DNA of 64,000 nucleotides from an uncultured Lactobacillus sp. (lineage in GTDB: Bacteria > Bacillota > Bacilli > Lactobacillales > Lactobacillaceae): positions 121,489 through 185,488 of the forward strand of contig CAMLRL010000001.1 in the NCBI GenBank assembly GCA_946482465.1, in the 5' to 3' direction. Shown here in pieces: positions 1 to 64,000 of the stretch; positions within the stretch are counted from its first letter, which is position 1; each line of letters opens with the position of its first letter. The notes below the pieces were generated by a model. That model saw only the letters and a program-made list of their open reading frames with translations. It was not told the DNA's origin and made no database searches. Made by a program: the position numbers and the translations under genes.

Positions 1-2672
1 TGCTCCAAACGCTTTAAAGACTTATTCTTCTCATCTGTATAACTATCATCCGTATATAGATATGGGTCATCTGTTTCAGGTTTCCAAGTTTCAGGTTTCC
101 AAACCGTTTCTTTTCCCTTTGGATCTGTTATGACTGCCTGAACATGAGCCTTAGTACCACCAGGCAGAAGCAGACCAAATATTCCATCACTAGTTACTCC
201 ATCTTCTTTTTCTTTGTAATGTAATACCTGACCACTGATTGTACTCGTACCTTTAGCTGAATCATATGTTACATGAACCGTATTAGGATCTATATCCAAG
301 AAACCACTTGGGTTGGCTGGTTTAAAAGCGATATTGTTGTATCCAGGATTAGTTGGATCAGAGAAAGCAAATTTAATAACTTGTTTGAAAATATCATCAT
401 ACGATGTGCCAGCTCCCTCATTAGCTTTAGCCCATGCATCTAGCATACCTGCAACTTTATCGTATTTTTGTAATATTGCTTGGACCTGTTTATTATTGTC
501 TAATAAAGCTTTCTCTTTATTAGTGAATTTTCTCGTTCCATTCAGAAGTTCTAGATAAGGAACATTCATTTCAACTGAATTTTTACCTGTATTTTCAACT
601 TGCAAAACGTGGAAAGGAGGTAACACAAGTTTCATATCAGGATGTAATTCATCAGGAGTTAAAACCTGACGAACATTAGTAATAGTGATATTGCTTTGAC
701 CAACAATACTAGTCCCATCTGCATGATTTAAATGACAATCCAAGATTAATGATGTAGGGTTATTAACAATTAAGTTTCCCGGTGCATCTACTAAAATAAT
801 ATCTTCTGTACCAGCACCTGTTTTGGCGCCAACAGTTTTATCATCAGTTAATTTAATATTGAACGCACCGTTTTCAACATCTGCGTTACCTTTAATATAA
901 ACAAGCGTACCTGAATAATTACCCATATCATTCCCAACAACATTTAATTGAGAATTGGGATTAATAGTAAAAGAACCTCCATCATAAATTAGGTATCTAT
1001 TATTACCACTATAATTAGCTATATCACCATTGGTTTTGACATTAACTATACCTTGATAATCCTTACCATTTGAATCAGTGCCACTATTAATATTGAACGA
1101 AGAAGAATTACTGTCATTGATGTAAATACCAGTAGCCTGCTTATTATCATAAACACCAGTGTATGCAGAATTACCTGAGTTATCAATGCCAACATTGATA
1201 TTCAATGTTCCTTTAACATCAACTGTATTACTACTACCTCTCATAACAACTGCGAAAATTGTACCAGTATTTTCAGCATTATTTGTTGAAGTGTATTTAC
1301 TCTTATCATAATTGCCAGCAGGATTAAGTGTTACATTTGCTTTTGGCTCCACAGTAACCGCATTATTTGAACCAGCCATTTCTATGACATTTCCACCAAA
1401 TGTTGTTCCTGTAAAAGTACAACCACTTTCAAAATCAATACTGTTATTAGAGCCAGTGAATTCAAAAAGTTGTTGTCTATTGTCTGCATAAGCGCTGTTT
1501 GTTCCATCATGTCTTACATATGGAACGTAGATTGTTTCCGCAATAACATTGCCTTTTATGTGGATTCTTGCACCAGATGTACTATGAACCAATTGTGTTC
1601 CGTGATATTCAACATTCTTAAATGTTACATCACAACCTTTTCTATAGTTGTCAGTTCTGATAACACCATAATCATCACCACTATACAAATTCAAATTTTC
1701 ATAAGTCAAATCCAATGCTTCACTACTAGAAGCTCTTACACACGGATCATATCCATTGAAATCTATTTTTCTACGTTCATTTCCATATGATTTTACCAAG
1801 AGCTTTCTGCCGTATATATATTTATATGAACTATTACTAGATCCATTGTCAGCGTAAATGTCTTGCATAATATCAATCTCAGATATACGTTTAGTCTCAT
1901 CAGGCTGATTTACATTTTTAAAGCATTCATCATTTTTAAAAGCATTGAGAAACTGATTCCAATTATATGCGTGTGCTACGCCATTTACCACAGTTGCATA
2001 GTCACCGGTTTTATCGTCGTTAGCTGTATCATTAGCCAATTTCTTAGCTTCATTAGCTTTTGAATCTTGAGTAGTATCAGTATCTTTACCTGAATTAGTA
2101 GTGTCACCAGTTACATCAGTTGGCAACTTAGTATTGTCAGAGTTGTGATCATCCGAACCAGTTATGTCAGTTGGAGTCTTATCAGTAGTGGTATCTTGAT
2201 TGCCTTCATCTGAGCCAGTTGCAGGAGTAGTTGCACTATTGCCAGTTGAATCAGAAGTTTCCTGTTTGTCCTTATCAGTTTTATCTTTAGCAGTAGTATC
2301 AGTCTTGTCCTTAGAACTGGTATCTTTTACTTCATCAGTCTTTGAGCTTTTTAAGAATGAACTCAAACCTGAAAAAGTTGACAAGTCCGTTTCATTCTTC
2401 TTTTTAGACGCAGCAGCGTCTGCCTTGGTTTTATCCTTAGTACCTGTTTCCTTAGTTCCAGTATTAGAGTTATCCCTGTTCGACTCCTCTGTGACATTTT
2501 GTGATGGATCTATAGTATCAGCTTTTACGCTTTGGCTATTCAGACCAAAGAAAGTAAAACCCAGCAAAACAGAAGCAGCACCAATACTCAATTTACGAAT
2601 TGAGAAGTGGTCCTGCTTGTCCTGCATCTCCATCTTCCTTAATCTTTCATTATAATTATTTTTTCCTAGCAT
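1..2672 (-). CDS. YSIRK-signal surface adhesin with beta-helix (pectate-lyase-like adhesive) domain, 3' end outside window
   Basis: The reading frame is open from ATG at 2672 to the window edge (about 890 codons, no stop), so the C-terminus and any LPXTG anchor lie outside. An SD (GGAAGG) precedes the ATG. Residues 1-55 form a YSIRK-type signal peptide (HFSIRKLSIGAASVLLG, cleavage probably after VKA), which directs secretion at the division septum in Gram-positive cocci and lactobacilli. Residues about 55-230 are a low-complexity Asp/Thr/Ser/Lys linker. From about 240 onward there is a Asn/Gly/Ser-rich stretch with repeated short strands (for example LTYENLNLYSGDDYGVI, GNVIEMAGSNNAVTVEP), typical of a right-handed beta-helix of the pectate-lyase-like adhesive domain class. 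Likely role: wall-anchored adhesion. Family assignment is by pattern; the ligand is unknown. Confidence 0.85.
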   Translation of the reverse strand, partial: MLGKNNYNERLRKMEMQDKQDHFSIRKLSIGAASVLLGFTFFGLNSQSVKADTIDPSQNVTEESNRDNSNTGTKETGTKDKTKADAAASKKKNETDLSTFSGLSSFLKSSKTDEVKDTSSKDKTDTTAKDKTDKDKQETSDSTGNSATTPATGSDEGNQDTTTDKTPTDITGSDDHNSDNTKLPTDVTGDTTNSGKDTDTTQDSKANEAKKLANDTANDDKTGDYATVVNGVAHAYNWNQFLNAFKNDECFKNVNQPDETKRISEIDIMQDIYADNGSSNSSYKYIYGRKLLVKSYGNERRKIDFNGYDPCVRASSSEALDLTYENLNLYSGDDYGVIRTDNYRKGCDVTFKNVEYHGTQLVHSTSGARIHIKGNVIAETIYVPYVRHDGTNSAYADNRQQLFEFTGSNNSIDFESGCTFTGTTFGGNVIEMAGSNNAVTVEPKANVTLNPAGNYDKSKYTSTNNAENTGTIFAVVMRGSSNTVDVKGTLNINVGIDNSGNSAYTGVYDNKQATGIYINDSNSSSFNINSGTDSNGKDYQGIVNVKTNGDIANYSGNNRYLIYDGGSFTINPNSQLNVVGNDMGNYSGTLVYIKGNADVENGAFNIKLTDDKTVGAKTGAGTEDIILVDAPGNLIVNNPTSLILDCHLNHADGTSIVGQSNITITNVRQVLTPDELHPDMKLVLPPFHVLQVENTGKNSVEMNVPYLELLNGTRKFTNKEKALLDNNKQVQAILQKYDKVAGMLDAWAKANEGAGTSYDDIFKQVIKFAFSDPTNPGYNNIAFKPANPSGFLDIDPNTVHVTYDSAKGTSTISGQVLHYKEKEDGVTSDGIFGLLLPGGTKAHVQAVITDPKGKETVWKPETWKPETDDPYLYTDDSYTDEKNKSLKRLE

Positions 2673-2719
2673 ATTTATCCTTCCTAAAAAAGTATGTATG
2701 TTTAGTATGTTCGAATACT

Positions 2720-2748
2720 ATTCTAGAATAGTCAAATATTAATGTCAA
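2720..2748 (-). promoter_or_regulatory. Sigma-A promoter of the adhesin gene
   Basis: On the minus strand TTGACA (2748-2743) and TAGAAT (2725-2720) are separated by exactly 17 bp, about 50 bp upstream of the adhesin ATG. The -10 lies within a 14-bp perfect palindrome, CTATTCTAGAATAG, which could be a repressor site. Confidence 0.75.
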
Positions 2749-3313
2749 TATAATATCTATAACTAATGTTGTATTTATAAATAACTACACAATTTAAATT
2801 GATAAATTTTAAAAAAGAAAAAACGATATATTTGCTAAATATTTTATTAAGCTCTTAATTTTTATGCTAAAAATAACATAATAAAGAGCATTAAAATTGA
2901 CTTTTAAATATTTATCCTGAATATTTTTCAGCTAAAAATAATATAATAATTTTTAAAACTATTTGTATTATGATTACTAAAAACATTAAATTATGCTTTA
3001 TTTTTAAAACTTTTTAGTGATATTAGTAGGGGTTTCGAAAGAATAAAAATTAAGTAGATTTCATAACAAACCAAAAAATTTAAAATAAATCTATACTTTC
3101 ATACTCAAACTTATTCATAAAAATTTAATAACTTGTTTTATTTTTATCTTTAAGAAAACTAATAATAAAAAACGCGCTTCATAACGATTTTTTGAAAATC
3201 TATTTTGCTATTAAAAAATAAATACAAACTATAAAATAATAAATTAGTACCATAATTGTATGAGAAAAAATTATTTTCACTCATAAGGAATTTGGATATT
3301 TGAAATCTCTATC
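2749..3313. other. AT-rich intergenic stretch without recognised genes
   Basis: About 560 bp of very AT-rich sequence between the adhesin promoter and the leader-RNA promoter. No ORF with an SD, no tRNA and no clear terminator hairpin was seen. Confidence 0.6.
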
Positions 3314-3342
3314 TTGACAAATGAAGTCATGCTTAGTAGTAT
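3314..3342 (+). promoter_or_regulatory. Promoter of the structured leader RNA / usp operon
   Basis: TTGACA (3314-3319), 17-bp spacer, TAGTAT (3337-3342); an overlapping TATAAT sits at 3340-3345. Transcription would begin near 3350, about 245 nt before the first start codon, so a long leader is implied. Confidence 0.75.
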
Positions 3343-3349
3343 AATAATT

Positions 3350-3582
3350 GATCTGAGTTGATCGACTAGCTTAATTGTATAAGGTTGACCGGTCAAACAT
3401 AAGACATGCGAGATAGTAAATAACTTTCGAATCGGAATACTATCTTTTGCGATAGGATCCATATTCGTTGCGCTACTTCTCATTTTTTGAACACTGCGGG
3501 TTCAACAAGCATTGTTTTGCTATGTTTCGACGACTCGGATTTCTTGAGAATTTTAGGAAACGGTCTGTTGACCGTTTTTTTT
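3350..3582 (+). ncRNA. Lacto-usp-type leader RNA (candidate 6S-like RNA)
   Basis: A leader of about 230 nt lies between a strong promoter and a Rho-independent terminator, directly ahead of a small hypothetical membrane gene and a universal stress protein gene. That is the published context of the Lacto-usp RNA motif of lactic acid bacteria, which always precedes an operon of a hypothetical gene plus usp and was proposed to be a 6S RNA. The region contains several potential helices, including the perfect 12-bp palindrome TTGACCGGTCAA (3385-3396), which shares the GACCG segment with the terminator stem. The call rests on context plus promoter/terminator architecture; the covariance model was not run. 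Confidence 0.7.
3558..3582 (+). terminator. Terminator at end of the leader RNA
   Basis: AAACGGTC (3558-3565), loop TGTT, GACCGTTT (3570-3577) then a T run. It lies just 13 nt before the downstream ATG, so it either releases a small RNA or attenuates the usp operon. Confidence 0.8.
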
Positions 3583-3594
3583 ATTGGAGTTTTT

Positions 3595-3876
3595 ATGATT
3601 ATCAAAGTTGCTATCATAATTTATTTAGCTGTGTTGCTTTTAACTGCGTATTATCTCTGGCATAATCGCAAGACTCACTTTCTAATATATAACAGCAAGA
3701 ATATTGCTAATTTCAGTTCAATTATGACTGGAACTGCTATCCTACTGGTTATCGAAAGTCTGATAGGAATTTTTCTGGCTTTCCAGTCTAACGAATATCT
3801 TAACCTCATTACCTTGGCACTTAGTACAGTTACTATTTTAATTTTTAGCCTTTTACTTAATCAAAAGGATGATTAA
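3595..3876 (+). CDS. Small hypothetical membrane protein of the usp operon
   Basis: A 93-residue protein with three hydrophobic segments (about 2-22, 42-62, 68-87), so an integral membrane protein of unknown function. The start at 3595 is chosen because GGAG (3586-3589) sits 5 nt upstream and because the longer in-frame reading would run backwards through the terminator hairpin. It ends 44 bp before the usp start and is probably co-transcribed with it. It fits the hypothetical gene that accompanies usp behind Lacto-usp RNAs. No catalytic motif is visible. Confidence 0.75.
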   Translation: MIIKVAIIIYLAVLLLTAYYLWHNRKTHFLIYNSKNIANFSSIMTGTAILLVIESLIGIFLAFQSNEYLNLITLALSTVTILIFSLLLNQKDD

Positions 3877-3920
3877 TTGGACTAAAATTTGGTAAAATAG
3901 TGGTGAGAGAGGTGTTTTTA

Positions 3921-4376
3921 ATGATGAAACAATATCACCGTATTCAAGTTGCAGTTGATGGCTCAAAAGAAGCCGATTTAGCTTTCAAAAAAGCTATCGC
4001 TGCTGCTAAGCGAAACGAAGCTGCTTTGGAAATTTTACATGTCATTGATACTAGATCTTTTCAAAACGTGTCTAGTTTTGATTCCGAGATGGTAGAACAA
4101 GTGTCTAATGATGCTAAAGAAAAACTGCAGAACTACTACAATAAAGCTACAGAAGCTGGGGTTAAGGAAGTTCATTACTCAATTGAATTTGGCTCTCCCA
4201 AAGCAATTATTGCCCATCAGTTTCCGCAAAAGCACCAAATTGATTTAATTGTGTTAGGCGCAACGGGACTTAATGCCGTTGAACGAATATTGATCGGCAG
4301 TGTAACTGAATATGTAACCAGAACAGCAGATTGTGACGTTTTGGTTTGCCGTTCAAATGAAAATCTAACTAAGTAA
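3921..4376 (+). CDS. Universal stress protein, UspA family
   Basis: A 151-residue single-domain Usp. It starts with the beta1 strand and the motif QVAVDGSKEADLAF, and its C-terminal half holds the ATP-binding signature GATGLNAVERILIGSVTEYV (Gx2Gx9GS/T type), so it is likely an ATP-binding Usp that acts in the cytoplasm during stress or energy limitation. An SD-like AGAGAGGTG (3906-3914) precedes ATG 3921; a second ATG follows immediately. An upstream in-frame GTG at 3900 lies before that SD and is less likely. Second gene of the leader-RNA operon, closed by a strong terminator. Confidence 0.9.
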   Translation: MMKQYHRIQVAVDGSKEADLAFKKAIAAAKRNEAALEILHVIDTRSFQNVSSFDSEMVEQVSNDAKEKLQNYYNKATEAGVKEVHYSIEFGSPKAIIAHQFPQKHQIDLIVLGATGLNAVERILIGSVTEYVTRTADCDVLVCRSNENLTK

Positions 4377-4380
4377 AAAA

Positions 4381-4409
4381 GAGCATTTCATCTCTGAAAT
4401 GCTCTTTTT
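4381..4409 (+). terminator. Terminator of the usp operon
   Basis: A perfect 10-bp stem GAGCATTTCA / TGAAATGCTC with loop TCTC and a T5 tail, 5 nt after the usp stop. The A-rich other side could also help end rodA transcription from the opposite strand. Confidence 0.9.
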
Positions 4410-4426
4410 GTGTGTTATTAAAATTT

Positions 4427-5620
4427 TTAAAAGTCTCCTGCCCTACTAAACATGTAGTCTTTATTATGAAACTTCATAGACAAAATCATCCCTATACCAA
4501 TCATATTACCAATTAAGGCTGATCCACCCTGGGAAATAAACGGTAATGGAATACCGGTCAATGGCAAAAGGTCAATACTCATACCGATATTTTCAAAAAC
4601 ATGGAAAAGGATCATCATAATTACGCCTGTCGACACATAAGAATAAAATGCATTCTTAGTATCAAATGTTATCCGGACCATTTGGACTATCAAGTATAAA
4701 TAAAGCAAAATAACTGCTACACTACCGACAAAACCAAATGATTCACCTATTACCGAGTAAACCATATCTGAGCCACGAACTGGTACGTAAACACTTAGAT
4801 TTCCAAAGCCATTACCAAAAATCTGCCCTGATCCAATCGCTTGCATACTCTGCCACAATTGATAGGCTGCTTTAGACGTGTCCGTAGATGGATTCAGCCA
4901 TGACATGATACGAGCAAATTGGTACGGTTGAAAAGAATGACTTAGAATAACTTGACCGCCTGGTGTAGTGACCATAAAAATCACTATTGCACCCATAATT
5001 GCAACTATGATAAACATTGGTGTTATTATCTTCCAAGATATTCCTGAAACAATAATTACCCCACCAACTATAGCGAAAAAGACAAGCATCGTGCCGAAAT
5101 CATTTTGCAATTTTAAAAGTACGGCAATTGGTAGCAACCAAGCAAGCATTTTCCCAATTAAAATCCAATCGTTTTTAATGGTATGAGCAAACTTATCATT
5201 ATGTTCTCGGACAACCCGCGCCAACATCAAGATAAACGCCGGTTTCATGACCTCTGACGGCTGAAAAGAAATTGGTCCTAGCTTAAACCAGCTTTTGGCG
5301 CCGGCATCTGCAGCTATACTGCGATTGTAAAAGAACAAAACCGCAATCAAAAGTACTATTCCTAATCCGTATACATAAGGTGCAATCCGGTAGAGCTGTT
5401 CAGCATCAAATTGAATGACAAAAATCACGATGGCAAATGAAATAATATACCAGAGAGCCTGCATTGCCACAGCCCTTACTGGGCTGCCCATGTGACTGGG
5501 GTCATCAATTGCCGCAAAATAAATGGAATATAGGCCCACTGCTGCTAAAAGCAGCACAGGGAAAACAATATTCCACGCGATGCGATCAAAAAGATTGGTT
5601 TTATTTTGTACTTTGACCAT
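4427..5620 (-). CDS. rodA: RodA, SEDS-family peptidoglycan glycosyltransferase of the elongasome
   Basis: 397 residues with about ten membrane segments. SEDS signatures are present: FQPSEVMKPAFILMLARVV (about 123-141), the NDFGTMLVFF segment, and the C-terminal PLTGIPLPFISQGGSALIG. SEDS proteins polymerise lipid II into glycan strands together with a class B PBP. The family includes FtsW; RodA is preferred because the gene sits in a cluster with mreB and yidD, both linked to lateral wall growth and envelope biogenesis. It is the last gene of that minus-strand cluster, 16 bp after the DUF2969 gene. Confidence 0.93.
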   Translation of the reverse strand: MVKVQNKTNLFDRIAWNIVFPVLLLAAVGLYSIYFAAIDDPSHMGSPVRAVAMQALWYIISFAIVIFVIQFDAEQLYRIAPYVYGLGIVLLIAVLFFYNRSIAADAGAKSWFKLGPISFQPSEVMKPAFILMLARVVREHNDKFAHTIKNDWILIGKMLAWLLPIAVLLKLQNDFGTMLVFFAIVGGVIIVSGISWKIITPMFIIVAIMGAIVIFMVTTPGGQVILSHSFQPYQFARIMSWLNPSTDTSKAAYQLWQSMQAIGSGQIFGNGFGNLSVYVPVRGSDMVYSVIGESFGFVGSVAVILLYLYLIVQMVRITFDTKNAFYSYVSTGVIMMILFHVFENIGMSIDLLPLTGIPLPFISQGGSALIGNMIGIGMILSMKFHNKDYMFSRAGDF

Positions 5621-5636
5621 TAACTATCACAACCTA

Positions 5637-5864
5637 TTATTTTTCATGTAAAGCAAAGTATGAGAGCAAGTCATTAATAATGCTTTCTAAACTTTTAGCA
5701 TACAAGATACTATTGGTTTTGCCTGTCGTAGCACGGTATCGTCCGCTTAACTTTTCAATTACACCAATAGATTTTTTCTGGGGAATAACTACTTCCCATG
5801 TTGGGTTTTCCTTGCCCTTGACTTCGTTAATTTCAACATTAATATTTTCAGGTTTTTTTGACAT
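5637..5864 (-). CDS. DUF2969 family protein
   Basis: A 75-residue soluble protein with the character of DUF2969 proteins of lactobacilli: an N-terminal charged segment, then a compact alpha/beta core (VVIPQKKSIGVIEKL, RYRATTGKTNSILYAKSLES). Function unknown. It lies between yidD (8 bp gap) and rodA (16 bp gap) in the cell-shape cluster, so a link to envelope growth is suggested by position only. Confidence 0.75.
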   Translation of the reverse strand: MSKKPENINVEINEVKGKENPTWEVVIPQKKSIGVIEKLSGRYRATTGKTNSILYAKSLESIINDLLSYFALHEK

Positions 5865-5872
5865 AAATTCTC

Positions 5873-6166
5873 CTACTTCATATTTGGATGAAATTTCTTT
5901 GCAATAATTTCATCTTCATATCTTTCTGGATGAGGATTACGAAATATAGTAAATTTATCTGGTACCGGATCAACACCGCCACGCACAAAAGGATTGCACC
6001 GTAAAATCCGAGCAATACCCATAATTAGTCCTAAAATAGGACCAAATTTAGTTAAAGCGTCGACCATATAGGTCGAGCAAGTCGGATAATATCGGCACGA
6101 TTTTGGCAAAGCCGGAGAAATAAATTTCTGGTAGATTTTAACTAAATAAATTAAAATTTTTCGCAA
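5873..6166 (-). CDS. yidD: YidD, membrane protein insertion efficiency factor
   Basis: 97 residues. It carries the YidD hallmarks: an amphipathic N-terminal helix ([15 protein letters not shown]), the cysteine cluster [10 protein letters not shown], and [13 protein letters not shown]. YidD proteins sit on the inner face of the membrane and assist YidC/Sec insertion. Located 16 bp after mreB and 8 bp before the DUF2969 gene in the same direction. Confidence 0.93.
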
Positions 6167-6182
6167 ACCGGGCCTCCAAAAA

Positions 6183-7172
6183 CTAGTGGCGCTGATGTTT
6201 TTCGATATTCTTGAGCAAAATTCCAGTTCCCAGCGCTACGGCTTCAAGTGGATGATCAGCCGTTAACACAGGCACCTTGAGGTAATAAGAAATCAGCTTA
6301 TCAATATTCTTAAGCAATGCTCCACCACCAGTCAGCATGATTCCTCTATCGATGATATCAGCGGAAAGCTCAGGCGGAGTTTTTTCCAAAACTTCTTTGG
6401 TAGCTGCAATAATAGTCATTAAGCCATCGTGCAGTGCCTCTTGAATTTCAGGAGCAGACACCGTTGCTTGTTTAGGCAAACCATCAACTACATCACGACC
6501 ACGTACTGTGATAGTTTCGTTTTTATCTGGTTCAAAAGCACTACCAATTTCAATTTTAATTTGTTCAGCTGTGCGAGAACCTATCAGTAAATTATGTTTG
6601 TTCTTAATGTAAGAAACAACTGCCTGATTCATATGATCACCGGCATAGCGCAGTGATTGACTCGTAACTATCTCACCCATTGATAAAACAGCAATATCGG
6701 TAGTACCACCACCAATATCGATTACAATGTTTCCTTGAGGTTTGAAAATATCAAGGCCCGCACCAACAGCAGCAACTTTAGGCTCAAAATCAAGGTAGAC
6801 TTTGCCTCCACCAGACTTTTCAGCAGCCTGAATAATTGCTTTCTGTTCAATTGATGTTACTCCTGTAGGAGCACAAATTAAAATATTTGGCTTGGACATG
6901 AAGCCTTTAACGTTTAATTTTTCAATAAAGTAGGACAGCATTGCCTCTGTGATATCAAAATCTGCTATCACGCCATTTTTTAAAGGACGAATTACTCTGA
7001 TGTTACCAGGGGTCCGCCCTACCATCTTATAAGCTTCTGTTCCAACAGCTACCACTTTATTTGTACTTGTATTAACAGCAACAACTGAAGGCTCATTTAA
7101 AACAATTCCCTTACCGGAAACGTTAATAAGCACATTAGCTGTTCCTAAATCTATTCCTATATCTCGTGCCAC
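6183..7172 (-). CDS. mreB: MreB/Mbl-type actin homologue, rod shape determination
   Basis: 329 residues of the MreB family with its nucleotide-binding motifs: phosphate-1 [13 protein letters not shown], phosphate-2 [17 protein letters not shown] and the C-terminal adenosine motif [14 protein letters not shown]. MreB filaments under the membrane guide the elongasome containing RodA, encoded in the same cluster. Length is slightly below the usual 330-345. Whether the right name is MreB, Mbl or MreBH cannot be decided by eye. Confidence 0.93.
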
Positions 7173-7253
7173 AATAATCCTCCATCATATTCAATGTATA
7201 TTTTACCATAAAGATTTTAAGTTTGTGGGCGACTTTACCCGCTTTACCAAGTC

Positions 7254-7484
7254 TTAAAAGAAATTGCTCAGTTGCATAGAAGTGTCAATTAAGGTAATGA
7301 AGAAATTACCCACTAGAAAACCTAAGGCAATAGCCGCAAAAATTAGAAACAGCTGGGCTTCAAATACTTTATTCTTACGAATTATGTTTTCAATACGTAC
7401 GCTTTTCATGATTTGAAACGACAAGCCAATCGTAATTAAATAAATTATTATACTAATTAAGGCATGAACGCCAAGTTGAAACAT
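7254..7484 (-). CDS. DUF1146 family small membrane protein
   Basis: 76 residues with two membrane segments (about 5-23 and 46-66), matching DUF1146 (YwzB-like) proteins that commonly follow the atp operon in Firmicutes. The start at 7484 (MFQLGVHAL) is used rather than the longer frame, because the extra 32 residues read through the atp terminator hairpin. Function unknown. Confidence 0.8.
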   Translation of the reverse strand: MFQLGVHALISIIIYLITIGLSFQIMKSVRIENIIRKNKVFEAQLFLIFAAIALGFLVGNFFITLIDTSMQLSNFF

Positions 7485-7513
7485 ATTTTTTCTCACTTTT
7501 CTTAAGTCACAAT

Positions 7514-7546
7514 AAAAGCGGACACACAAAGTAGTGCATCCGCTTA
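7514..7546 (-). terminator. Terminator of the atp operon
   Basis: On the minus strand AAGCGGATGCAC pairs with GTGTGTCCGCTT (12 bp including two G-T pairs) and is followed by TTTATT, 12 bp after the atpC stop. Confidence 0.85.
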
Positions 7547-7557
7547 AAACTTTAATT

Positions 7558-7995
7558 CTATTTGTCTGAGTTGTAAACACTTATTCTGTTTATTGCCCTT
7601 CTTAATGCAACTTGTGCCCTTTCAAGAGACTTCTGGTCATGCTCTGCTTGAGCCTTCTTCAAGGCATTTTGAGCACGTTCCCTAGCAGCCTTAGCTCGAG
7701 ACACATCAATATTACCGGCACGTTCTGCGCTATCAGCAATGATTGTAGCTACATTATTGGAAAATTCAAAGTAACCGCCACTGACTGCAATATGGTTAAC
7801 CACATTGTTCATTTCACGGCTTCTCTTAACCTTAATTTCACCAATTGCAAGTGGAGTCAAAATCGGCAAGTGATTATACATGACCGAGCGTTGACCATCT
7901 ATTGCTCGCATTTCGACAATGCTGGAATGGTGGGAAAAAATCAGACCATCAGGAGTTACAATATTTACCATAAAAAGTTTTTCTGGATCTGCCAT
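7558..7995 (-). CDS. atpC: F1 ATP synthase epsilon subunit
   Basis: 145 residues. The N-terminal beta-sandwich ([15 protein letters not shown]... [15 protein letters not shown]) is followed by the C-terminal two-helix domain rich in Ala/Arg ([17 protein letters not shown]), which in this family inhibits ATPase activity. Last gene of the operon, 11 bp after atpD and just before the terminator. In fermentative lactobacilli the enzyme mainly hydrolyses ATP to export protons and hold cytoplasmic pH. Confidence 0.97.
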
Positions 7996-8006
7996 TTGAC
8001 ATCACC

Positions 8007-9464
<1,458 letters not shown>

Positions 9465-9468
9465 TTAA

Positions 9469-10431
9469 TTATTTCAAAGCATTAGCACCACTGACAATTT
9501 CAGTAATTTCAGTAGTGATTTCTGCTTGTCTTGCACGGTTTAATTTAGTAGTTAAACTCGAAACCAAATCGTCAACGTTATCCGTAGCACTCTGCATCGC
9601 AGTCATTGAGCTAGCGTGTTCAGCAGTCTTGGCATCCAGAATTGCGCCGTAAATAGTTGAACGGGCATATTGAGGAATTAATGTAGTTAAGACAGCATTA
9701 ACGTTTGGCTCGATATCGTATTCTAAATCTTTATGTGCTTCAGCTTCTTTGACACCAATATCAATATCGACAATTGGCAACATTTTTTCAACCCGAAATG
9801 CAGATGACAAAGAGTTAATATGGTGAGTATAACAAACATATAACTCATCATATACGCCATTCAAATACATTTTGATCGCAGTTGAAACAATTGGTAAAAC
9901 TTCATCAAAGGTCGGCACGTCACTAATATTGTCATTTTCATAGACAACATTCAGATTATTTTTCTTGAAAAAGTCAGCCCCAACAGACCCTACAGCCAGA
10001 ACTTTGATATCTTTATGTTCAGCGCGAGAGTCTTCAAATAATCCCATCATGTTTTTAATGACAGCACTATTATAGGAACCAACTAAACCACGGTCACCAG
10101 TGATGACTAAATAACCTGTGGAATTAACCTTTTTACGTGCTTGAACCATATCGGAAACAATACCTAAGCCGAAAACATTTTCGTAATCGATTTTGCTAAT
10201 GCTCTCATTGTCGATTGCCACATTTGCCTTATGCAAGTGGTTTACAACCTCGGCACTCATTAAACGCGATAAAGTTTGCCGCACATGATCATTATAAATC
10301 GTGTAGCCTTTATCCCGTTTTTCCGTTTGGTTCAACTTTGACGCGGAAACCATTCTCATGGCTTCAGTGATTTTACCAGTTTGCTTAACTGAAGCAATTT
10401 TTCTCTTCAACGCAAGTAAAGATGCAGGCAT
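9469..10431 (-). CDS. atpG: F1 ATP synthase gamma subunit
   Basis: 320 residues, the central rotor shaft. The conserved N-terminal coiled-coil start ([25 protein letters not shown]) and C-terminal coiled-coil ([38 protein letters not shown]) are intact. At 320 residues it is longer than the B. subtilis protein, as in other lactobacilli. 11 bp after atpA. Confidence 0.98.
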
Positions 10432-10442
10432 AAAGCTACCTC

Positions 10443-12516
<2,074 letters not shown>

Positions 12517-12517
<1 letters not shown>

Positions 12518-13029
12518 TATTTATTCAGCCCCTTAATGAATTGATCGACTAAATCTTTTTGGTCATCAGCAGATAAATTCTTCGCAATTACTTTTTCCGC
12601 AATCGTCACAGAAATATCTGCAACTTGTGCACGAGCTTCATCTAACGCATCAGCTTTTGCTTGTGCAGCATCGGCTTTTGCCTTTTCATGAATTGAAGCA
12701 GCATTATTATTAGCCTCTGCCACAATCTGCGTACTTGTTTTTTCCGCATTTGCTTTTGCGTCAGTAAGTATTTGCGTTGCTTCTTGTCTTGAATTCTTCA
12801 AGGCAGCTTCACGCTCATTAGCCAAAACTTCGGCCTTTTTGCGATTGTCTGCAGCTGAATCAAGATCATTGATTACCTTTTGGCGTCTTTTTTCCATCAT
12901 GTCGGAAACAGGTCCCCACGCATAATGTTTAACCAAAATAAGTAAAATTGCAAAAACAATTAAATACCAGATAGTATTACCCAGATAAATATGACCTGCC
13001 GAGGCTGCAAATAAAATTTGAAATGTCAT
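12517..13029 (-). CDS. atpF: Fo ATP synthase b subunit (stator stalk)
   Basis: 170 residues: one N-terminal membrane helix ([18 protein letters not shown]) followed by a long, charged, Ala-rich coiled-coil, as expected for subunit b. Overlaps atpH by one base and lies 45 bp after atpE. Confidence 0.97.
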
Positions 13030-13074
13030 TTACTGCCCTTCTCTCTTTTATCTAAATTGTTTTAAATAAAAAAA

Positions 13075-13299
13075 TTAAACGAAGAGAATCAGGAAAGCAA
13101 CAACAATCGCCAAAATAGGAACGGCTTCAATCAGACCAACACCAATGAACATTGTTGATCTTAAGTTACCGGCGCTTTCTGGTTGACGAGCCATGCTCTC
13201 AACTGTCTTAGTAATAACTTTACCGTTACCCCAAGAAGCTGCTAAAGCAGCAATACCAGCTACGATAGCTGCTGAGATATATTTAAAAGCTTGTGACAT
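13075..13299 (-). CDS. atpE: Fo ATP synthase c subunit (rotor ring)
   Basis: 74-residue two-helix hairpin proteolipid. The polar loop contains ESMARQPE (RQP) and the second helix carries the proton-binding Glu in [14 protein letters not shown]. Part of the rotating membrane ring. 18 bp after atpB. Confidence 0.98.
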
Positions 13300-13317
13300 A
13301 TTTAAACCTCCAATAAA

Positions 13318-14031
13318 TTATTCTTTTGTAACTTTTTTCCCAACATAAACCATGGATAAAGTTACGAAAACATATGCCTGGATAGAGCCAATGAAGACAG
13401 AGAATCCTTGCCAGATCATAGCTAACGGTGCTGCTAAAACCAAAGTGGTAACACCAAAGCTGGGAGCAAAGCTATTTCCTATTAAAGTTAATAACACTTC
13501 ACCAGCGTAAATATTACCATATAAACGCAAAGACAATGTCAAGAAGTTAGTGATCTCCTCAATCATATTGATTGGAAACAGGAAACTAACAGGTTCGGCA
13601 TAATTGCGCCAATAGCCACCAGTACCGAATTTTTGCATTCCGAAAGTGAATGAAAGAAGCAAGGTCATCATTGCAAATGACATTGTTGTCACTGGGTCTG
13701 CCGTAGGTGATTTAACAATCATAGTGTCGCCTACTTTAACTTCCAAGAAAAGTCCCAGTTGGTTCATAAACCAAATATAGATAAACAGAACAAAAGCATA
13801 AAGTGAAAGGTGCCTTCTGGCATCAGGATCACTGACATTGTCTTTAACAATACCATCAGTAAAATCAATCAGATATTCTAACACATTTTGCTTTTTATTT
13901 GGCTTCATTTCAACTTTGCGCGAAAGCCAAATGCAAACGAACAAAACCACAGCTGCCATCAATGTTGAGCCTATAATTCCTGTTAAATCAAATTTAAGAC
14001 CCAGGAATTTAAACACAAATGATCTCTCCAA
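13318..14031 (-). CDS. atpB: Fo ATP synthase a subunit
   Basis: 237-residue membrane protein with the a-subunit signature LSLRLYGNIYAGEVLLTLI, which contains the essential Arg of the proton channel. The start is TTG at 14031, supported by AGGGAGG about 10 nt upstream and by MERSFVFKFLGL matching the start of lactobacillar AtpB. No atpI gene precedes it, so this is the first operon gene. Confidence 0.97.
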   Translation of the reverse strand: MERSFVFKFLGLKFDLTGIIGSTLMAAVVLFVCIWLSRKVEMKPNKKQNVLEYLIDFTDGIVKDNVSDPDARRHLSLYAFVLFIYIWFMNQLGLFLEVKVGDTMIVKSPTADPVTTMSFAMMTLLLSFTFGMQKFGTGGYWRNYAEPVSFLFPINMIEEITNFLTLSLRLYGNIYAGEVLLTLIGNSFAPSFGVTTLVLAAPLAMIWQGFSVFIGSIQAYVFVTLSMVYVGKKVTKE

Positions 14032-14148
14032 TACTTCGTGACCTCCCTTCTCGTGCCCAAATTATCGAACACTCATACAATATTAACACCATTCAATAAT
14101 TTTGTGAAAAATGAAAGCGAATTATACGATTATTTTACGCAAAAAAAT

Positions 14149-14778
14149 TTATTTAGTGCCAAATAACCGGTCGCCGGCATCACCTAGACCGGGAGTAATG
14201 TAGCCATTTGGTAATAATTTGTCATCTTCTGCTGCTGTATAAATATCAACGTCAGGATTTTCTTTTTGTATAGCCTTAACTCCCTCAGGTGCGGCAACCA
14301 AAACTGCAAGCTTAATATCTTTTACTCCACGCTTTTTCAAAGCACCAATTGCCATATTTGCAGAGCCACCGGTTGCAAGCATTGGGTCAACCACCAAGCA
14401 TTCACGTTCTGCAACATCCTTAGGCATCTTGCAGAAATATTCGTGCGGCTTAAGAGTTTCCTCATCCCGATACATGCCAATTACTCCTACTTTAGCTGAT
14501 GGAATCATTTCCATTACACCGTTAAGCATACCAATACCTGCACGCAAAATTGGCACAATAGTCAGCTTTTTACCGGCAATTTCTTTTTGAGTAGTCTTGC
14601 CAATTGGTGTTTCAATTTCAACATCTTTTAGTGGCAAATCTCTGGTAATCTCGTAAGTCATCAGCCCACCGATTTCACCAACAATGCGTCTAAACTCGTT
14701 GGAACTTGTTTCCTTACGCCTAATAATTGTTAACTTATGTTGAATTAACGGATGATTCAAAACCGTAAATTTGCCCAT
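14149..14778 (-). CDS. upp: Uracil phosphoribosyltransferase
   Basis: 209 residues, full family length. The PRPP-binding region [19 protein letters not shown] and the uracil-binding [16 protein letters not shown] are intact. Salvages uracil to UMP using PRPP. Strong SD (AGGAGG) before the ATG. It lies 117 bp upstream of atpB in the same direction with no clear terminator between, so partial read-through into the atp operon is possible. Confidence 0.98.
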
Positions 14779-14821
14779 CTTTTTCCTCCTATAAACATAA
14801 TTACGTTTACGAGTATTTTAA

Positions 14822-14853
14822 TAAAAAAAGCAAAGGGTTTAAAGTCCTTTGCT
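14822..14853 (-). terminator. Terminator of the tdk-prfA-prmC-sua5 operon
   Basis: On the minus strand AGCAAAGG pairs with CCTTTGCT around an 8-9 nt loop and is followed by a run of seven T, 10 bp beyond the sua5 stop. Confidence 0.85.
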
Positions 14854-14862
14854 ATCAAATTT

Positions 14863-15867
14863 TTATTTTGGCATATAGTGATGACCAGCAGCGGCTTTAT
14901 TCAGTCTATTCATGTAGGCCAAAGTATCTTCACTGCCAGAAAAACCCTGCACAAATATTTGTTTAATATTAGGTTTATCATCAAAGTAACGTAATCCTCC
15001 AAAAAGATTATGATCAGCATCTGCCAAATTTTTACCCAAATTAAATTTATTAGCAGCTGGCAACTCAATCTCATTGAGAATTTTACCTAATGCCATTACC
15101 CCTGTTTCATTAGTCAAATTAAGGTGAGCAAAATCCTTGGGATCATCAACAACGACAACTGGGGCACTAGGAGCATAATGACGGTACTTCATACCGGGAG
15201 CCTTAGGTACATCTTTATCGGCAACTTTGCCCGTATTAATCAAAACTTTTTCTCCTAAAGCTGCACTTAATTCTTCAGGCGTAATAGCACCGGGACGTAA
15301 AACAATAGGAGTTGCCACTGATAAGTCAATAATAGTCGATTCTAATCCCACCTCTGTTGGCCCGCCGTTAATAATAGCAGCAATTTTACCTTTCAAGTCG
15401 TGATATACGTGTTCGGCAGTAGTGGGACTTGGTTTAGTCGAAGTGTTTGCTGAAGGACCGACTATTGGGTAGCCTAATTTACTGATTAGTTCATGCGTTA
15501 ATTCATCATTAGGGCACCGAAAAGCTACCGTATCAAGTCCACCGGTCACAGCTTTAGGCAAGCTATGAGGCTTAACGTATAGTAATAGAGTCAATGGACC
15601 GGGCCAAAATTTTTTGATTAATTTTTGCGCACGTTCTGGAACTTCCTTAGCATATTCAGCCATCATAGTGGCATCAGAAACAGTGACGATTAACGGATTA
15701 TCACTGGGACGACCTTTTGCTGCATAAACACTTTTAACAGCTTGCTCATTAGTAGCAATTGCACCCAAGCCATAAACTGTTTCAGTGGGAAAAGCGACTA
15801 AATCTCCTTGAGCGAGTAATTTTACTGCATCATCAATTTGATTCTGTGAAAAAATTTTAGTTTCCAT
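14863..15867 (-). CDS. sua5: L-threonylcarbamoyladenylate synthase, two-domain Sua5 type
   Basis: 334 residues. The N-terminal YrdC domain (about 1-205) has GDLVAFPTETVYGLG and KGRPSDNPLIV; the C-terminal Sua5 domain (about 225-334) follows the linker GMKYRHYAPSAPVVVVDD, so it is Sua5 rather than the shorter TsaC. It makes threonylcarbamoyl-AMP for the t6A37 modification of ANN-decoding tRNAs. Overlaps prmC by one base, hence coupled translation of two translation-quality genes. Confidence 0.95.
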   Translation of the reverse strand: METKIFSQNQIDDAVKLLAQGDLVAFPTETVYGLGAIATNEQAVKSVYAAKGRPSDNPLIVTVSDATMMAEYAKEVPERAQKLIKKFWPGPLTLLLYVKPHSLPKAVTGGLDTVAFRCPNDELTHELISKLGYPIVGPSANTSTKPSPTTAEHVYHDLKGKIAAIINGGPTEVGLESTIIDLSVATPIVLRPGAITPEELSAALGEKVLINTGKVADKDVPKAPGMKYRHYAPSAPVVVVDDPKDFAHLNLTNETGVMALGKILNEIELPAANKFNLGKNLADADHNLFGGLRYFDDKPNIKQIFVQGFSGSEDTLAYMNRLNKAAAGHHYMPK

Positions 15868-16715
15868 TATTTATTCCACTTCCCTTTTACCATCCGCGGC
15901 TTGCCAGACAAATCATTTTTAAACTCAATTGTAAAATCAGGTAATTCTTGAGCAAAAAGCTCTGCCAGCTGATCTTTCTCACTAAAGCCAAACTCCAAGA
16001 AAAATTCGCCGCCAGAATTGAGGTGCTCGCGCACTTGTTTAACAAATTTCTGGTAAAATTCGATCCCATTCTGACCGCCAAAAAGTGCCTCTTGCGGTTC
16101 GTTTTGCAAAACATTTTGATCCATAATATCTTTTTCCGATTCCTTAATATAAGGAGGATTAGAAATGATTTTATCGAATTTTTCCAGACCAATTAAAATA
16201 TTTGCTTTGCGTACTGTCACATCAACTTTATGAATTAAGAAATTTTCCTCACTCGTTCTTAAAGCGGCATCAGTAACATCTGAAGCATATAGATTAAGCT
16301 TTGTAATATTCTTTTTGGCTGCTTCTTTAGCTAAAGCCACCGTAATGCAGCCTGAGCCAGTACCCAAATCAAGCACCTTATCACCAGTAGTTAAATCTGC
16401 TAAGGCCCATTCTACTAATTCTTCGGTTTCAAAGCGCGGAATTAAAACTCCCCGTTGAACCAAAATTTTATAACCTAAAAACCACGAGTAGCCCAAAATA
16501 TATTGGGGTGAAATTCCTTTAGCCAGCTTTTTGACGTCTTTTTGCGCTTGCTTAACCTGATCTGGAGTAACCTGCAGATCTTGTTTCAATTGAAACTCGC
16601 TTGGATTTAACTCCAGCCTTTCAGCCAGTAAAAAGTCAATATCCTCAGGTCTTGCTTCTGGTGCAGTTTCAGCTGCCCATATCCGCAGACTTTTTAAAGT
16701 GTCAATTTTAGACAT
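15867..16715 (-). CDS. prmC: Release factor glutamine methyltransferase PrmC
   Basis: 282 residues. SAM-binding motif [15 protein letters not shown] and the catalytic NPPY motif ([10 protein letters not shown]) are present, after a helical N-terminal domain (about 1-85). It methylates the GGQ glutamine of release factors. Overlaps the prfA end by 8 bp and the sua5 start by 1 bp. Confidence 0.97.
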
Positions 16716-17796
16716 TTTGTTCAGCCAGCTCCTCCAATTGCTTAGTTTGATTATATAAAATTAAAGCATCAATAATTTCGTCAAGCTCGCCGTTCATTAT
16801 GCGGTCAAGCTTATTCAGAGTCAAACCGATACGGTGATCGGTAACACGGTTTTGCGGATAGTTATAAGTTCTAATCCGTTCTGAACGGTCACCCGTTCCG
16901 ACAGCATTTTTACGTTTAGCATCATATTGATCACGGTTTTGACTTTCATAATAATCATAAACACGTGATTTCAAAATTTGCATCGCTTTTTCACGGTTTT
17001 GTTGTTGACTACGTTGGTCTTGCATTGCGACAACGATACCAGTTGGCAGGTGCGTCATGCGGACCGCACTGGAAGTTTTGTTAATGTGCTGCCCACCGGC
17101 ACCACTTGAGCGGTAGACGTCAACCCGAATATCTTTTGGATCTAAATCAAGGTCTACCTGTTCGTATTCAGGCATAACCGCTACAGTTGCTGTTGAAGTA
17201 TGTACACGACCTTGTGATTCGGTCACAGGAACTCTTTGCACACGGTGAGCACCGTTTTCATATTTAAGCTTAGAATAAACCTTATCGCCCGTAATCATGA
17301 TTGCGATCCGCTTATAACCACCAACTTCTGTCGGTTCGCTATCAACTACAGAAACCTGCCAGTTTTGTCTTTCCGCATATTTTTCATACATTCTGAGCAA
17401 ATCACCGGCAAATAAAGAAGCTTCATCCCCACCTGCTGCTCCTCTAATTTCCATAATAATGTCTTTATCATCATTAGGGTCTTTAGGCAGCATTAAGATC
17501 TTAATCTCATCTTCAAGTTGGGCGATTTCATCTTCCAAATCATTATTTTCTTCTTTGGCCATTTCTACCAAATCGGAGTCGCTTTCGCTTGCAATAATAT
17601 CTTTATTATCCGCAATTTCTTTTTTATCAGCCTTAAACTTGCGGTATTTTTGAACCACATCTCTCAGATCTGCTTCTTCTTTTGATACCTCCATATACCT
17701 TTTGGTATCATTGATAACCTCTGGATCGGCCATCATCTCTTGCAGTTCATCATAATGAGCAACAAGACCTTCAAGCTGCGCCATAATTTTATCCAT
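16708..17796 (-). CDS. prfA: Peptide chain release factor 1
   Basis: 362 residues, full length. The GGQ loop [19 protein letters not shown] (about 230-250) is intact and there is no frameshift site, as expected for RF1 rather than RF2. It ends translation at UAA and UAG. 17 bp downstream of tdk and overlapping prmC, the enzyme that methylates it. Confidence 0.98.
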
Positions 17797-17813
17797 GTTC
17801 TATTAATCCCTCT

Positions 17814-18413
17814 CTATCTTGATTGACTTGGGTGAAAATAATGAAAACGACAAACTGGGTAGTAGCTTTCATCCCCACCTATTTGTACCTGTTCTCCTTC
17901 ATAAACCGGCTTGCCATTATGTATCCGTTGATTCATTGTAGCCTTTCTACCACAGTAGTGGCAAATTGTTTTTATTTCTTTAATCTTATCAGCAAAAATC
18001 AACAGGTTCTTCGTTCCCTCAAATAAATTATTTTGGAAGTCATTTTTTAAGCCAAAAGTCATTACCGGAATACCTAAATCATCAACTATTTTGGCACATT
18101 CCACTACGTGATGCCGTTCTAAAAATTGTGCTTCATCAACAAACACGCAGGCAATTTCACCATCTCCGCGCGCTTTTTCCTGCTCGTTTACTTCCTTAAT
18201 ATAAGCAAAAATATCAAAGTCGTGATCTATAGGAACTGCGTTTCTGTGCAACCCAATCCTTGACGCCACAGTACCAACTCCACTGCGATTATCAATACCG
18301 CTTGTTAATAAAACAATTTTCCGACCTTGAGCCTCATAATTATGAGCGTCTTTCAGTATTTCCAAAGTTTTGCCACTGCTCATAGTGCCATACTCAAAAA
18401 ATAGTTGTGCCAT
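17814..18413 (-). CDS. tdk: Thymidine kinase
   Basis: 199 residues of the type II TK family. P-loop [11 protein letters not shown] at the N-terminus, DEAQF Walker B-like motif ([10 protein letters not shown]), and zinc ligands in CHYCGRKAT and VCRFHY. Phosphorylates thymidine to dTMP. First gene of the minus-strand operon; divergent from murT. Confidence 0.97.
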
Positions 18414-18559
18414 TCTTGCTCCTTTGTTTCATTTAAATTCACCTAACTCATCTAGTATAATGTAAAAATAAAATAAGTGCAGTTAAATAGTCGCTAAAAA
18501 CTCGTTTTCAGTTCGTGGCTATGCTATAGTTGTTAATGATTTTAAAGCGAGGGAAGAAT

Positions 18560-19912
18560 ATGAGTTTTAAATCTGGAATTGCTAAAGTTGCCGGCAAATC
18601 GAGTTATTGGTTTTTACATAATGTACTTAAAGGCGGAACCAGTTTCCCCGGCAAGTTAGCTATGGATATTGATCCTGCAATTTTGAAAACATTAGCTGAA
18701 GGCTACGAAACGGTTATTGTTACCGGAACAAATGGTAAAACAATGACAACGGCATTAATCGTAGCAGCACTGCGGGAAAAATACGGCGACGTTTTGACCA
18801 ATCCGTCCGGCTCTAATATGCAGCAGGGAATCATTACCGCCTTTTTGGCACACAAGAAGAAAAAGGCCAAGAGGCCAATAGCAGTACTGGAAGTTGATGA
18901 AGCTAACGTCAAAATGGTAACGGAACTGGTTCATCCCAGCGTTTTTGTTTTAACCAATATTTTTCGCGATCAAATGGATCGCTACGGTGAAATCTATACC
19001 ACTTACGAAAAAATTGTTGCTGGAATTAAATTAGCACCTGAAGCAACCATCATTGCAAATGGTGATGCCAGTATCTTTTCTTCCGTTGATTTGCCTAATC
19101 CTAAAATCTATTACGGCTTTAAACTGCCAGATGATAATCCACAAAATGATCTGAAGGCTCCCGTTAATACTGACGGTATCTTATGTCCTCAATGCGATCA
19201 TATTTTGCACTATCACGAACGCATTTACGCTAACTTGGGTGATTTTTTCTGCCCCAACTGTCAATACCACAGACCGGAGCTAACATATTCTGTTAACAAG
19301 ATTATTGAACAAACGCCGAATAAACTTGAGTTTCAGATGGGTAGCAAAAACTACATTATAAACATTGGTGGTACTTATAACATCTATAATGCTTTGGCAG
19401 CTTATTCTGTGGCACGTCACTTTGGCTTAAGCGAAGATGAAATTGCGCAAGCTTTTGCCAGAAATAAACGTATTTTTGGTAGACAAGAGTTAATTAAATA
19501 TGAAGGAAAAGAAATTGATCTGATCTTGGTTAAAAATCCGGTGGGATTAGACGAAGTACTGCACATGCTTAGCACTGAAAAAGATGACTATTCCCTAGTT
19601 GCTCTGCTTAATGCTAATCACGCTGACGGCATCGACACTTCTTGGATATGGGACGGTCAATTTGAAGACCTCAACCATAAGCAAATTAAAAAAATTCTGG
19701 TTGGTGGACAGCGCTGGCATGACATGGGCTTTCGTCTTGAAGTCGCCGGCTTTGACCCCGGTAAAATGGTTACCTGCACAGATAATGAGGAAGTAATCGC
19801 CAATATTGCCAATTTGCCAACTAAAAAAGTTTATATTTTATCTACCTATACTGCTATGCTTTCTTTACGTAAAACTATGGCTGAAAAGAAAATCGTTAAG
19901 GCAGGCATGTAA
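18560..19912 (+). CDS. murT: MurT, lipid II isoglutaminyl synthase catalytic subunit
   Basis: 450 residues. Mur-ligase ATP loop TVIVTGTNGKTMTTALI, the metal/ATP motif VLEVDEAN, a Cys4 zinc ribbon inserted in the centre (CPQCDH ... CPNCQ, about 212-237) that is characteristic of MurT, and a C-terminal DUF1727 domain with the LLNANHADGIDTSWIWD motif. With GatD it amidates D-Glu of the stem peptide to D-iso-Gln. The start at 18560 follows GAGGGAAG. Odd: murT normally has gatD directly downstream, but here a terminator and opposite-strand genes follow. Confidence 0.95.
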   Translation: MSFKSGIAKVAGKSSYWFLHNVLKGGTSFPGKLAMDIDPAILKTLAEGYETVIVTGTNGKTMTTALIVAALREKYGDVLTNPSGSNMQQGIITAFLAHKKKKAKRPIAVLEVDEANVKMVTELVHPSVFVLTNIFRDQMDRYGEIYTTYEKIVAGIKLAPEATIIANGDASIFSSVDLPNPKIYYGFKLPDDNPQNDLKAPVNTDGILCPQCDHILHYHERIYANLGDFFCPNCQYHRPELTYSVNKIIEQTPNKLEFQMGSKNYIINIGGTYNIYNALAAYSVARHFGLSEDEIAQAFARNKRIFGRQELIKYEGKEIDLILVKNPVGLDEVLHMLSTEKDDYSLVALLNANHADGIDTSWIWDGQFEDLNHKQIKKILVGGQRWHDMGFRLEVAGFDPGKMVTCTDNEEVIANIANLPTKKVYILSTYTAMLSLRKTMAEKKIVKAGM

Positions 19913-19923
19913 TTATTTAAGTA

Positions 19924-19967
19924 AAAATATCCGCAAAACGCTGGTTGTATGTTTTGCGGGTATTTTT
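19924..19967 (+). terminator. Terminator after murT
   Basis: AAAATATCCGCAAAAC pairs with GTTTTGCGGGTATTTT, 12 nt after the murT stop, with a T-rich tail. It confirms that murT is not followed by another gene of its operon. Confidence 0.9.
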
Positions 19968-20005
19968 TATTTTTAAACTTAATTAGAACACTTGAATGGT
20001 TAAAA

Positions 20006-20386
20006 CTAATTATCCCTACCTATATTTAAGTCAATGCCTTTTTGGTGCAAATTAGCCAAACAAGCTTTTAAATAGGCAGCATCATGCTCTGGGTAGATGG
20101 GGTATGTCCAAGGAATAGCAGCTAAATTTTCGTATCTAGCACAATACTGTCCGCGATAATATGGATCAAACCATTTAATATCCGGATGATAGTGGCGCCT
20201 TGCCATTTCAGCTAAAACTAATAAATGAAATTGATAAAGTTTATAGGGCGAATATTGAAAAACATAGTTAACAGTGGCATGAGGTTTACCCCAGCCACGC
20301 CCGCGTAAAGCGGCAATTTCGCGGTGTTGCCCTAATAATTGTTGCCGGGGCAATTGCCAGATTAGTTCTTGGTGCCATAATCTCAT
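20006..20386 (-). CDS. Pyrimidine-dimer glycosylase-like protein (Pyr_excise / TIGR02328 type)
   Basis: 126 residues. The start MRLWHQELIWQLPRQQLLGQ, the HREIAALRGRGWGK segment, and the spacing of Tyr/His residues match the family related to T4 DenV endonuclease V. DenV cleaves at UV-induced pyrimidine dimers; the lactobacillar family has not, to my knowledge, been tested biochemically. Its ATG overlaps the stop of the upstream DUF1722 gene by 4 bp, implying coupled translation. Confidence 0.75.
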   Translation of the reverse strand: MRLWHQELIWQLPRQQLLGQHREIAALRGRGWGKPHATVNYVFQYSPYKLYQFHLLVLAEMARRHYHPDIKWFDPYYRGQYCARYENLAAIPWTYPIYPEHDAAYLKACLANLHQKGIDLNIGRDN

Positions 20387-20763
20387 GATTGTGCTTGAGC
20401 CTCCAGCATTAACCGTGAATTTAATAAGTAGGTAACTTGATATTTGTTGGTTAGATCGCTTAAAAACGGACCTAATTCATCATCTTGCGGCGTCAATTTT
20501 TGCAACAAGAGTAAATAAGTTTGTTTTTCTTGGGGTGTACAAATTTTCTTAAAATAACCCCAGACATGTTGATAGGCATTGGTTAATGTTTTAGTAGTGG
20601 GCGCTTGACTGGCTGCTTGTGCTAGCAATTGCTCAAATTCAGTTTCTTTTTGTTCTGACCACATATTATCCTTAGCTAACAATCGAATCTGCTCATAACA
20701 TGCTTGAGAGTGAGCCATTACCCAATATTTGTTATAAGCCCAGTCTTCCTGCCATTTAATCAT
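20383..20763 (-). CDS. DUF1722 (YbgA-like) protein
   Basis: 126 residues with DUF1722 features: WVMAHSQACYEQI near the N-terminus, LTNAYQHVWGYFKK in the middle, and a C-terminal helical part. In other bacteria this domain sits beside or fused to DUF523 and near photolyase genes. Here it is translationally coupled to a DenV-like gene, which suggests a two-gene UV-damage unit; this is inference from position. Confidence 0.75.
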   Translation of the reverse strand: MIKWQEDWAYNKYWVMAHSQACYEQIRLLAKDNMWSEQKETEFEQLLAQAASQAPTTKTLTNAYQHVWGYFKKICTPQEKQTYLLLLQKLTPQDDELGPFLSDLTNKYQVTYLLNSRLMLEAQAQS

Positions 20764-20984
20764 TTACCTAACTCCATTTTTGTAATCTTATTATAAAAAG
20801 TGCATATTTAGTTATCATTTTATTAACGAAAATTCTAACTGACTGCATTTTAGGCCAAATATGAACTTGGTACAAATGATTAAGTCTAACAGGGTGATTT
20901 GCAAATTTAACTAAGATTTTTGCTATAACTAAATGCCTTTAATATTCCACCCCTTTTGAGTTAGCGTATGAAAATATAGACACA

Positions 20985-21021
20985 ATAATACCCCCAAAGC
21001 TTTTTAATTCGGGGGTATTAT
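20985..21021 (-). terminator. Terminator of the galactitol-type PTS operon
   Basis: A perfect 11-bp stem ATAATACCCCC / GGGGGTATTAT around a 15-nt loop, 10 bp beyond the dehydrogenase stop. The following T tract is short, but the stem is stable. Confidence 0.75.
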
Positions 21022-21030
21022 AAAACCAAA

Positions 21031-21780
21031 TTATCTGACCGTTCTGTTACCATCAAGCAAAATTGTTTGACCCTGAATATACGAATTTTCAGGACTAGCT
21101 AAGAAGTATGCCAGATTGGCAACGTCCGAAACAGTCCCAATTCTTCTAACCGCAATTTGTTTTAGTAAAGGCGCCAAACTTTCCTTAGTAGGATAATGCA
21201 CGCTTAACAAGCCGGAGTCAATTACCCGTGGTGCAATAGCATTAACGGTTACCCCTTTTGGTCCCAGTTCCTTAGCAAGACCGCGCATCAGTCCTTCTCC
21301 GCCGGCTTTTGAAGCAGGATAAGCTACGCCGCCGCCAGTTCCACTAAGAGCTGAACCAGAGCTGATAAATACAATACTGCCCTTGTTCTCCAGAAATTCT
21401 TGATAAAAGGCTTTAACAGTGTAAAAGTAACCACTTAAGTTGATATTAAGCACTTTTTGCCATTCTGCCGGTGTTATTTCGGATACTTTATCAGCGTAGG
21501 CAATACCTGCATCAAGTACAAGGACGTCAATTCTATCAAATTCAGCCATTACTTGGTCATGAACGTTTTGTAAATCCTGATAGTTAGAAACGTCCGTTTT
21601 AATAAAAAGAGATTTTTGATATTTATTTGTTATCTCTGCCGCAGTTTGCTTTCCCTTTTCACTGTCATAATCAACAATGACCGTATTCGCACCGTTTGCG
21701 GCAAACTTTTCTGCTATTCCTTTACCAATACCGTTAGCGCCGCCTGTTACCAGTACAACCTGTCCGTCAAACTTTTTCAT
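21031..21780 (-). CDS. Short-chain dehydrogenase/reductase (polyol or sugar type)
   Basis: 249 residues, classical SDR. Cofactor motif VLVTGGANGIGKGIA, NAG-like motif LDAGIAYADK, and the catalytic Ser/Tyr/Lys arrangement in ISSGSALSG and YPASKAGGEG. Asp in IVDYDSEKG after beta2 favours NAD(H). The start at 21780 (MKKFDGQVV) is used since AGAAAGGAT lies just upstream and the longer form overlaps the SIS gene. Last gene of the PTS operon; by context it oxidises a phosphorylated or free sugar alcohol. Substrate unknown. Confidence 0.85.
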   Translation of the reverse strand: MKKFDGQVVLVTGGANGIGKGIAEKFAANGANTVIVDYDSEKGKQTAAEITNKYQKSLFIKTDVSNYQDLQNVHDQVMAEFDRIDVLVLDAGIAYADKVSEITPAEWQKVLNINLSGYFYTVKAFYQEFLENKGSIVFISSGSALSGTGGGVAYPASKAGGEGLMRGLAKELGPKGVTVNAIAPRVIDSGLLSVHYPTKESLAPLLKQIAVRRIGTVSDVANLAYFLASPENSYIQGQTILLDGNRTVR

Positions 21781-21797
21781 ATTATCTATCCTTTCTC

Positions 21798-22370
21798 TCA
21801 CTCAAAATCCGCGTGTCTTTGATACATTGACGCTGAAGTTTCACCGGTCTGATCCATTAAATTCATTACTATGCCGTCAAAAGTTAAAAATGATAGTTGT
21901 TCAAATACCGAGCCCATTGGTTGCGTAAAACCAGTAGTTTTATCTTGCGCTGTCTTGGTTTTTCCCGGAATAATCATTGTATAATTTGCAAGTTTCGCAA
22001 TAGTAGATTCCTTAGTAGTAGAAAACAAGATGATTTTTACTTTGGCAGCTGCAGCTTTTTGCGCTAAGGCCTTTAAACTAGTAGTTTCTCCGGAGCCGGA
22101 ACAGATAATTAATAAATCTCCCGGCTGTGAATGGGGTGAACTGATTTCTCCGACGATGCTAACTGCAAATCCTAAATGCAACAACCTATTGCCAAAGCCC
22201 CGCACAGCCAAGCCAGAACGGCCAGCACCTGCTAAAAATATATGATTAGCATGCAATATTTCAGTCACAACTAAAGCAATATCAGCTGTATCTTCTTGTT
22301 CCGCATAATGTGTCAACTGGTTTAAAATTTTTAATGTGTAATTTTGCAATTTCTTTTCTCTTTTCATCAC
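21798..22370 (-). CDS. SIS-domain sugar isomerase, 6-phospho-3-hexuloisomerase-like
   Basis: 190 residues. SIS-domain signatures FLAGAGRSGLAVRGFGNRLL and IICSGSGETTSLKALAQKA are present, and PMGSVFEQLSFLTFD near the C-terminus matches hexuloisomerases (HxlB/PHI), which convert D-arabino-3-hexulose 6-phosphate and fructose 6-phosphate. Its start overlaps the epimerase stop by one base. In this operon it probably isomerises the ketose phosphate that the epimerase or dehydrogenase produces, rather than serving formaldehyde fixation, since no hexulose-phosphate synthase is present. Confidence 0.8.
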   Translation of the reverse strand: MMKREKKLQNYTLKILNQLTHYAEQEDTADIALVVTEILHANHIFLAGAGRSGLAVRGFGNRLLHLGFAVSIVGEISSPHSQPGDLLIICSGSGETTSLKALAQKAAAAKVKIILFSTTKESTIAKLANYTMIIPGKTKTAQDKTTGFTQPMGSVFEQLSFLTFDGIVMNLMDQTGETSASMYQRHADFE

Positions 22371-23017
22371 TATTTGACTGCATTTCTGAGCTTAAGCAGT
22401 TGCTGTTTCACTTGGTTACCATTAAATAAATAACCACCTACTACCAACATATCTGCTCCTGCAGCAGCACACTGTGCGGCATATTCATCATTTATTCCAC
22501 CGTCCACTTCAATCTTGATGTCGCATCCCTTGACCATTTCCCGTACGTTTTTAATCTTGTCAACGGTTTGCGGAATAAATCTTTGCCCAGGCTGACCAGG
22601 ATTAATCGACATGACCAATACATAGTCAATTTCATCTAAGAGGTATTTCAAGACTGTTTCCGGCGTTCCGGGACTTAAAGCAACACCAGCTTTGCAGCCG
22701 GCTTTTTTAATTTGCTGTAAAACAAAATGGATGTGCGGTGTTGATTCATAATGAACGCAGATCATTTCCGCACCTGTAGCAATAGCATCATCTAAATGTG
22801 CCAACGGCTGGGCAAGCATCATATGAATATCAAATTTCATGTTGCTGTATTCTTTCAGCGCCTGAACCTGATTAGGACCAAAAGCAATGTTAGAAACAAA
22901 ATTGCCATCCATCATGTCTACGTGCAAAGTCCTAACGTTTTCACTTTCTAAAATGTCAATTTCCTTTTGCAGATTAAGAATATCTGCGCCAAAAATTGAC
23001 GGTAATATTTCACTCAT
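22370..23017 (-). CDS. Ribulose-phosphate 3-epimerase family protein (Rpe/AlsE/SgcE type)
   Basis: 215-residue TIM barrel. Metal/substrate motifs LHVDMMDGNFVSNIAFGP, VMSINPGQPGQRFIP and IEVDGGINDE are intact. The family covers ribulose 5-phosphate 3-epimerase and D-allulose 6-phosphate 3-epimerase. Placement directly after a galactitol-type PTS and before a hexuloisomerase argues for a catabolic, possibly hexulose-phosphate, substrate rather than the housekeeping Rpe. Overlaps the SIS gene by one base. Confidence 0.85.
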   Translation of the reverse strand: MSEILPSIFGADILNLQKEIDILESENVRTLHVDMMDGNFVSNIAFGPNQVQALKEYSNMKFDIHMMLAQPLAHLDDAIATGAEMICVHYESTPHIHFVLQQIKKAGCKAGVALSPGTPETVLKYLLDEIDYVLVMSINPGQPGQRFIPQTVDKIKNVREMVKGCDIKIEVDGGINDEYAAQCAAAGADMLVVGGYLFNGNQVKQQLLKLRNAVK

Positions 23018-23042
23018 ATTTTGGATAACCCCATATATCTTT

Positions 23043-24293
23043 TTAAAAAATAGTACTTAACCAGTAAATTAGTGCATTCCACGGTTCCGACAGTGTCAAG
23101 TCAGACGACAATCCACTGACATGGACGCCGCCCGTTTGAATCATTTTGGTTGCGCCGGGGGCAACATAAGCTTCCAAATACAGGGTTACGCTACAGAAAA
23201 TCACACCAATCAAAATAGTTCTAAACAAGTTGCCTTTAGTCATTAAAGTGCCCGCAACCGAAATATAAATAATTGACATTAAAAGGCCCACTGGGAACAA
23301 TCTAATATTTGGCAAAAACAAAGCACAGAGAATCACCAGCGGAATAGTGATGACAGTGGCAGTTTCAGTGGCTGGATCGCCTAAGCCTAAAGCAATATCC
23401 ATCCCAATGTTCAAATTAGCCTTTTTACCCATTTGTTTCGTCATTGTTGAACGTGCCGCTTTGCCAACTGGAGAAATACCTTCCATTAACACTCCCACCA
23501 TTTTTGGCATCAAAACCATAACGCTGGCTATTCCAATCGCCATAGTAACTGTATGAGCCAAATTTTGGCGGGTTAAAAGTGCAAGTAAAATACCGACTAT
23601 GGTGCCGATAACGGAAGATTCGCCAAAAACACCTAATTTTTTGTTTACTTTCTCTAAACTCAGATCAACCTTATTTAGCCCAGGAATAAAATCAATTAAT
23701 TTATTGATTAGCCAAGCAAAAGGCATGACCCAGGCAGTATAGATAATCGTAGTGCAGGTGGTGCCATCTAAACCGAAGTAATTTTGCCATTTTGGTGCTA
23801 ATTTATCACCAATGAAAAGCGCAATAACTGACATGCCCACCGTCACCAGCAAACCAATCCAAAAATTATTGAATAAAACATAAGCTAATGAACCTGGTAT
23901 TAAGAAGTGCATGTAATTCCAAATATCGACGTTCATTGTTTTTGTTAAACCGGTTCGCACCAAAACAATATTGATAATTATTCCTAATAGGATTGCCAAG
24001 CCGGCAAAAGGTGCTACCCACGAAGCAGCACCGACCGCTGGCCAACCAATATCAGTAATCGTGTAGCCGGTACCTAACTTAGAATAATAGTCCACAGCAG
24101 GTTTTAATGAAGCAGTTAACAGATTAACAACTAAAGTAAGTCCCATAAATCCAATGCCGACAGTTAGACCAGACTTAATTGCATCCCCGATTTTCATTCT
24201 AAAAATCAAGCCCAAGATGAAAATGATAATTGGCAATAGAGCTGTGGCGCCAATATTAATAATGGTCTTAAAAATTTGTCCTAGAATTTCCAT
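23043..24293 (-). CDS. PTS galactitol-family transporter, EIIC component
   Basis: 416 residues with about ten membrane segments, matching the EIIC-Gat family (GatC/SgcC), including GLTVGIGFMGLTLVVNLL and DIALGLGDPATETATVI. It forms the membrane channel that imports the substrate with concomitant phosphorylation. It follows EIIB by 4 bp, so EIIA-EIIB-EIIC are all separate genes in one operon. Substrate is not deducible; galactitol, ribitol, xylitol and rare ketoses are all carried by relatives. Confidence 0.9.
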   Translation of the reverse strand: MEILGQIFKTIINIGATALLPIIIFILGLIFRMKIGDAIKSGLTVGIGFMGLTLVVNLLTASLKPAVDYYSKLGTGYTITDIGWPAVGAASWVAPFAGLAILLGIIINIVLVRTGLTKTMNVDIWNYMHFLIPGSLAYVLFNNFWIGLLVTVGMSVIALFIGDKLAPKWQNYFGLDGTTCTTIIYTAWVMPFAWLINKLIDFIPGLNKVDLSLEKVNKKLGVFGESSVIGTIVGILLALLTRQNLAHTVTMAIGIASVMVLMPKMVGVLMEGISPVGKAARSTMTKQMGKKANLNIGMDIALGLGDPATETATVITIPLVILCALFLPNIRLFPVGLLMSIIYISVAGTLMTKGNLFRTILIGVIFCSVTLYLEAYVAPGATKMIQTGGVHVSGLSSDLTLSEPWNALIYWLSTIF

Positions 24294-24297
24294 AATT

Positions 24298-24606
24298 TCA
24301 CTCCCTGTCTTTTGTTAAAGAAAGCAATTTTTCGCCTACTTTTTGCCTTAGTTCTGCAGTATTAATCCCAGTAATAAAGCCGGTGACGCTCATTAAGGGT
24401 GTATCAATTTTGCCGCGGTAATTATTGGTGGTAAAAACAATGTCATAGTTTTGACTCATACTGGGCATTTCTGTCATGCTGCATTTGGAAATAGCATAAT
24501 TAGTAATCCCATATTCTCGGCAAACATCTTCAATATCGTCTGCAGCAATAGTTGAAGTCGCTACCCCACTGCCACAAGCAACTAAAATATTTAATTTTTC
24601 AGTCAT
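24298..24606 (-). CDS. PTS galactitol-family EIIB component
   Basis: 102 residues. Phosphocysteine loop NILVACGSGVATSTIAADD with Cys11. The start at 24606 is chosen because AAAGGAAA precedes it; the longer frame lies inside the EIIA gene. Overlaps the EIIA end by 8 bp. Confidence 0.92.
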   Translation of the reverse strand: MTEKLNILVACGSGVATSTIAADDIEDVCREYGITNYAISKCSMTEMPSMSQNYDIVFTTNNYRGKIDTPLMSVTGFITGINTAELRQKVGEKLLSLTKDRE

Positions 24607-25087
24607 CAGAATTTTCCTTTCTCTTCTTTTCTGCAACACGAATTACTGTTTCCACTTCGTCTTTATTTGTGCAATTTTTGATTTGCTGCACAAACGAATC
24701 GGTCTGCAGTAATTTCATAATTTCTTTAAGTAAATCAAGGTGATCACTACCATTAGTGAGACCCAGCGTAAATAGTGTGTCTACGGGTAATTTGATTGTC
24801 GCATCATCCATGCGTCTCATAGTAATTGGTTTAGTCAATGTAATAACAGCTACAAAGGGCTTGTTGATGAACTGGGGATCGCCATGCGGAATTGCTACAG
24901 TATGGTTTTGCAGCTGCAGCCCCGTAGGATAGTTATCCTCTCTGTGATTAATAAAATCTAAAAAGCCTTTTTTGACATAACCCTCATTCAAAAGCTTGTC
25001 TGCCACTTTTGAAAAGAGTTCTGCCCTACTTTGAGCTTGGCAATTCAAAAAAATCGTATCTTTTTTAACATAATCGGTTAATTGCAA
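24599..25087 (-). CDS. PTS EIIA component (fructose/mannitol-type domain)
   Basis: 162-residue PTS_EIIA_2 domain. The phosphohistidine is His68 in NHTVAIPHGDPQFI. It accepts phosphate from HPr and passes it to the EIIB cysteine. It starts 18 bp after the regulator stop and overlaps EIIB by 8 bp. Confidence 0.92.
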   Translation of the reverse strand: MQLTDYVKKDTIFLNCQAQSRAELFSKVADKLLNEGYVKKGFLDFINHREDNYPTGLQLQNHTVAIPHGDPQFINKPFVAVITLTKPITMRRMDDATIKLPVDTLFTLGLTNGSDHLDLLKEIMKLLQTDSFVQQIKNCTNKDEVETVIRVAEKKRKENSDD

Positions 25088-25105
25088 AATTTATTTGCTC
25101 CTTTC

Positions 25106-27130
25106 TTAAGCGGTAAGAAACTTTTGGACTAATTTTTCTACTTCCTTGGTATTCGCAGATTGAGACAGCGTGTGAATAAAGGTCGTATCTTCTGCCATAT
25201 TCTTAACTTGATAAAGTAAAGGTAAATGATCTGTCTTATTCGGTGTAGTCAACAGAGCGACAACATTGACCTTGGCTGACCCGTATTTGACGGGATTTGC
25301 GGAAACTAATAGTGTCAGTCCTAATTGTTGGGGATAAACGTCTGGATCCAAATGTAACAGTGGTATCTGCCTATTTAACAAAATGTAGTCGGGTTGATCA
25401 CGGTACTCTTTTTTCAAAGCTAGGAAGAAAGCGTCACTCACAATTTTGCTTTTAATCATTGGCTCCGAAATTTTTGCTATTAACCTCGTCCAAGAATATT
25501 GCTGGTGGGTAAAAATGACCTTAATATAAGGTTTGCTCTTTGACTGTTCTTGTGATATCTCGTCAAATAAATTACTTTCCGGTATTAGCAGCTTAGTCAA
25601 ACCGTCTTCAAGACCTTTTTTATCCTTTATTTCAGCAAAGTCAGCAACTACCTTCATGATTTGGGGAATATCAATATTAGAGAAGTTTAAGTTCAACAAT
25701 TTTTTAAAAACATCATTTCTTAGTTTGGTAATACTGTGCTCATTTAAAATTTCATTGATAACAAAAACTGTTTTTTCTGACTTAAGCGGCACCGTGGAAA
25801 AAACCACATCATAAGGCAAAACAAAATTTTTATATTCACGCACAGAGCATGCTGGATAAAATGATAACTCAGGAAAAGCCACCCGCAGATTATTTTCCAG
25901 TATTTTTGAAGTTGAAACTCCGTTAGGACAAACCGGTATTGCCCGACCTATTTTTCTTTTGCGGTCATTAACCTTATTTTCTAGGAGGTGACCGCCAATA
26001 AAAATAGTCACAAAAGCAGTTTCGTCAGGCGAAATTTGAGTACCAAAAAAATTATTTAAAGGTGTCATTGACTGCGCCACAATCTCATACAGGCTGTGAT
26101 ATTTAGCGATAATTTCCTTAAACATAGGATTGTTATCTGGCAGTTTATATTTAATGCGGTAATAAGCTGGTCTAAAATGATCAATCAGTTTTTTTAACAG
26201 ATCCTTTTTATTCGGCAGCACAATAAATGACTTTAATTCAAATTCATTCAAAAATTCCCACAATGCGTTAATCAATCTTGTTTGCACGGAAGCAGATATT
26301 TTTTGCTGCTGCTTAACATTTGCCCCTAAAATAAAAAGAGCAACAAAACTTTTTTCCTGAAGTGAAAATTTATTAAAAAAAGTTTGTTCGAGGGCTTGAT
26401 ATTCTGCTGTTTGCTTAATTTCTTCATCGTTAGCCAGTTCATTAGTGATCAAATTTTTATTTTGCTTGATCCGATTAGTGATTGCTGTTAAAAACAAAAT
26501 TAGCAGAAAGAAGTCATCATCAGTATATTTTTTCCCGAGCTGTTCTTCTATTTTCAACAAGCTGTTTTCAATTGCAGGGTAGTTATCATTGATGTCTGGC
26601 AGCAGCTGGAGACAGGTATCAAAACCAAGCGCCGTATAAATCTTTAAAATACCTTTATACAGCAGCATGCGTTTACCCCATTCGTGTCCTACTAGCCGAT
26701 AGCCGTTTTTACGGGAAAAAGTGATCTTTAGACCTAAGTCCGCAATTTGGGTACGGGTTCTCTTAAGATCGGCTAAAACAGTGTTCTTGCTAACGTGAAA
26801 TTCAAAAACAAAATCGTTTAGAAAGAGTGGACTGGTTCTGCTCAAGATCAGTGTTAGTAGAAGCCACACTCTTTCGTCAGGTAAAAAAGTACGTAAATTA
26901 TTTTTTTCTTTGTGATTAGCAAAATAATTAACCAGTTCTCTCTTGGCAAAATAAGTTTTGTTTTTTAAGACAATTAATGGTAACTTCTGCAATTTAAGAT
27001 AACTGTTGATGTTGGCAATAGCATAATTAACCTGCCTATCCGTCAAATCGAACTGTTCCTTAAGCTCTTTTTTAGTAACTGTGCCCTCTTTCGCTATTCT
27101 TAAAAGAATATCTTTATTCTGGCTGCTCAA
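25106..27130 (-). CDS. PRD-containing transcriptional regulator with EIIB/EIIA domains (LicR/MtlR type)
   Basis: About 674 residues. Domain order: two N-terminal HTH segments (1-150, e.g. KKELKEQFDLTDRQVNYAIANI), PRD1 (about 170-280), PRD2 (about 290-390, His in IDHFRPAYYRIKYKLPD), an EIIB-Gat-like domain with Cys in PVCPNGVSTSKILENNL, and a C-terminal EIIA-like domain. Such proteins activate PTS operons according to phosphorylation by HPr and EII components. The start TTG at 27130 is preferred, since AGGAGG lies 8 nt upstream; an in-frame GTG at 27139 abuts that SD. First gene of the operon, so it is likely autoregulated. Confidence 0.9.
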   Translation of the reverse strand: MSSQNKDILLRIAKEGTVTKKELKEQFDLTDRQVNYAIANINSYLKLQKLPLIVLKNKTYFAKRELVNYFANHKEKNNLRTFLPDERVWLLLTLILSRTSPLFLNDFVFEFHVSKNTVLADLKRTRTQIADLGLKITFSRKNGYRLVGHEWGKRMLLYKGILKIYTALGFDTCLQLLPDINDNYPAIENSLLKIEEQLGKKYTDDDFFLLILFLTAITNRIKQNKNLITNELANDEEIKQTAEYQALEQTFFNKFSLQEKSFVALFILGANVKQQQKISASVQTRLINALWEFLNEFELKSFIVLPNKKDLLKKLIDHFRPAYYRIKYKLPDNNPMFKEIIAKYHSLYEIVAQSMTPLNNFFGTQISPDETAFVTIFIGGHLLENKVNDRKRKIGRAIPVCPNGVSTSKILENNLRVAFPELSFYPACSVREYKNFVLPYDVVFSTVPLKSEKTVFVINEILNEHSITKLRNDVFKKLLNLNFSNIDIPQIMKVVADFAEIKDKKGLEDGLTKLLIPESNLFDEISQEQSKSKPYIKVIFTHQQYSWTRLIAKISEPMIKSKIVSDAFFLALKKEYRDQPDYILLNRQIPLLHLDPDVYPQQLGLTLLVSANPVKYGSAKVNVVALLTTPNKTDHLPLLYQVKNMAEDTTFIHTLSQSANTKEVEKLVQKFLTA

Positions 27131-27157
27131 TTCATTCACCTCCTTCCGCTCAATTCG

Positions 27158-27173
27158 ATTATAAGCGCTTACA
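27158..27173 (-). promoter_or_regulatory. cre-like CcpA site overlapping the -10 of the PTS operon
   Basis: On the minus strand TGTAAGCGCTTATA (27173-27160) matches the cre consensus TGWAANCGNTNWCA at 13 of 14 positions. It overlaps a TATAAT (27163-27158) that lies about 30 bp upstream of the regulator start. CcpA binding here would block RNA polymerase, consistent with carbon catabolite repression. Confidence 0.7.
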
Positions 27174-27273
27174 CATACTGCTAAATCAATAATTCAGTCC
27201 AATTTATGTCATGCTCATTAGTGAATTTGTGTTTTACGGTTAACTCTAAATATTTTTGTTTATCATTTTGTTT

Positions 27274-27321
27274 GAACTAAAAAGTGCCAGACTGCTTAAA
27301 CAGCCTGACACTTTTTAGTTA
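27274..27321. terminator. Bidirectional-type terminator hairpin
   Basis: AACTAAAAAGTG-CAG and CTG-CACTTTTTAGTT form a long stem with T-rich ends on both strands. On the minus strand it closes the short gene remnant at 27326-27410. Confidence 0.8.
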
Positions 27322-27325
27322 TTTC

Positions 27326-27410
27326 TTCAGCTTGGTTAAACCAAACTTTTTTCCAAATTCTTCTTCCAGAGCAGCTTTTAGATACGATCTGGCCTGCCTA
27401 TCTCATCAGA
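27326..27410 (-). pseudogene. 3' remnant of an unidentified gene
   Basis: A minus-strand frame ending at a TAA reads ARSYLKAALEEEFGKKF followed by GLTKLKK, a plausible protein C-terminus directly in front of a strong terminator. It is closed upstream by stop codons and no start or SD exists, so only the tail of the gene is left. The family is not recognised. Confidence 0.4.
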
Positions 27411-27822
27411 AAGCAAAACTACTATCTTTAATTAGAGAAATACTGCAGCGATAAAAATATTCTGCTTTTTAATTAAAATCAGCTCCAATTTTTACAGATT
27501 ATAACTTTTATTTATCTTTTCATTAGATTTTATCTTAAATTATTTAAAAGGCACTAATAGCTAAACTCCCCTTCATTACTGCTGTTAGACCTATTATAGC
27601 CGAGAATTTAATCGTCCCAAATTTACCAAAATGATCTTTTGACTTATTTACCTTAATAAGGTTCTAGGATAAAATTAAACTATACCGGATTAGAAATTGA
27701 TGATGAAATGTGGCTTTGAATTCAAAAATATTTCATTAATGCTATGAGCAAAGATTAATTTCTGTTTTGTCCACCACGTCAGTGACATTAAACCTACGGC
27801 AATAGCACTTCAGGAGGAAGTA
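27411..27822. other. Intergenic region without recognised genes
   Basis: About 410 bp of AT-rich sequence with no convincing ORF. It contains the upstream region of the lipoprotein gene, whose SD (AGGAGGAAG) lies at its right end. Confidence 0.5.
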
Positions 27823-28445
27823 ATGAAAAAGTTCAAGAAGATTTTGACAGTGGCAGCAACTGGTATGATTGCCTTATCATTAGTTGGCTGTTCTGATAAT
27901 AGTAGTAAATCTGGCAGCAGTAAGCCAAAAGCAGCCAGAAAGTAAAGAAAACTAATACTCAAAAAACTTCTTTTAGAAAATCATACGACAAAATTAAAGT
28001 TGGTGATGTCATGCAACAAGGTAACGGTGGCAGCACCATTAAAGATGTTAAAGGCATTTTGGGTCAGCCTGAGTCGGTTTCATCCACTGCAGTTAAAGGT
28101 TTTAAGGTGAAATCATATTCTTGGACCAAATATGACACTACTATTTTGGTGCAATTCAGTCATAAAAAGGCTATCACTAAGACAGTTTCGGGTTTTAAAT
28201 GGACTCGCAGCAGCAATAAGCTATCACTTAAAGCATTTAATAGTTTGAAAGACGGCAGCTCTTATAGTACTGTCGTTAATGCTTATGGTGAACCTGACGG
28301 ACTGAGTGAAAATGTAGTTTTGGGTAAGAAAAATGTCACCGCAGTTTACTTCACTGGAATTAAAGCTAAGAATGCTGGTGCAAGTGCCAGTTTTTCATTT
28401 ACTGACGATAAGCTGGTATCTAAAACGCAAACTAATTTAAAATAA
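27823..28445 (+). pseudogene. DUF3862-type lipoprotein gene with a frameshift
   Basis: ATG 27823 follows a perfect AGGAGGAAG. The first frame encodes a lipoprotein signal peptide with lipobox LSLVGC and a Ser/Lys linker, then stops at 27943-27945. The second frame, readable from about 27930, continues KTSFRKSYDKIKVGDVMQQG and a DUF3862 (SmpA/BLIP-like) domain with two related repeats (DVKGILGQPESVSS and TVVNAYGEPDGLSE), ending at 28445. A single-base deletion in or near AAAAGCAGCC explains the break. Secreted lipid-anchored protein of unknown function; non-functional unless the shift is a sequencing error. Confidence 0.75.
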
Positions 28446-28455
28446 ACAAAAAAGA

Positions 28456-28484
28456 TAGATGAGCAAAACTCATCTAGTTTTTTA
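28456..28484 (+). terminator. Terminator of the DUF3862 gene
   Basis: TAGATGAG / CTCATCTA stem with a 5-nt loop and a T6 tail, 11 nt after the stop. Confidence 0.85.
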
Positions 28485-28700
28485 TTGGGTAATCTATGCA
28501 AATTTAATTGTTTGGTCTCAAGAGTCTTAATTGAGAGTAAGAAAATACGGTTCATAATTTTCTGCTCAATTGGACATTAATTAAAAATTTAATTGACAAA
28601 ACTAATTTTATTAATTACTTTACTATATGTAAACAATTATTCTAAATATTCATAAAAAAATGATATTTATTAATGTATAATTATTTTTGAGGTGAGGAAA

Positions 28701-29705
28701 ATGGATGAAAAGGCGGAAGAAAATACAGAAAAAAATGCGTGGAGATTTGTTGACCTAGTATTTACAGGTAAATATCATACAGACCAACAGTACGATAACT
28801 TAGTGAAGCTTGTTAAATTTCTTATAGATAATTATGAAACGGCTTTACCATACATTGATTTAGATATTAAAAGCCTCATTTATGATGCTTTTAATGGGTC
28901 TAATTCAGATTTAAAGAAAAGACTAAATACGTGCTATGAATCATTATACTTTAAACGTAATGAAGATGATTTGCCTTATTATCTTATAGAGTTAAAAAAA
29001 CTTATTTCTGCTGATGAAAATGATGCTGATAAAAAGGATACTGATATAAAGGATGCTGATAAAAAGGATACTAATATAAAGTTTACTGATGAAGATAGAG
29101 AGCTTATTAAAAAACTTTATGAACAAGTTGGTTATTTATTCAAAAAATATTATACATATATAAATAGAAATAGTTCTACGAGGCAAATTGATGACTTGGA
29201 TCTAAGAATCAAAAATGCTAGCAAAGAAACAGAAATCAAAATTAAAAAAGAGATTTACCCACAATTCATTACAATTCTTGGTATCTTCACTGCTATTACT
29301 TTTGCCATTTTTGGTGGGATGAACTTACTTAGCAACTTATTCAAAAATATGAGGAATACACATGCTTCATTAGGTCAAGCTCTAATTCTTGCTTCCATTT
29401 TTGGCTTTACCTTGTGGGGACTTATTGAAATACTGTTTCTTTGGATTTCAAAAATCAATCTAATAAAAGATGATAAAAAAGAAGATTGTTCAGGTTCAGA
29501 AAGGCCTTGCACAAACGATAAGTGTTTAAACAAGAATTGTTCAAATATAGAATGTTCAAATGAAATTTGCTTAAATAAAGATTGTTCAAATGCCATAGAT
29601 AAAGAAGAAATTAAAATAGTTAAACATAAAAAAATTTTTTATTGGTTTGCACTTAGTTTCTTAACAGTAATACTAATTTTGGGATTTGTGTTATTTTTCA
29701 ATTAG
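28701..29705 (+). CDS. Three-TM membrane protein of unknown function with Cys pentad repeats
   Basis: 334 residues, not recognised. A soluble, acidic N-terminal half (1-180) includes a duplicated DADKKDTDIK-type decapeptide near 110-130. Two membrane segments follow (about 187-210, FITILGIFTAITFAIFGGMN, and 218-245), then a loop with cysteines spaced every five residues (KCLNKNCSNIECSNEICLNK), and a last membrane segment (about 311-333). The start at 28701 follows GAGGTGAGG. A promoter-like TTGACA lies at 28594. A truncated homologue lies at 39010-39407, with near-identical DNA over about 120 bp. Low GC and isolation suggest an acquired accessory gene. Confidence 0.75.
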   Translation: MDEKAEENTEKNAWRFVDLVFTGKYHTDQQYDNLVKLVKFLIDNYETALPYIDLDIKSLIYDAFNGSNSDLKKRLNTCYESLYFKRNEDDLPYYLIELKKLISADENDADKKDTDIKDADKKDTNIKFTDEDRELIKKLYEQVGYLFKKYYTYINRNSSTRQIDDLDLRIKNASKETEIKIKKEIYPQFITILGIFTAITFAIFGGMNLLSNLFKNMRNTHASLGQALILASIFGFTLWGLIEILFLWISKINLIKDDKKEDCSGSERPCTNDKCLNKNCSNIECSNEICLNKDCSNAIDKEEIKIVKHKKIFYWFALSFLTVILILGFVLFFN

Positions 29706-30332
29706 AAAAATAGTATGCATAGCAGTTAAAGATGTATTGGTTTAGACAAAACTTAATATTATAATAGTACACTAAATTATAAACAGATTTTCTGGCTTTT
29801 ATTGTAACTGATTTTTATTAAATATAAGTCTACTAACCATAAATTTATAAATTGTGAAGCTTTTAAACAGCACAAGGAGCTAATGTTATAAAATTTTGAG
29901 CAATCATTTACAAAATTATTAGTGTTGATTGAAATATTAAATAAACTCAAACTATATAAAGTGATATATTTATTCAAGGAGGAATAATGATAAAATCGCT
30001 TTGGATATGGTCTCAACAATCTTATTCAGTACATTTACAGTCACTGAAAGTACTGCAAAACTAGAACAGATTAGAAAATTGTATATATAAAATATTACGG
30101 AGAAATAGACTGAACATTCTTTTTGAAAAGTTAAGGAAATTAAAAATTAGCTGATATCAGAAATTTTAATAATAAATTAGATTTGCAAAAGCAAAGTCTA
30201 ACTTCAAATAAGACTCCAACAAATATTTCAAATAATGTAAGTCCTTTCGGTTCTAAATAGTATGCTATTAATGATTTTAAACAATACATGAAAAATAAAA
30301 ATTTGAATTTTACATCAAAGGTGGTAATTACA
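29706..30332 (+). other. Region with decayed coding remnants
   Basis: No intact gene. At 29978-30090 an SD-like AAGGAGGAA precedes short overlapping frames; one reads MVSTILFSTFTVTESTAKLE before a stop. At about 30140-30260 another frame reads NNKLDLQKQSLTSNK and ends VSPFGSK-stop. These look like pieces of one small gene broken by indels, perhaps a partner of the following gene; the family is not recognised. Confidence 0.35.
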
Positions 30333-30809
30333 ATGAATAATATAATACCAAAAGAAGAGTATGAAATTAATAATATTAATATATATACATTGTTAGATAA
30401 TAATAAAACTGACTCAATACCTATTAAAATTGGAGAAGTATTGTACCCCGATTATAAATATAAGATGTGTTTTGATATATCTATTTCTGCAAAAGAAAAA
30501 AACAAGCTAATGAATTTACCACATGATGAAAACTGTAGAATTGGTAAATTTCAGTTAAGACTTAAATTAAATATTAATGACAAGAACATAAAGGCCGACA
30601 AAAAATATTTTTTTATTAATAGTGACCAATTAAATCCTAGAGTTCGCCCTTTAAGTGTGCCTGATGTACGATCACCAGAGTCAAAACAAAAGGATAAAGA
30701 ATCAAATTTTATAACTACACATACTTTAACATTTAGCGTAAAAAGTAAAGCACGGTTATCAGATATAGATGATTTTAATTATAATTTATATTTAGTTCCG
30801 AATGTATAA
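30333..30809 (+). CDS. Hypothetical protein in the accessory region
   Basis: 158 residues, no recognised domain, no signal peptide or membrane segment. Composition is lysine- and asparagine-rich, with alternating strands (KYKMCFDISISAKEK, FQLRLKLNINDKN, THTLTFSVKSKARL) that suggest a beta-rich fold. The start at 30333 is used because AAAGGTGG lies 8 nt upstream; an in-frame ATG at 30288 has no SD. Isolated among gene remnants. Confidence 0.5.
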   Translation: MNNIIPKEEYEINNINIYTLLDNNKTDSIPIKIGEVLYPDYKYKMCFDISISAKEKNKLMNLPHDENCRIGKFQLRLKLNINDKNIKADKKYFFINSDQLNPRVRPLSVPDVRSPESKQKDKESNFITTHTLTFSVKSKARLSDIDDFNYNLYLVPNV

Positions 30810-31092
30810 ATGACAAAAATTTTAAAAATTAGACTAGAAATTAATTTTCAAAAACATATAAGTGCTATTTTAATATCAAATGTCGTGAATAAAACGGATT
30901 ATTAAGAATATACCTATTAGATAACATTGTAAGTTATTACTAACTAGAATTAATTTGTTTGGCTGTGATTGCAAAATACGCCAGAATGAAAACATATGAT
31001 TTAAGACTAAAATACGGACTCAACAGTTTATAGCTAAACAAGAACACATACGTAATATATAGTAATACAGTTTGGGTAATATAATTAAATAA

Positions 31093-31287
31093 AAATCTCA
31101 CCAACCACATTTCGTGTCATACACATGTAGCTGTTCTGCATTATCAAAATGTTGATGAAATGACTATTTTAAAAAGATTAGGTCACAAAATTTATCTATG
31201 AATTTAAGTCTTTACACCTATTAGAATAACGAAAATAAAAGAAAAAATGATAAATGTACTGAACCCAAAAACTTTGGCAAAAAGTTA
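31093..31287 (+). pseudogene. C-terminal fossil of a tyrosine recombinase
   Basis: One frame reads HISCHTHVAVLHYQNVDEM, then TILKRLGHK, two stop codons, then KMINVLNPKTLAKS-stop. This matches the end of phage-type integrases: the H-x-x-H box (normally HTFRHTH), the LGH box, and the tail. The catalytic Arg of the H-x-x-R box is replaced and internal stops are present, so it is dead. It is unrelated in detail to the integrase at 32834-33974. Confidence 0.7.
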
Positions 31288-31290
31288 ATA

Positions 31291-32650
31291 TCATTTCTTT
31301 AAGGCTTGAGTCCTATATTCTTTCGAGGTCAGACCTTTTGGTTTCTCTTTAATTCTTTCTTCGTTATAGTAGCGAATATATGCTACAATTGCTCTAGTTA
31401 TTTTTTGCAGATTATAATACTTATATTCTTGACCATAAAACATTTCCATTTTAGCAAACCAAAATATTTTTCCATTAAATAAACCGTCGTCCATTGGATT
31501 TTCTTTGTGTGATATGCTTTAAGTAATACCATGTAATTTTAATGCACCATGATAAATTAAACTTTTGCATTACACTTTATAGAAGTCACAAGCATTTAAA
31601 GACTTATGCTAAGCGAATGCTTTATCCAACATTGATACTATCAGTTAGTTCCATATTAGGATGCCGTGAAATTGAGTAGAAAACGATGACGTCAGCGTAG
31701 CCATCCAAAATGGGTAGCAAATAAAGTTATTTTCCATTAAGATCAAATTCAGTAAAATTATCGATTTAGCATTTCATATTTGATCTTCAGGCAAAGAAGC
31801 TGCGTTTATTTAAGTTAGGTGCAATCTTGCCCACTGTACCCCAATAACTAGAATTCTAACGCCGATTTCGTTTATTAGCTTTTAGGCCCAGCTTGCTCAT
31901 AATCCTTCTAACCACTTCAACACTAGCTTGCTAACCTTCTTTAATTAGTTCCAAGACAATCCGCCTTACCCATAACGCTTTTGATGATAGACATAATTTC
32001 TTTAATTCTAGCGGTTAACTTAGGCTGCTTATTTTGTTTAACAGTTTGAGAGACAGTCTAATAGTGGGTGCTACGAAGTAATAAAGGGTAAGTCTTTGTA
32101 ATTAGCAAAATTCTTTAAAAATATAAACTAAGCTAACTTTAAAAATGCGCCTTGGTTCAGTAGTTGCCTGAATTATTTCTCGGGTGGTATTTGCTCCAAG
32201 GCGTTTAATTTTTTATGTAGTCATTGATGGTACGCAACTGCAAGTTTTCTTCTTTTAGCTGTTAGTTTTTTTACAGTTGCTGGCGCGATAATTCTTTTTC
32301 TTGTTCATGAACAAGTCTTCCTTTGTGTTTGATAATGACCTCGTATCCTTTTTTTTGTATTCGCGTAGTGAATTGTTTAAAATGACTGGGCTTCTTAAGA
32401 TAAAATCTACTGATACGTAAACAATAGATTTAGTGCCAAAGAGCTCCTGCTTAATTACATTTTCCTTGAATTTTTGGATATAAGTTTGATGAGGACGATC
32501 TAAAATAGTTGGGCCATAACAATCAATTAGTTTAATTGCATAATCTAAAAATATGCAGTTTTGATTTTTCTTCTAGCAATAGTTAATACCGGATTTATCT
32601 TAATTTTCCATTCTTGGTAAAGTACAATTTTTTCTGTTTAGATAAGTTTA
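31291..32650 (-). pseudogene. Degraded IS3-family insertion sequence (orfA and orfB fossils)
   Basis: On the minus strand 31291-31494 encodes the transposase end EMFYGQEYKYYN ... YYNEERIKEKPKGLTSKEYR, typical of IS3-group OrfB. Further upstream, out-of-frame pieces match the same protein: VGKIAPNLNKR-like, a DILDGYADVIVFYSI-like segment and LRFLR-like tracts at about 31600-32000. At 32200-32350 an OrfA-like segment reads QKKGYEVIIKHKGRLVHEQE. Many stops, indels and loss of the HSDQG region show it is old. No terminal inverted repeats were identified. Confidence 0.75.
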
Positions 32651-32654
32651 GTCA

Positions 32655-32688
32655 TAAAAAGCCAGAAAAGTTGTTCAACTTTTCTGGC
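32655..32688 (-). terminator. Terminator of the integrase gene
   Basis: A 13-bp perfect stem GCCAGAAAAGTTG / CAACTTTTCTGGC with a 2-nt loop, followed by TTTTT on the minus strand. It lies about 145 bp beyond the integrase stop, on the far side of the attachment repeat. Confidence 0.85.
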
Positions 32689-32731
32689 TCAATACAAAAA
32701 TAGAAAAAGAAAAATGAAACTCATTTAACTA

Positions 32732-32750
32732 TTTTATTGGGATATCCGGG
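32732..32750 (+). repeat. Attachment-site repeat, left end of the integrated element
   Basis: TTTTATTGGGATATCCGGG is identical, in the same orientation, to 40185-40203, which is the 3' end of a tRNA-Gln gene plus flank. A tRNA 3'-end duplication next to a tyrosine integrase is the standard signature of site-specific integration, so the two copies are read as att sites bounding a 7.45-kb element. Confidence 0.88.
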
Positions 32751-32833
32751 ATAGCACTGTACGTGTTGAAATGCTTGTTAAATCAACACTTTCAGCACTC
32801 ATTTTAAAAATTTGCACCGAATTTTGCACCTGA

Positions 32834-33974
32834 TTATCCATTCATGTAATTGTCTAGTTTTTCAACAGCCTTATTCTGATGATACTTTGATACGTGAGTG
32901 TAAATATCCATCGTAGTTTTAATGGACTTATGTCCTAGCCTAGCTTGTACGTCTTTCATAGAAACACCTGCTTCAAACAACAGTGAGGCGTTGGTATGCC
33001 TAAAACCGTGAATAGTAATGCGTCTAAGACCTGCTTTTTTGCAAATAGCTTTGTTCCAGTTGACAATAGCGCCCTCACTCAATGGCTTATTCCCTACCCC
33101 ACGGTTAAATATGACCTGATTACTAGTAATACTAATAACTACTGCTTGTTTACGTTGCTCTTGCTGCCACTGCTTTAGTATATTTGCCGTACTCTTATCA
33201 ATTGCTATTTTACGATAGCTACTACTGGTTTTTGGTGTTTGCACAATAACTTTATTATTTAGTCCTTTGGTGAGGGTACGTTTAACACTCAATACATTCT
33301 CTCTAAAATCAATATCAGACCATTTAAGCGCTAATGCTTCTCCTCGGCGCAATCCTGTATAAGCTAACAATCTAAACAAGGTAAACGCCTTTTGATTGTA
33401 TTTCTCAGCATAGATCAGGAACTTCTTTAGCTCCTCTTTAGTATAAAAGTTAGTAAACTCCTTGTGGACGTTCTTAACTTTGGGACGAACTACATTCTTC
33501 ATAGGATTTTTATTGATTATCTCTAACTTAATAGCATAATCAATTACATCACTGGTATAGAAGATATACTTCTTATAAGTTCCAGGTGCATCCCTAAACC
33601 ACTGGTTTACTGCCTTTTGACACTGAATTACTGTTAGCTTGTCCAAGTAGATATTACCTAACACCTTAACCACATGATCGTTAATAATACGTTTGGTGGT
33701 GGCAAAGGTGCTTTCTTTTACAGTGGGTCGATAAACCTCTAGCCACATTTCTATCACTTCAGAAAGCTTAAGACGCCGTTCATTAAATGGCTCATATTCT
33801 CCTGTCTCAATGGCTAACTCTGCTTTTAGATACGCTTCACGTGCTTCTTTTAGGCTCTTTAAGCTGCTTTTTCTAATTAAGATAGATTTTACCTGTACTG
33901 CTATCTTTACCAACATAGATACTGAATTTATAGCGTTTCTTACCTGTTTTAGTTTCATATTCAATAATGTTCAT
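32834..33974 (-). pseudogene. int: Phage-type tyrosine integrase, frameshifted near the N-terminus
   Basis: The C-terminal 300 residues are intact and carry the catalytic set: Arg in YTGLRRGEALALKW, HGFRHTNAS (H-x-x-R), LGHKSIKTTMDIYTHV (His and nucleophile Tyr). The natural start is ATG 33974 after AGAGGT, giving MNIIEYETKTGKKRYKFSIY, the usual AP2-like arm-binding start, but this frame stops near 33880. The catalytic part continues in another frame (KSILIRKSSLKSLKEAREAY). So a one-base shift near 33880-33895 separates arm-binding from core domains. It sits 84 bp from the left att repeat. A TTG at 33964 could start a protein with a garbled N-terminus. Confidence 0.85.
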
Positions 33975-34001
33975 AGTTTAGTTACCTCTTTTAGCTTTAA
34001 A

Positions 34002-34032
34002 AGGCAATGGTGGACTAATCAAAGTATCCTAA
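34002..34032 (+). repeat. 31-bp direct repeat, copy A
   Basis: AGGCAATGGTGGACTAATC continuing to 34032 recurs at 36289-36319 with only two C/T differences in 31 bp, same orientation. Copy A lies just upstream of the integrase ATG, copy B just upstream of the primase gene. Confidence 0.8.
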
Positions 34033-34071
34033 TCTATGTTTAATATATGTTCAATAATAAAATAGGAGTTA

Positions 34072-35124
34072 TCAATAAAAATTATCTTCGTCTTGGTATA
34101 GATAATCAGGATCTTCATAACCAACATCTAGATAGTTATCTTCTACATCAATTTCTCTGTCTTTTAGCTCATCAACATATTTGTCTATAATAGCAGTATT
34201 TTCTTTATTTTCCTTTTTATAATCACTAAATAATTCTAAATATTCCTTATCCTGAGAATTGGTTAATAAGAAGTTTTTAAGCTTTTTGTCTTTCAACAAT
34301 CTATCATATAATTCATCAATTATACTTGAAAATTCAATAATTTCGTATTTGTCCGGTTCATATATAGAATATATTGTTTCTTTAACATAATTTGCAAATT
34401 GTTTATTATAATTTTTTTCTTCAAAAGTATCTTTTTTAAAAGTATTTACTTGTTTCTGTAATTTCTTTAATAGATCCACATATTGATTAATTGCTAATCT
34501 AGCAGAAGATAAATCAAGATATTTTATTTTATCGATTGCCTCTTTATGTAAATCTTTTTCTTTATCAAAATTCTCCATATAAAATTTGCCTAAAGACGTA
34601 AGATTATGGGGTGACTCAGGATAAAGTATTTTATTTTTAATTATCTCATGTAAATTAAAAATAATTTTATATTTATCGCCTTTGTTAATATTTTTAAATT
34701 TTTCACTATTAAGTATTTGTTTGAAATGTGTTAACCAATAGTCCTTAACTTTTTGTGTTAATAAAAATGTTTTATCATCCCTTTTGTAAAGCTCTCTAGG
34801 TATAACATCTCTACTTGTCAACTTAATATAAATATTTACCTTATTAGAAAAATCATCATAAACTGAAAAAGCCATTTTAGGATCATAACCAGTAAAATAA
34901 AATTCATGAATTACTTTTATCATTTCAGACGTTGTGTAAGTCATTCCTTGAATATATGGAACAGATACTTTAAAAAATCTAGCTAATTTTTGCCATGTTT
35001 CTATCTTGGGTTCAGTCTTGTTATTTTCGTAATTACTATATGTGCCACGTTTTATTCCAGTTTTTTCTTCTATATCATCAAGGGTCAATTTCCTTTGATT
35101 TCTAAGTTCTTTCAATCGATTCAT
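34072..35124 (-). CDS. Cro/CI-type repressor of the integrated element
   Basis: 350 residues. An N-terminal HTH_3 domain (about 1-62: MNRLKELRNQRKLTLDDIEE, GIKRGTYSNYENNKTEPK) is followed by a long Lys/Asp/Glu-rich helical region without the S24 peptidase seen in LexA-like repressors, so induction would not be by self-cleavage. The SD is AGGAG. It is divergent from the excisionase-like gene, with three matching 17-bp operators between. Very AT-rich. Confidence 0.8.
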   Translation of the reverse strand: MNRLKELRNQRKLTLDDIEEKTGIKRGTYSNYENNKTEPKIETWQKLARFFKVSVPYIQGMTYTTSEMIKVIHEFYFTGYDPKMAFSVYDDFSNKVNIYIKLTSRDVIPRELYKRDDKTFLLTQKVKDYWLTHFKQILNSEKFKNINKGDKYKIIFNLHEIIKNKILYPESPHNLTSLGKFYMENFDKEKDLHKEAIDKIKYLDLSSARLAINQYVDLLKKLQKQVNTFKKDTFEEKNYNKQFANYVKETIYSIYEPDKYEIIEFSSIIDELYDRLLKDKKLKNFLLTNSQDKEYLELFSDYKKENKENTAIIDKYVDELKDREIDVEDNYLDVGYEDPDYLYQDEDNFY

Positions 35125-35184
35125 ATTATTTACTCCTGTTACTTAACACATTTTAACATCAATAATTTAAAAATGAATAAATAA

Positions 35185-35201
35185 ATCTAAAAATTTTAGA
35201 T
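35185..35201 (+). promoter_or_regulatory. Operator O1 (ATCTAA-N5-TTAGAT)
   Basis: Perfect inverted half-sites ATCTAA and TTAGAT with 5-bp centre AAATT. Upstream of the rightward promoter and nearest to the repressor gene. Confidence 0.75.
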
Positions 35202-35202
35202 A

Positions 35203-35231
35203 TTGACATCTAATAAACTTAGATATATTAT
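35203..35231 (+). promoter_or_regulatory. Rightward early promoter with operator O2 in its spacer
   Basis: TTGACA (35203-35208), 17-bp spacer, TATTAT (35226-35231). Operator O2 (ATCTAA-TAAAC-TTAGAT, 35208-35224) fills the spacer almost exactly, so repressor binding must exclude RNA polymerase. Drives the excisionase-like gene and the small genes after it. Confidence 0.8.
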
Positions 35232-35243
35232 TTTATTGTTGTC

Positions 35244-35260
35244 ATCTAAGAAATTTAGAT
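35244..35260 (+). promoter_or_regulatory. Operator O3 (ATCTAA-N5-TTAGAT)
   Basis: ATCTAA-GAAAT-TTAGAT, just downstream of the predicted transcription start and before the SD of the excisionase-like gene. Third copy of the same palindrome; centres are 23 and 36 bp apart from O1 to O2 to O3. Confidence 0.75.
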
Positions 35261-35279
35261 TTATTTAAAGGAGATTATA

Positions 35280-35462
35280 TTGAATACAAAATTTTTTAGT
35301 TATAAAGACGCAATGAATTATTTAGGAATCAAATCACCAATTACATTACATAGTTACATAAAACATGGCTTACTAGTTATTAAAATTTGTAATTCTAAAA
35401 AAATCAGTAAAGATTCAATAGACAAATTCATGAAAGAACATCAAAAAGTAGTTAATGACTAA
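35280..35462 (+). CDS. Small excisionase-like DNA-binding protein
   Basis: 60 residues, TTG start with AAAGGAG 6 nt upstream. The sequence FFSYKDAMNYLGIKSPITLHSY ... KKISKDSIDKFMKEHQ has the layout of winged-helix MerR/excisionase domains (HTH_17 type). First gene right of the operator cluster, where phages and satellites carry xis or cro. The function is inferred. Confidence 0.65.
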   Translation: MNTKFFSYKDAMNYLGIKSPITLHSYIKHGLLVIKICNSKKISKDSIDKFMKEHQKVVND

Positions 35463-35477
35463 TTATAGGAGATAAAA

Positions 35478-35729
35478 ATGAAAGCTGGAATTACAATACC
35501 AAATTATCTTGACAATAAATTTATTCAAATGGCTTCAGAAAGCAGTACTTTAAATGAATGCTTAAGTTTACTCACAGACAAAATAGATGAAATTATAAGT
35601 CCTAGTGACTTAACGTTGGATAAATTGAATAAAATATCAGCTTTGGCCAAGTTAATTGAAAGTTATGCAGATAAACATAATAACTTGGTAAACCAAACTT
35701 ATATGTTGGTTACTTGCGGAAAGGATTAA
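35478..35729 (+). CDS. Hypothetical small protein of the element
   Basis: 83 residues with SD AGGAGA. No recognised family. Predicted helical; the C-terminal half (LDKLNKISALAKLIESYADKH) resembles that of the next gene product (LDDYEQLYALTDLMKVYAKYQ), so the two are probably diverged tandem paralogues. Confidence 0.65.
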   Translation: MKAGITIPNYLDNKFIQMASESSTLNECLSLLTDKIDEIISPSDLTLDKLNKISALAKLIESYADKHNNLVNQTYMLVTCGKD

Positions 35730-35734
35730 CAGAA

Positions 35735-35986
35735 ATGAAAACATTTGTTAAAAATACTAAAGCATTAAATACTGGCTTAATAGCTGCATCCCTTCAAAGT
35801 GAAAACATGTTAAGAGCTGCAGAAATAATGCTTGAAAAACTACATAGTATTCAAGGTCCTGAATACATGACACTAGATGATTATGAACAGCTTTATGCGT
35901 TAACAGATTTAATGAAAGTATACGCAAAATACCAGCGGGATGAGATATCACATACACAAATGCTAATTGAGTTTAAAGAGGAGTAA
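35735..35986 (+). CDS. Hypothetical small protein of the element, paralogue of the preceding gene
   Basis: 83 residues from ATG 35735, chosen because GGAAAGGA lies upstream within the overlapping end of the previous gene. Helical, not recognised. Shares length and the C-terminal L-D-x-x-x-x-L/x-A-L-x-x-L-x-x-x-Y-A pattern with its neighbour. Part of the rightward early operon. Confidence 0.65.
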   Translation: MKTFVKNTKALNTGLIAASLQSENMLRAAEIMLEKLHSIQGPEYMTLDDYEQLYALTDLMKVYAKYQRDEISHTQMLIEFKEE

Positions 35987-35991
35987 AACTT

Positions 35992-36261
35992 ATGGAAGAA
36001 AAAGAGATTAAGACTGTTATTGTTAATACAATTAAAGAAACTCTTAACAAACCCAAACCTTATTTAAATCGCCGTGAAATTGCAAAATATTTTGGTGTAG
36101 CTGACTCAACTATTAGCAATTGGGCTTCTTTAGGGATGCCGGTAGCTGTTATCGATGGGCGCAAAATGTATGGCAAGGAAAGTATAACCAACTGGTTAAA
36201 GTCAAAAGAGCAAACAAAAAGCCCGTTACTAACCAACAGTAACGAGCAACAAGCAAAATAA
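35992..36261 (+). CDS. Small helix-turn-helix DNA-binding protein
   Basis: 89 residues, SD AGAGGAG. The core YLNRREIAKYFGVADSTISN, then WASLGMPVAVIDGRKMYGKE, is a typical winged HTH of the MerR/terminase-small-subunit/excisionase type: helix-turn-helix, then a wing with G-R-K-x-Y. In phage satellites such genes regulate or assist replication or excision. The exact role is unknown. Confidence 0.7.
   Translation: MEEKEIKTVIVNTIKETLNKPKPYLNRREIAKYFGVADSTISNWASLGMPVAVIDGRKMYGKESITNWLKSKEQTKSPLLTNSNEQQAK
36216..36247 (-). terminator. Minus-strand terminator inside the HTH gene end
   Basis: GCTCGTTACT / AGTAACGGGC (10 bp, one G-T pair) is followed by TTTTT on the minus strand. No minus-strand gene lies directly upstream; it may stop antisense transcription from reaching the repressor region. 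Confidence 0.5.
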
Positions 36262-36288
36262 TCCATTAATAAAAATTAAAACCACAAT

Positions 36289-36319
36289 AGGCAATGGTGG
36301 ATTAATCAAAGTATTCTAA
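36289..36319 (+). repeat. 31-bp direct repeat, copy B
   Basis: 29 of 31 positions match 34002-34032 in the same orientation. It lies 40 bp upstream of the primase-polymerase start. Confidence 0.8.
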
Positions 36320-36358
36320 ATGAATTATTTTCTTAATTATAGATAAAACGAGGTATTT

Positions 36359-36950
36359 ATGCTAGTAGATTATGCTATTAAATATTCTGAACATGGTTTT
36401 TCAGTAATTCCAATTGGTCAAAATAAGCGGCCATTAATTAAATTTGCTGATAAACCTCCTTTAACAACTAATCAGATTATAGAGATTTGGGCAAAGTATC
36501 CAGATGCTAATATTGCACTGAAAACAGAGAATTTTTTTGTAGTGGATGTTGATAGACACAGTACTAATATAGACGGCCTAAATTCCATTAGAGAACTCAG
36601 TCTCCTGAGTGGTTTAGAAATACTTTAGCAGAGAAAACAGCACACAATGACTTTCATTTCTTTTTTCAAAAGCCAAAAAACATTAACATACATCAAAACA
36701 TTGTTTTTTTTGCCTAGCGTTGATCTTAAAGCACATCCTAATAATTATATAGTATGGCACCTAGCAAACTAAATGGCAAGTCTTACGAGTGGCTTAATCA
36801 CTTTTCTATTAAACCTATTCCTAAAGATCTTATTGACCTAATTACGAAGAAACAAACTTTCAAGGAGAAGTTTTTCACGAATAATTATGTTAGCAGTATT
36901 AGGAATAAACATGTGCGTTGTTTCTAAAGGGTATGCATTCGATAATCAGG
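36359..36950 (+). pseudogene. Broken bifunctional primase-polymerase (PrimPol) gene
   Basis: The first frame (89 residues, SD GAGG) matches the prim-pol N-terminus: YAIKYSEHGFSVIPIGQNKR, a TTNQIIEIWAKYPDANIALKT segment and the metal-binding FVVDVDRH. It then stops. Later frames continue the same protein: FRNTLAEKTAHNDFHFFFQK, LPSVDLKAHPNNYIV, then LNGKSYEWLNHFSIKP. At least three indels are needed to join them, and no helicase part follows. It was probably the replication gene of the element and is dead. Confidence 0.8.
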
Positions 36951-37297
36951 ATATAAATTAATATTTCTAGTCTGTTTTGTAAACTTTAAGCTTTTAAGAA
37001 ATGCTAGAATTTGCTAGGAAAAAGTTCTGCTATGCTAATTAGGTTTGGTGACACTAAATAAGTTTGTCTATACTGGTTAAAAATAAATTGACCTTTAATA
37101 CTTAATATATAAATAATTTACTGAAATTTACAACCGTTTTAAATAGACTGATTACTTATTCACGGTGTTGAACAAGTAACAAATATATAGATTATCAATA
37201 TTCCTCTAAATTCATCTATAAAATAACATTAAGCTTAAGACTATTATAATTCACGTGTTATATTCAATCAATTAAGAATAGAAATTAGTCGTTTCAT
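36951..37297. other. Intergenic stretch holding one 21-bp repeat copy
   Basis: No ORF with an SD. It contains the short repeat at 36999-37019 and otherwise AT-rich sequence left of the TAC operon terminator. Confidence 0.5.
36999..37019 (+). repeat. 21-bp direct repeat, left copy flanking the TAC cassette
   Basis: AAATGCTAG-A-ATTTGCTAGGA; the copy at 39482-39502 has T in the centre and is otherwise identical. Each contains two TGCTAG units. The pair brackets the TAC operon and the truncated membrane gene. Confidence 0.75.
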
Positions 37298-37339
37298 AAA
37301 AAATAATCACTTTAGAAAAATTGAATATCTAAAGTGATT
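37298..37339 (-). terminator. Terminator of the TAC operon
   Basis: A perfect 12-bp stem AATCACTTTAGA / TCTAAAGTGATT with an 11-nt loop, then ATTTTTTATG on the minus strand, 26 bp beyond the chaperone stop. Confidence 0.85.
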
Positions 37340-37364
37340 GTCCCTTATATGTAACTTTTTGTGA

Positions 37365-37790
37365 TTATTTATCTTCTTTATTTTTAAATTCTTTATATTG
37401 ATCAACAAAGTTAAGAGTTGGCAATATGGTAGTCATTGGATTATCCATAGCCATAATCATAGATACTGTAGATCTCAAATAAGGGTAAAGCATAGCACTA
37501 CCATTCATCATCAAGTATTTTTGTTTATCTTTAAATTTATCTATATCTTTTCTAAACTTAAAGAAACCTGTAACTCCGATATCAACAACCTTCTTTTGCT
37601 CTTTATTAAAAATATGAGCAGTCATCAATATCTTCCCAGTATTTGATTCTTTATCAATTCCATAACTCATATTAATATCACTTTTTTTAATTTCTTTTTC
37701 TAATGAGTCAATCTCTTCCTTTGAATGATATTGGTGATATTCAATATCAGATATTCGGTAACTCATTATTTTTATAACAGGGTCAGACAT
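37365..37790 (-). CDS. SecB-like chaperone of a toxin-antitoxin-chaperone system
   Basis: 141 residues. SecB-fold features: alternating long strands (DINMSYGIDKESNTGKILMT, VVDIGVTGFFKF), then the helical part SAMLYPYLRSTVSMIMAMDN and the terminal ILPTLNFVDQYKEF, which corresponds to the PYxRxxVSxxx ... LPPINF end of SecB. Gram-positive bacteria lack housekeeping SecB, and SecB-like proteins there are typically TAC chaperones that protect an antitoxin. Third gene of the operon; its SD (AGGA) overlaps the antitoxin stop region, 8 bp gap. Confidence 0.82.
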   Translation of the reverse strand: MSDPVIKIMSYRISDIEYHQYHSKEEIDSLEKEIKKSDINMSYGIDKESNTGKILMTAHIFNKEQKKVVDIGVTGFFKFRKDIDKFKDKQKYLMMNGSAMLYPYLRSTVSMIMAMDNPMTTILPTLNFVDQYKEFKNKEDK

Positions 37791-37798
37791 TTTTATTC

Positions 37799-38041
37799 CT
37801 ATGCAGCTTTTACAAAATAGTCAGAAGACAATTGATCATTTGGATATATAACAAAATTATTTTTACTATAATTAATTGATGGTATCTCATTTTCATGAGT
37901 GGTTATTTCAGAAGTCTTTTCAAAATTAAAGTTATCTGCTGCAGTTATTAAATTTTCTGCAGCATGTAAAAGATCATCATAAGACCAAAAATCATCCATT
38001 GCTTTGAGCATTGTATCAGCATCTACACTATATTTAGCCAT
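37799..38041 (-). CDS. Putative antitoxin of the TAC system
   Basis: 80 residues from ATG 38041, chosen for the strong GGAGG 5 nt upstream (an in-frame ATG at 38065 overlaps the toxin stop). The N-terminal half is helical and acidic (DTMLKAMDDFWSYDDLLHAA); the C-terminal half is extended and hydrophobic/aromatic (INYSKNNFVIYPNDQL), as expected for a chaperone-addiction tail recognised by SecB-like proteins. It has no HTH, so it would act by binding the toxin. The antitoxin role is inferred from size and its place between toxin and chaperone. Confidence 0.68.
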   Translation of the reverse strand: MAKYSVDADTMLKAMDDFWSYDDLLHAAENLITAADNFNFEKTSEITTHENEIPSINYSKNNFVIYPNDQLSSDYFVKAA

Positions 38042-38061
38042 AATTACCTCCATTTTAATAT

Positions 38062-38676
38062 TCAAAACTTTAAATCAGATTCTGGGCATTTATATATATT
38101 AAAACTACCTGTTTTAACGATACTCGGATCTTTTATAAGAACTTCTACTCCATTAAGAATACTTGATTCGTGTAAAACATCATCTTTTATATATGTGTGT
38201 GTTGGAGCTTGTACAGCTTTAATTTTTGCTAAATGTTTTTCCTTTAAAGTTAAACAGTATAACTCAATCATAGCACCATCTAAACTTTTTTGAGGACCTT
38301 GATTACTATATTTTTTAGCCAAATAATCCACAATTTTTTTCACTTTTGAACCATGTAACCATTGATTCAGTCTTTTAGAATCCTCACTAATACCATCAAG
38401 CACTAACAAATTGTCAGAAAGCACATCAGCCTCTAATTCAAACACTACAGTATGATTGTACTTTTCATCAGATAAAAATTTATTAGCAAACTTATATGCA
38501 ATTTTAGGATCATCCAAAAACGTATAAAAACCATAGCCTAAACTCCCTGGTTCTTTGCCTTTTATATCATGGTTCTTAATTTGTTTAGTTGTATATGTGT
38601 CGGGTTTAATTGCTTTTTCTTTATTTACTTTTAAATCTTTTGAACCCACAAAATCAGTACCATGATATAAACGCAT
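38062..38676 (-). CDS. ADP-ribosyltransferase-fold toxin of the TAC system (CmdT-like)
   Basis: 204 residues from ATG 38676 (an in-frame ATG at 38691 adds MGFCR). The N-terminal motif MRLYHGTDF, then GSLGYGFYTFLDDPKIAYKF, matches the PARP/DUF3990-type fold (HG-T/S, then G-x-G-x-Y-F with following A-x-x-A). A third acidic residue lies in DGAMIELYCL. This gives an H5-Y51-E138 triad of the H-Y-E class. It heads a tight operon with a small gene and a SecB-like gene. In E. coli the CmdTAC system has the same gene order and its toxin ADP-ribosylates mRNA. Target here unknown; RNA or protein are both possible. Confidence 0.75.
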   Translation of the reverse strand: MRLYHGTDFVGSKDLKVNKEKAIKPDTYTTKQIKNHDIKGKEPGSLGYGFYTFLDDPKIAYKFANKFLSDEKYNHTVVFELEADVLSDNLLVLDGISEDSKRLNQWLHGSKVKKIVDYLAKKYSNQGPQKSLDGAMIELYCLTLKEKHLAKIKAVQAPTHTYIKDDVLHESSILNGVEVLIKDPSIVKTGSFNIYKCPESDLKF

Positions 38677-38691
38677 TCTACAAAATCCCAT

Positions 38692-39009
38692 ATCTCTATG
38701 TTAATTAAAGTTATTTACCCTATGAATCCATTTTACTCTATTTAACTCTTTAAAAAAAGAAATAAATTTATTTTTATGTAATTCGCATAATTAATCAGCT
38801 TCTAAATTTGTATTGCTCTCTAAATATATACCGCTAATTATGCTATAGTCAAATAGAGTAAAATTTATTCCCGTAACAATTATAATTACATTTATAATTT
38901 AGTCAAACTATTTTTATTAATTACTTAACTATAAGATGTCAGAATTCATTTTTAAGTTGATAAAATTGAATATTGTCAAGATTTATTTTCAGGTGGAAGA
39001 AAAAGGTCG
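38692..39009. other. Intergenic control region between TAC operon and truncated membrane gene
   Basis: Contains a 13-bp perfect inverted repeat: TTTTACTCTATTT (38731-38743) and AAATAGAGTAAAA (38851-38863). On the minus strand AGTAAAAT within the first arm could serve as the TAC -10. At 38900-38935 the sequence resembles the upstream region of the 28.7-kb membrane gene (TTTTATTAATTACTT shared). Confidence 0.55.
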
Positions 39010-39407
39010 ATGATCTTAAATAACTTGTGACAATGATATTGTGGATAATGAAATTAACATAAATGCAGAAATTAATAGTTAGAAAGGAACTTTATCCAGA
39101 ATTTATTGCAATTCTCGGTATCTTCACCGCTATTACTTTTGCCATTTTCGGTGGAATGAACTTACTTAGCAACTTATTCCAAAATATGAAAAGTACACAT
39201 ACTTCATTAGGTCAAGCTCTAATTCTTGCTGCAATATTTGGTTTAATTATGTGGGGTATAACTATACTATTATTTTATTGGATAAGTACGATTAAAAAAG
39301 ATCAGTCTAAAAAATTCTATAAAAATTGGGGCTTTTGGGTAAATATATTGTTCATAGTATCAATTTTATTAGTATTAATAATAGGCCTATGTTTTTTCTT
39401 TAAATAA
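39010..39407 (+). pseudogene. Truncated copy of the 28.7-kb membrane protein gene
   Basis: The frame ending at 39407 encodes KELYPEFIAILGIFTAITFA, a second membrane segment and a third C-terminal one, nearly matching residues 180-245 of the protein at 28701-29705. The N-terminal 150 or more residues are missing. Before 39075 the matching frame shifts (NEININAEINS-stop), and the only in-frame ATG (39063) has no SD. An SD-like AGGTGG at 38992 and the conserved upstream promoter-like sequence suggest an internal deletion of a once complete gene. The Cys pentad loop is also absent. A short expressed three-TM protein cannot be excluded. Confidence 0.6.
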
Positions 39408-39481
39408 TAAAATACTATGTAGCAATTAAAAAGGAAATCTATTAACATTTTTACCTACTTTTTAACAAATAAAACCCTAGT

Positions 39482-39502
39482 AAATGCTAGTATTTGCTAG
39501 GA
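39482..39502 (+). repeat. 21-bp direct repeat, right copy flanking the TAC cassette
   Basis: AAATGCTAG-T-ATTTGCTAGGA, one mismatch to 36999-37019, same orientation. Confidence 0.75.
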
Positions 39503-39554
39503 TTAATTTCTTTAGCCTAGTTGAAACGGTCGCCTAATATTAGATTAAAACCTG

Positions 39555-39588
39555 AAAAAGCTGTAGTACCCAGAATGGTACTGCAGCT
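39555..39588 (-). terminator. Terminator of the ArpU-like gene
   Basis: A 12-bp stem AGCTGCAGTACC / GGTACTACAGCT (one mismatch) followed by TTTTT on the minus strand, overlapping the stop codon. Confidence 0.8.
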
Positions 39589-39971
39589 TATTTTATTAAC
39601 TTAAATGACGGGTTTAGATTCATTTCCTTTTGGATTTTAGCAAAATTCTCCATAAACTCATCAATTGCTATGTGCTTTAAATCGTAATAGCGTGATTGTT
39701 TGTAACCAACATCCGTAATTACTACACGATTAGGTTTATCAAATATATACACTCCAGTTAAGATTTTTCTTGATTTTTCTGAACAAGCCTTAATTGCTTT
39801 AATAATACATGCGGTAATATTCTTAGCATACTCAATTCTCTTGTTAATTTTAATGCCTTTAAATCTATCTATGGGCCCTTTTACTAAATCAGCTTTACGT
39901 TGACCTGAACGAGCTGTAAAGACGCTGAAATCACGTTTAAGAAAAGCTCTTACGCCCTCTTTATATTTCAT
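39588..39971 (-). CDS. ArpU-like phage transcriptional regulator
   Basis: 127 residues. The C-terminal two thirds (IIKAIKACSEKSRKILTGVY, VVITDVGYKQSRYYDLKHIA, DEFMENFA) follow the ArpU/RinA pattern of a sigma-like region 4 HTH: helix, I-L-x-x-x-Y, then G-Y-S/K-x-x-x-Y-Y-x-x-K-x-x-A-x-x-x-F. Such proteins activate late genes in phages of Gram-positive bacteria. It is the gene nearest the tRNA end of the element and is intact, although the late genes it would control are missing. A satellite might use it to sense or answer a helper phage; that is inference. Confidence 0.65.
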   Translation of the reverse strand: MKYKEGVRAFLKRDFSVFTARSGQRKADLVKGPIDRFKGIKINKRIEYAKNITACIIKAIKACSEKSRKILTGVYIFDKPNRVVITDVGYKQSRYYDLKHIAIDEFMENFAKIQKEMNLNPSFKLIK

Positions 39972-40087
39972 TTTATGTTCCTCTTTTTGGTTAACACTTT
40001 ATTTTTAATTACGTTTGCAGTTCTATCCAAAATATGAAGTCTAATATGAAGTTTTTTAGCCCATTTAGGCTAATTCATAAAACCAAA

Positions 40088-40124
40088 GAAAAAAGCTAGA
40101 TGAATTATATTCATCTAGCTTTTC
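40088..40124. terminator. Terminator of the tRNA operon (bidirectional type)
   Basis: A 15-bp perfect stem AAAAGCTAGATGAAT / ATTCATCTAGCTTTT with a 3-nt loop. It serves the minus-strand tRNAs and lies just inside the element end. Confidence 0.85.
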
Positions 40125-40184
40125 TTAACGCTCTGATGGACAAATGATGGGCGTTAGCTACCACCACGATTGCCGTTGAGCTAT

Positions 40185-40203
40185 TTTTATTGGGATATCC
40201 GGG
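40185..40203 (+). repeat. Attachment-site repeat, right end, within tRNA-Gln
   Basis: Identical to 32732-32750. It covers the 3' acceptor strand and part of the T-arm of the tRNA-Gln gene, so integration preserves the tRNA. Confidence 0.88.
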
Positions 40204-40261
40204 CTCGAACCGAAACATGCAGGAACCAGAAACCTGTGCCTTACCATTTGGCTATATCCCA
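40190..40261 (-). tRNA. tRNA-Gln (anticodon CTG)
   Basis: Cloverleaf on the minus strand: acceptor TGGGATA/TATCCCA, D-stem GCC/GGC, anticodon loop TTCTGGT with anticodon CTG, T-arm TTCGG-TTCGAGC-CCGGA, discriminator A; CCA not encoded. U1-A72 is normal for tRNA-Gln. The anticodon stem CAGGT/TCCTG has a T-T mismatch at its loop end. Reads CAG. Integration target of the element to its left. Confidence 0.85.
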
Positions 40262-40268
40262 GTGTTAA

Positions 40269-40340
40269 TCACCCGTACGAGAATTGAACTCGTAACTCCA
40301 CCTTGAGAGGGTGGCGTCTTAACCATTTGACCAGCGGGCA
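40269..40340 (-). tRNA. tRNA-Glu (anticodon CTC), atypical acceptor stem
   Basis: Cloverleaf on the minus strand: D-stem GTC/GAC, anticodon stem CCACC/GGTGG with loop CTCTCAA (anticodon CTC), T-arm ACGAG-TTCAATT-CTCGT. The acceptor TGCCCGC/ACGGGTG has a T-G first pair, a G-T second pair and a C-A mismatch at position 7. Reads GAG. First of the two-tRNA unit, 7 bp before tRNA-Gln. The weak acceptor may mean relaxed function. Confidence 0.72.
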
Positions 40341-40355
40341 AAATCAACAGTAATT

Positions 40356-40384
40356 ATTATGCTTGAAGCGGGGTCCGATGTCAA
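40356..40384 (-). promoter_or_regulatory. Promoter of the tRNA operon
   Basis: On the minus strand TTGACA (40384-40379) and CATAAT (40361-40356) with a 17-bp, GC-rich spacer, 16 bp before the mature tRNA-Glu end. Near-consensus, as expected for stable RNA. Confidence 0.88.
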
Positions 40385-40577
40385 GTGCTTTTTACTCTAA
40401 AAGAAAGATTTTGCTAACCTCTTAGCAATTCTGATTGAATAAAGACGCTAAAGCCTGCTGTATTTAGCTTTATCCCCCTACTTCCAGTTGTTATAGAAAA
40501 ACGACCATTTACACAAATTTTGTTCACGAAATGATGCTCCCTTGCTATCTTAAATGCTAAGGAAAGGAAATTAAGCC

Positions 40578-41144
40578 ATGTTAGTAAATCAAAAAGCAAT
40601 TTCTCACTTGCGAGAATTGTTCGTGACAGTCAATACACCCCAAATTGATGAGAACAGCACTAATCTGCGTGATAATTTGGACCGCTTTTTAAATGAGCAA
40701 ATCCTTATTGGTTTTAAATCTGGACGGAAAAAGATTATTGCTTTTCACGAAATTATTTTAATTCATACACAAAACAAAGAAGTCGTCTGTGAAACTGAGC
40801 AATATGTGTACCGAATAAAGCAACGTCTTTATGAAGTTAAGCTTTTGCTGCCAAGACAACTTTTTGTGCAAATATCCAGTTCAGAAATTGTTAATTTCAG
40901 CTACATTCAAGAATTTGCACTGGCACAAAACGGAATTTATCAAGTTATTCTCAAAAACGGCAAAATAACTTACACTTCCCGCCGTTATATGCAAAAAATC
41001 AAAAAGAGTATTTATCATGAAAAATCTCAAATCTATAATTTTTCGTTCTCTTATCTCTGCACCGATCGGAGTGACTATCGGGCTAATTTTTGCACATATA
41101 TTTTGTCGAGTAAACAACTTGCCACAATTTACCCCATCTACTGA
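40578..41144 (+). CDS. LytTR-family DNA-binding regulator with C-terminal extension
   Basis: 188 residues. LytTR domain (about 45-145): IGFKSGRKKIIAFHEIILIH, then QRLYEVKLLLPRQLFVQISS-type core and FVQISSSEIVNF, ending near SRRYMQKIKKSI. These small LytTR proteins pair with DUF3021 membrane proteins and regulate their own operon. The last 40 or so residues run 128 bp into the DUF3021 gene in another frame and do not look like the family, so the original stop codon was probably lost. SD AAGGAAAGGA supports the start. Confidence 0.85.
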   Translation: MLVNQKAISHLRELFVTVNTPQIDENSTNLRDNLDRFLNEQILIGFKSGRKKIIAFHEIILIHTQNKEVVCETEQYVYRIKQRLYEVKLLLPRQLFVQISSSEIVNFSYIQEFALAQNGIYQVILKNGKITYTSRRYMQKIKKSIYHEKSQIYNFSFSYLCTDRSDYRANFCTYILSSKQLATIYPIY

Positions 41145-41469
41145 AAATTTTGTCAGTTTATTTGCTAATCCGGTGCATGCAACTTTTGTATCCATGATTA
41201 TTTGGGCACTAATGGGTGCGATTTACGGTGGCAGCACCATAATTTTTGAGCAAGAAAGATGGAGCATTACCCGCCAAACATTTAGTCATTTTCTCATTAC
41301 CTATATCTTGGTGACGCCCCTGTCTATCCTTGCGGGAATGCCTTTTAATCTCACAATTTTTTGGGGTTACACCCTCAACTACTGCGTAGTCTACTTAATA
41401 ATCTGGCTTGCCACCATGTTCTTTTCTCGTAGAATGGTTGATCAATTAAACGAAAAAATTCCTAAATAA
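41017..41469 (+). CDS. DUF3021 membrane protein
   Basis: 150 residues with four membrane segments, family DUF3021, the usual partner of LytTR regulators. MKNLKSIIFRSLISAPIGV begins inside the end of the LytTR gene. Probably a membrane component that senses or modulates the regulator; no enzyme motif. A terminator follows. Confidence 0.85.
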   Translation: MKNLKSIIFRSLISAPIGVTIGLIFAHIFCRVNNLPQFTPSTENFVSLFANPVHATFVSMIIWALMGAIYGGSTIIFEQERWSITRQTFSHFLITYILVTPLSILAGMPFNLTIFWGYTLNYCVVYLIIWLATMFFSRRMVDQLNEKIPK

Positions 41470-41487
41470 AAATAGTAGTAATATTTA

Positions 41488-41522
41488 AAAACTTGAATGC
41501 TGACTGGCTTTCAAGTTTTTTG
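41488..41522 (+). terminator. Terminator of the LytTR-DUF3021 operon
   Basis: AAACTTGAA / TTCAAGTTT stem with a T-rich tail, about 20 nt after the DUF3021 stop. Confidence 0.8.
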
Positions 41523-41603
41523 TATCAAACTGCGTGAAAAGATAATAAATGTCATTTAGTTAGATATAATATAATTAGAAATATTAACTGAAAGACAGAT
41601 TTT

Positions 41604-42614
41604 ATGATTGACTACTCAAACACCCAAAATTTAATTGAATCAATGGTTACGGAACGCATTGTACCGGGCGTAAACTATGCTTTTTTTAAAAATGACCAAG
41701 TTTTCACTTCAACCGTCGGCTTTGCAAGTACCTATCCGACAGTTACGCAACTTAGCCCTTTTGCTATTTATGATTTAGCCAGTCTGACCAAAGTAATTAT
41801 TACTGAAAATATTTTGCTTAAATTATATCAAGATGGGCAGCTCAATTTTACTGAACCACTACACGACTTTATTCCTGAATTTAAAGATGAACGTGTCCGC
41901 CTTTTTCATCTGCTTACCCACACCAGCGGAATCCGTGGCTGGATTGAAAAGCGCGACCAATTATCCCATGACGAATTAATCAATGCCATCATTCATTTAC
42001 CTGTCACAGACGAGTTTGAACATAAAATGCGCTATGCCGATACGAATTTTATCTTGTTGGGGTTGGTTGTTAAAAAAATATTTGGGCAGCCAGTTCAAGA
42101 AGTTGGTCAAAAATTAATAATCAAGCCTTCTGGTTTGGGAAACACGACATTCAATCCCCCTAAGGACTTATGTGTGCCAACTGCTGTTTACCAAGGGAAA
42201 GTTTTGCAGGGTGAGCCGCACGATCCTAAAGCACGCCAGCTTGGCAGTGATTGCGGTTCAGCAGGACTTTTCTCCACAATGAATGACTTGGTCAAATTAA
42301 GTAAAGGTTACTTGGGCTTAGATAAACACATTCTGCCCTTCAGTCAAGAACTTGTCGCAATGTTATTCGATAATAAAAATCCGGCGGGCGTCAAGCCACG
42401 CTCATGGGGCTGGGACTTGCGCTTTGACCCTCAGTTGCATTATCCCCTAATTCTGCATACTGGCTTCACTGGTGTTCTTATGCTTCTTGACCGTGTAAAA
42501 AAGTCGGGTCTAATTCTTTTGACCAATCGGATTCACCCTACTGGTCATAATCAGGTCTTTCTAACTATGAGAGAAAGAATTATCCAGAGTTTTTTAAAAG
42601 AAAATGACCAATAA
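41604..42614 (+). CDS. Serine hydrolase of the beta-lactamase / class C PBP family
   Basis: 336 residues. SxxK motif in YDLASLTKVIIT, YxN-type motif in MRYADTNFILLG and a third motif HTG in PLILHTGFTGVLM. No signal peptide, so it is probably cytoplasmic or released otherwise. Such proteins in lactobacilli are esterases or peptidases rather than antibiotic-inactivating enzymes. Monocistronic. Confidence 0.9.
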   Translation: MIDYSNTQNLIESMVTERIVPGVNYAFFKNDQVFTSTVGFASTYPTVTQLSPFAIYDLASLTKVIITENILLKLYQDGQLNFTEPLHDFIPEFKDERVRLFHLLTHTSGIRGWIEKRDQLSHDELINAIIHLPVTDEFEHKMRYADTNFILLGLVVKKIFGQPVQEVGQKLIIKPSGLGNTTFNPPKDLCVPTAVYQGKVLQGEPHDPKARQLGSDCGSAGLFSTMNDLVKLSKGYLGLDKHILPFSQELVAMLFDNKNPAGVKPRSWGWDLRFDPQLHYPLILHTGFTGVLMLLDRVKKSGLILLTNRIHPTGHNQVFLTMRERIIQSFLKENDQ

Positions 42615-42768
42615 AAAGATAGTTTAATCGCATTACAGCTGAAGTTGGCACTCCTTTTCAAAATTAGCTTGTAGTATACTGGTAGAAGAAGACAGCATTT
42701 TACTCCCAGTTCGTTGATATCAGTTCTGCCAGTAAAGCAATAGTTTTTTTGTTATAAGGAGTGAAAAA

Positions 42769-43737
42769 ATGAAAAAGAATAAACGCATAATCTTTGCGAC
42801 AATTGCCGCGTTAAGTCTGGCTGCACCAATGACTGCAGTCTTTAATCTAGACAATGTTCAAACTGTTTCAGCCAATCACCAAGGAACTAAAGTTTGGTTA
42901 CAATATGGTACTTTAAAATATGCTTTAAGAGGACCATCAGGTAGAGTTTATCCTGCTGGCACAAAAGTCGTGCGTGAAATGGGGGCCGCTGATACTAAGC
43001 CTAATATTTCATTTCCAGGTAGACCATTTAATTTAACATGGATGATTGGTGGCATTCCAAATAATCAGCGTTTGCAAGACGTTGGTGGGGGGCAAATTGC
43101 CGAAGCTTATGTAAATTATGAGGACTGGCAAGAAATTGACTATCCATCAGATAATGTAGTTTTAGTTAATAATACTACTGACTATACAGACTTGAAGTCT
43201 AATGATTTTCACCCTGTAGATAGTAGCAATCCTGATGTCCCTGTTGCAAATCTTGATAAATTAAATGAAGCTTATGCTAATTATGATTCAGCTATTGACT
43301 TTTCTAAATTATCAAAAAAAGATGGGCAATATGTAGCCGATTTACGTAATCGCTATTTTGCAGCTAAGTCTATGGGTGCAACTCAAGAAAGTGTTGATGC
43401 TTTAACTAAAGAGATTAATGATGCCGTTGCTAACTACAAGAAAACTGGTCACCTCGTAAGTGGCAATTCAAACTCTGGTAACTCTAGCAATTCATCTAAT
43501 AGCAATAGTGGCTCTACCACAGTTACTCCGGCAAAGCGCAAATCTAAGTCACGTTTTGTAAAATTACGTAAAGCATCGTACCAATATACCCACAAGGGCA
43601 AGCGGGTTTCGAAGAAGAAGCTCAAGAATGGCACAATTGTCAAAATCAACGGTAAAACTTACCGTATTAAGAAGAAGACCTTCTACCGCATTGGTAAAAA
43701 CCGTTACATCCGTAAAGTGAATGTTGCTAAGAATTAA
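42769..43737 (+). CDS. Secreted surface protein with C-terminal SLAP domain
   Basis: 322 residues. Signal peptide 1-36 (MKKNKRIIFATIAALSLAAP, cleavage near VSA-NHQ), a bacteriocin-like Gly-containing segment (about 37-110), a helical region (155-230), a Ser/Asn linker (232-255) and a Lys/Arg-rich C-terminal SLAP repeat (KLRKASYQYTHKGKRVSKKK, FYRIGKNRYIRKVN) that binds the wall polymer in S-layer proteins of this genus. Only one SLAP unit is present. SD AAGGAG. Exact role unknown. Confidence 0.88.
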   Translation: MKKNKRIIFATIAALSLAAPMTAVFNLDNVQTVSANHQGTKVWLQYGTLKYALRGPSGRVYPAGTKVVREMGAADTKPNISFPGRPFNLTWMIGGIPNNQRLQDVGGGQIAEAYVNYEDWQEIDYPSDNVVLVNNTTDYTDLKSNDFHPVDSSNPDVPVANLDKLNEAYANYDSAIDFSKLSKKDGQYVADLRNRYFAAKSMGATQESVDALTKEINDAVANYKKTGHLVSGNSNSGNSSNSSNSNSGSTTVTPAKRKSKSRFVKLRKASYQYTHKGKRVSKKKLKNGTIVKINGKTYRIKKKTFYRIGKNRYIRKVNVAKN

Positions 43738-43751
43738 ATTAGCTAAAAACA

Positions 43752-43785
43752 AAGCCTCGAAACTGGATAAGTTTCGGGGTTTTTA
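43752..43785 (+). terminator. Terminator of the SLAP-protein gene
   Basis: CCTCGAAACT / AGTTTCGGGG hairpin followed by TTTTTATT. Confidence 0.85.
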
Positions 43786-43875
43786 TTATCAAAAAAACAA
43801 AAAAGGACAATTCTTTACCCACTGAGTTAAAAATTAATCCTTAATAAAATTACGCTATTTATATTTAAAACTTGT

Positions 43876-44052
43876 TTAGCACTTTTTACGATTTGGCCAG
43901 AAATGATAGACAAGGTCAACTACTGCTTGAGCCAGCATGCCGCCTGCCATCCAGTACATCCCCATCATCATATTGCCGGTAAAGGTATAATAAGCGGTAA
44001 TAGCGTAAACGACTACCCACAAAATTTTAAAAAACAAATTATCACACATCAT
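43876..44052 (-). CDS. Small membrane protein of unknown function
   Basis: 58 residues (ATG 44052 or the next codon 44049), with two membrane segments (about 8-25 and 28-47) and a charged C-terminus WPNRKKC. SD AAGGGAG lies 11 nt upstream; an in-frame TTG at 44073 is a possible earlier start. Met-rich between the helices (GNMMMGMYWMAGGM). Not recognised. Confidence 0.55.
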   Translation of the reverse strand: MMCDNLFFKILWVVVYAITAYYTFTGNMMMGMYWMAGGMLAQAVVDLVYHFWPNRKKC

Positions 44053-44073
44053 TTGTAAAAAAACTCCCTTCAA

Positions 44074-44557
44074 TTCATTTCAAATTATACCTTTTTTTAG
44101 ACAAAAATTGGGGCTTTTTTTAGTTATTTAATCACTTAGAAGTCGATTTGCTAAAATTATTTACAACAAATGTTATTATATAAAAATGTTTACATTCGTA
44201 AGCGTGAATAAACTTTTTGAAAAACAATTTTTTGATGTAAGCATTTTACAGTTTTTTATTTGTTATGTAATTTAATTGCATTTGCAACTATAAAAAAGAA
44301 CTTTAAGTACAGAAATTTAAAGTTCTTTTATTATTTAAAAATTAATTGGATTACCGCAAGTACTCTTTGACGCGATTTAAATATTATTCAGAAAAGTTTT
44401 TACAAAATAACCTTTTACAATTAAAGATTACTCATCAATCTTTTTCTAAGTCACGACTTTTCCATTCCCAGCAATTACTTTCTGGTAAAAATAAAAACTA
44501 TCATTGAAGCCTTTCTTCATACCAAGCAATTATTTTACCATAATTTATTGCACCTTC
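44074..44557. other. Intergenic region with one terminator hairpin
   Basis: About 480 bp of AT-rich sequence, no convincing ORF. A hairpin AAAAGAACTTTAA / TTAAAGTTCTTTT (44294-44331) with a T-rich flank is the only clear signal; it may end the AraC gene on the minus strand. Confidence 0.55.
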
Positions 44558-45568
44558 TTATCTCGTGTTTGAACGGTATTTTGCCGGAGAAATACCAAAA
44601 TAATGCTTAAAAATTTTATAAAAATAAGACGCATTTTCATATCCTACTCTGGTAGCAATTTTTTCAATTGAAACCTTGGTATACTTTAGATATTTGGCAG
44701 CTACATTCACTCTTTGCAACTGCACTAACTTAATAAATGACAAACCGGTTTCATTTTTTAAATGATCCGACAAGTAGTTAGGATTAAAGCCAAAATGTTG
44801 TGCCATTTCTTCTAACTTGATCTCGGAATAGTTTTTTTCAATGTAAAGAAGTAACGACAATAAATTATTGTTTTTATTTTTCGAACCAGTCACTGGCGGT
44901 TGACGGTAATATGCTTTTCTTATTAATAAAGAAAACAGAGTCAACATTTCTAATTTAATGATCTGGTCCGCTTGAATTTTATCAGCATAATATTCATCAA
45001 TAATATCGTAGATTATTGCAGTAATTTTAGGGTCATGATCAATCTCAAACAAACTGTAACGGCCTTCACCGTGATCTTCATCGGATAGTAAGGAAAAAAG
45101 CAAACTAGAAATAGATATGCCATTGCCCTTAGACTGTAAAAAATCGAGCAGATTTAAGGAAAAAGCGGAGTTACGAAGTGCGATATTTAAAACTACCCCT
45201 TTCTCATCAATCTGTTCAACCTTGTGAGGGGTTTTGATACCGATAAAAATCATGTTATCTTGTTTCACCTTAATCCGCTCGTGTTCTGTTACCACCACAC
45301 AATTACCTACTAAAGGAATTTTTATTTCAACATAATTATGAATATGAAACGGAATGTATGATTTTACAGGTTGAACAGAAATTGTGATTGAGCTGCTGTT
45401 TAGTACAAAATTATCGGAATAAGTATTGAAAAATTCATAAATTGGCTCGCTGTCGATATGACCAGCAATTTTTAATTTGAAATCACCAGATCTAAAATTC
45501 TGCAAGACCATATTCCAATCTCGAAAACCATTATTCTGACGCAACATTTGGATAATTTTTTCGTGCAT
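44558..45568 (-). CDS. AraC-family transcriptional regulator
   Basis: 336 residues. N-terminal cupin-like sensing region (about 60-150, IPFHIHNYVEIKIPLVGNCV), then a C-terminal AraC HTH pair (about 235-335): LEEMAQHFGFNPNYLSDHLK, GLSFIKLVQLQRVNVAAKYL, then VGYENASYFYKIFKHYFGIS. Likely a sugar-responsive activator. The nearest possible target in the same direction is the EIIC gene upstream at 46110-47198, but 540 bp of remnant DNA intervenes. Confidence 0.9.
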   Translation of the reverse strand: MHEKIIQMLRQNNGFRDWNMVLQNFRSGDFKLKIAGHIDSEPIYEFFNTYSDNFVLNSSSITISVQPVKSYIPFHIHNYVEIKIPLVGNCVVVTEHERIKVKQDNMIFIGIKTPHKVEQIDEKGVVLNIALRNSAFSLNLLDFLQSKGNGISISSLLFSLLSDEDHGEGRYSLFEIDHDPKITAIIYDIIDEYYADKIQADQIIKLEMLTLFSLLIRKAYYRQPPVTGSKNKNNNLLSLLLYIEKNYSEIKLEEMAQHFGFNPNYLSDHLKNETGLSFIKLVQLQRVNVAAKYLKYTKVSIEKIATRVGYENASYFYKIFKHYFGISPAKYRSNTR

Positions 45569-45980
45569 TTGGGCTACCTTTTTATTCGTGTTATAACTTC
45601 TGTGAAATAGACAGTTTTTTCATGTAATTTAACAATAATTTACTTTTTACATTAAGTTAAAATGAAGAACAAAGCAAGACAGTTTAAAGATTTTTTGAAA
45701 GAAAAAGATCGCAGAACTAGGTCTAAAGGCTCACAACTTAACGGGTACGCAAATTGGTTTCGCTAAAAATAAGGTGACAAGCATGTCACTTGCCCTAAAA
45801 ATCGGACAGTTGTTCTTTGTCATTAGCAAAGATAAAATTCAAAAAACTTAGCTAAATTAAATCAGAAGTACCAATTAAGTGACGTAAAGTTACGGTTTTT
45901 GTTCGCCTTCAAAAAGTTTTGGCCTGCTAGATACCTACAAGCAACTGCAACTTTCAAAATAATCAAATACTTAGTCATTA
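45569..45980 (+). other. Region with a decayed small gene
   Basis: No intact gene. A plus-strand frame at about 45700-45850 reads LKAHNLTGTQIGFAKNKVTS and MSLALKIGQLFFVISKDKI before a stop, resembling an XRE-type HTH core with its G-x-x-x-K-V-T-S turn and L-K-I-G-x-L-F tail; an adjacent out-of-frame ATG at 45662 reads a different start. Probably a frame-broken HTH gene. Confidence 0.35.
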
Positions 45981-46029
45981 AAAAAGTGCCCCTAATAGTC
46001 AGATTAATGGCCAACTATTATGGAGCACT
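45981..46029 (-). terminator. Terminator of the EIIC gene
   Basis: AGTGCTCCATAATAGT and ACTATTAGGGGCACT form an interrupted long stem followed by TTTTTTAAT on the minus strand, about 80 bp beyond the EIIC stop. Confidence 0.6.
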
Positions 46030-46035
46030 CCATAG

Positions 46036-46066
46036 CCCTGAAAGGTTTTTTCACGGGTTTTTATTT
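46036..46066 (+). terminator. Plus-strand terminator hairpin
   Basis: CCCTGAAA / TTTCACGGG around GGTT with a TTTTTATTTT tail. It would close the decayed plus-strand gene to its left. Confidence 0.5.
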
Positions 46067-46109
46067 TAAATAAATTGATGTAAGTGTAATGACAGATATT
46101 TAATAAGAA

Positions 46110-47198
46110 CTATTCGCCTAAATATGCAAAGGCTACTTTTTCATCGTAAACATGGAATATTTTTTCAAAAAGAAAACGGCAGATAAGTGCAACTACTACA
46201 GGAATTACAATCCAGACCACTAGCGCCAATACAAAATTAATGCTGGCTTTTCCAGCGTCTAAAGAAGCTAGCGGCCCGACTAAACCGACAAGACCAAAAC
46301 CTGCTGAAGCTGGCGTACCGCTAACATGGAATAGGGCCACCGGAATAGCTGAAACGACAGCAGTAATTAATGTCGGCAGGAGAATAATTGGATGTCTGAA
46401 AAGATTGGGCATCATCATCTTCATTGCACCTAATGCAATAGCAATGGTCACACCCGACTTATTAGTCCGCCACGAATGCACTACCAGAACCAATGTGGTG
46501 GCAGCTACTCCCATTGCCGCCGCACCAGCTGAAATGCCATTTAATTGAATAGCCATACCAATTGCAACTGTTGAAATGGGGGAAATAATCAACACTGCAA
46601 ACATGCAAGAAATTAAGATGCACATAAAGATAGGCTGTAAATTTGTGAAAGAGTTGATGACTGTACCTAACCAAGTCGTAATCTTGCTAACATAAGGCAA
46701 AATTAGCATCCCGATCCAACCGGCTCCACCACCAATTAAAATTGGTGCGGCAACGATTTTAATCGAACCAAAATGCTGACCCACTAGTAGCAAAAGCCCC
46801 ACAGCCAGACCGGCAGTAATCATCGTATTAATCAAATCACCGGTTCCTGCAGAAACAAATACACCCTGAGCTTTTGTAGCTGGATTTACGATCTGCGGCA
46901 CGAACTTGGTCACGCCGGAGCCAACATAAGCTGCGGCTCCTACAATAGCCACGTCCAAAGGCACCATTTTAAATTGAATAGCAATCAAGGCACCAATGAG
47001 CAATGGCGTTGCACACTGGAAAATTAGCAAAGCTTGGTTTAATGATGTTGCTACTGGGTTCTGCCCAAATAATTTCAAAATTGCACTGAGTACGGCATTG
47101 GGAATTAAGCCCACTATAATTCCTGTTGCCGTCCCAGCTAGTATTTTATTAAGAAAAGTTTTTACTGTTAGTTTATTAGAATTGGTTGAATCAGCCAT
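46110..47198 (-). CDS. PTS-type EIIC-like membrane transporter
   Basis: 362 residues, ten or so hydrophobic segments, PTS_EIIC_2 family pattern (AGTATGIIVGLIPNAVLSAI, LLIFQCATPLLIGALIAIQF, VHSWRTNKSGVTIAIALGAM). No EIIA or EIIB domain or neighbouring gene, so it either borrows these from elsewhere or works as a non-PTS permease. Substrate unknown. Monocistronic, own terminator. Confidence 0.82.
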   Translation of the reverse strand: MADSTNSNKLTVKTFLNKILAGTATGIIVGLIPNAVLSAILKLFGQNPVATSLNQALLIFQCATPLLIGALIAIQFKMVPLDVAIVGAAAYVGSGVTKFVPQIVNPATKAQGVFVSAGTGDLINTMITAGLAVGLLLLVGQHFGSIKIVAAPILIGGGAGWIGMLILPYVSKITTWLGTVINSFTNLQPIFMCILISCMFAVLIISPISTVAIGMAIQLNGISAGAAAMGVAATTLVLVVHSWRTNKSGVTIAIALGAMKMMMPNLFRHPIILLPTLITAVVSAIPVALFHVSGTPASAGFGLVGLVGPLASLDAGKASINFVLALVVWIVIPVVVALICRFLFEKIFHVYDEKVAFAYLGE

Positions 47199-47396
47199 AT
47201 TTCATACTCCTTAAAATTCAGATTTTTCTAGGTACGCTTTGTCCGCAAAATAATTGGGGACAAAATCAAAATATGGTGAAGTGAAATTCGTCGCATTATT
47301 GTTTCCTCCTTAAATTTAATTATTAAGTATTTTATCATTTTATTTAAAAAAGTACACAAAAAACTTAATATTTTCTAATTATATTTAATTTCAGCT

Positions 47397-47426
47397 AAAA
47401 AAAAGCAACCCAGATAACTAGGTTGC
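47397..47426 (-). terminator. Terminator of the MFS gene
   Basis: GCAACCTAG / CTGGGTTGC stem with a TTTTTTTT tail on the minus strand, 26 bp beyond the MFS stop. Confidence 0.9.
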
Positions 47427-47451
47427 TGCAATTTTTGACTTTAATTGATGT

Positions 47452-48834
47452 TCATTTTTTCTCAAGTCTAAATAAATTTAAGTAGCTGAGCAAGATAATT
47501 ACACTAACAAAAGTTAAAAACAAGAACGCTTCTTGACTACCTTGTGCTGTCAGTGCAGCATAATTGCCCGGTCTTTTTTGCCAAGAAGAAATGATGGCAG
47601 CCATGACGGTTGTCCCCATTGAGCCAGCATATTGCTGTCCAGTTTGAAAAACCGCTGTGGCATCTGTATGTAATTCTTCTGGCTGCAATTTGGACGCTTC
47701 TGCCATGGTATTATTAAAGGCCATTTGCCTGCCAATAATCATAATGCCATAAAAAACGCCGACCATTAACGTACTGATTTTCAAGCTAAAAATAGCAAAA
47801 AGCAGACAAGCCGTTAGACAAAAGATTGTTCCGGTAAGAAGTGGCAAACGTGGCCCCCTTTTATCGTAAACATGCCCAAACCAAGGGTTCAATAGACCAC
47901 TGATAATGCAGCCGGGAAGCAAAACTAGTCCCCCAATTAAAGAAGTGGCGTGATTAACAATTTGAACATAATTGGGAATTGCAAAGCTGGTACCAATATT
48001 AATAAACTGCAAAAGCAGATAAGAAATCATGGCAAAAATAAAAGGCTTATTTTTAAATATGTCTAAGTTAATCAATTTCTTTTTACTTGATCGCGACAAT
48101 TTGATAAATACGTACAGCAAAAGCGCAACCACGACCATGCTTAGCCAAAAGCCCCAATCTGTAAAACCATTGCTAATACGATTGAAACCTAAATTAAAAA
48201 TAATCATAGCGCTGGCAATCACAATATAGCTTAACCAATCAAAACTGGGATGCTTTTTTTCATGATATTGTTCAACGACAAACAAACCCAGAACCATGAT
48301 AATTACAGCAATGACAGCCACAATTTCAAATATTAAAGGCCAGCCGAAGTAATAAACCACAGTACCACCAAATGTAGGTCCTAAAGAAGGAGCTAAAATA
48401 ATTACTAGACCAGTAAGACCCATGTAAAAGCCCCATTTTTCCTGCGGCATCAATTCTACGACCATGTTAAACATTAACGGAATTGACAGACCGGCCCCCA
48501 CAGATGATATTATGCGTCCAGCAAGTAATACCCAAAAATTAGGAGCAAGCCCCGCAACTATTGAGCCCGCGATAAAAGCCACGGCGGCGGTCAAAAACAG
48601 CTGTCTAGCTGAAAAGCGGTCATTTAAATATGAACTTGACACCATTATTACAGAAATTGTTAATAAGTAACCGGTTGTAGTCCATTGCACCAGACCTAAG
48701 CTAATATGGAACTGCTTCATTAGTGTAGGAAAAGTGACGTTTAAACTGGTCTCAGTCAAAATCGACACAAATGCCATTAAAGCGCAACTGATTATAGCCA
48801 GTACCCTCTTTGGCGTTTCTCTTTTTGCTTCCAT
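47452..48834 (-). CDS. MFS drug/H+ antiporter, DHA2 (14-TM) family
   Basis: 460 residues, 14 predicted membrane segments. Motif C-like GLVIILAPSLGPTFGGTVVY and motif A-like region after TM2 (LNDRFSARQLFL) fit the EmrB/QacA group of multidrug exporters. SD AAGGAGAG. No adjacent TetR/MarR regulator. Substrate unknown. Confidence 0.9.
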   Translation of the reverse strand: MEAKRETPKRVLAIISCALMAFVSILTETSLNVTFPTLMKQFHISLGLVQWTTTGYLLTISVIMVSSSYLNDRFSARQLFLTAAVAFIAGSIVAGLAPNFWVLLAGRIISSVGAGLSIPLMFNMVVELMPQEKWGFYMGLTGLVIILAPSLGPTFGGTVVYYFGWPLIFEIVAVIAVIIMVLGLFVVEQYHEKKHPSFDWLSYIVIASAMIIFNLGFNRISNGFTDWGFWLSMVVVALLLYVFIKLSRSSKKKLINLDIFKNKPFIFAMISYLLLQFINIGTSFAIPNYVQIVNHATSLIGGLVLLPGCIISGLLNPWFGHVYDKRGPRLPLLTGTIFCLTACLLFAIFSLKISTLMVGVFYGIMIIGRQMAFNNTMAEASKLQPEELHTDATAVFQTGQQYAGSMGTTVMAAIISSWQKRPGNYAALTAQGSQEAFLFLTFVSVIILLSYLNLFRLEKK

Positions 48835-48848
48835 ATTTCTCTCCTTAA

Positions 48849-48883
48849 TAAAAAAGGGTTAAAAGCCTAAACTTTTACCCTTT
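48849..48883 (-). terminator. Terminator of pgi
   Basis: AAAGGGTAAAAG / CTTTTAACCCTTT with a T6 tail on the minus strand. It lies in the 170-bp gap between pgi and the MFS gene. Confidence 0.75.
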
Positions 48884-49002
48884 CCATAATTGGTATGACA
48901 TCAATAATTTAAAATGTACAGGATGAATAATACTAACTAATTTTATCAATAATAGGTTCCATATAATAATAGTATTAATTCATGAAATTAGCAATTATCT
49001 AA

Positions 49003-50352
49003 TTATTTTTCTTCTTTAAAGCGAGCTACAAGATCATCATGTAATTCTTCATAGCCGGGCTTGTTCAATAAACCAAACATGTTACGCTTATATGCCTCAA
49101 CGCCTGGTTGGCTAAACGGGTTGATACCATTAAGATAACCAGAAATTGCGATAGCTAATTCAAAGAAGTAAATTAAGTAACCCAAAGTGTGTTCAGTCTG
49201 ATCAGGAATATTGACTGTCATAACCGGAACGCCACCATCAGTATGAGCTAAAACTACGCCCTCATACGCATGTTCGTTAACGTAGTTCAAGGTCTTGCCC
49301 GACAAGAAATTCAATTGGTCCAAATTACGGTCATCAGCTGGTATTTCCACATCATTTGCAGGATTTTCAACCCTAATGACAGTTTCAAACAGATTACGCA
49401 AACCTTCTTGAATGTATTGACCCAATGAGTGAAGGTCAGTGGTGAAGTTAGCACTTGCAGGCCAAATACCCTTACCGTCTTTACCTTCGGACTCGCCCAT
49501 TAATTGCTTGCACCATTCACTGAACATTCTCAATGTTGGTTCGTAATTCTCCACAATTTCTGTAGTGTAACCCTTGCGGTAAAGTATGTTACGTAAAGCA
49601 GCATATTGATAAGGAGTAGCTTCACTTAAGTCTGTAGAGCTATAATCTGCTCTGGCATCCGCAGCACCCTTCATTAATTGGTCAATATCTGCTCCAGAAA
49701 CTGCGATTGGCAAAAGACCAACAGCTGATAAAACGCTGTAGCGGCCACCAATATCATCCGGCACAACAAATTCTTCGTAGCCCTCGGCGTCTGCTTCAGT
49801 CTTCAATGCACCTTTGGCGCGATCAGTGGTAACAAAAATTCTGGTTTTAGCTTCTGCAGCACCATATTTTTTAACTAATTTATCTTTAAAAATACGGAAA
49901 GCAACGGCTGGCTCTGTAGTAGTACCAGACTTAGAAATAACATTAACACTGAAATCCTTGTCTCCAAGCCATTCAATCAAGTCATGTAGGTACGAACCTG
50001 ACAAAGAATTACCACAAAATACCACAGTAGTATGCTTATCTTTGCCTCTGCCATAAAAAGCACCATTTAAAAATTCAATGGCAGCTTGAGCGCCTAAATA
50101 AGAGCCACCGATTCCGATACAAACTAAAACTTCAGAATCACTTTGAATCTTCTTTGCTGCCTTTTTTATTCTGGCAAACTCATCTTTATCATAATCAACT
50201 GGTAAGTTAACCCATCCTAGGAAATCGCTACCTGCACCAGTACCGTTTTTTAGTTCACTATCAGCAGCATTAACCATAGCCTGCATTTCACTTAGTTCAT
50301 TTTCGTGGACAAACGGCGTTAATTTAGTGCTATCAAATTTTATTAAACTCAT
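49003..50352 (-). CDS. pgi: Glucose-6-phosphate isomerase
   Basis: 449 residues, full length for lactobacillar Pgi. Substrate-phosphate loop [16 protein letters not shown], the [16 protein letters not shown] motif and the catalytic-base region [17 protein letters not shown] are present. Interconverts glucose 6-phosphate and fructose 6-phosphate in glycolysis. Monocistronic. Confidence 0.98.
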
Positions 50353-50432
50353 AAAATACGCTCTCCTTACTGAATTAAATATTTATTTCACAAGAATATT
50401 TTAGCAATCTTAATTTGCAATTACCAGTGCTT

Positions 50433-51062
50433 TCAAATAGTTTTAGACTTTCTTCTAATTATCATGACAACCCAATACAAGAAGTAGCCAATTGCTGCCC
50501 CGCAGCTGTTGAAAAAGACATCATCAATATCGCTAACACCAGTTTCAAGCAAAAATTGCATTGTTTCTATAAATAACGAAAATATCAGCCCCGCAAGCAG
50601 TACCCGACCAAAAGTTTGTTTTTTCGCAAAAACAAAGGGTGATAAAAAGCCAAACGGAACGAAACACAGGACATTACCAAAGGAATTGTAGACAAAATCT
50701 AACCGACTTTGCGCATGATACATCTTCCAGGTTTCTTTTAAAAATACAAAATTGATTTCACTAAGTGGTCTGTGCAAGTTAAAAGTCAAATTCCACGGGA
50801 AATAAGTATTACGAAATGTGGTCAGCATTAATACTAAGATTAAGTAAAAAGCAAATAACCATACTGCTGCTTCTGACTTGATTGTCCGCCTACTTCTAAT
50901 AGTCATTAGCCAGATCAAACGGATTACCATGAAAAACAAAAAATAAAAAATCGTTTTGTCAAGTGCCAACATTATCAGCTTAATCAAAGCAAAATGATTA
51001 ATTTTAGTAGCGTAAAGTTGCGAAAGCAGGTTATATAGTGGTCCTAAAAATATCATTATCAT
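50433..51062 (-). CDS. VanZ-like membrane protein
   Basis: 209 residues, five to six membrane segments. VanZ family pattern: NSFGNVLCFVPFGFLSPFV and the C-terminal FIETMQFLLETGVSDIDDVFFNSCGA split (ETMQ ... DIDDVFFN). Some VanZ proteins confer low-level teicoplanin or lipopeptide resistance; function here is unproven. Divergent from the LTA synthase gene. Confidence 0.9.
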   Translation of the reverse strand: MIMIFLGPLYNLLSQLYATKINHFALIKLIMLALDKTIFYFLFFMVIRLIWLMTIRSRRTIKSEAAVWLFAFYLILVLMLTTFRNTYFPWNLTFNLHRPLSEINFVFLKETWKMYHAQSRLDFVYNSFGNVLCFVPFGFLSPFVFAKKQTFGRVLLAGLIFSLFIETMQFLLETGVSDIDDVFFNSCGAAIGYFLYWVVMIIRRKSKTI

Positions 51063-51200
51063 TCAATTCCTAAAATAGCGTTCATTTAAATTATACTCAA
51101 TCTTGGTCAATTAATTCTTAAAAAAGGACTAACAATACGAAAAAGATTGTCTAAAACCCCAGAAACTTTTAAAATAGTCAGATAAGGGAGAGTTTTTATT

Positions 51201-53393
51201 TTGAATAAAAAAAATCTGACCAATTTCATTCAGACTCGTACTGGCTTTTTTTGCCTTTTAGTTTTTTTATTTACTCTAAAATACATTTTTGCTGCGTATC
51301 ATGATTTTAATCTGGGTATTTCAGATCCATATCAACACATCATCATGTGGATTAGCCCCATTGGCAGCGCAATTTTGTTAATTAGTATTGGACTTTATTT
51401 TTCTAAACCAATAATTTCATACTGCGCTATGCTCTTACTTGACGTCGCAAATTCAGGTCTGTTATTTGCCAATATTTTGTATTACCGGCAATTCTCAGAT
51501 TTTATTACTGTAAAAACAATTAATAATGCTGGTAAAGTAGCGCCGGGATTGGGAAAGAGTGCTGTCGCTCTGCTCCAGCCGTCAGATATTTTATTATGGC
51601 TGGATTTAATTGTAATAACGGGCTTACTACTAGCGCACAAAATAAAAATTGACCAAAAGTCCTATGGCTTGCTGACACCATTTGCCGTAACTTCTGTTGG
51701 GGCCTTTGTTTTAGTCCTCAATATTTTTATGGCTGAATCATCCAGACCGCGACTTTTAGGTACTACTTTTGACCGGTCATATATCGTAAAGTATCTGGGA
51801 ATTGATACTTATACGGTTTATGACGGCATAAAAAATGAACAAACAGAACAAGTAAACAAGAATGCGAATACTGCCGATTTGAATAAAATCCTGTCTTACA
51901 CTAAAAAAAATAAATTGCCGGTAAATCCGCAATATTTTGGTAAGGCCAAGGGTAAAAACGTAATCGTGATCCATCTGGAAAGTTTCCAACAATTTTTAAT
52001 TGATCTCAAGATTAACGGTAAAGAAGTTACGCCTTTTCTTAATTCCATCTACCATGATAAACATACTTTAGGCTTTGCTAATTTCTACCATCAAGTCGGT
52101 ATTGGCCGCACCAGTGATGCCGAAAATATGCTGGAAACAGGAACTTACGGCATTTCAGATGGTTCCTTGTTCACTGCAATGGGCAGTTCCAATACTTTTC
52201 AGGCTGCACCACAAATTTTACGGCAACATGGTAAATATACTTCTGCTGTCTTTCACGGCAATGTCGGTTCTTTTTGGAACCGTGATGATGTTTACAAAAA
52301 CATGGGCTATAATTATTTCTTCGACCAGAACTATTTCAGCCATGATAAAAATGACCATATTGGTTATGGTATCAAAGACAAGGTCATGTTTGCAGAGAGT
52401 ATTAAGTACTTAGAAAGAATGCAGCAGCCCTTTTATACAAAATTTATCACCGTAACTAACCACACCCCTTTTGATATGGATGAAGAAGATCTGGATCCAA
52501 ATTTTAAAACCAGCAATACAGCGGATAAGTCCATTAATAATTATTTTGAAACTGCCCATTATCTTGATCAGGCAATTCGTGAATTTTTCACTTATTTAAA
52601 AAAATCGGGATTAATTAAAAATACCATGGTAGTAATTTATGGCGACCACTATGGCCTGACTAATTCTGAAAATGAAACTCTAGCGCCAATTGTTGGAGAA
52701 AGTTCTGACACTTGGAACAGCTATAATAACGTGCAAATGCAGCGCGTACCTTTCATGATCTATTCGCCCAATTTGAAAGGAAAAATTAAGCATGAAGTTG
52801 CAGGAGAAATTGATGTCTTACCTACTCTGCTACATCTTTTAGGAATATCTAACAAGAATTATATTCAATTTGGCAGTGATCTTTTAGCACCAAAATACCG
52901 CCCGTGGTTGGTTTTTAGAAATGGCACTATTGTTAGTCAGAAATACGTCATTATTGGCGGCAAGGGGCTTAAAGGCGTTGTTTATGACCGTAAAAGTGGT
53001 AAAGAGATTATTAATTTTACCGCGAAGGAAAAATACGAAATCACCAAATTAGCAAAAGAAGGAAAACAGTCGTTGAAATATTCCGATTTATTGAATAACC
53101 ATAATCTGCTCCGCTTCTATACTCCAAAGGGTTTCAAGCCGGTTGATCCTAGTGAATTTGACTATTTAACCAATTATATTCAAATGGAAAATCTCAGATA
53201 CCGTTTAAAAAATAGGTCTACTGCTTTAATAACCAAACAACGCAGATCAACTACCAGTCTTTACAAAACAGATGCAGCTGAGTTAAAAGGGCGAGAATAT
53301 GAGATTACAACGATTCCAGAATCTGTTTCTGGTAATCACCTAACGGAAAAAGAAAACAAGTCTAGTAAAAATCATAAAAAGTCCTATAATTAA
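51201..53393 (+). CDS. ltaS: Lipoteichoic acid synthase-type sulfatase (LtaS family)
   Basis: 730 residues. Five N-terminal membrane segments (1-190), then an extracellular sulfatase-fold domain (about 245-600). Metal/catalytic motifs: VIVIHLESFQQFLI, the nucleophile Thr in GIGRTSDAE (about residue 304), FVITVTNHTPFD-like ITVTNHTPFD and VVIYGDHYG. LtaS polymerises glycerol phosphate from phosphatidylglycerol onto the glycolipid anchor. A 130-residue C-terminal tail, charged and low-complexity, follows the catalytic domain. SD GGGAG before a TTG start at 51201. Confidence 0.93.
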   Translation: MNKKNLTNFIQTRTGFFCLLVFLFTLKYIFAAYHDFNLGISDPYQHIIMWISPIGSAILLISIGLYFSKPIISYCAMLLLDVANSGLLFANILYYRQFSDFITVKTINNAGKVAPGLGKSAVALLQPSDILLWLDLIVITGLLLAHKIKIDQKSYGLLTPFAVTSVGAFVLVLNIFMAESSRPRLLGTTFDRSYIVKYLGIDTYTVYDGIKNEQTEQVNKNANTADLNKILSYTKKNKLPVNPQYFGKAKGKNVIVIHLESFQQFLIDLKINGKEVTPFLNSIYHDKHTLGFANFYHQVGIGRTSDAENMLETGTYGISDGSLFTAMGSSNTFQAAPQILRQHGKYTSAVFHGNVGSFWNRDDVYKNMGYNYFFDQNYFSHDKNDHIGYGIKDKVMFAESIKYLERMQQPFYTKFITVTNHTPFDMDEEDLDPNFKTSNTADKSINNYFETAHYLDQAIREFFTYLKKSGLIKNTMVVIYGDHYGLTNSENETLAPIVGESSDTWNSYNNVQMQRVPFMIYSPNLKGKIKHEVAGEIDVLPTLLHLLGISNKNYIQFGSDLLAPKYRPWLVFRNGTIVSQKYVIIGGKGLKGVVYDRKSGKEIINFTAKEKYEITKLAKEGKQSLKYSDLLNNHNLLRFYTPKGFKPVDPSEFDYLTNYIQMENLRYRLKNRSTALITKQRRSTTSLYKTDAAELKGREYEITTIPESVSGNHLTEKENKSSKNHKKSYN

Positions 53394-53432
53394 TAAATAT
53401 AGAATAAAATATTATTTTTTTGGAGGACTTTC

Positions 53433-54308
53433 ATGAAATACTTATTTTTAATTATTATAATTATATGTTTAGTTTTAGCATGCTGTAGAGTAGTCCCGCA
53501 AAACAATGAAGGATTAATTGAAACTTTGGGCAAATACTCAAGAACTGTTAAAGCTGGATTAGTTCTTATTATCCCAGTAATTCAAAGACTACGTAAAGTT
53601 TCTCTAGCCATGTTTCCGGCGGAAATTTCCAAATATTCTATTATTACCAAAGATAATGCAGAAATTACTACCAGCTTGACCCTAAACTACTTAGTGACTG
53701 ATTCATATAAATATTTTTACAACAATACCGACTCCGTTAAATCAATGGTTGAATTAATCAGAGGGCATTTACGGGATATTATTGGTCGGATGGACTTAAA
53801 TGATGCGTTAGGTTCCACTAGCAGCATTAACTCGCAACTATCAGAAGCAATAGGTGATCTCACAGATATTTACGGCATCCGGGTCGTCCGCGTCAATATT
53901 GATGAACTATTGCCCAGCACTGAAATACAAAAAGCAATGGACAAGCAATTAACAGCTGATAGAGAAAAAATTGCTGCTATTGAAAAAGCCGAGGGTGAAG
54001 CTAAAAATATTGAGTTAACGACTAAGGCTAAAAATGAAGCAATGATCGCGACAGCTAAAGCCAAAGCTGAGGCAGTCAAAACAGAAGCCGATGCGGAAGC
54101 CTACAGGATCAACCAATTGCAGTCAAGCCTCGCAAAAGCAAGCGACGGCTACTTTAAAAATCAAAGTCTGGATAGTTTCAATAATTTGGCAAAAGGACCC
54201 AATAACCTTATAGTAGTCGATAAGGATAATGTAACTAATCTAGGTTCGATTCCAGCTGCTGCTAAAGTCTGGCACGAAACCACTACTGACAATGAATTAG
54301 AAAAATAA
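53433..54308 (+). CDS. SPFH/band-7 (stomatin-like) membrane protein
   Basis: 291 residues. One N-terminal membrane helix (1-20), SPFH domain (about 22-180, VVPQNNEGLIETLGKYSRTV ... DIYGIRVVRVNIDELLP) and a Glu/Ala/Lys coiled-coil (about 185-235). Such proteins form membrane microdomain scaffolds. SD GGAGGA, 39 bp after ltaS with no terminator between, so probably co-transcribed. Confidence 0.92.
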   Translation: MKYLFLIIIIICLVLACCRVVPQNNEGLIETLGKYSRTVKAGLVLIIPVIQRLRKVSLAMFPAEISKYSIITKDNAEITTSLTLNYLVTDSYKYFYNNTDSVKSMVELIRGHLRDIIGRMDLNDALGSTSSINSQLSEAIGDLTDIYGIRVVRVNIDELLPSTEIQKAMDKQLTADREKIAAIEKAEGEAKNIELTTKAKNEAMIATAKAKAEAVKTEADAEAYRINQLQSSLAKASDGYFKNQSLDSFNNLAKGPNNLIVVDKDNVTNLGSIPAAAKVWHETTTDNELEK

Positions 54309-54316
54309 GTAATACA

Positions 54317-54364
54317 CAAAAGGCTAATAAATCATCCTAAACTGATGATATATTAGCCTTTTTA
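54317..54364. terminator. Terminator between convergent SPFH and histidine kinase genes
   Basis: AAAAGGCTAATAAATCATC pairs with GATGATATATTAGCCTTTTT (one bulge). T-rich on both strands, so it can serve both converging operons. Confidence 0.88.
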
Positions 54365-54391
54365 ATTTTAAGTAAATTTTTTATAGTCGTT

Positions 54392-55843
54392 CTAATTATC
54401 TAAGTACTGTTCGTAGCCGTGATCAAATAAAATTATGGTAAATACAGCACCTTGATTTGACTTAGACTGAACGCGAATTTTGCCGCCATGCTGCTTAATT
54501 AAAGAAGAAACAATTGATAAGCCTAAACCATATTCGCCTTTACCCGAACGCGTGCGCGATGGATCCGCCTTAAAATACCTTTCAAATATATACTTAAGTT
54601 GCTCATGACTCATGCCAATACCATTATCTTTAACACTGATGATGGTGGCGTGGGCAGCCCGATAGCCAGTAATCTCAATTCTACCATCAGTAGTAAATTG
54701 AATAGCGTTTTGAATTAAATTGACCATAATTTGGGTAAAGCGATCTCTATCGGCATAAATTGGCAAATCTATAGGTGCTGAAATAATAATTTTATCATTT
54801 GCCTTAGCAGCATTATGTTTAAGCTGCATCGTAACATCGTCTAATACCTTTCTGGCATTAAACTTGGTTTTGATTAAATCAATTTGGTTATTGCGTATCT
54901 TTTCATAATCCAGATTTTCGTTAACGAGCCGAATAAGCCTTTTTGTTTCCCTGTTCATTAAAGCAATAGACTTCGGCTTGGCTTTATCTGGAATTGCATC
55001 ATATTGCAGCCCTTCCAAAATACCGTTGATTGTAGTTAATGGTGTCCGCATTTCATGCGCAGCATCAGCCATGAACTGATCCCGTCGTTTTTCTTGTGCC
55101 TTAACTTCTTGATTTGATTTCTTTAATGCGCGCACCATTTGGTTAAAGTTATCAGCAAGCTGAGTTATTTCATCATTACCACTGTAATTAGCCTGTACGT
55201 CAAAATCTCCCGCAGCAACTTTTTGAGTAGCCTGAGACAAATTTTTAATCCTATTAGTTGCATAAAACGACAAGATAAAACTTAAAATTAAGCCAACTAT
55301 TAATGCAGTCAACAACGCACTGAACAAATTTTGTTTGGCACTTCTTATTGGTCGTTCAACGGTTGACACCCGAACTCCCAGCCAAATTGCACCAATAAAT
55401 TTACCCTGATCACGCCAAGGCAAAAGCACCCCAGTACAGGTGTCTTTAGTATGACCTAATTGCGAAATTATTTCATTGTTGTTTTTGATATGCAGCTTTT
55501 TTCCACGCTTTACTTGTGCAAAGTGCTTGTCAGAAAGTTTAATCTTGTTATTTCTTTTGGGATAAATCTGTTTGCCCCGCGTATTAAAAACGCTGAAATA
55601 TACTTTATCGCTATGAAGGACAAACTGCAGTCTATGCAAAAACTTGGGGTTAAGCATTGCTGAGCCATTCTTTTCTTCACTAGCAGCCAAAGTTCCCAGA
55701 GCAGAAGCAAAATCTTCCATTCTCTGATAGTTATGGGCATAAGATTGCTTAGTGACGTTATTAATTTCTGAAAAGCCAATTATTGATACCGTAGTAAGAA
55801 TGATTAGTAAAAAACTAAGCATGTGCTGATAAATCAACTTCAT
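54392..55843 (-). CDS. Sensor histidine kinase
   Basis: 483 residues. TM1 (about 8-25), an extracytoplasmic sensing domain (30-170), TM2 (175-195), HAMP (196-250), HisKA with His263 in DAAHEMRTPLTTI, and HATPase_c (about 370-475; NLIQNAIQFT, VKDNGIGM, GLGLSIV). Ten bp after its response regulator. The signal is unknown; the pairing resembles the CssS/ResE class in layout. Confidence 0.95.
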   Translation of the reverse strand: MKLIYQHMLSFLLIILTTVSIIGFSEINNVTKQSYAHNYQRMEDFASALGTLAASEEKNGSAMLNPKFLHRLQFVLHSDKVYFSVFNTRGKQIYPKRNNKIKLSDKHFAQVKRGKKLHIKNNNEIISQLGHTKDTCTGVLLPWRDQGKFIGAIWLGVRVSTVERPIRSAKQNLFSALLTALIVGLILSFILSFYATNRIKNLSQATQKVAAGDFDVQANYSGNDEITQLADNFNQMVRALKKSNQEVKAQEKRRDQFMADAAHEMRTPLTTINGILEGLQYDAIPDKAKPKSIALMNRETKRLIRLVNENLDYEKIRNNQIDLIKTKFNARKVLDDVTMQLKHNAAKANDKIIISAPIDLPIYADRDRFTQIMVNLIQNAIQFTTDGRIEITGYRAAHATIISVKDNGIGMSHEQLKYIFERYFKADPSRTRSGKGEYGLGLSIVSSLIKQHGGKIRVQSKSNQGAVFTIILFDHGYEQYLDN

Positions 55844-55852
55844 AATAAAAAC

Positions 55853-56572
55853 CTACGAATCATCAAATTTATAGCCAACGCCCCAAACAGTTTGGATAAC
55901 ATCTGCACCCACGGTTTCCAATTTTTGACGCAACTTTTTGATATGAGCATCAACTGTCCGGTCTTCACCATAATAATCATAGCCCCAGACAGCTTCTAAT
56001 AATTGTTCACGGGAAAATACCTGTTTAGGTTTTTGAGCCATAGTATATAGTAAATCGAATTCTTTTGGTGTAATGTTTTGAACGTATTTTCCGTCATATA
56101 GTACTTCACGTCTGCTCTTAGAAATTTTGGTATGAGCTGTTTCGACATCGAATTTTTCGGCTTCTTTAGTTTCTTTTGATTGTTCTTTATGATCATCAAT
56201 TCTAATTCTGCGTTGCAGCGCCTTGATACGAGCAATTAAAGCTAAAGGACTAAAAGGCTTTGATACATAATCATCTGCACCAGCATTAAATCCCTGAATC
56301 TGTTCCTCCTCACTACTGCGAGCAGTTAACATAATAATTGGAATTTGTGGTGAAATCGCACATACGTCTTTAGCAACTTGTATGCCATCTTTTTTAGGTA
56401 GATTGAGGTCTAACGTGATCAAATCATACTGGTCAGGATTTTTGGCAAACATTTTAACGGCTTGTTCCCCATCAGTAGCTACATCCATGGTCCAACCTTC
56501 TTTTTCAAAGAACATTCCCATCATTTCTGCAACTGACTGATCATCCTCGACCATTAAAATTTTGAGTTTCAT
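55853..56572 (-). CDS. OmpR-family response regulator
   Basis: 239 residues. Receiver domain with acidic pair Glu9-Asp10, phosphoacceptor Asp55 (DLITLDLNLPKKDG) and the conserved Lys in DDYVSKPFSPLAL; C-terminal winged helix (ITPKEFDLLYTMAQKP ... VDAHIKKLRQKLE). An acidic insert/linker of about 25 residues joins the two. Overlaps the upstream SdpI-like gene by 4 bp, so all three genes form one operon. Confidence 0.96.
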   Translation of the reverse strand: MKLKILMVEDDQSVAEMMGMFFEKEGWTMDVATDGEQAVKMFAKNPDQYDLITLDLNLPKKDGIQVAKDVCAISPQIPIIMLTARSSEEEQIQGFNAGADDYVSKPFSPLALIARIKALQRRIRIDDHKEQSKETKEAEKFDVETAHTKISKSRREVLYDGKYVQNITPKEFDLLYTMAQKPKQVFSREQLLEAVWGYDYYGEDRTVDAHIKKLRQKLETVGADVIQTVWGVGYKFDDS

Positions 56573-56964
56573 TTTCGGTCCCTAAATCCTTTTGTTCTCT
56601 CCCTTTTTACTTTGTCAGGATCTATATAATCTGCCGGCAATTCATGACGGTTTTTTAAGTAGCTTTTTAAGGCTTTTTCCGTAGCCATGATTGGAAAGAT
56701 AATGAAAAGATAAAATGTCAGCAGCCAAAGTAAAAAATAACGATCCCATTTAAATAAATGTATTCCAATACCCAACAATAATTGAATTAAACCAAAAGCA
56801 ATAAAATTTAAACTTGCTCTTTTTTGAGCAAACTTGAAACTGTTTTTATTGACTTGGGCCAAGTATGAATGATACCCGTAAAATGGAATTTGTCTTTTTG
56901 CAGGCGAGATTAGCCATAGCAGTCCAATTACTAACATAATTGCACCACATGCGATATAAATCAT
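56569..56964 (-). CDS. SdpI/YhfL-family membrane protein
   Basis: 131 residues, three membrane segments and a PFYGYHSYLAQVNKNSFKFA motif, corresponding to the PxxGxRx..S..W..A pattern of SdpI family proteins. In B. subtilis SdpI gives immunity to the SdpC toxin and controls a regulator. Translationally coupled to the response regulator gene, which suggests a shared envelope-stress function. Confidence 0.75.
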   Translation of the reverse strand: MIYIACGAIMLVIGLLWLISPAKRQIPFYGYHSYLAQVNKNSFKFAQKRASLNFIAFGLIQLLLGIGIHLFKWDRYFLLWLLTFYLFIIFPIMATEKALKSYLKNRHELPADYIDPDKVKRERTKGFRDRK

Positions 56965-56987
56965 ACTTTTTCCTTTCTCTAATAGAT

Positions 56988-57959
56988 TTAATTCTCATTT
57001 CCTGGTGTTGAAATAACTATTTTCATATTACCTTCAAACTTAAAATTCTTTATTTCATTAGGAATAATCAAATTTGTTCCTAATGCTAAATCGTAAGTCT
57101 TATTTGCAAATTCGAGTTTACCCGAACCATCAATAATTGTGACTAATAAGTACGGGTGACTATTTAAGCCAGTTTGCCATTGACCATTAAGGTCTATTTG
57201 CCACAAATAAAAATGAGGTGAAGTTGGTGGCTCAACTAGAGTTTTGATAATAGCATCCTGCTCATGTTTAGTCTTGATCTTAAGTTGGGGATCAACATGA
57301 GGAACCTGAGTAACATCAATTGACTTTTGTGTATGTAATTCCCGTTTCTGACCTGTTTTTTGGTCAACTCGGTCATAATCATACAGTCTATAAGTTACAT
57401 CACTGGATTGCTGAGTTTCAATTACTAATATTCCTTTTGTAAGTGCATGAATTGTACCTGAGGGAACGTAAAAGAAGTCTCCGGCTTTGACTGGGACTTT
57501 ACGCAATAGCTTATCCCATTCTCCCTTTTTGATCATTTCTGCCAATTCACCGCGAGTTTTAGCGGTATGACCATAAATCAAATACGAACCAGGGTCAGCC
57601 TGCAGGACATACCAGCTTTCGGTCTTGCCACTGTCATTCTCTACTCTGCGGGCATAATCGTCATCAGGATGAACTTGCACAGATAGATTGTCATTAGCAT
57701 CCAAGAATTTAACCAGTAAAGGAAATTCTTTACTTTTTGGATTGCCAAAAAGCTCTGGATTTTCTTGATACACTTGCCGTAAGCTTTGTCCTTTGAATTG
57801 ACCGCTAGTGACAGTTGAAGCGTCATCCTTGTATCCAGAAATAACCCAAGCTTCACCGACTTGACCATCTGGAATATCATAATTAAAAATAGTTTTTAAT
57901 TTGCGCCCACCCCAAATCTTAGGTCTAAAGTATGGCGTTAAAAATATTGGTTCCATCAT
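56988..57959 (-). CDS. manA: Mannose-6-phosphate isomerase, class I
   Basis: 323 residues, short Firmicutes type. Zinc-site motifs: LSVQVHPDDDYARR, the Glu in SGKTESWYVL and the His in PSGTIHALTKGI. Converts mannose 6-phosphate to fructose 6-phosphate. Start ATG 57959, or the adjacent ATG 57956, which is better spaced from GAGGTG. Confidence 0.95.
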   Translation of the reverse strand: MMEPIFLTPYFRPKIWGGRKLKTIFNYDIPDGQVGEAWVISGYKDDASTVTSGQFKGQSLRQVYQENPELFGNPKSKEFPLLVKFLDANDNLSVQVHPDDDYARRVENDSGKTESWYVLQADPGSYLIYGHTAKTRGELAEMIKKGEWDKLLRKVPVKAGDFFYVPSGTIHALTKGILVIETQQSSDVTYRLYDYDRVDQKTGQKRELHTQKSIDVTQVPHVDPQLKIKTKHEQDAIIKTLVEPPTSPHFYLWQIDLNGQWQTGLNSHPYLLVTIIDGSGKLEFANKTYDLALGTNLIIPNEIKNFKFEGNMKIVISTPGNEN

Positions 57960-58116
57960 AATTCACCTCACTATTAGTGTAATCTTTTAAAGTGCAAATT
58001 TAAAACTATTTTTTCAAATATGAAAACAAAAGTTATTATTTTAAAAGTAATTTCCAATACAAAATAAAGATATTATTTAATTTGCTTTATTTTAATATGA
58101 GATTTTTAAAAAACAA

Positions 58117-58153
58117 GAAAAAAGCCCAGCAGAAAGAATTCTGCTGAGCTTTT
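58117..58153 (-). terminator. Terminator of the glp operon
   Basis: AAAGCTCAGCAGAA / TTCTGCTGGGCTTT stem with a TTTTTTCTT tail on the minus strand, 35 bp beyond the glpO stop. Confidence 0.9.
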
Positions 58154-58187
58154 CGGGGAAACAATTTACTACTCGACAATTTTATTT

Positions 58188-59933
58188 CTATTTATTTTTA
58201 CTCTTTAATCCCTCCAGTCGTGACTCTGCAATTTCATGGTCTAAGTCATTTATATATTGCTCTTTTAATGCCTTATCCCAGCCATAGTAATCAGACATAT
58301 GCTTTATTACACCATCTTTAACTTGGCTCAAGGTGTCACTCTTGAACAAGATATGGTAAGTCCGACGTAAAAGATAATCAACTGGAGTCAAAGTCATTTC
58401 TTCGTTTAATGAATAGTCCAGTGCAGCCGTTTCGCCTAAACTTAAACCATCTGCTGGCTTAATCTTTTGTGCATAGTCGTATATTTGCTCTGCTTGAGAA
58501 CCATATAGGTTAGCGATTTCAGTTGCATCTTCAGAAGCTAAACCAGCAGCAACACCATCTTTAGCAATCCGTGCCAGTTCTTCTTCTGCATGATCAGAAT
58601 CAAAGTCACCACCAGCAACTTTAATTTCAGCAGAATCTTGCAAAGTGAAGTTCTTAGAAAACTTATCATGCAATTTCTGCTGTATTTTCTTCATTGCTCC
58701 ATTAGCCATAATGCGGTAGTCTGTCAACTTACCACCAGCTAATGTGATTAAACCGTCTTCAGCTTCAGTTAGTGAACTACCACGTGATACAGCAGACGGA
58801 GCCGAAGTACTGTCAGAAACACTGGCTCCAGTAGCAGCATCAGCTGCTTCGTTTCCTTCAACCTCTACTTCAATTAAAGGACGAACTCCTGCCCAACTGG
58901 CTTCAATATCGTCAATTGTCAAATGGGCTGCAGGATACTTTTTATTAATGATATTTAACAAGTAATCTACATCGCTTTGTTCAACAGTTGGATGAGCGTA
59001 ATCACCGGTAAAGTCAGTATCTGTAGTACCAAAGTAAGTTTTACCTTCTCTTGGAATTGTGAAAATCATACGACCATCTGCCGTGCCTGAACCAAAGTAA
59101 GTTGGTTGTGGCACCGTCAGGCGTGATTGGTCTACTACAAGGTGCACACCTTTAGTTGGACGCAAGCGTGGTTTCTTGTAAACCTCTTTATCTTCTTGAC
59201 GTACTGTATCAGACCAAGGACCAGAAGTATTAATAATTACATCTGCGTGTATTTCAAATTCTTCACCGGTTAAATTGTCGTGAACGCGCACACCATTTGC
59301 TTGCATTTGGTCGTTATGTAAAATTCTGATGCACTTCAAGCGACTAACAGCCAAACAACCTAAATCATGTGCCTTTTTAACGTTTTCAACAACCAGCCTT
59401 GAGTCATTGTTTTGATAGTCTAAATAAACACCCGCACCTTGCAGATTTTCACTATTTAATTGTGGTTCACGCTTTAAAGTTTCTTCTTTATCCATCATGT
59501 AGTTAGCATATTTGATTAAAGGTGAATCTCCTTCAATGCCAGCTAGATGATCATATAAATCCATAGCCACTTTGACTGAAAACATAGTAAACGTGGTGCC
59601 GGGTTCATCATAAATTGGCAAAATCATCGGGTCTGGTTGTGTCATATGTGGCGCAATGTGCTGGATAACTGCACGTTCTTTAACAGTGTCGGAAACCACT
59701 TGAACGTCAAAAGTCTTAAGATAGCGAATACCACCATGTACTAATCTGGTAGAACGAGAAGAAGTTCCACCACCAAAATCTTGCATGTCAATCAAGCCAG
59801 TTTTCATTTTGGCTGCACTAGCTTGCAAAGCAACGCCGGCACCAGTAATGCCGCCACCAATAACCAGTAAATCTAATTTTTCATTCTTTAAACGTTCAAT
59901 TTCTTCTTGTCTCGTTTTAATTGAGAACGCCAT
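58188..59933 (-). CDS. glpO: Type 1 glycerol-3-phosphate oxidase
   Basis: 581 residues. FAD-binding LLVIGGGITGAGVALQA and the substrate region GGGTSSRSTRLVHGGIRYLK are intact. A 40-residue Ala/Ser-rich insert near 375-415 (ATGASVSDSTSAPSAVSR) is the kind that distinguishes GlpO of lactic acid bacteria from GlpD. Oxidises glycerol 3-phosphate to DHAP; as an oxidase it would release H2O2. Second gene after glpK, 31 bp gap. No glpF is present. Confidence 0.9.
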   Translation of the reverse strand: MAFSIKTRQEEIERLKNEKLDLLVIGGGITGAGVALQASAAKMKTGLIDMQDFGGGTSSRSTRLVHGGIRYLKTFDVQVVSDTVKERAVIQHIAPHMTQPDPMILPIYDEPGTTFTMFSVKVAMDLYDHLAGIEGDSPLIKYANYMMDKEETLKREPQLNSENLQGAGVYLDYQNNDSRLVVENVKKAHDLGCLAVSRLKCIRILHNDQMQANGVRVHDNLTGEEFEIHADVIINTSGPWSDTVRQEDKEVYKKPRLRPTKGVHLVVDQSRLTVPQPTYFGSGTADGRMIFTIPREGKTYFGTTDTDFTGDYAHPTVEQSDVDYLLNIINKKYPAAHLTIDDIEASWAGVRPLIEVEVEGNEAADAATGASVSDSTSAPSAVSRGSSLTEAEDGLITLAGGKLTDYRIMANGAMKKIQQKLHDKFSKNFTLQDSAEIKVAGGDFDSDHAEEELARIAKDGVAAGLASEDATEIANLYGSQAEQIYDYAQKIKPADGLSLGETAALDYSLNEEMTLTPVDYLLRRTYHILFKSDTLSQVKDGVIKHMSDYYGWDKALKEQYINDLDHEIAESRLEGLKSKNK

Positions 59934-59964
59934 GATTCAGCCTCTTTCTCTCTAATAAAATTAA

Positions 59965-61566
<1,602 letters not shown>

Positions 61567-61615
61567 TATAATGGTGATAACTTATTAGTTAAAGTTATAA
61601 AGAAAAGGATGATAC

Positions 61616-62491
61616 ATGATGAAATACAGCTTGTTAGCATACAAATATTTTGTTGATGTAGTTGAAACTCAAGGATTTACCCCAGCTGCCAAAAGAAATT
61701 TTGTTTCTCAAACCGCGATTAGCAACGCAATTAAAAATTTGGAAAAGCAACTTGGAGTGCAGCTAATTGACCGTTCGACTTCTCATTTTAAAGTAACTTT
61801 AGCAGGTAGCAATCTCTATCACTGCGCCATCCCTCTTTTAAATACCTATTATGAATTTGGTGAAAAAATAACCCAGTTAAATAATTCTTTTAGTATCCTA
61901 AAAATTCATTATCTGCATGGGTTTGGTTTCTGGACAGTCAAATTAGCACAATCTTTGTTAACATCTAACCCCAAATTACAATTACAATTAGATACAGAGA
62001 ATTTTGCGACAAGCTTTACAAAGTTGGATGCAGGAAATTATGACGTCCTGATTGGTTTTTCAACGGCGGTAAGCAAAATTAAAGATATTCACGTTAAAAA
62101 AATTGGAACAGCCAATTTTAGCATTTTACTTAATCAGAGTTCTTTAACTAAAAATGGCAATATAAGCAAGAAGACTTTTAAAAGGCAGCCCCTTTTTTTA
62201 CAAAAATGGACTGCTACAGATAGTAATGATGTGCAATCAAAAATTAAAATAATTCTGCGTCAAATGCACATTGACTACTCTCAAATCATTTATCTAGACA
62301 GTTTCGACGCAGCAATATCGAATGTTATTTTAAATCATGGTCTGGCAATTTATCCGCGAGAATTATCAATACCAAAAAAATATGATGATTGTCTCTGCTT
62401 TTTACCTCAACTGCCTGAACTGAAATATGACGTGGTGGCTATTTATAAAAATCCGGCTCTCGCCAATATTTTGGAACGTGCAACTGATTAG
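61616..62491 (+). CDS. LysR-family transcriptional regulator
   Basis: 291 residues. N-terminal winged HTH (about 5-65: VDVVETQGFTPAAKRNFVSQ, TAISNAIKNLEKQLGVQLID) and a LysR substrate-binding domain (about 88-288). SD AAAGGA. Divergent from glpK, 139 bp apart, so it may control the glp operon, though LysR control of glp genes is not typical in lactobacilli. Confidence 0.92.
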   Translation: MMKYSLLAYKYFVDVVETQGFTPAAKRNFVSQTAISNAIKNLEKQLGVQLIDRSTSHFKVTLAGSNLYHCAIPLLNTYYEFGEKITQLNNSFSILKIHYLHGFGFWTVKLAQSLLTSNPKLQLQLDTENFATSFTKLDAGNYDVLIGFSTAVSKIKDIHVKKIGTANFSILLNQSSLTKNGNISKKTFKRQPLFLQKWTATDSNDVQSKIKIILRQMHIDYSQIIYLDSFDAAISNVILNHGLAIYPRELSIPKKYDDCLCFLPQLPELKYDVVAIYKNPALANILERATD

Positions 62492-62553
62492 CAAGTTCTA
62501 ATGATGATAAATTAATTTCTGCTACCGCGTTTTGGGCAATGATTAAATATTTA

Positions 62554-63747
62554 CTATTCCAACTTGCCTAATTTGCTTAAACCGCTGAATACAGTAATCA
62601 ATATGGAACCAAACATACAGATAGCCGCAACAATAAATATTGCATGTACCTCCGCCTTAATGAGAAAACCGCTAATTAACGACATAATCGGTCCAATAAT
62701 TCTAGTTAACGAAGTTGAAATTGATGTGATTGTGCCTTTATACCGGTCTGGAGTCTCTGCTTGAATTACAGTAAAAAAGTTAGCTTGTGACCAGACACTA
62801 CCAAACGAAACTAAAGCATAACCAAAAGTAACTAGTAGATATGACTGAACATTAAGCATAACTATAAAGCCAATCATTATCAGTGAAGCGATCATCAGCA
62901 TTTGCGTACCTAATTTCAGATTTTTATTTATTTTTAAATAGACAGAGTTGCCAATAATACTGGCGACAGCGGCGACTGTGAAAAAGATACTAACGAGATT
63001 AACGGAAACCTGCATTTTTTGTTTTAATAAAAAAGTTAACATAGGCACAACCGCCTGAAAACCAACATTAGCCACAAAGAAACTGGCAATTAACCATTTA
63101 ATGTTGTGATGAGCAAATAAAAAAGAAATTCCCTTCTTAGCACTTTTAATAAACGAATTGCTCTTTTTCAATAACTTATTTTCCCTATGCAATGGCTCAT
63201 AGCCCTTAACAACATAAGTCAAATAGCCAAAGCTTAGAGCATCGAGTAAAAAACCACCGATATAATTAATTAAATTAATGACTATAGCAGCGATGCCAGG
63301 ACCAAAAGTTTTTTGTAAAGAAGAAATCAAACCAACTTGACCAGAAACAGATGATAGTTCTTCTTTTTTAACTGATTCAGCTATGAATATTTGATATCCA
63401 GTCCAAGTAACTAAATCAAATGTGCCTAGCAGAAATACTACTAATAAAAGCCAATATATAGAAAAGTTTTTTATTACTAAAAACGGGGCAATAATAATCA
63501 GAATCATTTGCATGACTAATGACAACAACATAATTTTCTTGCGGGAATAGATGTCAAAAAGCGGTCCAATCGTCAATCCAAAGAGCGCCGTTGGCAAATA
63601 TTCAACTGCCGTTAAAAGTCCCATGATAACTGATGAATGAGTTCTAGAAAGCATTAAAAGCGGAATTGCAAAGGTGCAGAATTGATCTCCTATTCCCGAA
63701 ATAGCATAGCCTAAAAGTAATTTGTTTTTTTGTGATAAATTTTTCAT
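62554..63747 (-). CDS. MFS transporter, 12-TM efflux type
   Basis: 397 residues with 12 membrane segments. TM1 GYAISGIGDQFCTFAIPLLM and the motif-A-like loop GPLFDIYSRKKIMLLS fit the macrolide-efflux-like (MFS_3/DHA3) group. Substrate unknown. Tail to tail with the LysR gene. Confidence 0.9.
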   Translation of the reverse strand: MKNLSQKNKLLLGYAISGIGDQFCTFAIPLLMLSRTHSSVIMGLLTAVEYLPTALFGLTIGPLFDIYSRKKIMLLSLVMQMILIIIAPFLVIKNFSIYWLLLVVFLLGTFDLVTWTGYQIFIAESVKKEELSSVSGQVGLISSLQKTFGPGIAAIVINLINYIGGFLLDALSFGYLTYVVKGYEPLHRENKLLKKSNSFIKSAKKGISFLFAHHNIKWLIASFFVANVGFQAVVPMLTFLLKQKMQVSVNLVSIFFTVAAVASIIGNSVYLKINKNLKLGTQMLMIASLIMIGFIVMLNVQSYLLVTFGYALVSFGSVWSQANFFTVIQAETPDRYKGTITSISTSLTRIIGPIMSLISGFLIKAEVHAIFIVAAICMFGSILITVFSGLSKLGKLE

Positions 63748-63894
63748 TGTAACTTCTTTTTTATATCTATTAATACCTAATGAAATTTATTATAGCGCAG
63801 ATAAATTGGCTTAATCGAAAATATATCAATATCACGCAAAACTTAGAATTATGCCTATATAAAATTAGTTTGGTCCTTCTATGCCGTGCGGAGA

Positions 63895-63937
63895 CAAAAT
63901 AAAGCCCTATGAATGCTTTATTCATAGGGCTTTATTG
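63895..63937. terminator. Terminator hairpin near the right edge
   Basis: A perfect 14-bp stem AAAGCCCTATGAAT / ATTCATAGGGCTTT with a 5-nt loop and T-rich flanks on both strands. It probably ends a gene beyond the window. Confidence 0.75.
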
Positions 63938-64000
63938 ATATATTTTATGGAGGTGAGGGGCGTAAATAAAGAAAATAGATATGAATAACTAAAGTAGCTT

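Follow-up and report, generated by a model that had tools for sequence, protein, structure and literature searches.

The element that lies upstream of a universal stress protein gene in the window (the whole stretch of 64,000 nucleotides of DNA analysed here, from an uncultured Lactobacillus) is very probably the 6S RNA (SsrS) gene of this Lactobacillus, and the Rfam family Lacto-usp (RF01710), which matches part of it, would then be the central bubble and apical arm of that RNA. 6S RNA, which is common among bacteria, sequesters RNA polymerase when nutrients become scarce. We base the identification on reciprocal covariance models, gene order, the pRNA template and a mutually exclusive distribution, and together these strongly support what had been a guess in a first-pass annotation made from the letters alone, in which the element was given as a candidate Lacto-usp RNA and possibly the 6S RNA of the organism. 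The coordinates proposed there, 3350-3582, are correct to within 1-2 nt. The features of the locus are given below in window coordinates, with + for the forward strand.

3301-3314, +, degenerate cre-like sequence with two mismatches, where some relatives have a CcpA cre-like site
3314-3342, +, putative 6S RNA promoter of the sigma-A type, TTGACA (-35, 3314-3319), 17 nt, TAGTAT (-10, 3337-3342)
3349-3582, +, probable primary 6S RNA transcript, with its start (about 3349) placed from the promoter and its end at the T-run
3350-3540, +, body of the RNA with closing stem, central bubble and apical arm, 184.4 bits with covariance model R1
3351-3362, +, closing stem, 5' strand, pairs with 3529-3540
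3381-3394, +, predicted pRNA template in the 5' side of the central bubble, predicted pRNA 5'-GACCGGUCAACCUU starting opposite C3394
3384-3388, +, helix P2, 5' strand GUUGA, pairs with UCAAC at 3502-3506
3385-3396, +, palindrome TTGACCGGTCAA, perfect only in the clade with G for A (16/71 loci)
3391-3481, +, match to Rfam Lacto-usp (RF01710), part of the central bubble plus the apical arm
3428-3467, +, covarying apical stem-loop CGAAU-GGA-CUAU...AUAG-UCC-AUUCG
3487-3505, +, 3' central-bubble hairpin UUGAAC-acugcgg-GUUCAA, mutually exclusive with P2, paired in 89% of cells
3497-3506, +, CGGGUUCAAC, 3' side of the bubble and 3' strand of P2, from alignment and motif comparison
3529-3540, +, closing stem, 3' strand, pairs with 3351-3362
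3558-3582, +, intrinsic terminator AAACGGTC-TGTT-GACCGTTT plus T-run (hairpin 3558-3577, T-run 3575-3582)
3595-3876, +, gene of a small membrane protein of 93 aa, ATG at 3595, 13 nt after the last T
3921-4376, +, usp, universal stress protein (PF00582, E 1.2e-35)
4376-4409, +, terminator 3' of usp, from a terminator scan

The assignment to Lacto-usp stands, since the RF01710 covariance score at 3391-3481 is 59.9 bits against a gathering cut-off of 50 (E 1.2e-7), and the match is followed by a small hypothetical gene and usp; no Rfam family other than RF01710 was found above its cut-off at this site. RF01710 is present in 71 of 75 Lactobacillus genomes, with one match each, and these include all 60 near-complete genomes. 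A culturable relative, the species of genome G166, has an RNA identical to that of the window. One match in a genome of another family (G464, L107:2034-2116), at 57.9 bits and above the cut-off, was rejected as a false positive because its sequence fit is poor, it has none of the 6S motifs and a normal 6S gene (L109) is found elsewhere in the same genome. The Rfam model covers 90 of the roughly 190 nt of the RNA and leaves out the closing stem, and the 6S architecture has therefore been hidden.

The body of the RNA is about 190 nt long and has the architecture of 6S RNA, in which a closing stem, here with covariation between its strands, is followed by a central bubble and then an apical arm. 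A structured leader of about 230 nt had been described in the first-pass annotation, and the folding bears this out, as the leader has more structure than expected by chance, with a z of -3.0, and none of 200 shuffles equalled it. In an alignment of 33 sequences the closing stem consists of 12 pairs, with 97.5% of cells paired and changes on both sides in four of the pairs; the apical stem-loop is paired in 100% and 97.7% of cells and shows compensatory changes. Helix P2 is paired in 33/33 Lactobacillus representatives and is a consensus helix in canonical 6S RNA as well. Over the whole structure, 95.2% of cells of the 33-sequence alignment are paired versus 89.3% in shuffles, and when the structure is slid by 1-3 columns the pairing falls to 24.9-41.5% of cells. 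Compensatory double changes occupy 95 cells, compared with 31 in shuffles.

The generic 6S model RF00013 found no match in the window or in its own genome, even at E 10, so that the Rfam search for 6S proposed earlier came out negative, and it matched 0/75 Lactobacillus genomes. Taken alone, these negatives would have misled: the RNA does not reach the RF00013 gathering score, which is a detection threshold and not a biological trait, and in the wider Lactobacillaceae sample, where RF00013 matched 56 of 151 genomes, it scored 30 of those 56 matches below the gathering cut-off. The failure of RF00013 even at E 10 would fit a small RNA of a separate kind, Lacto-usp proper, which sits in the old 6S position and acts in another mode, for example by antisense pairing; the apical arm is also unlike canonical 6S RNA in sequence, and the L. 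delbrueckii RNA had at one time been suspected of acting as an antisense RNA (PMC8414754). We consider such an RNA very unlikely, however, given that the pRNA template, the 3' bubble block, P2 and both arms are retained and that models built from either group hit the other.

Two covariance models carry this last point. R1 is a full-length model from 33 diverse Lactobacillus relatives, the window's own sequence among them, and R2 was built from 12 canonical, RF00013-positive 6S genes taken only from other Lactobacillaceae genera. When the Lactobacillus loci (98 kb) were scanned with R2 without filters, 40 hits were obtained, of which the best 28 all lay at the position and on the strand of Lacto-usp, most of them over the full length, with a best E of 1e-7; the first off-target hit came at rank 29, and at E <= 1 the model was on target in 31 of 32 loci. 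Across the 75 Lactobacillus genomes, the best R2 match in the genome was on target in 56 of the 65 with any match and in all 42 best-scoring ones. In the window's own genome the sole R2 match, C1:124835-125033 (window 3347-3545), is on the element but weak (E 0.85). With R1 against the canonical 6S loci (96 kb), the four best hits were on target, the best of them full length at E 1.7e-5, and the best match begins at the 6S 5' end in 12 of 30 canonical loci. Homology to 6S RNA is thus seen by sequence-structure models in both directions, weakly for the window's own sequence alone. The gene is single copy, as 6S RNA genes of lactic acid bacteria are, with one RF01710 match per positive genome and one R2 match in the window's genome, which is 54% complete.

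The pRNA template provides the closest correspondence in detail. The hallmarks reported for 6S RNA of lactic acid bacteria are GG at positions 5/6, AA at 9/10 and an A by the start (PMC8414754); GG and AA are present in 71/71 Lactobacillus loci, and the conserved adenine beside the pRNA start, A3395 in the window, is an adenine in 70/71. The predicted pRNAs of all 71 loci are GAUCGGUCAAC or GACCGGUCAAC, those of the canonical Lactobacillaceae are GAUCGGUCAAC or GUUCGGUCAAC, and the 6S-1 pRNA of B. subtilis, GUUCGGUCAAAACU, matches the Lactobacillus prediction (PMC12005410). The motifs GTTGACCGA[T/A]CA and GCGGGTTCAA occur together in 15/30 canonical 6S RNAs and in 0 of their flanks, at a spacing of 103-113 nt in the canonical RNAs versus 108-117 nt in Lactobacillus, and GCGGGTTCAA, which lies within 3497-3506, is identical in 15/30 canonical 6S genes. 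Orthology with the canonical 6S genes of sister genera is shown here by sequence, fold, gene order and a near-identical pRNA template.

This template also accounts for the palindrome that had been picked out in the first-pass annotation, where its GACCG was noted to recur in the terminator arm and alternative pairings, with attenuation as a possible outcome, were proposed. The palindrome is present, but it is better explained as the pRNA template site, from which it is one A-to-G difference away, than as an attenuation element, and the alternative pairing did not hold up. If the element were a leader acting in cis to attenuate the membrane gene-usp operon, the palindrome's GACCG would pair with the terminator arm as antiterminator. 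The terminator, which ends 13 nt before the ATG at a spacing that is short in the relatives too, would suit such a leader, but this reading is highly improbable: the terminator arm has GACCG/CGGTC in 41/68 relatives and lacks it in 27/68, and its pairing with the invariant template block is therefore not conserved as a device; the ends of the RNA are brought together by the covarying closing stem, in which the terminator has no part; and 6S RNA of other genera has the same invariant blocks. Attenuation by terminator-palindrome pairing was accordingly dropped. The predicted pRNA of the G-variant clade begins with 8 nt (GACCGGUC; window 3387-3394) that are self-complementary, and such pRNAs could therefore pair with each other.

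The gene order agrees with that of a 6S locus. The usp gene is downstream in 71/71 Lactobacillus loci and in 28/30 canonical loci (same strand), a rarA homologue is upstream in 52/71 versus 30/30, and the small membrane gene between the RNA and usp is homologous in the two groups; the order rarA - 6S - uspA has been reported across lactic acid bacteria (PMC8414754). In the window's genome usp is adjacent to the RNA and rarA is not, and a rarA copy 89% identical to the syntenic rarA of a relative is located about 47 kb from the RNA. That copy, which matches the usual 6S neighbour, adjoins another surface protein gene with similar repeats. The place that rarA has in most relatives is occupied by a divergent surface protein gene at window 1-2673 (-), which runs on beyond the window, on its upstream side, to G000:C1:113769 (L103:8281-18672) and encodes 3463 aa with a YSIRK signal, DUF1542 repeats and four SlpA domains. 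The genome has a pair of rarA paralogues with about 38% identity, at G000:C1:77010-77507 (L105) and G000:C4:1293-1793 (L104), and the copy described above is one of them. Elsewhere in the window two tRNA genes stand side by side at 40190-40340 (-).

The promoter claimed in the first-pass annotation was found as TTGACA-17-TAGTAT, and TTGAC is present 5' of the RNA in 70/71 relatives. A cre-like site with at most one mismatch occurs 5' of the promoter in 11/71 Lactobacillus loci versus 27/1420 control windows, in most cases directly upstream of the -35, and these counts agree with the cre sites reported earlier at the rarA-6S-uspA locus (PMC8414754). The terminator 13 nt before the ATG was likewise recovered, and the stretch 3541-3594 has a folding energy of -16.3 kcal/mol with a z of -3.25; a simple terminator scan missed this terminator. 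The genes that follow are the small membrane gene and usp, as had been read from the letters, and no Pfam family was found for the 93-aa protein. In the relatives the gap from the T-run of the RNA to the ATG has a median of 13 nt and is at most 32 nt in 64/67. So short a gap leaves no space for a second promoter, and read-through from the 6S promoter is therefore a plausible source of usp expression.

Established 6S biology comprises open-promoter mimicry, sequestration of the sigma-A RNA polymerase and release by pRNA synthesis (PMC8876501), and on this model the Lactobacillus RNA would mimic an open promoter and occupy the sigma-A polymerase at low nutrients. When nutrients come back, the polymerase would copy the template from C3394 into the short pRNA (GACCGGUCAACCUU), whose synthesis is expected to open helix P2 and eject the RNA, and the freed UCAAC strand could then close the UUGAAC/GUUCAA hairpin. 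Occasional read-through of the terminator would let transcription from the 6S promoter reach the small membrane gene and usp. The predicted probability of the UUGAAC/GUUCAA hairpin in the window's species rises from 0.43 to 0.93 with the 9-nt pRNA site blocked, and in the same folding comparison the CCUGC hairpin of canonical 6S RNA is already at about 0.91. In some relatives the UUGAAC/GUUCAA hairpin already dominates, and about 8/33 representatives have it weakly or not at all. The folding predictions raise the possibility, which we put forward tentatively and hold to be rather doubtful, that the release switch of Lactobacillus 6S RNA was rebuilt, with the bubble hairpin that is compatible with P2 in other lactic acid bacteria swapped for one that shares a P2 strand, such that an E. 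coli-like release was reached independently and pRNA synthesis would flip UCAAC from P2 into the UUGAAC/GUUCAA hairpin.

The discoverers of Lacto-usp reportedly already raised 6S RNA as a possibility. It has already been published that lactic acid bacteria have their 6S RNA at this locus, with a 210-nt ncRNA of L. delbrueckii named as 6S and one Lactobacillus group marked as non-canonical (PMC8414754), and the novelty is modest. Lacto-usp is not named in the main text of that paper, and among the literature searched the name appears only in the 2010 discovery paper. What is new here is that an explicit test ties the names Lacto-usp and 6S together; no new kind of molecule is described. The orphan Rfam family thereby gains a probable identity as a fragment of 6S RNA, and this would explain the failure of generic 6S searches in Lactobacillus. 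Merging RF01710 with 6S would annotate 6S RNA genus-wide in a single step, and if the switch was rebuilt, two designs of the release switch could be compared directly inside a single family of bacteria.

By score, structure and context the RNA is a member of Lacto-usp. It resembles the canonical Lactobacillaceae 6S RNA (RF00013) and B. subtilis 6S-1 in size, in the succession of closing stem, central bubble and apical arm, in the GUUGA/UCAAC helix, in the sequence of the pRNA start and in the order rarA-RNA-membrane gene-usp, and it shares with canonical 6S, in part of the genus Lactobacillus, the cre-like sites upstream. It differs in that the sequence, that of the apical arm above all, has diverged beyond the generic model. 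In addition, the canonical RNAs have a CCUGC/GCGGG bubble hairpin that is compatible with P2, whereas Lactobacillus lacks it and has instead the UUGAAC/GUUCAA hairpin, which competes with P2. Compared with the release hairpin of E. coli 6S RNA, the Lactobacillus one is shorter (6 bp versus 9 bp), is partly formed in the free RNA and is absent in several Lactobacillus species. Nevertheless, both are hairpins of the 3' bubble, and the Lactobacillus one is predicted to gain once P2 opens, much as the E. coli release hairpin gains when the downstream helix opens (PMC8876501).
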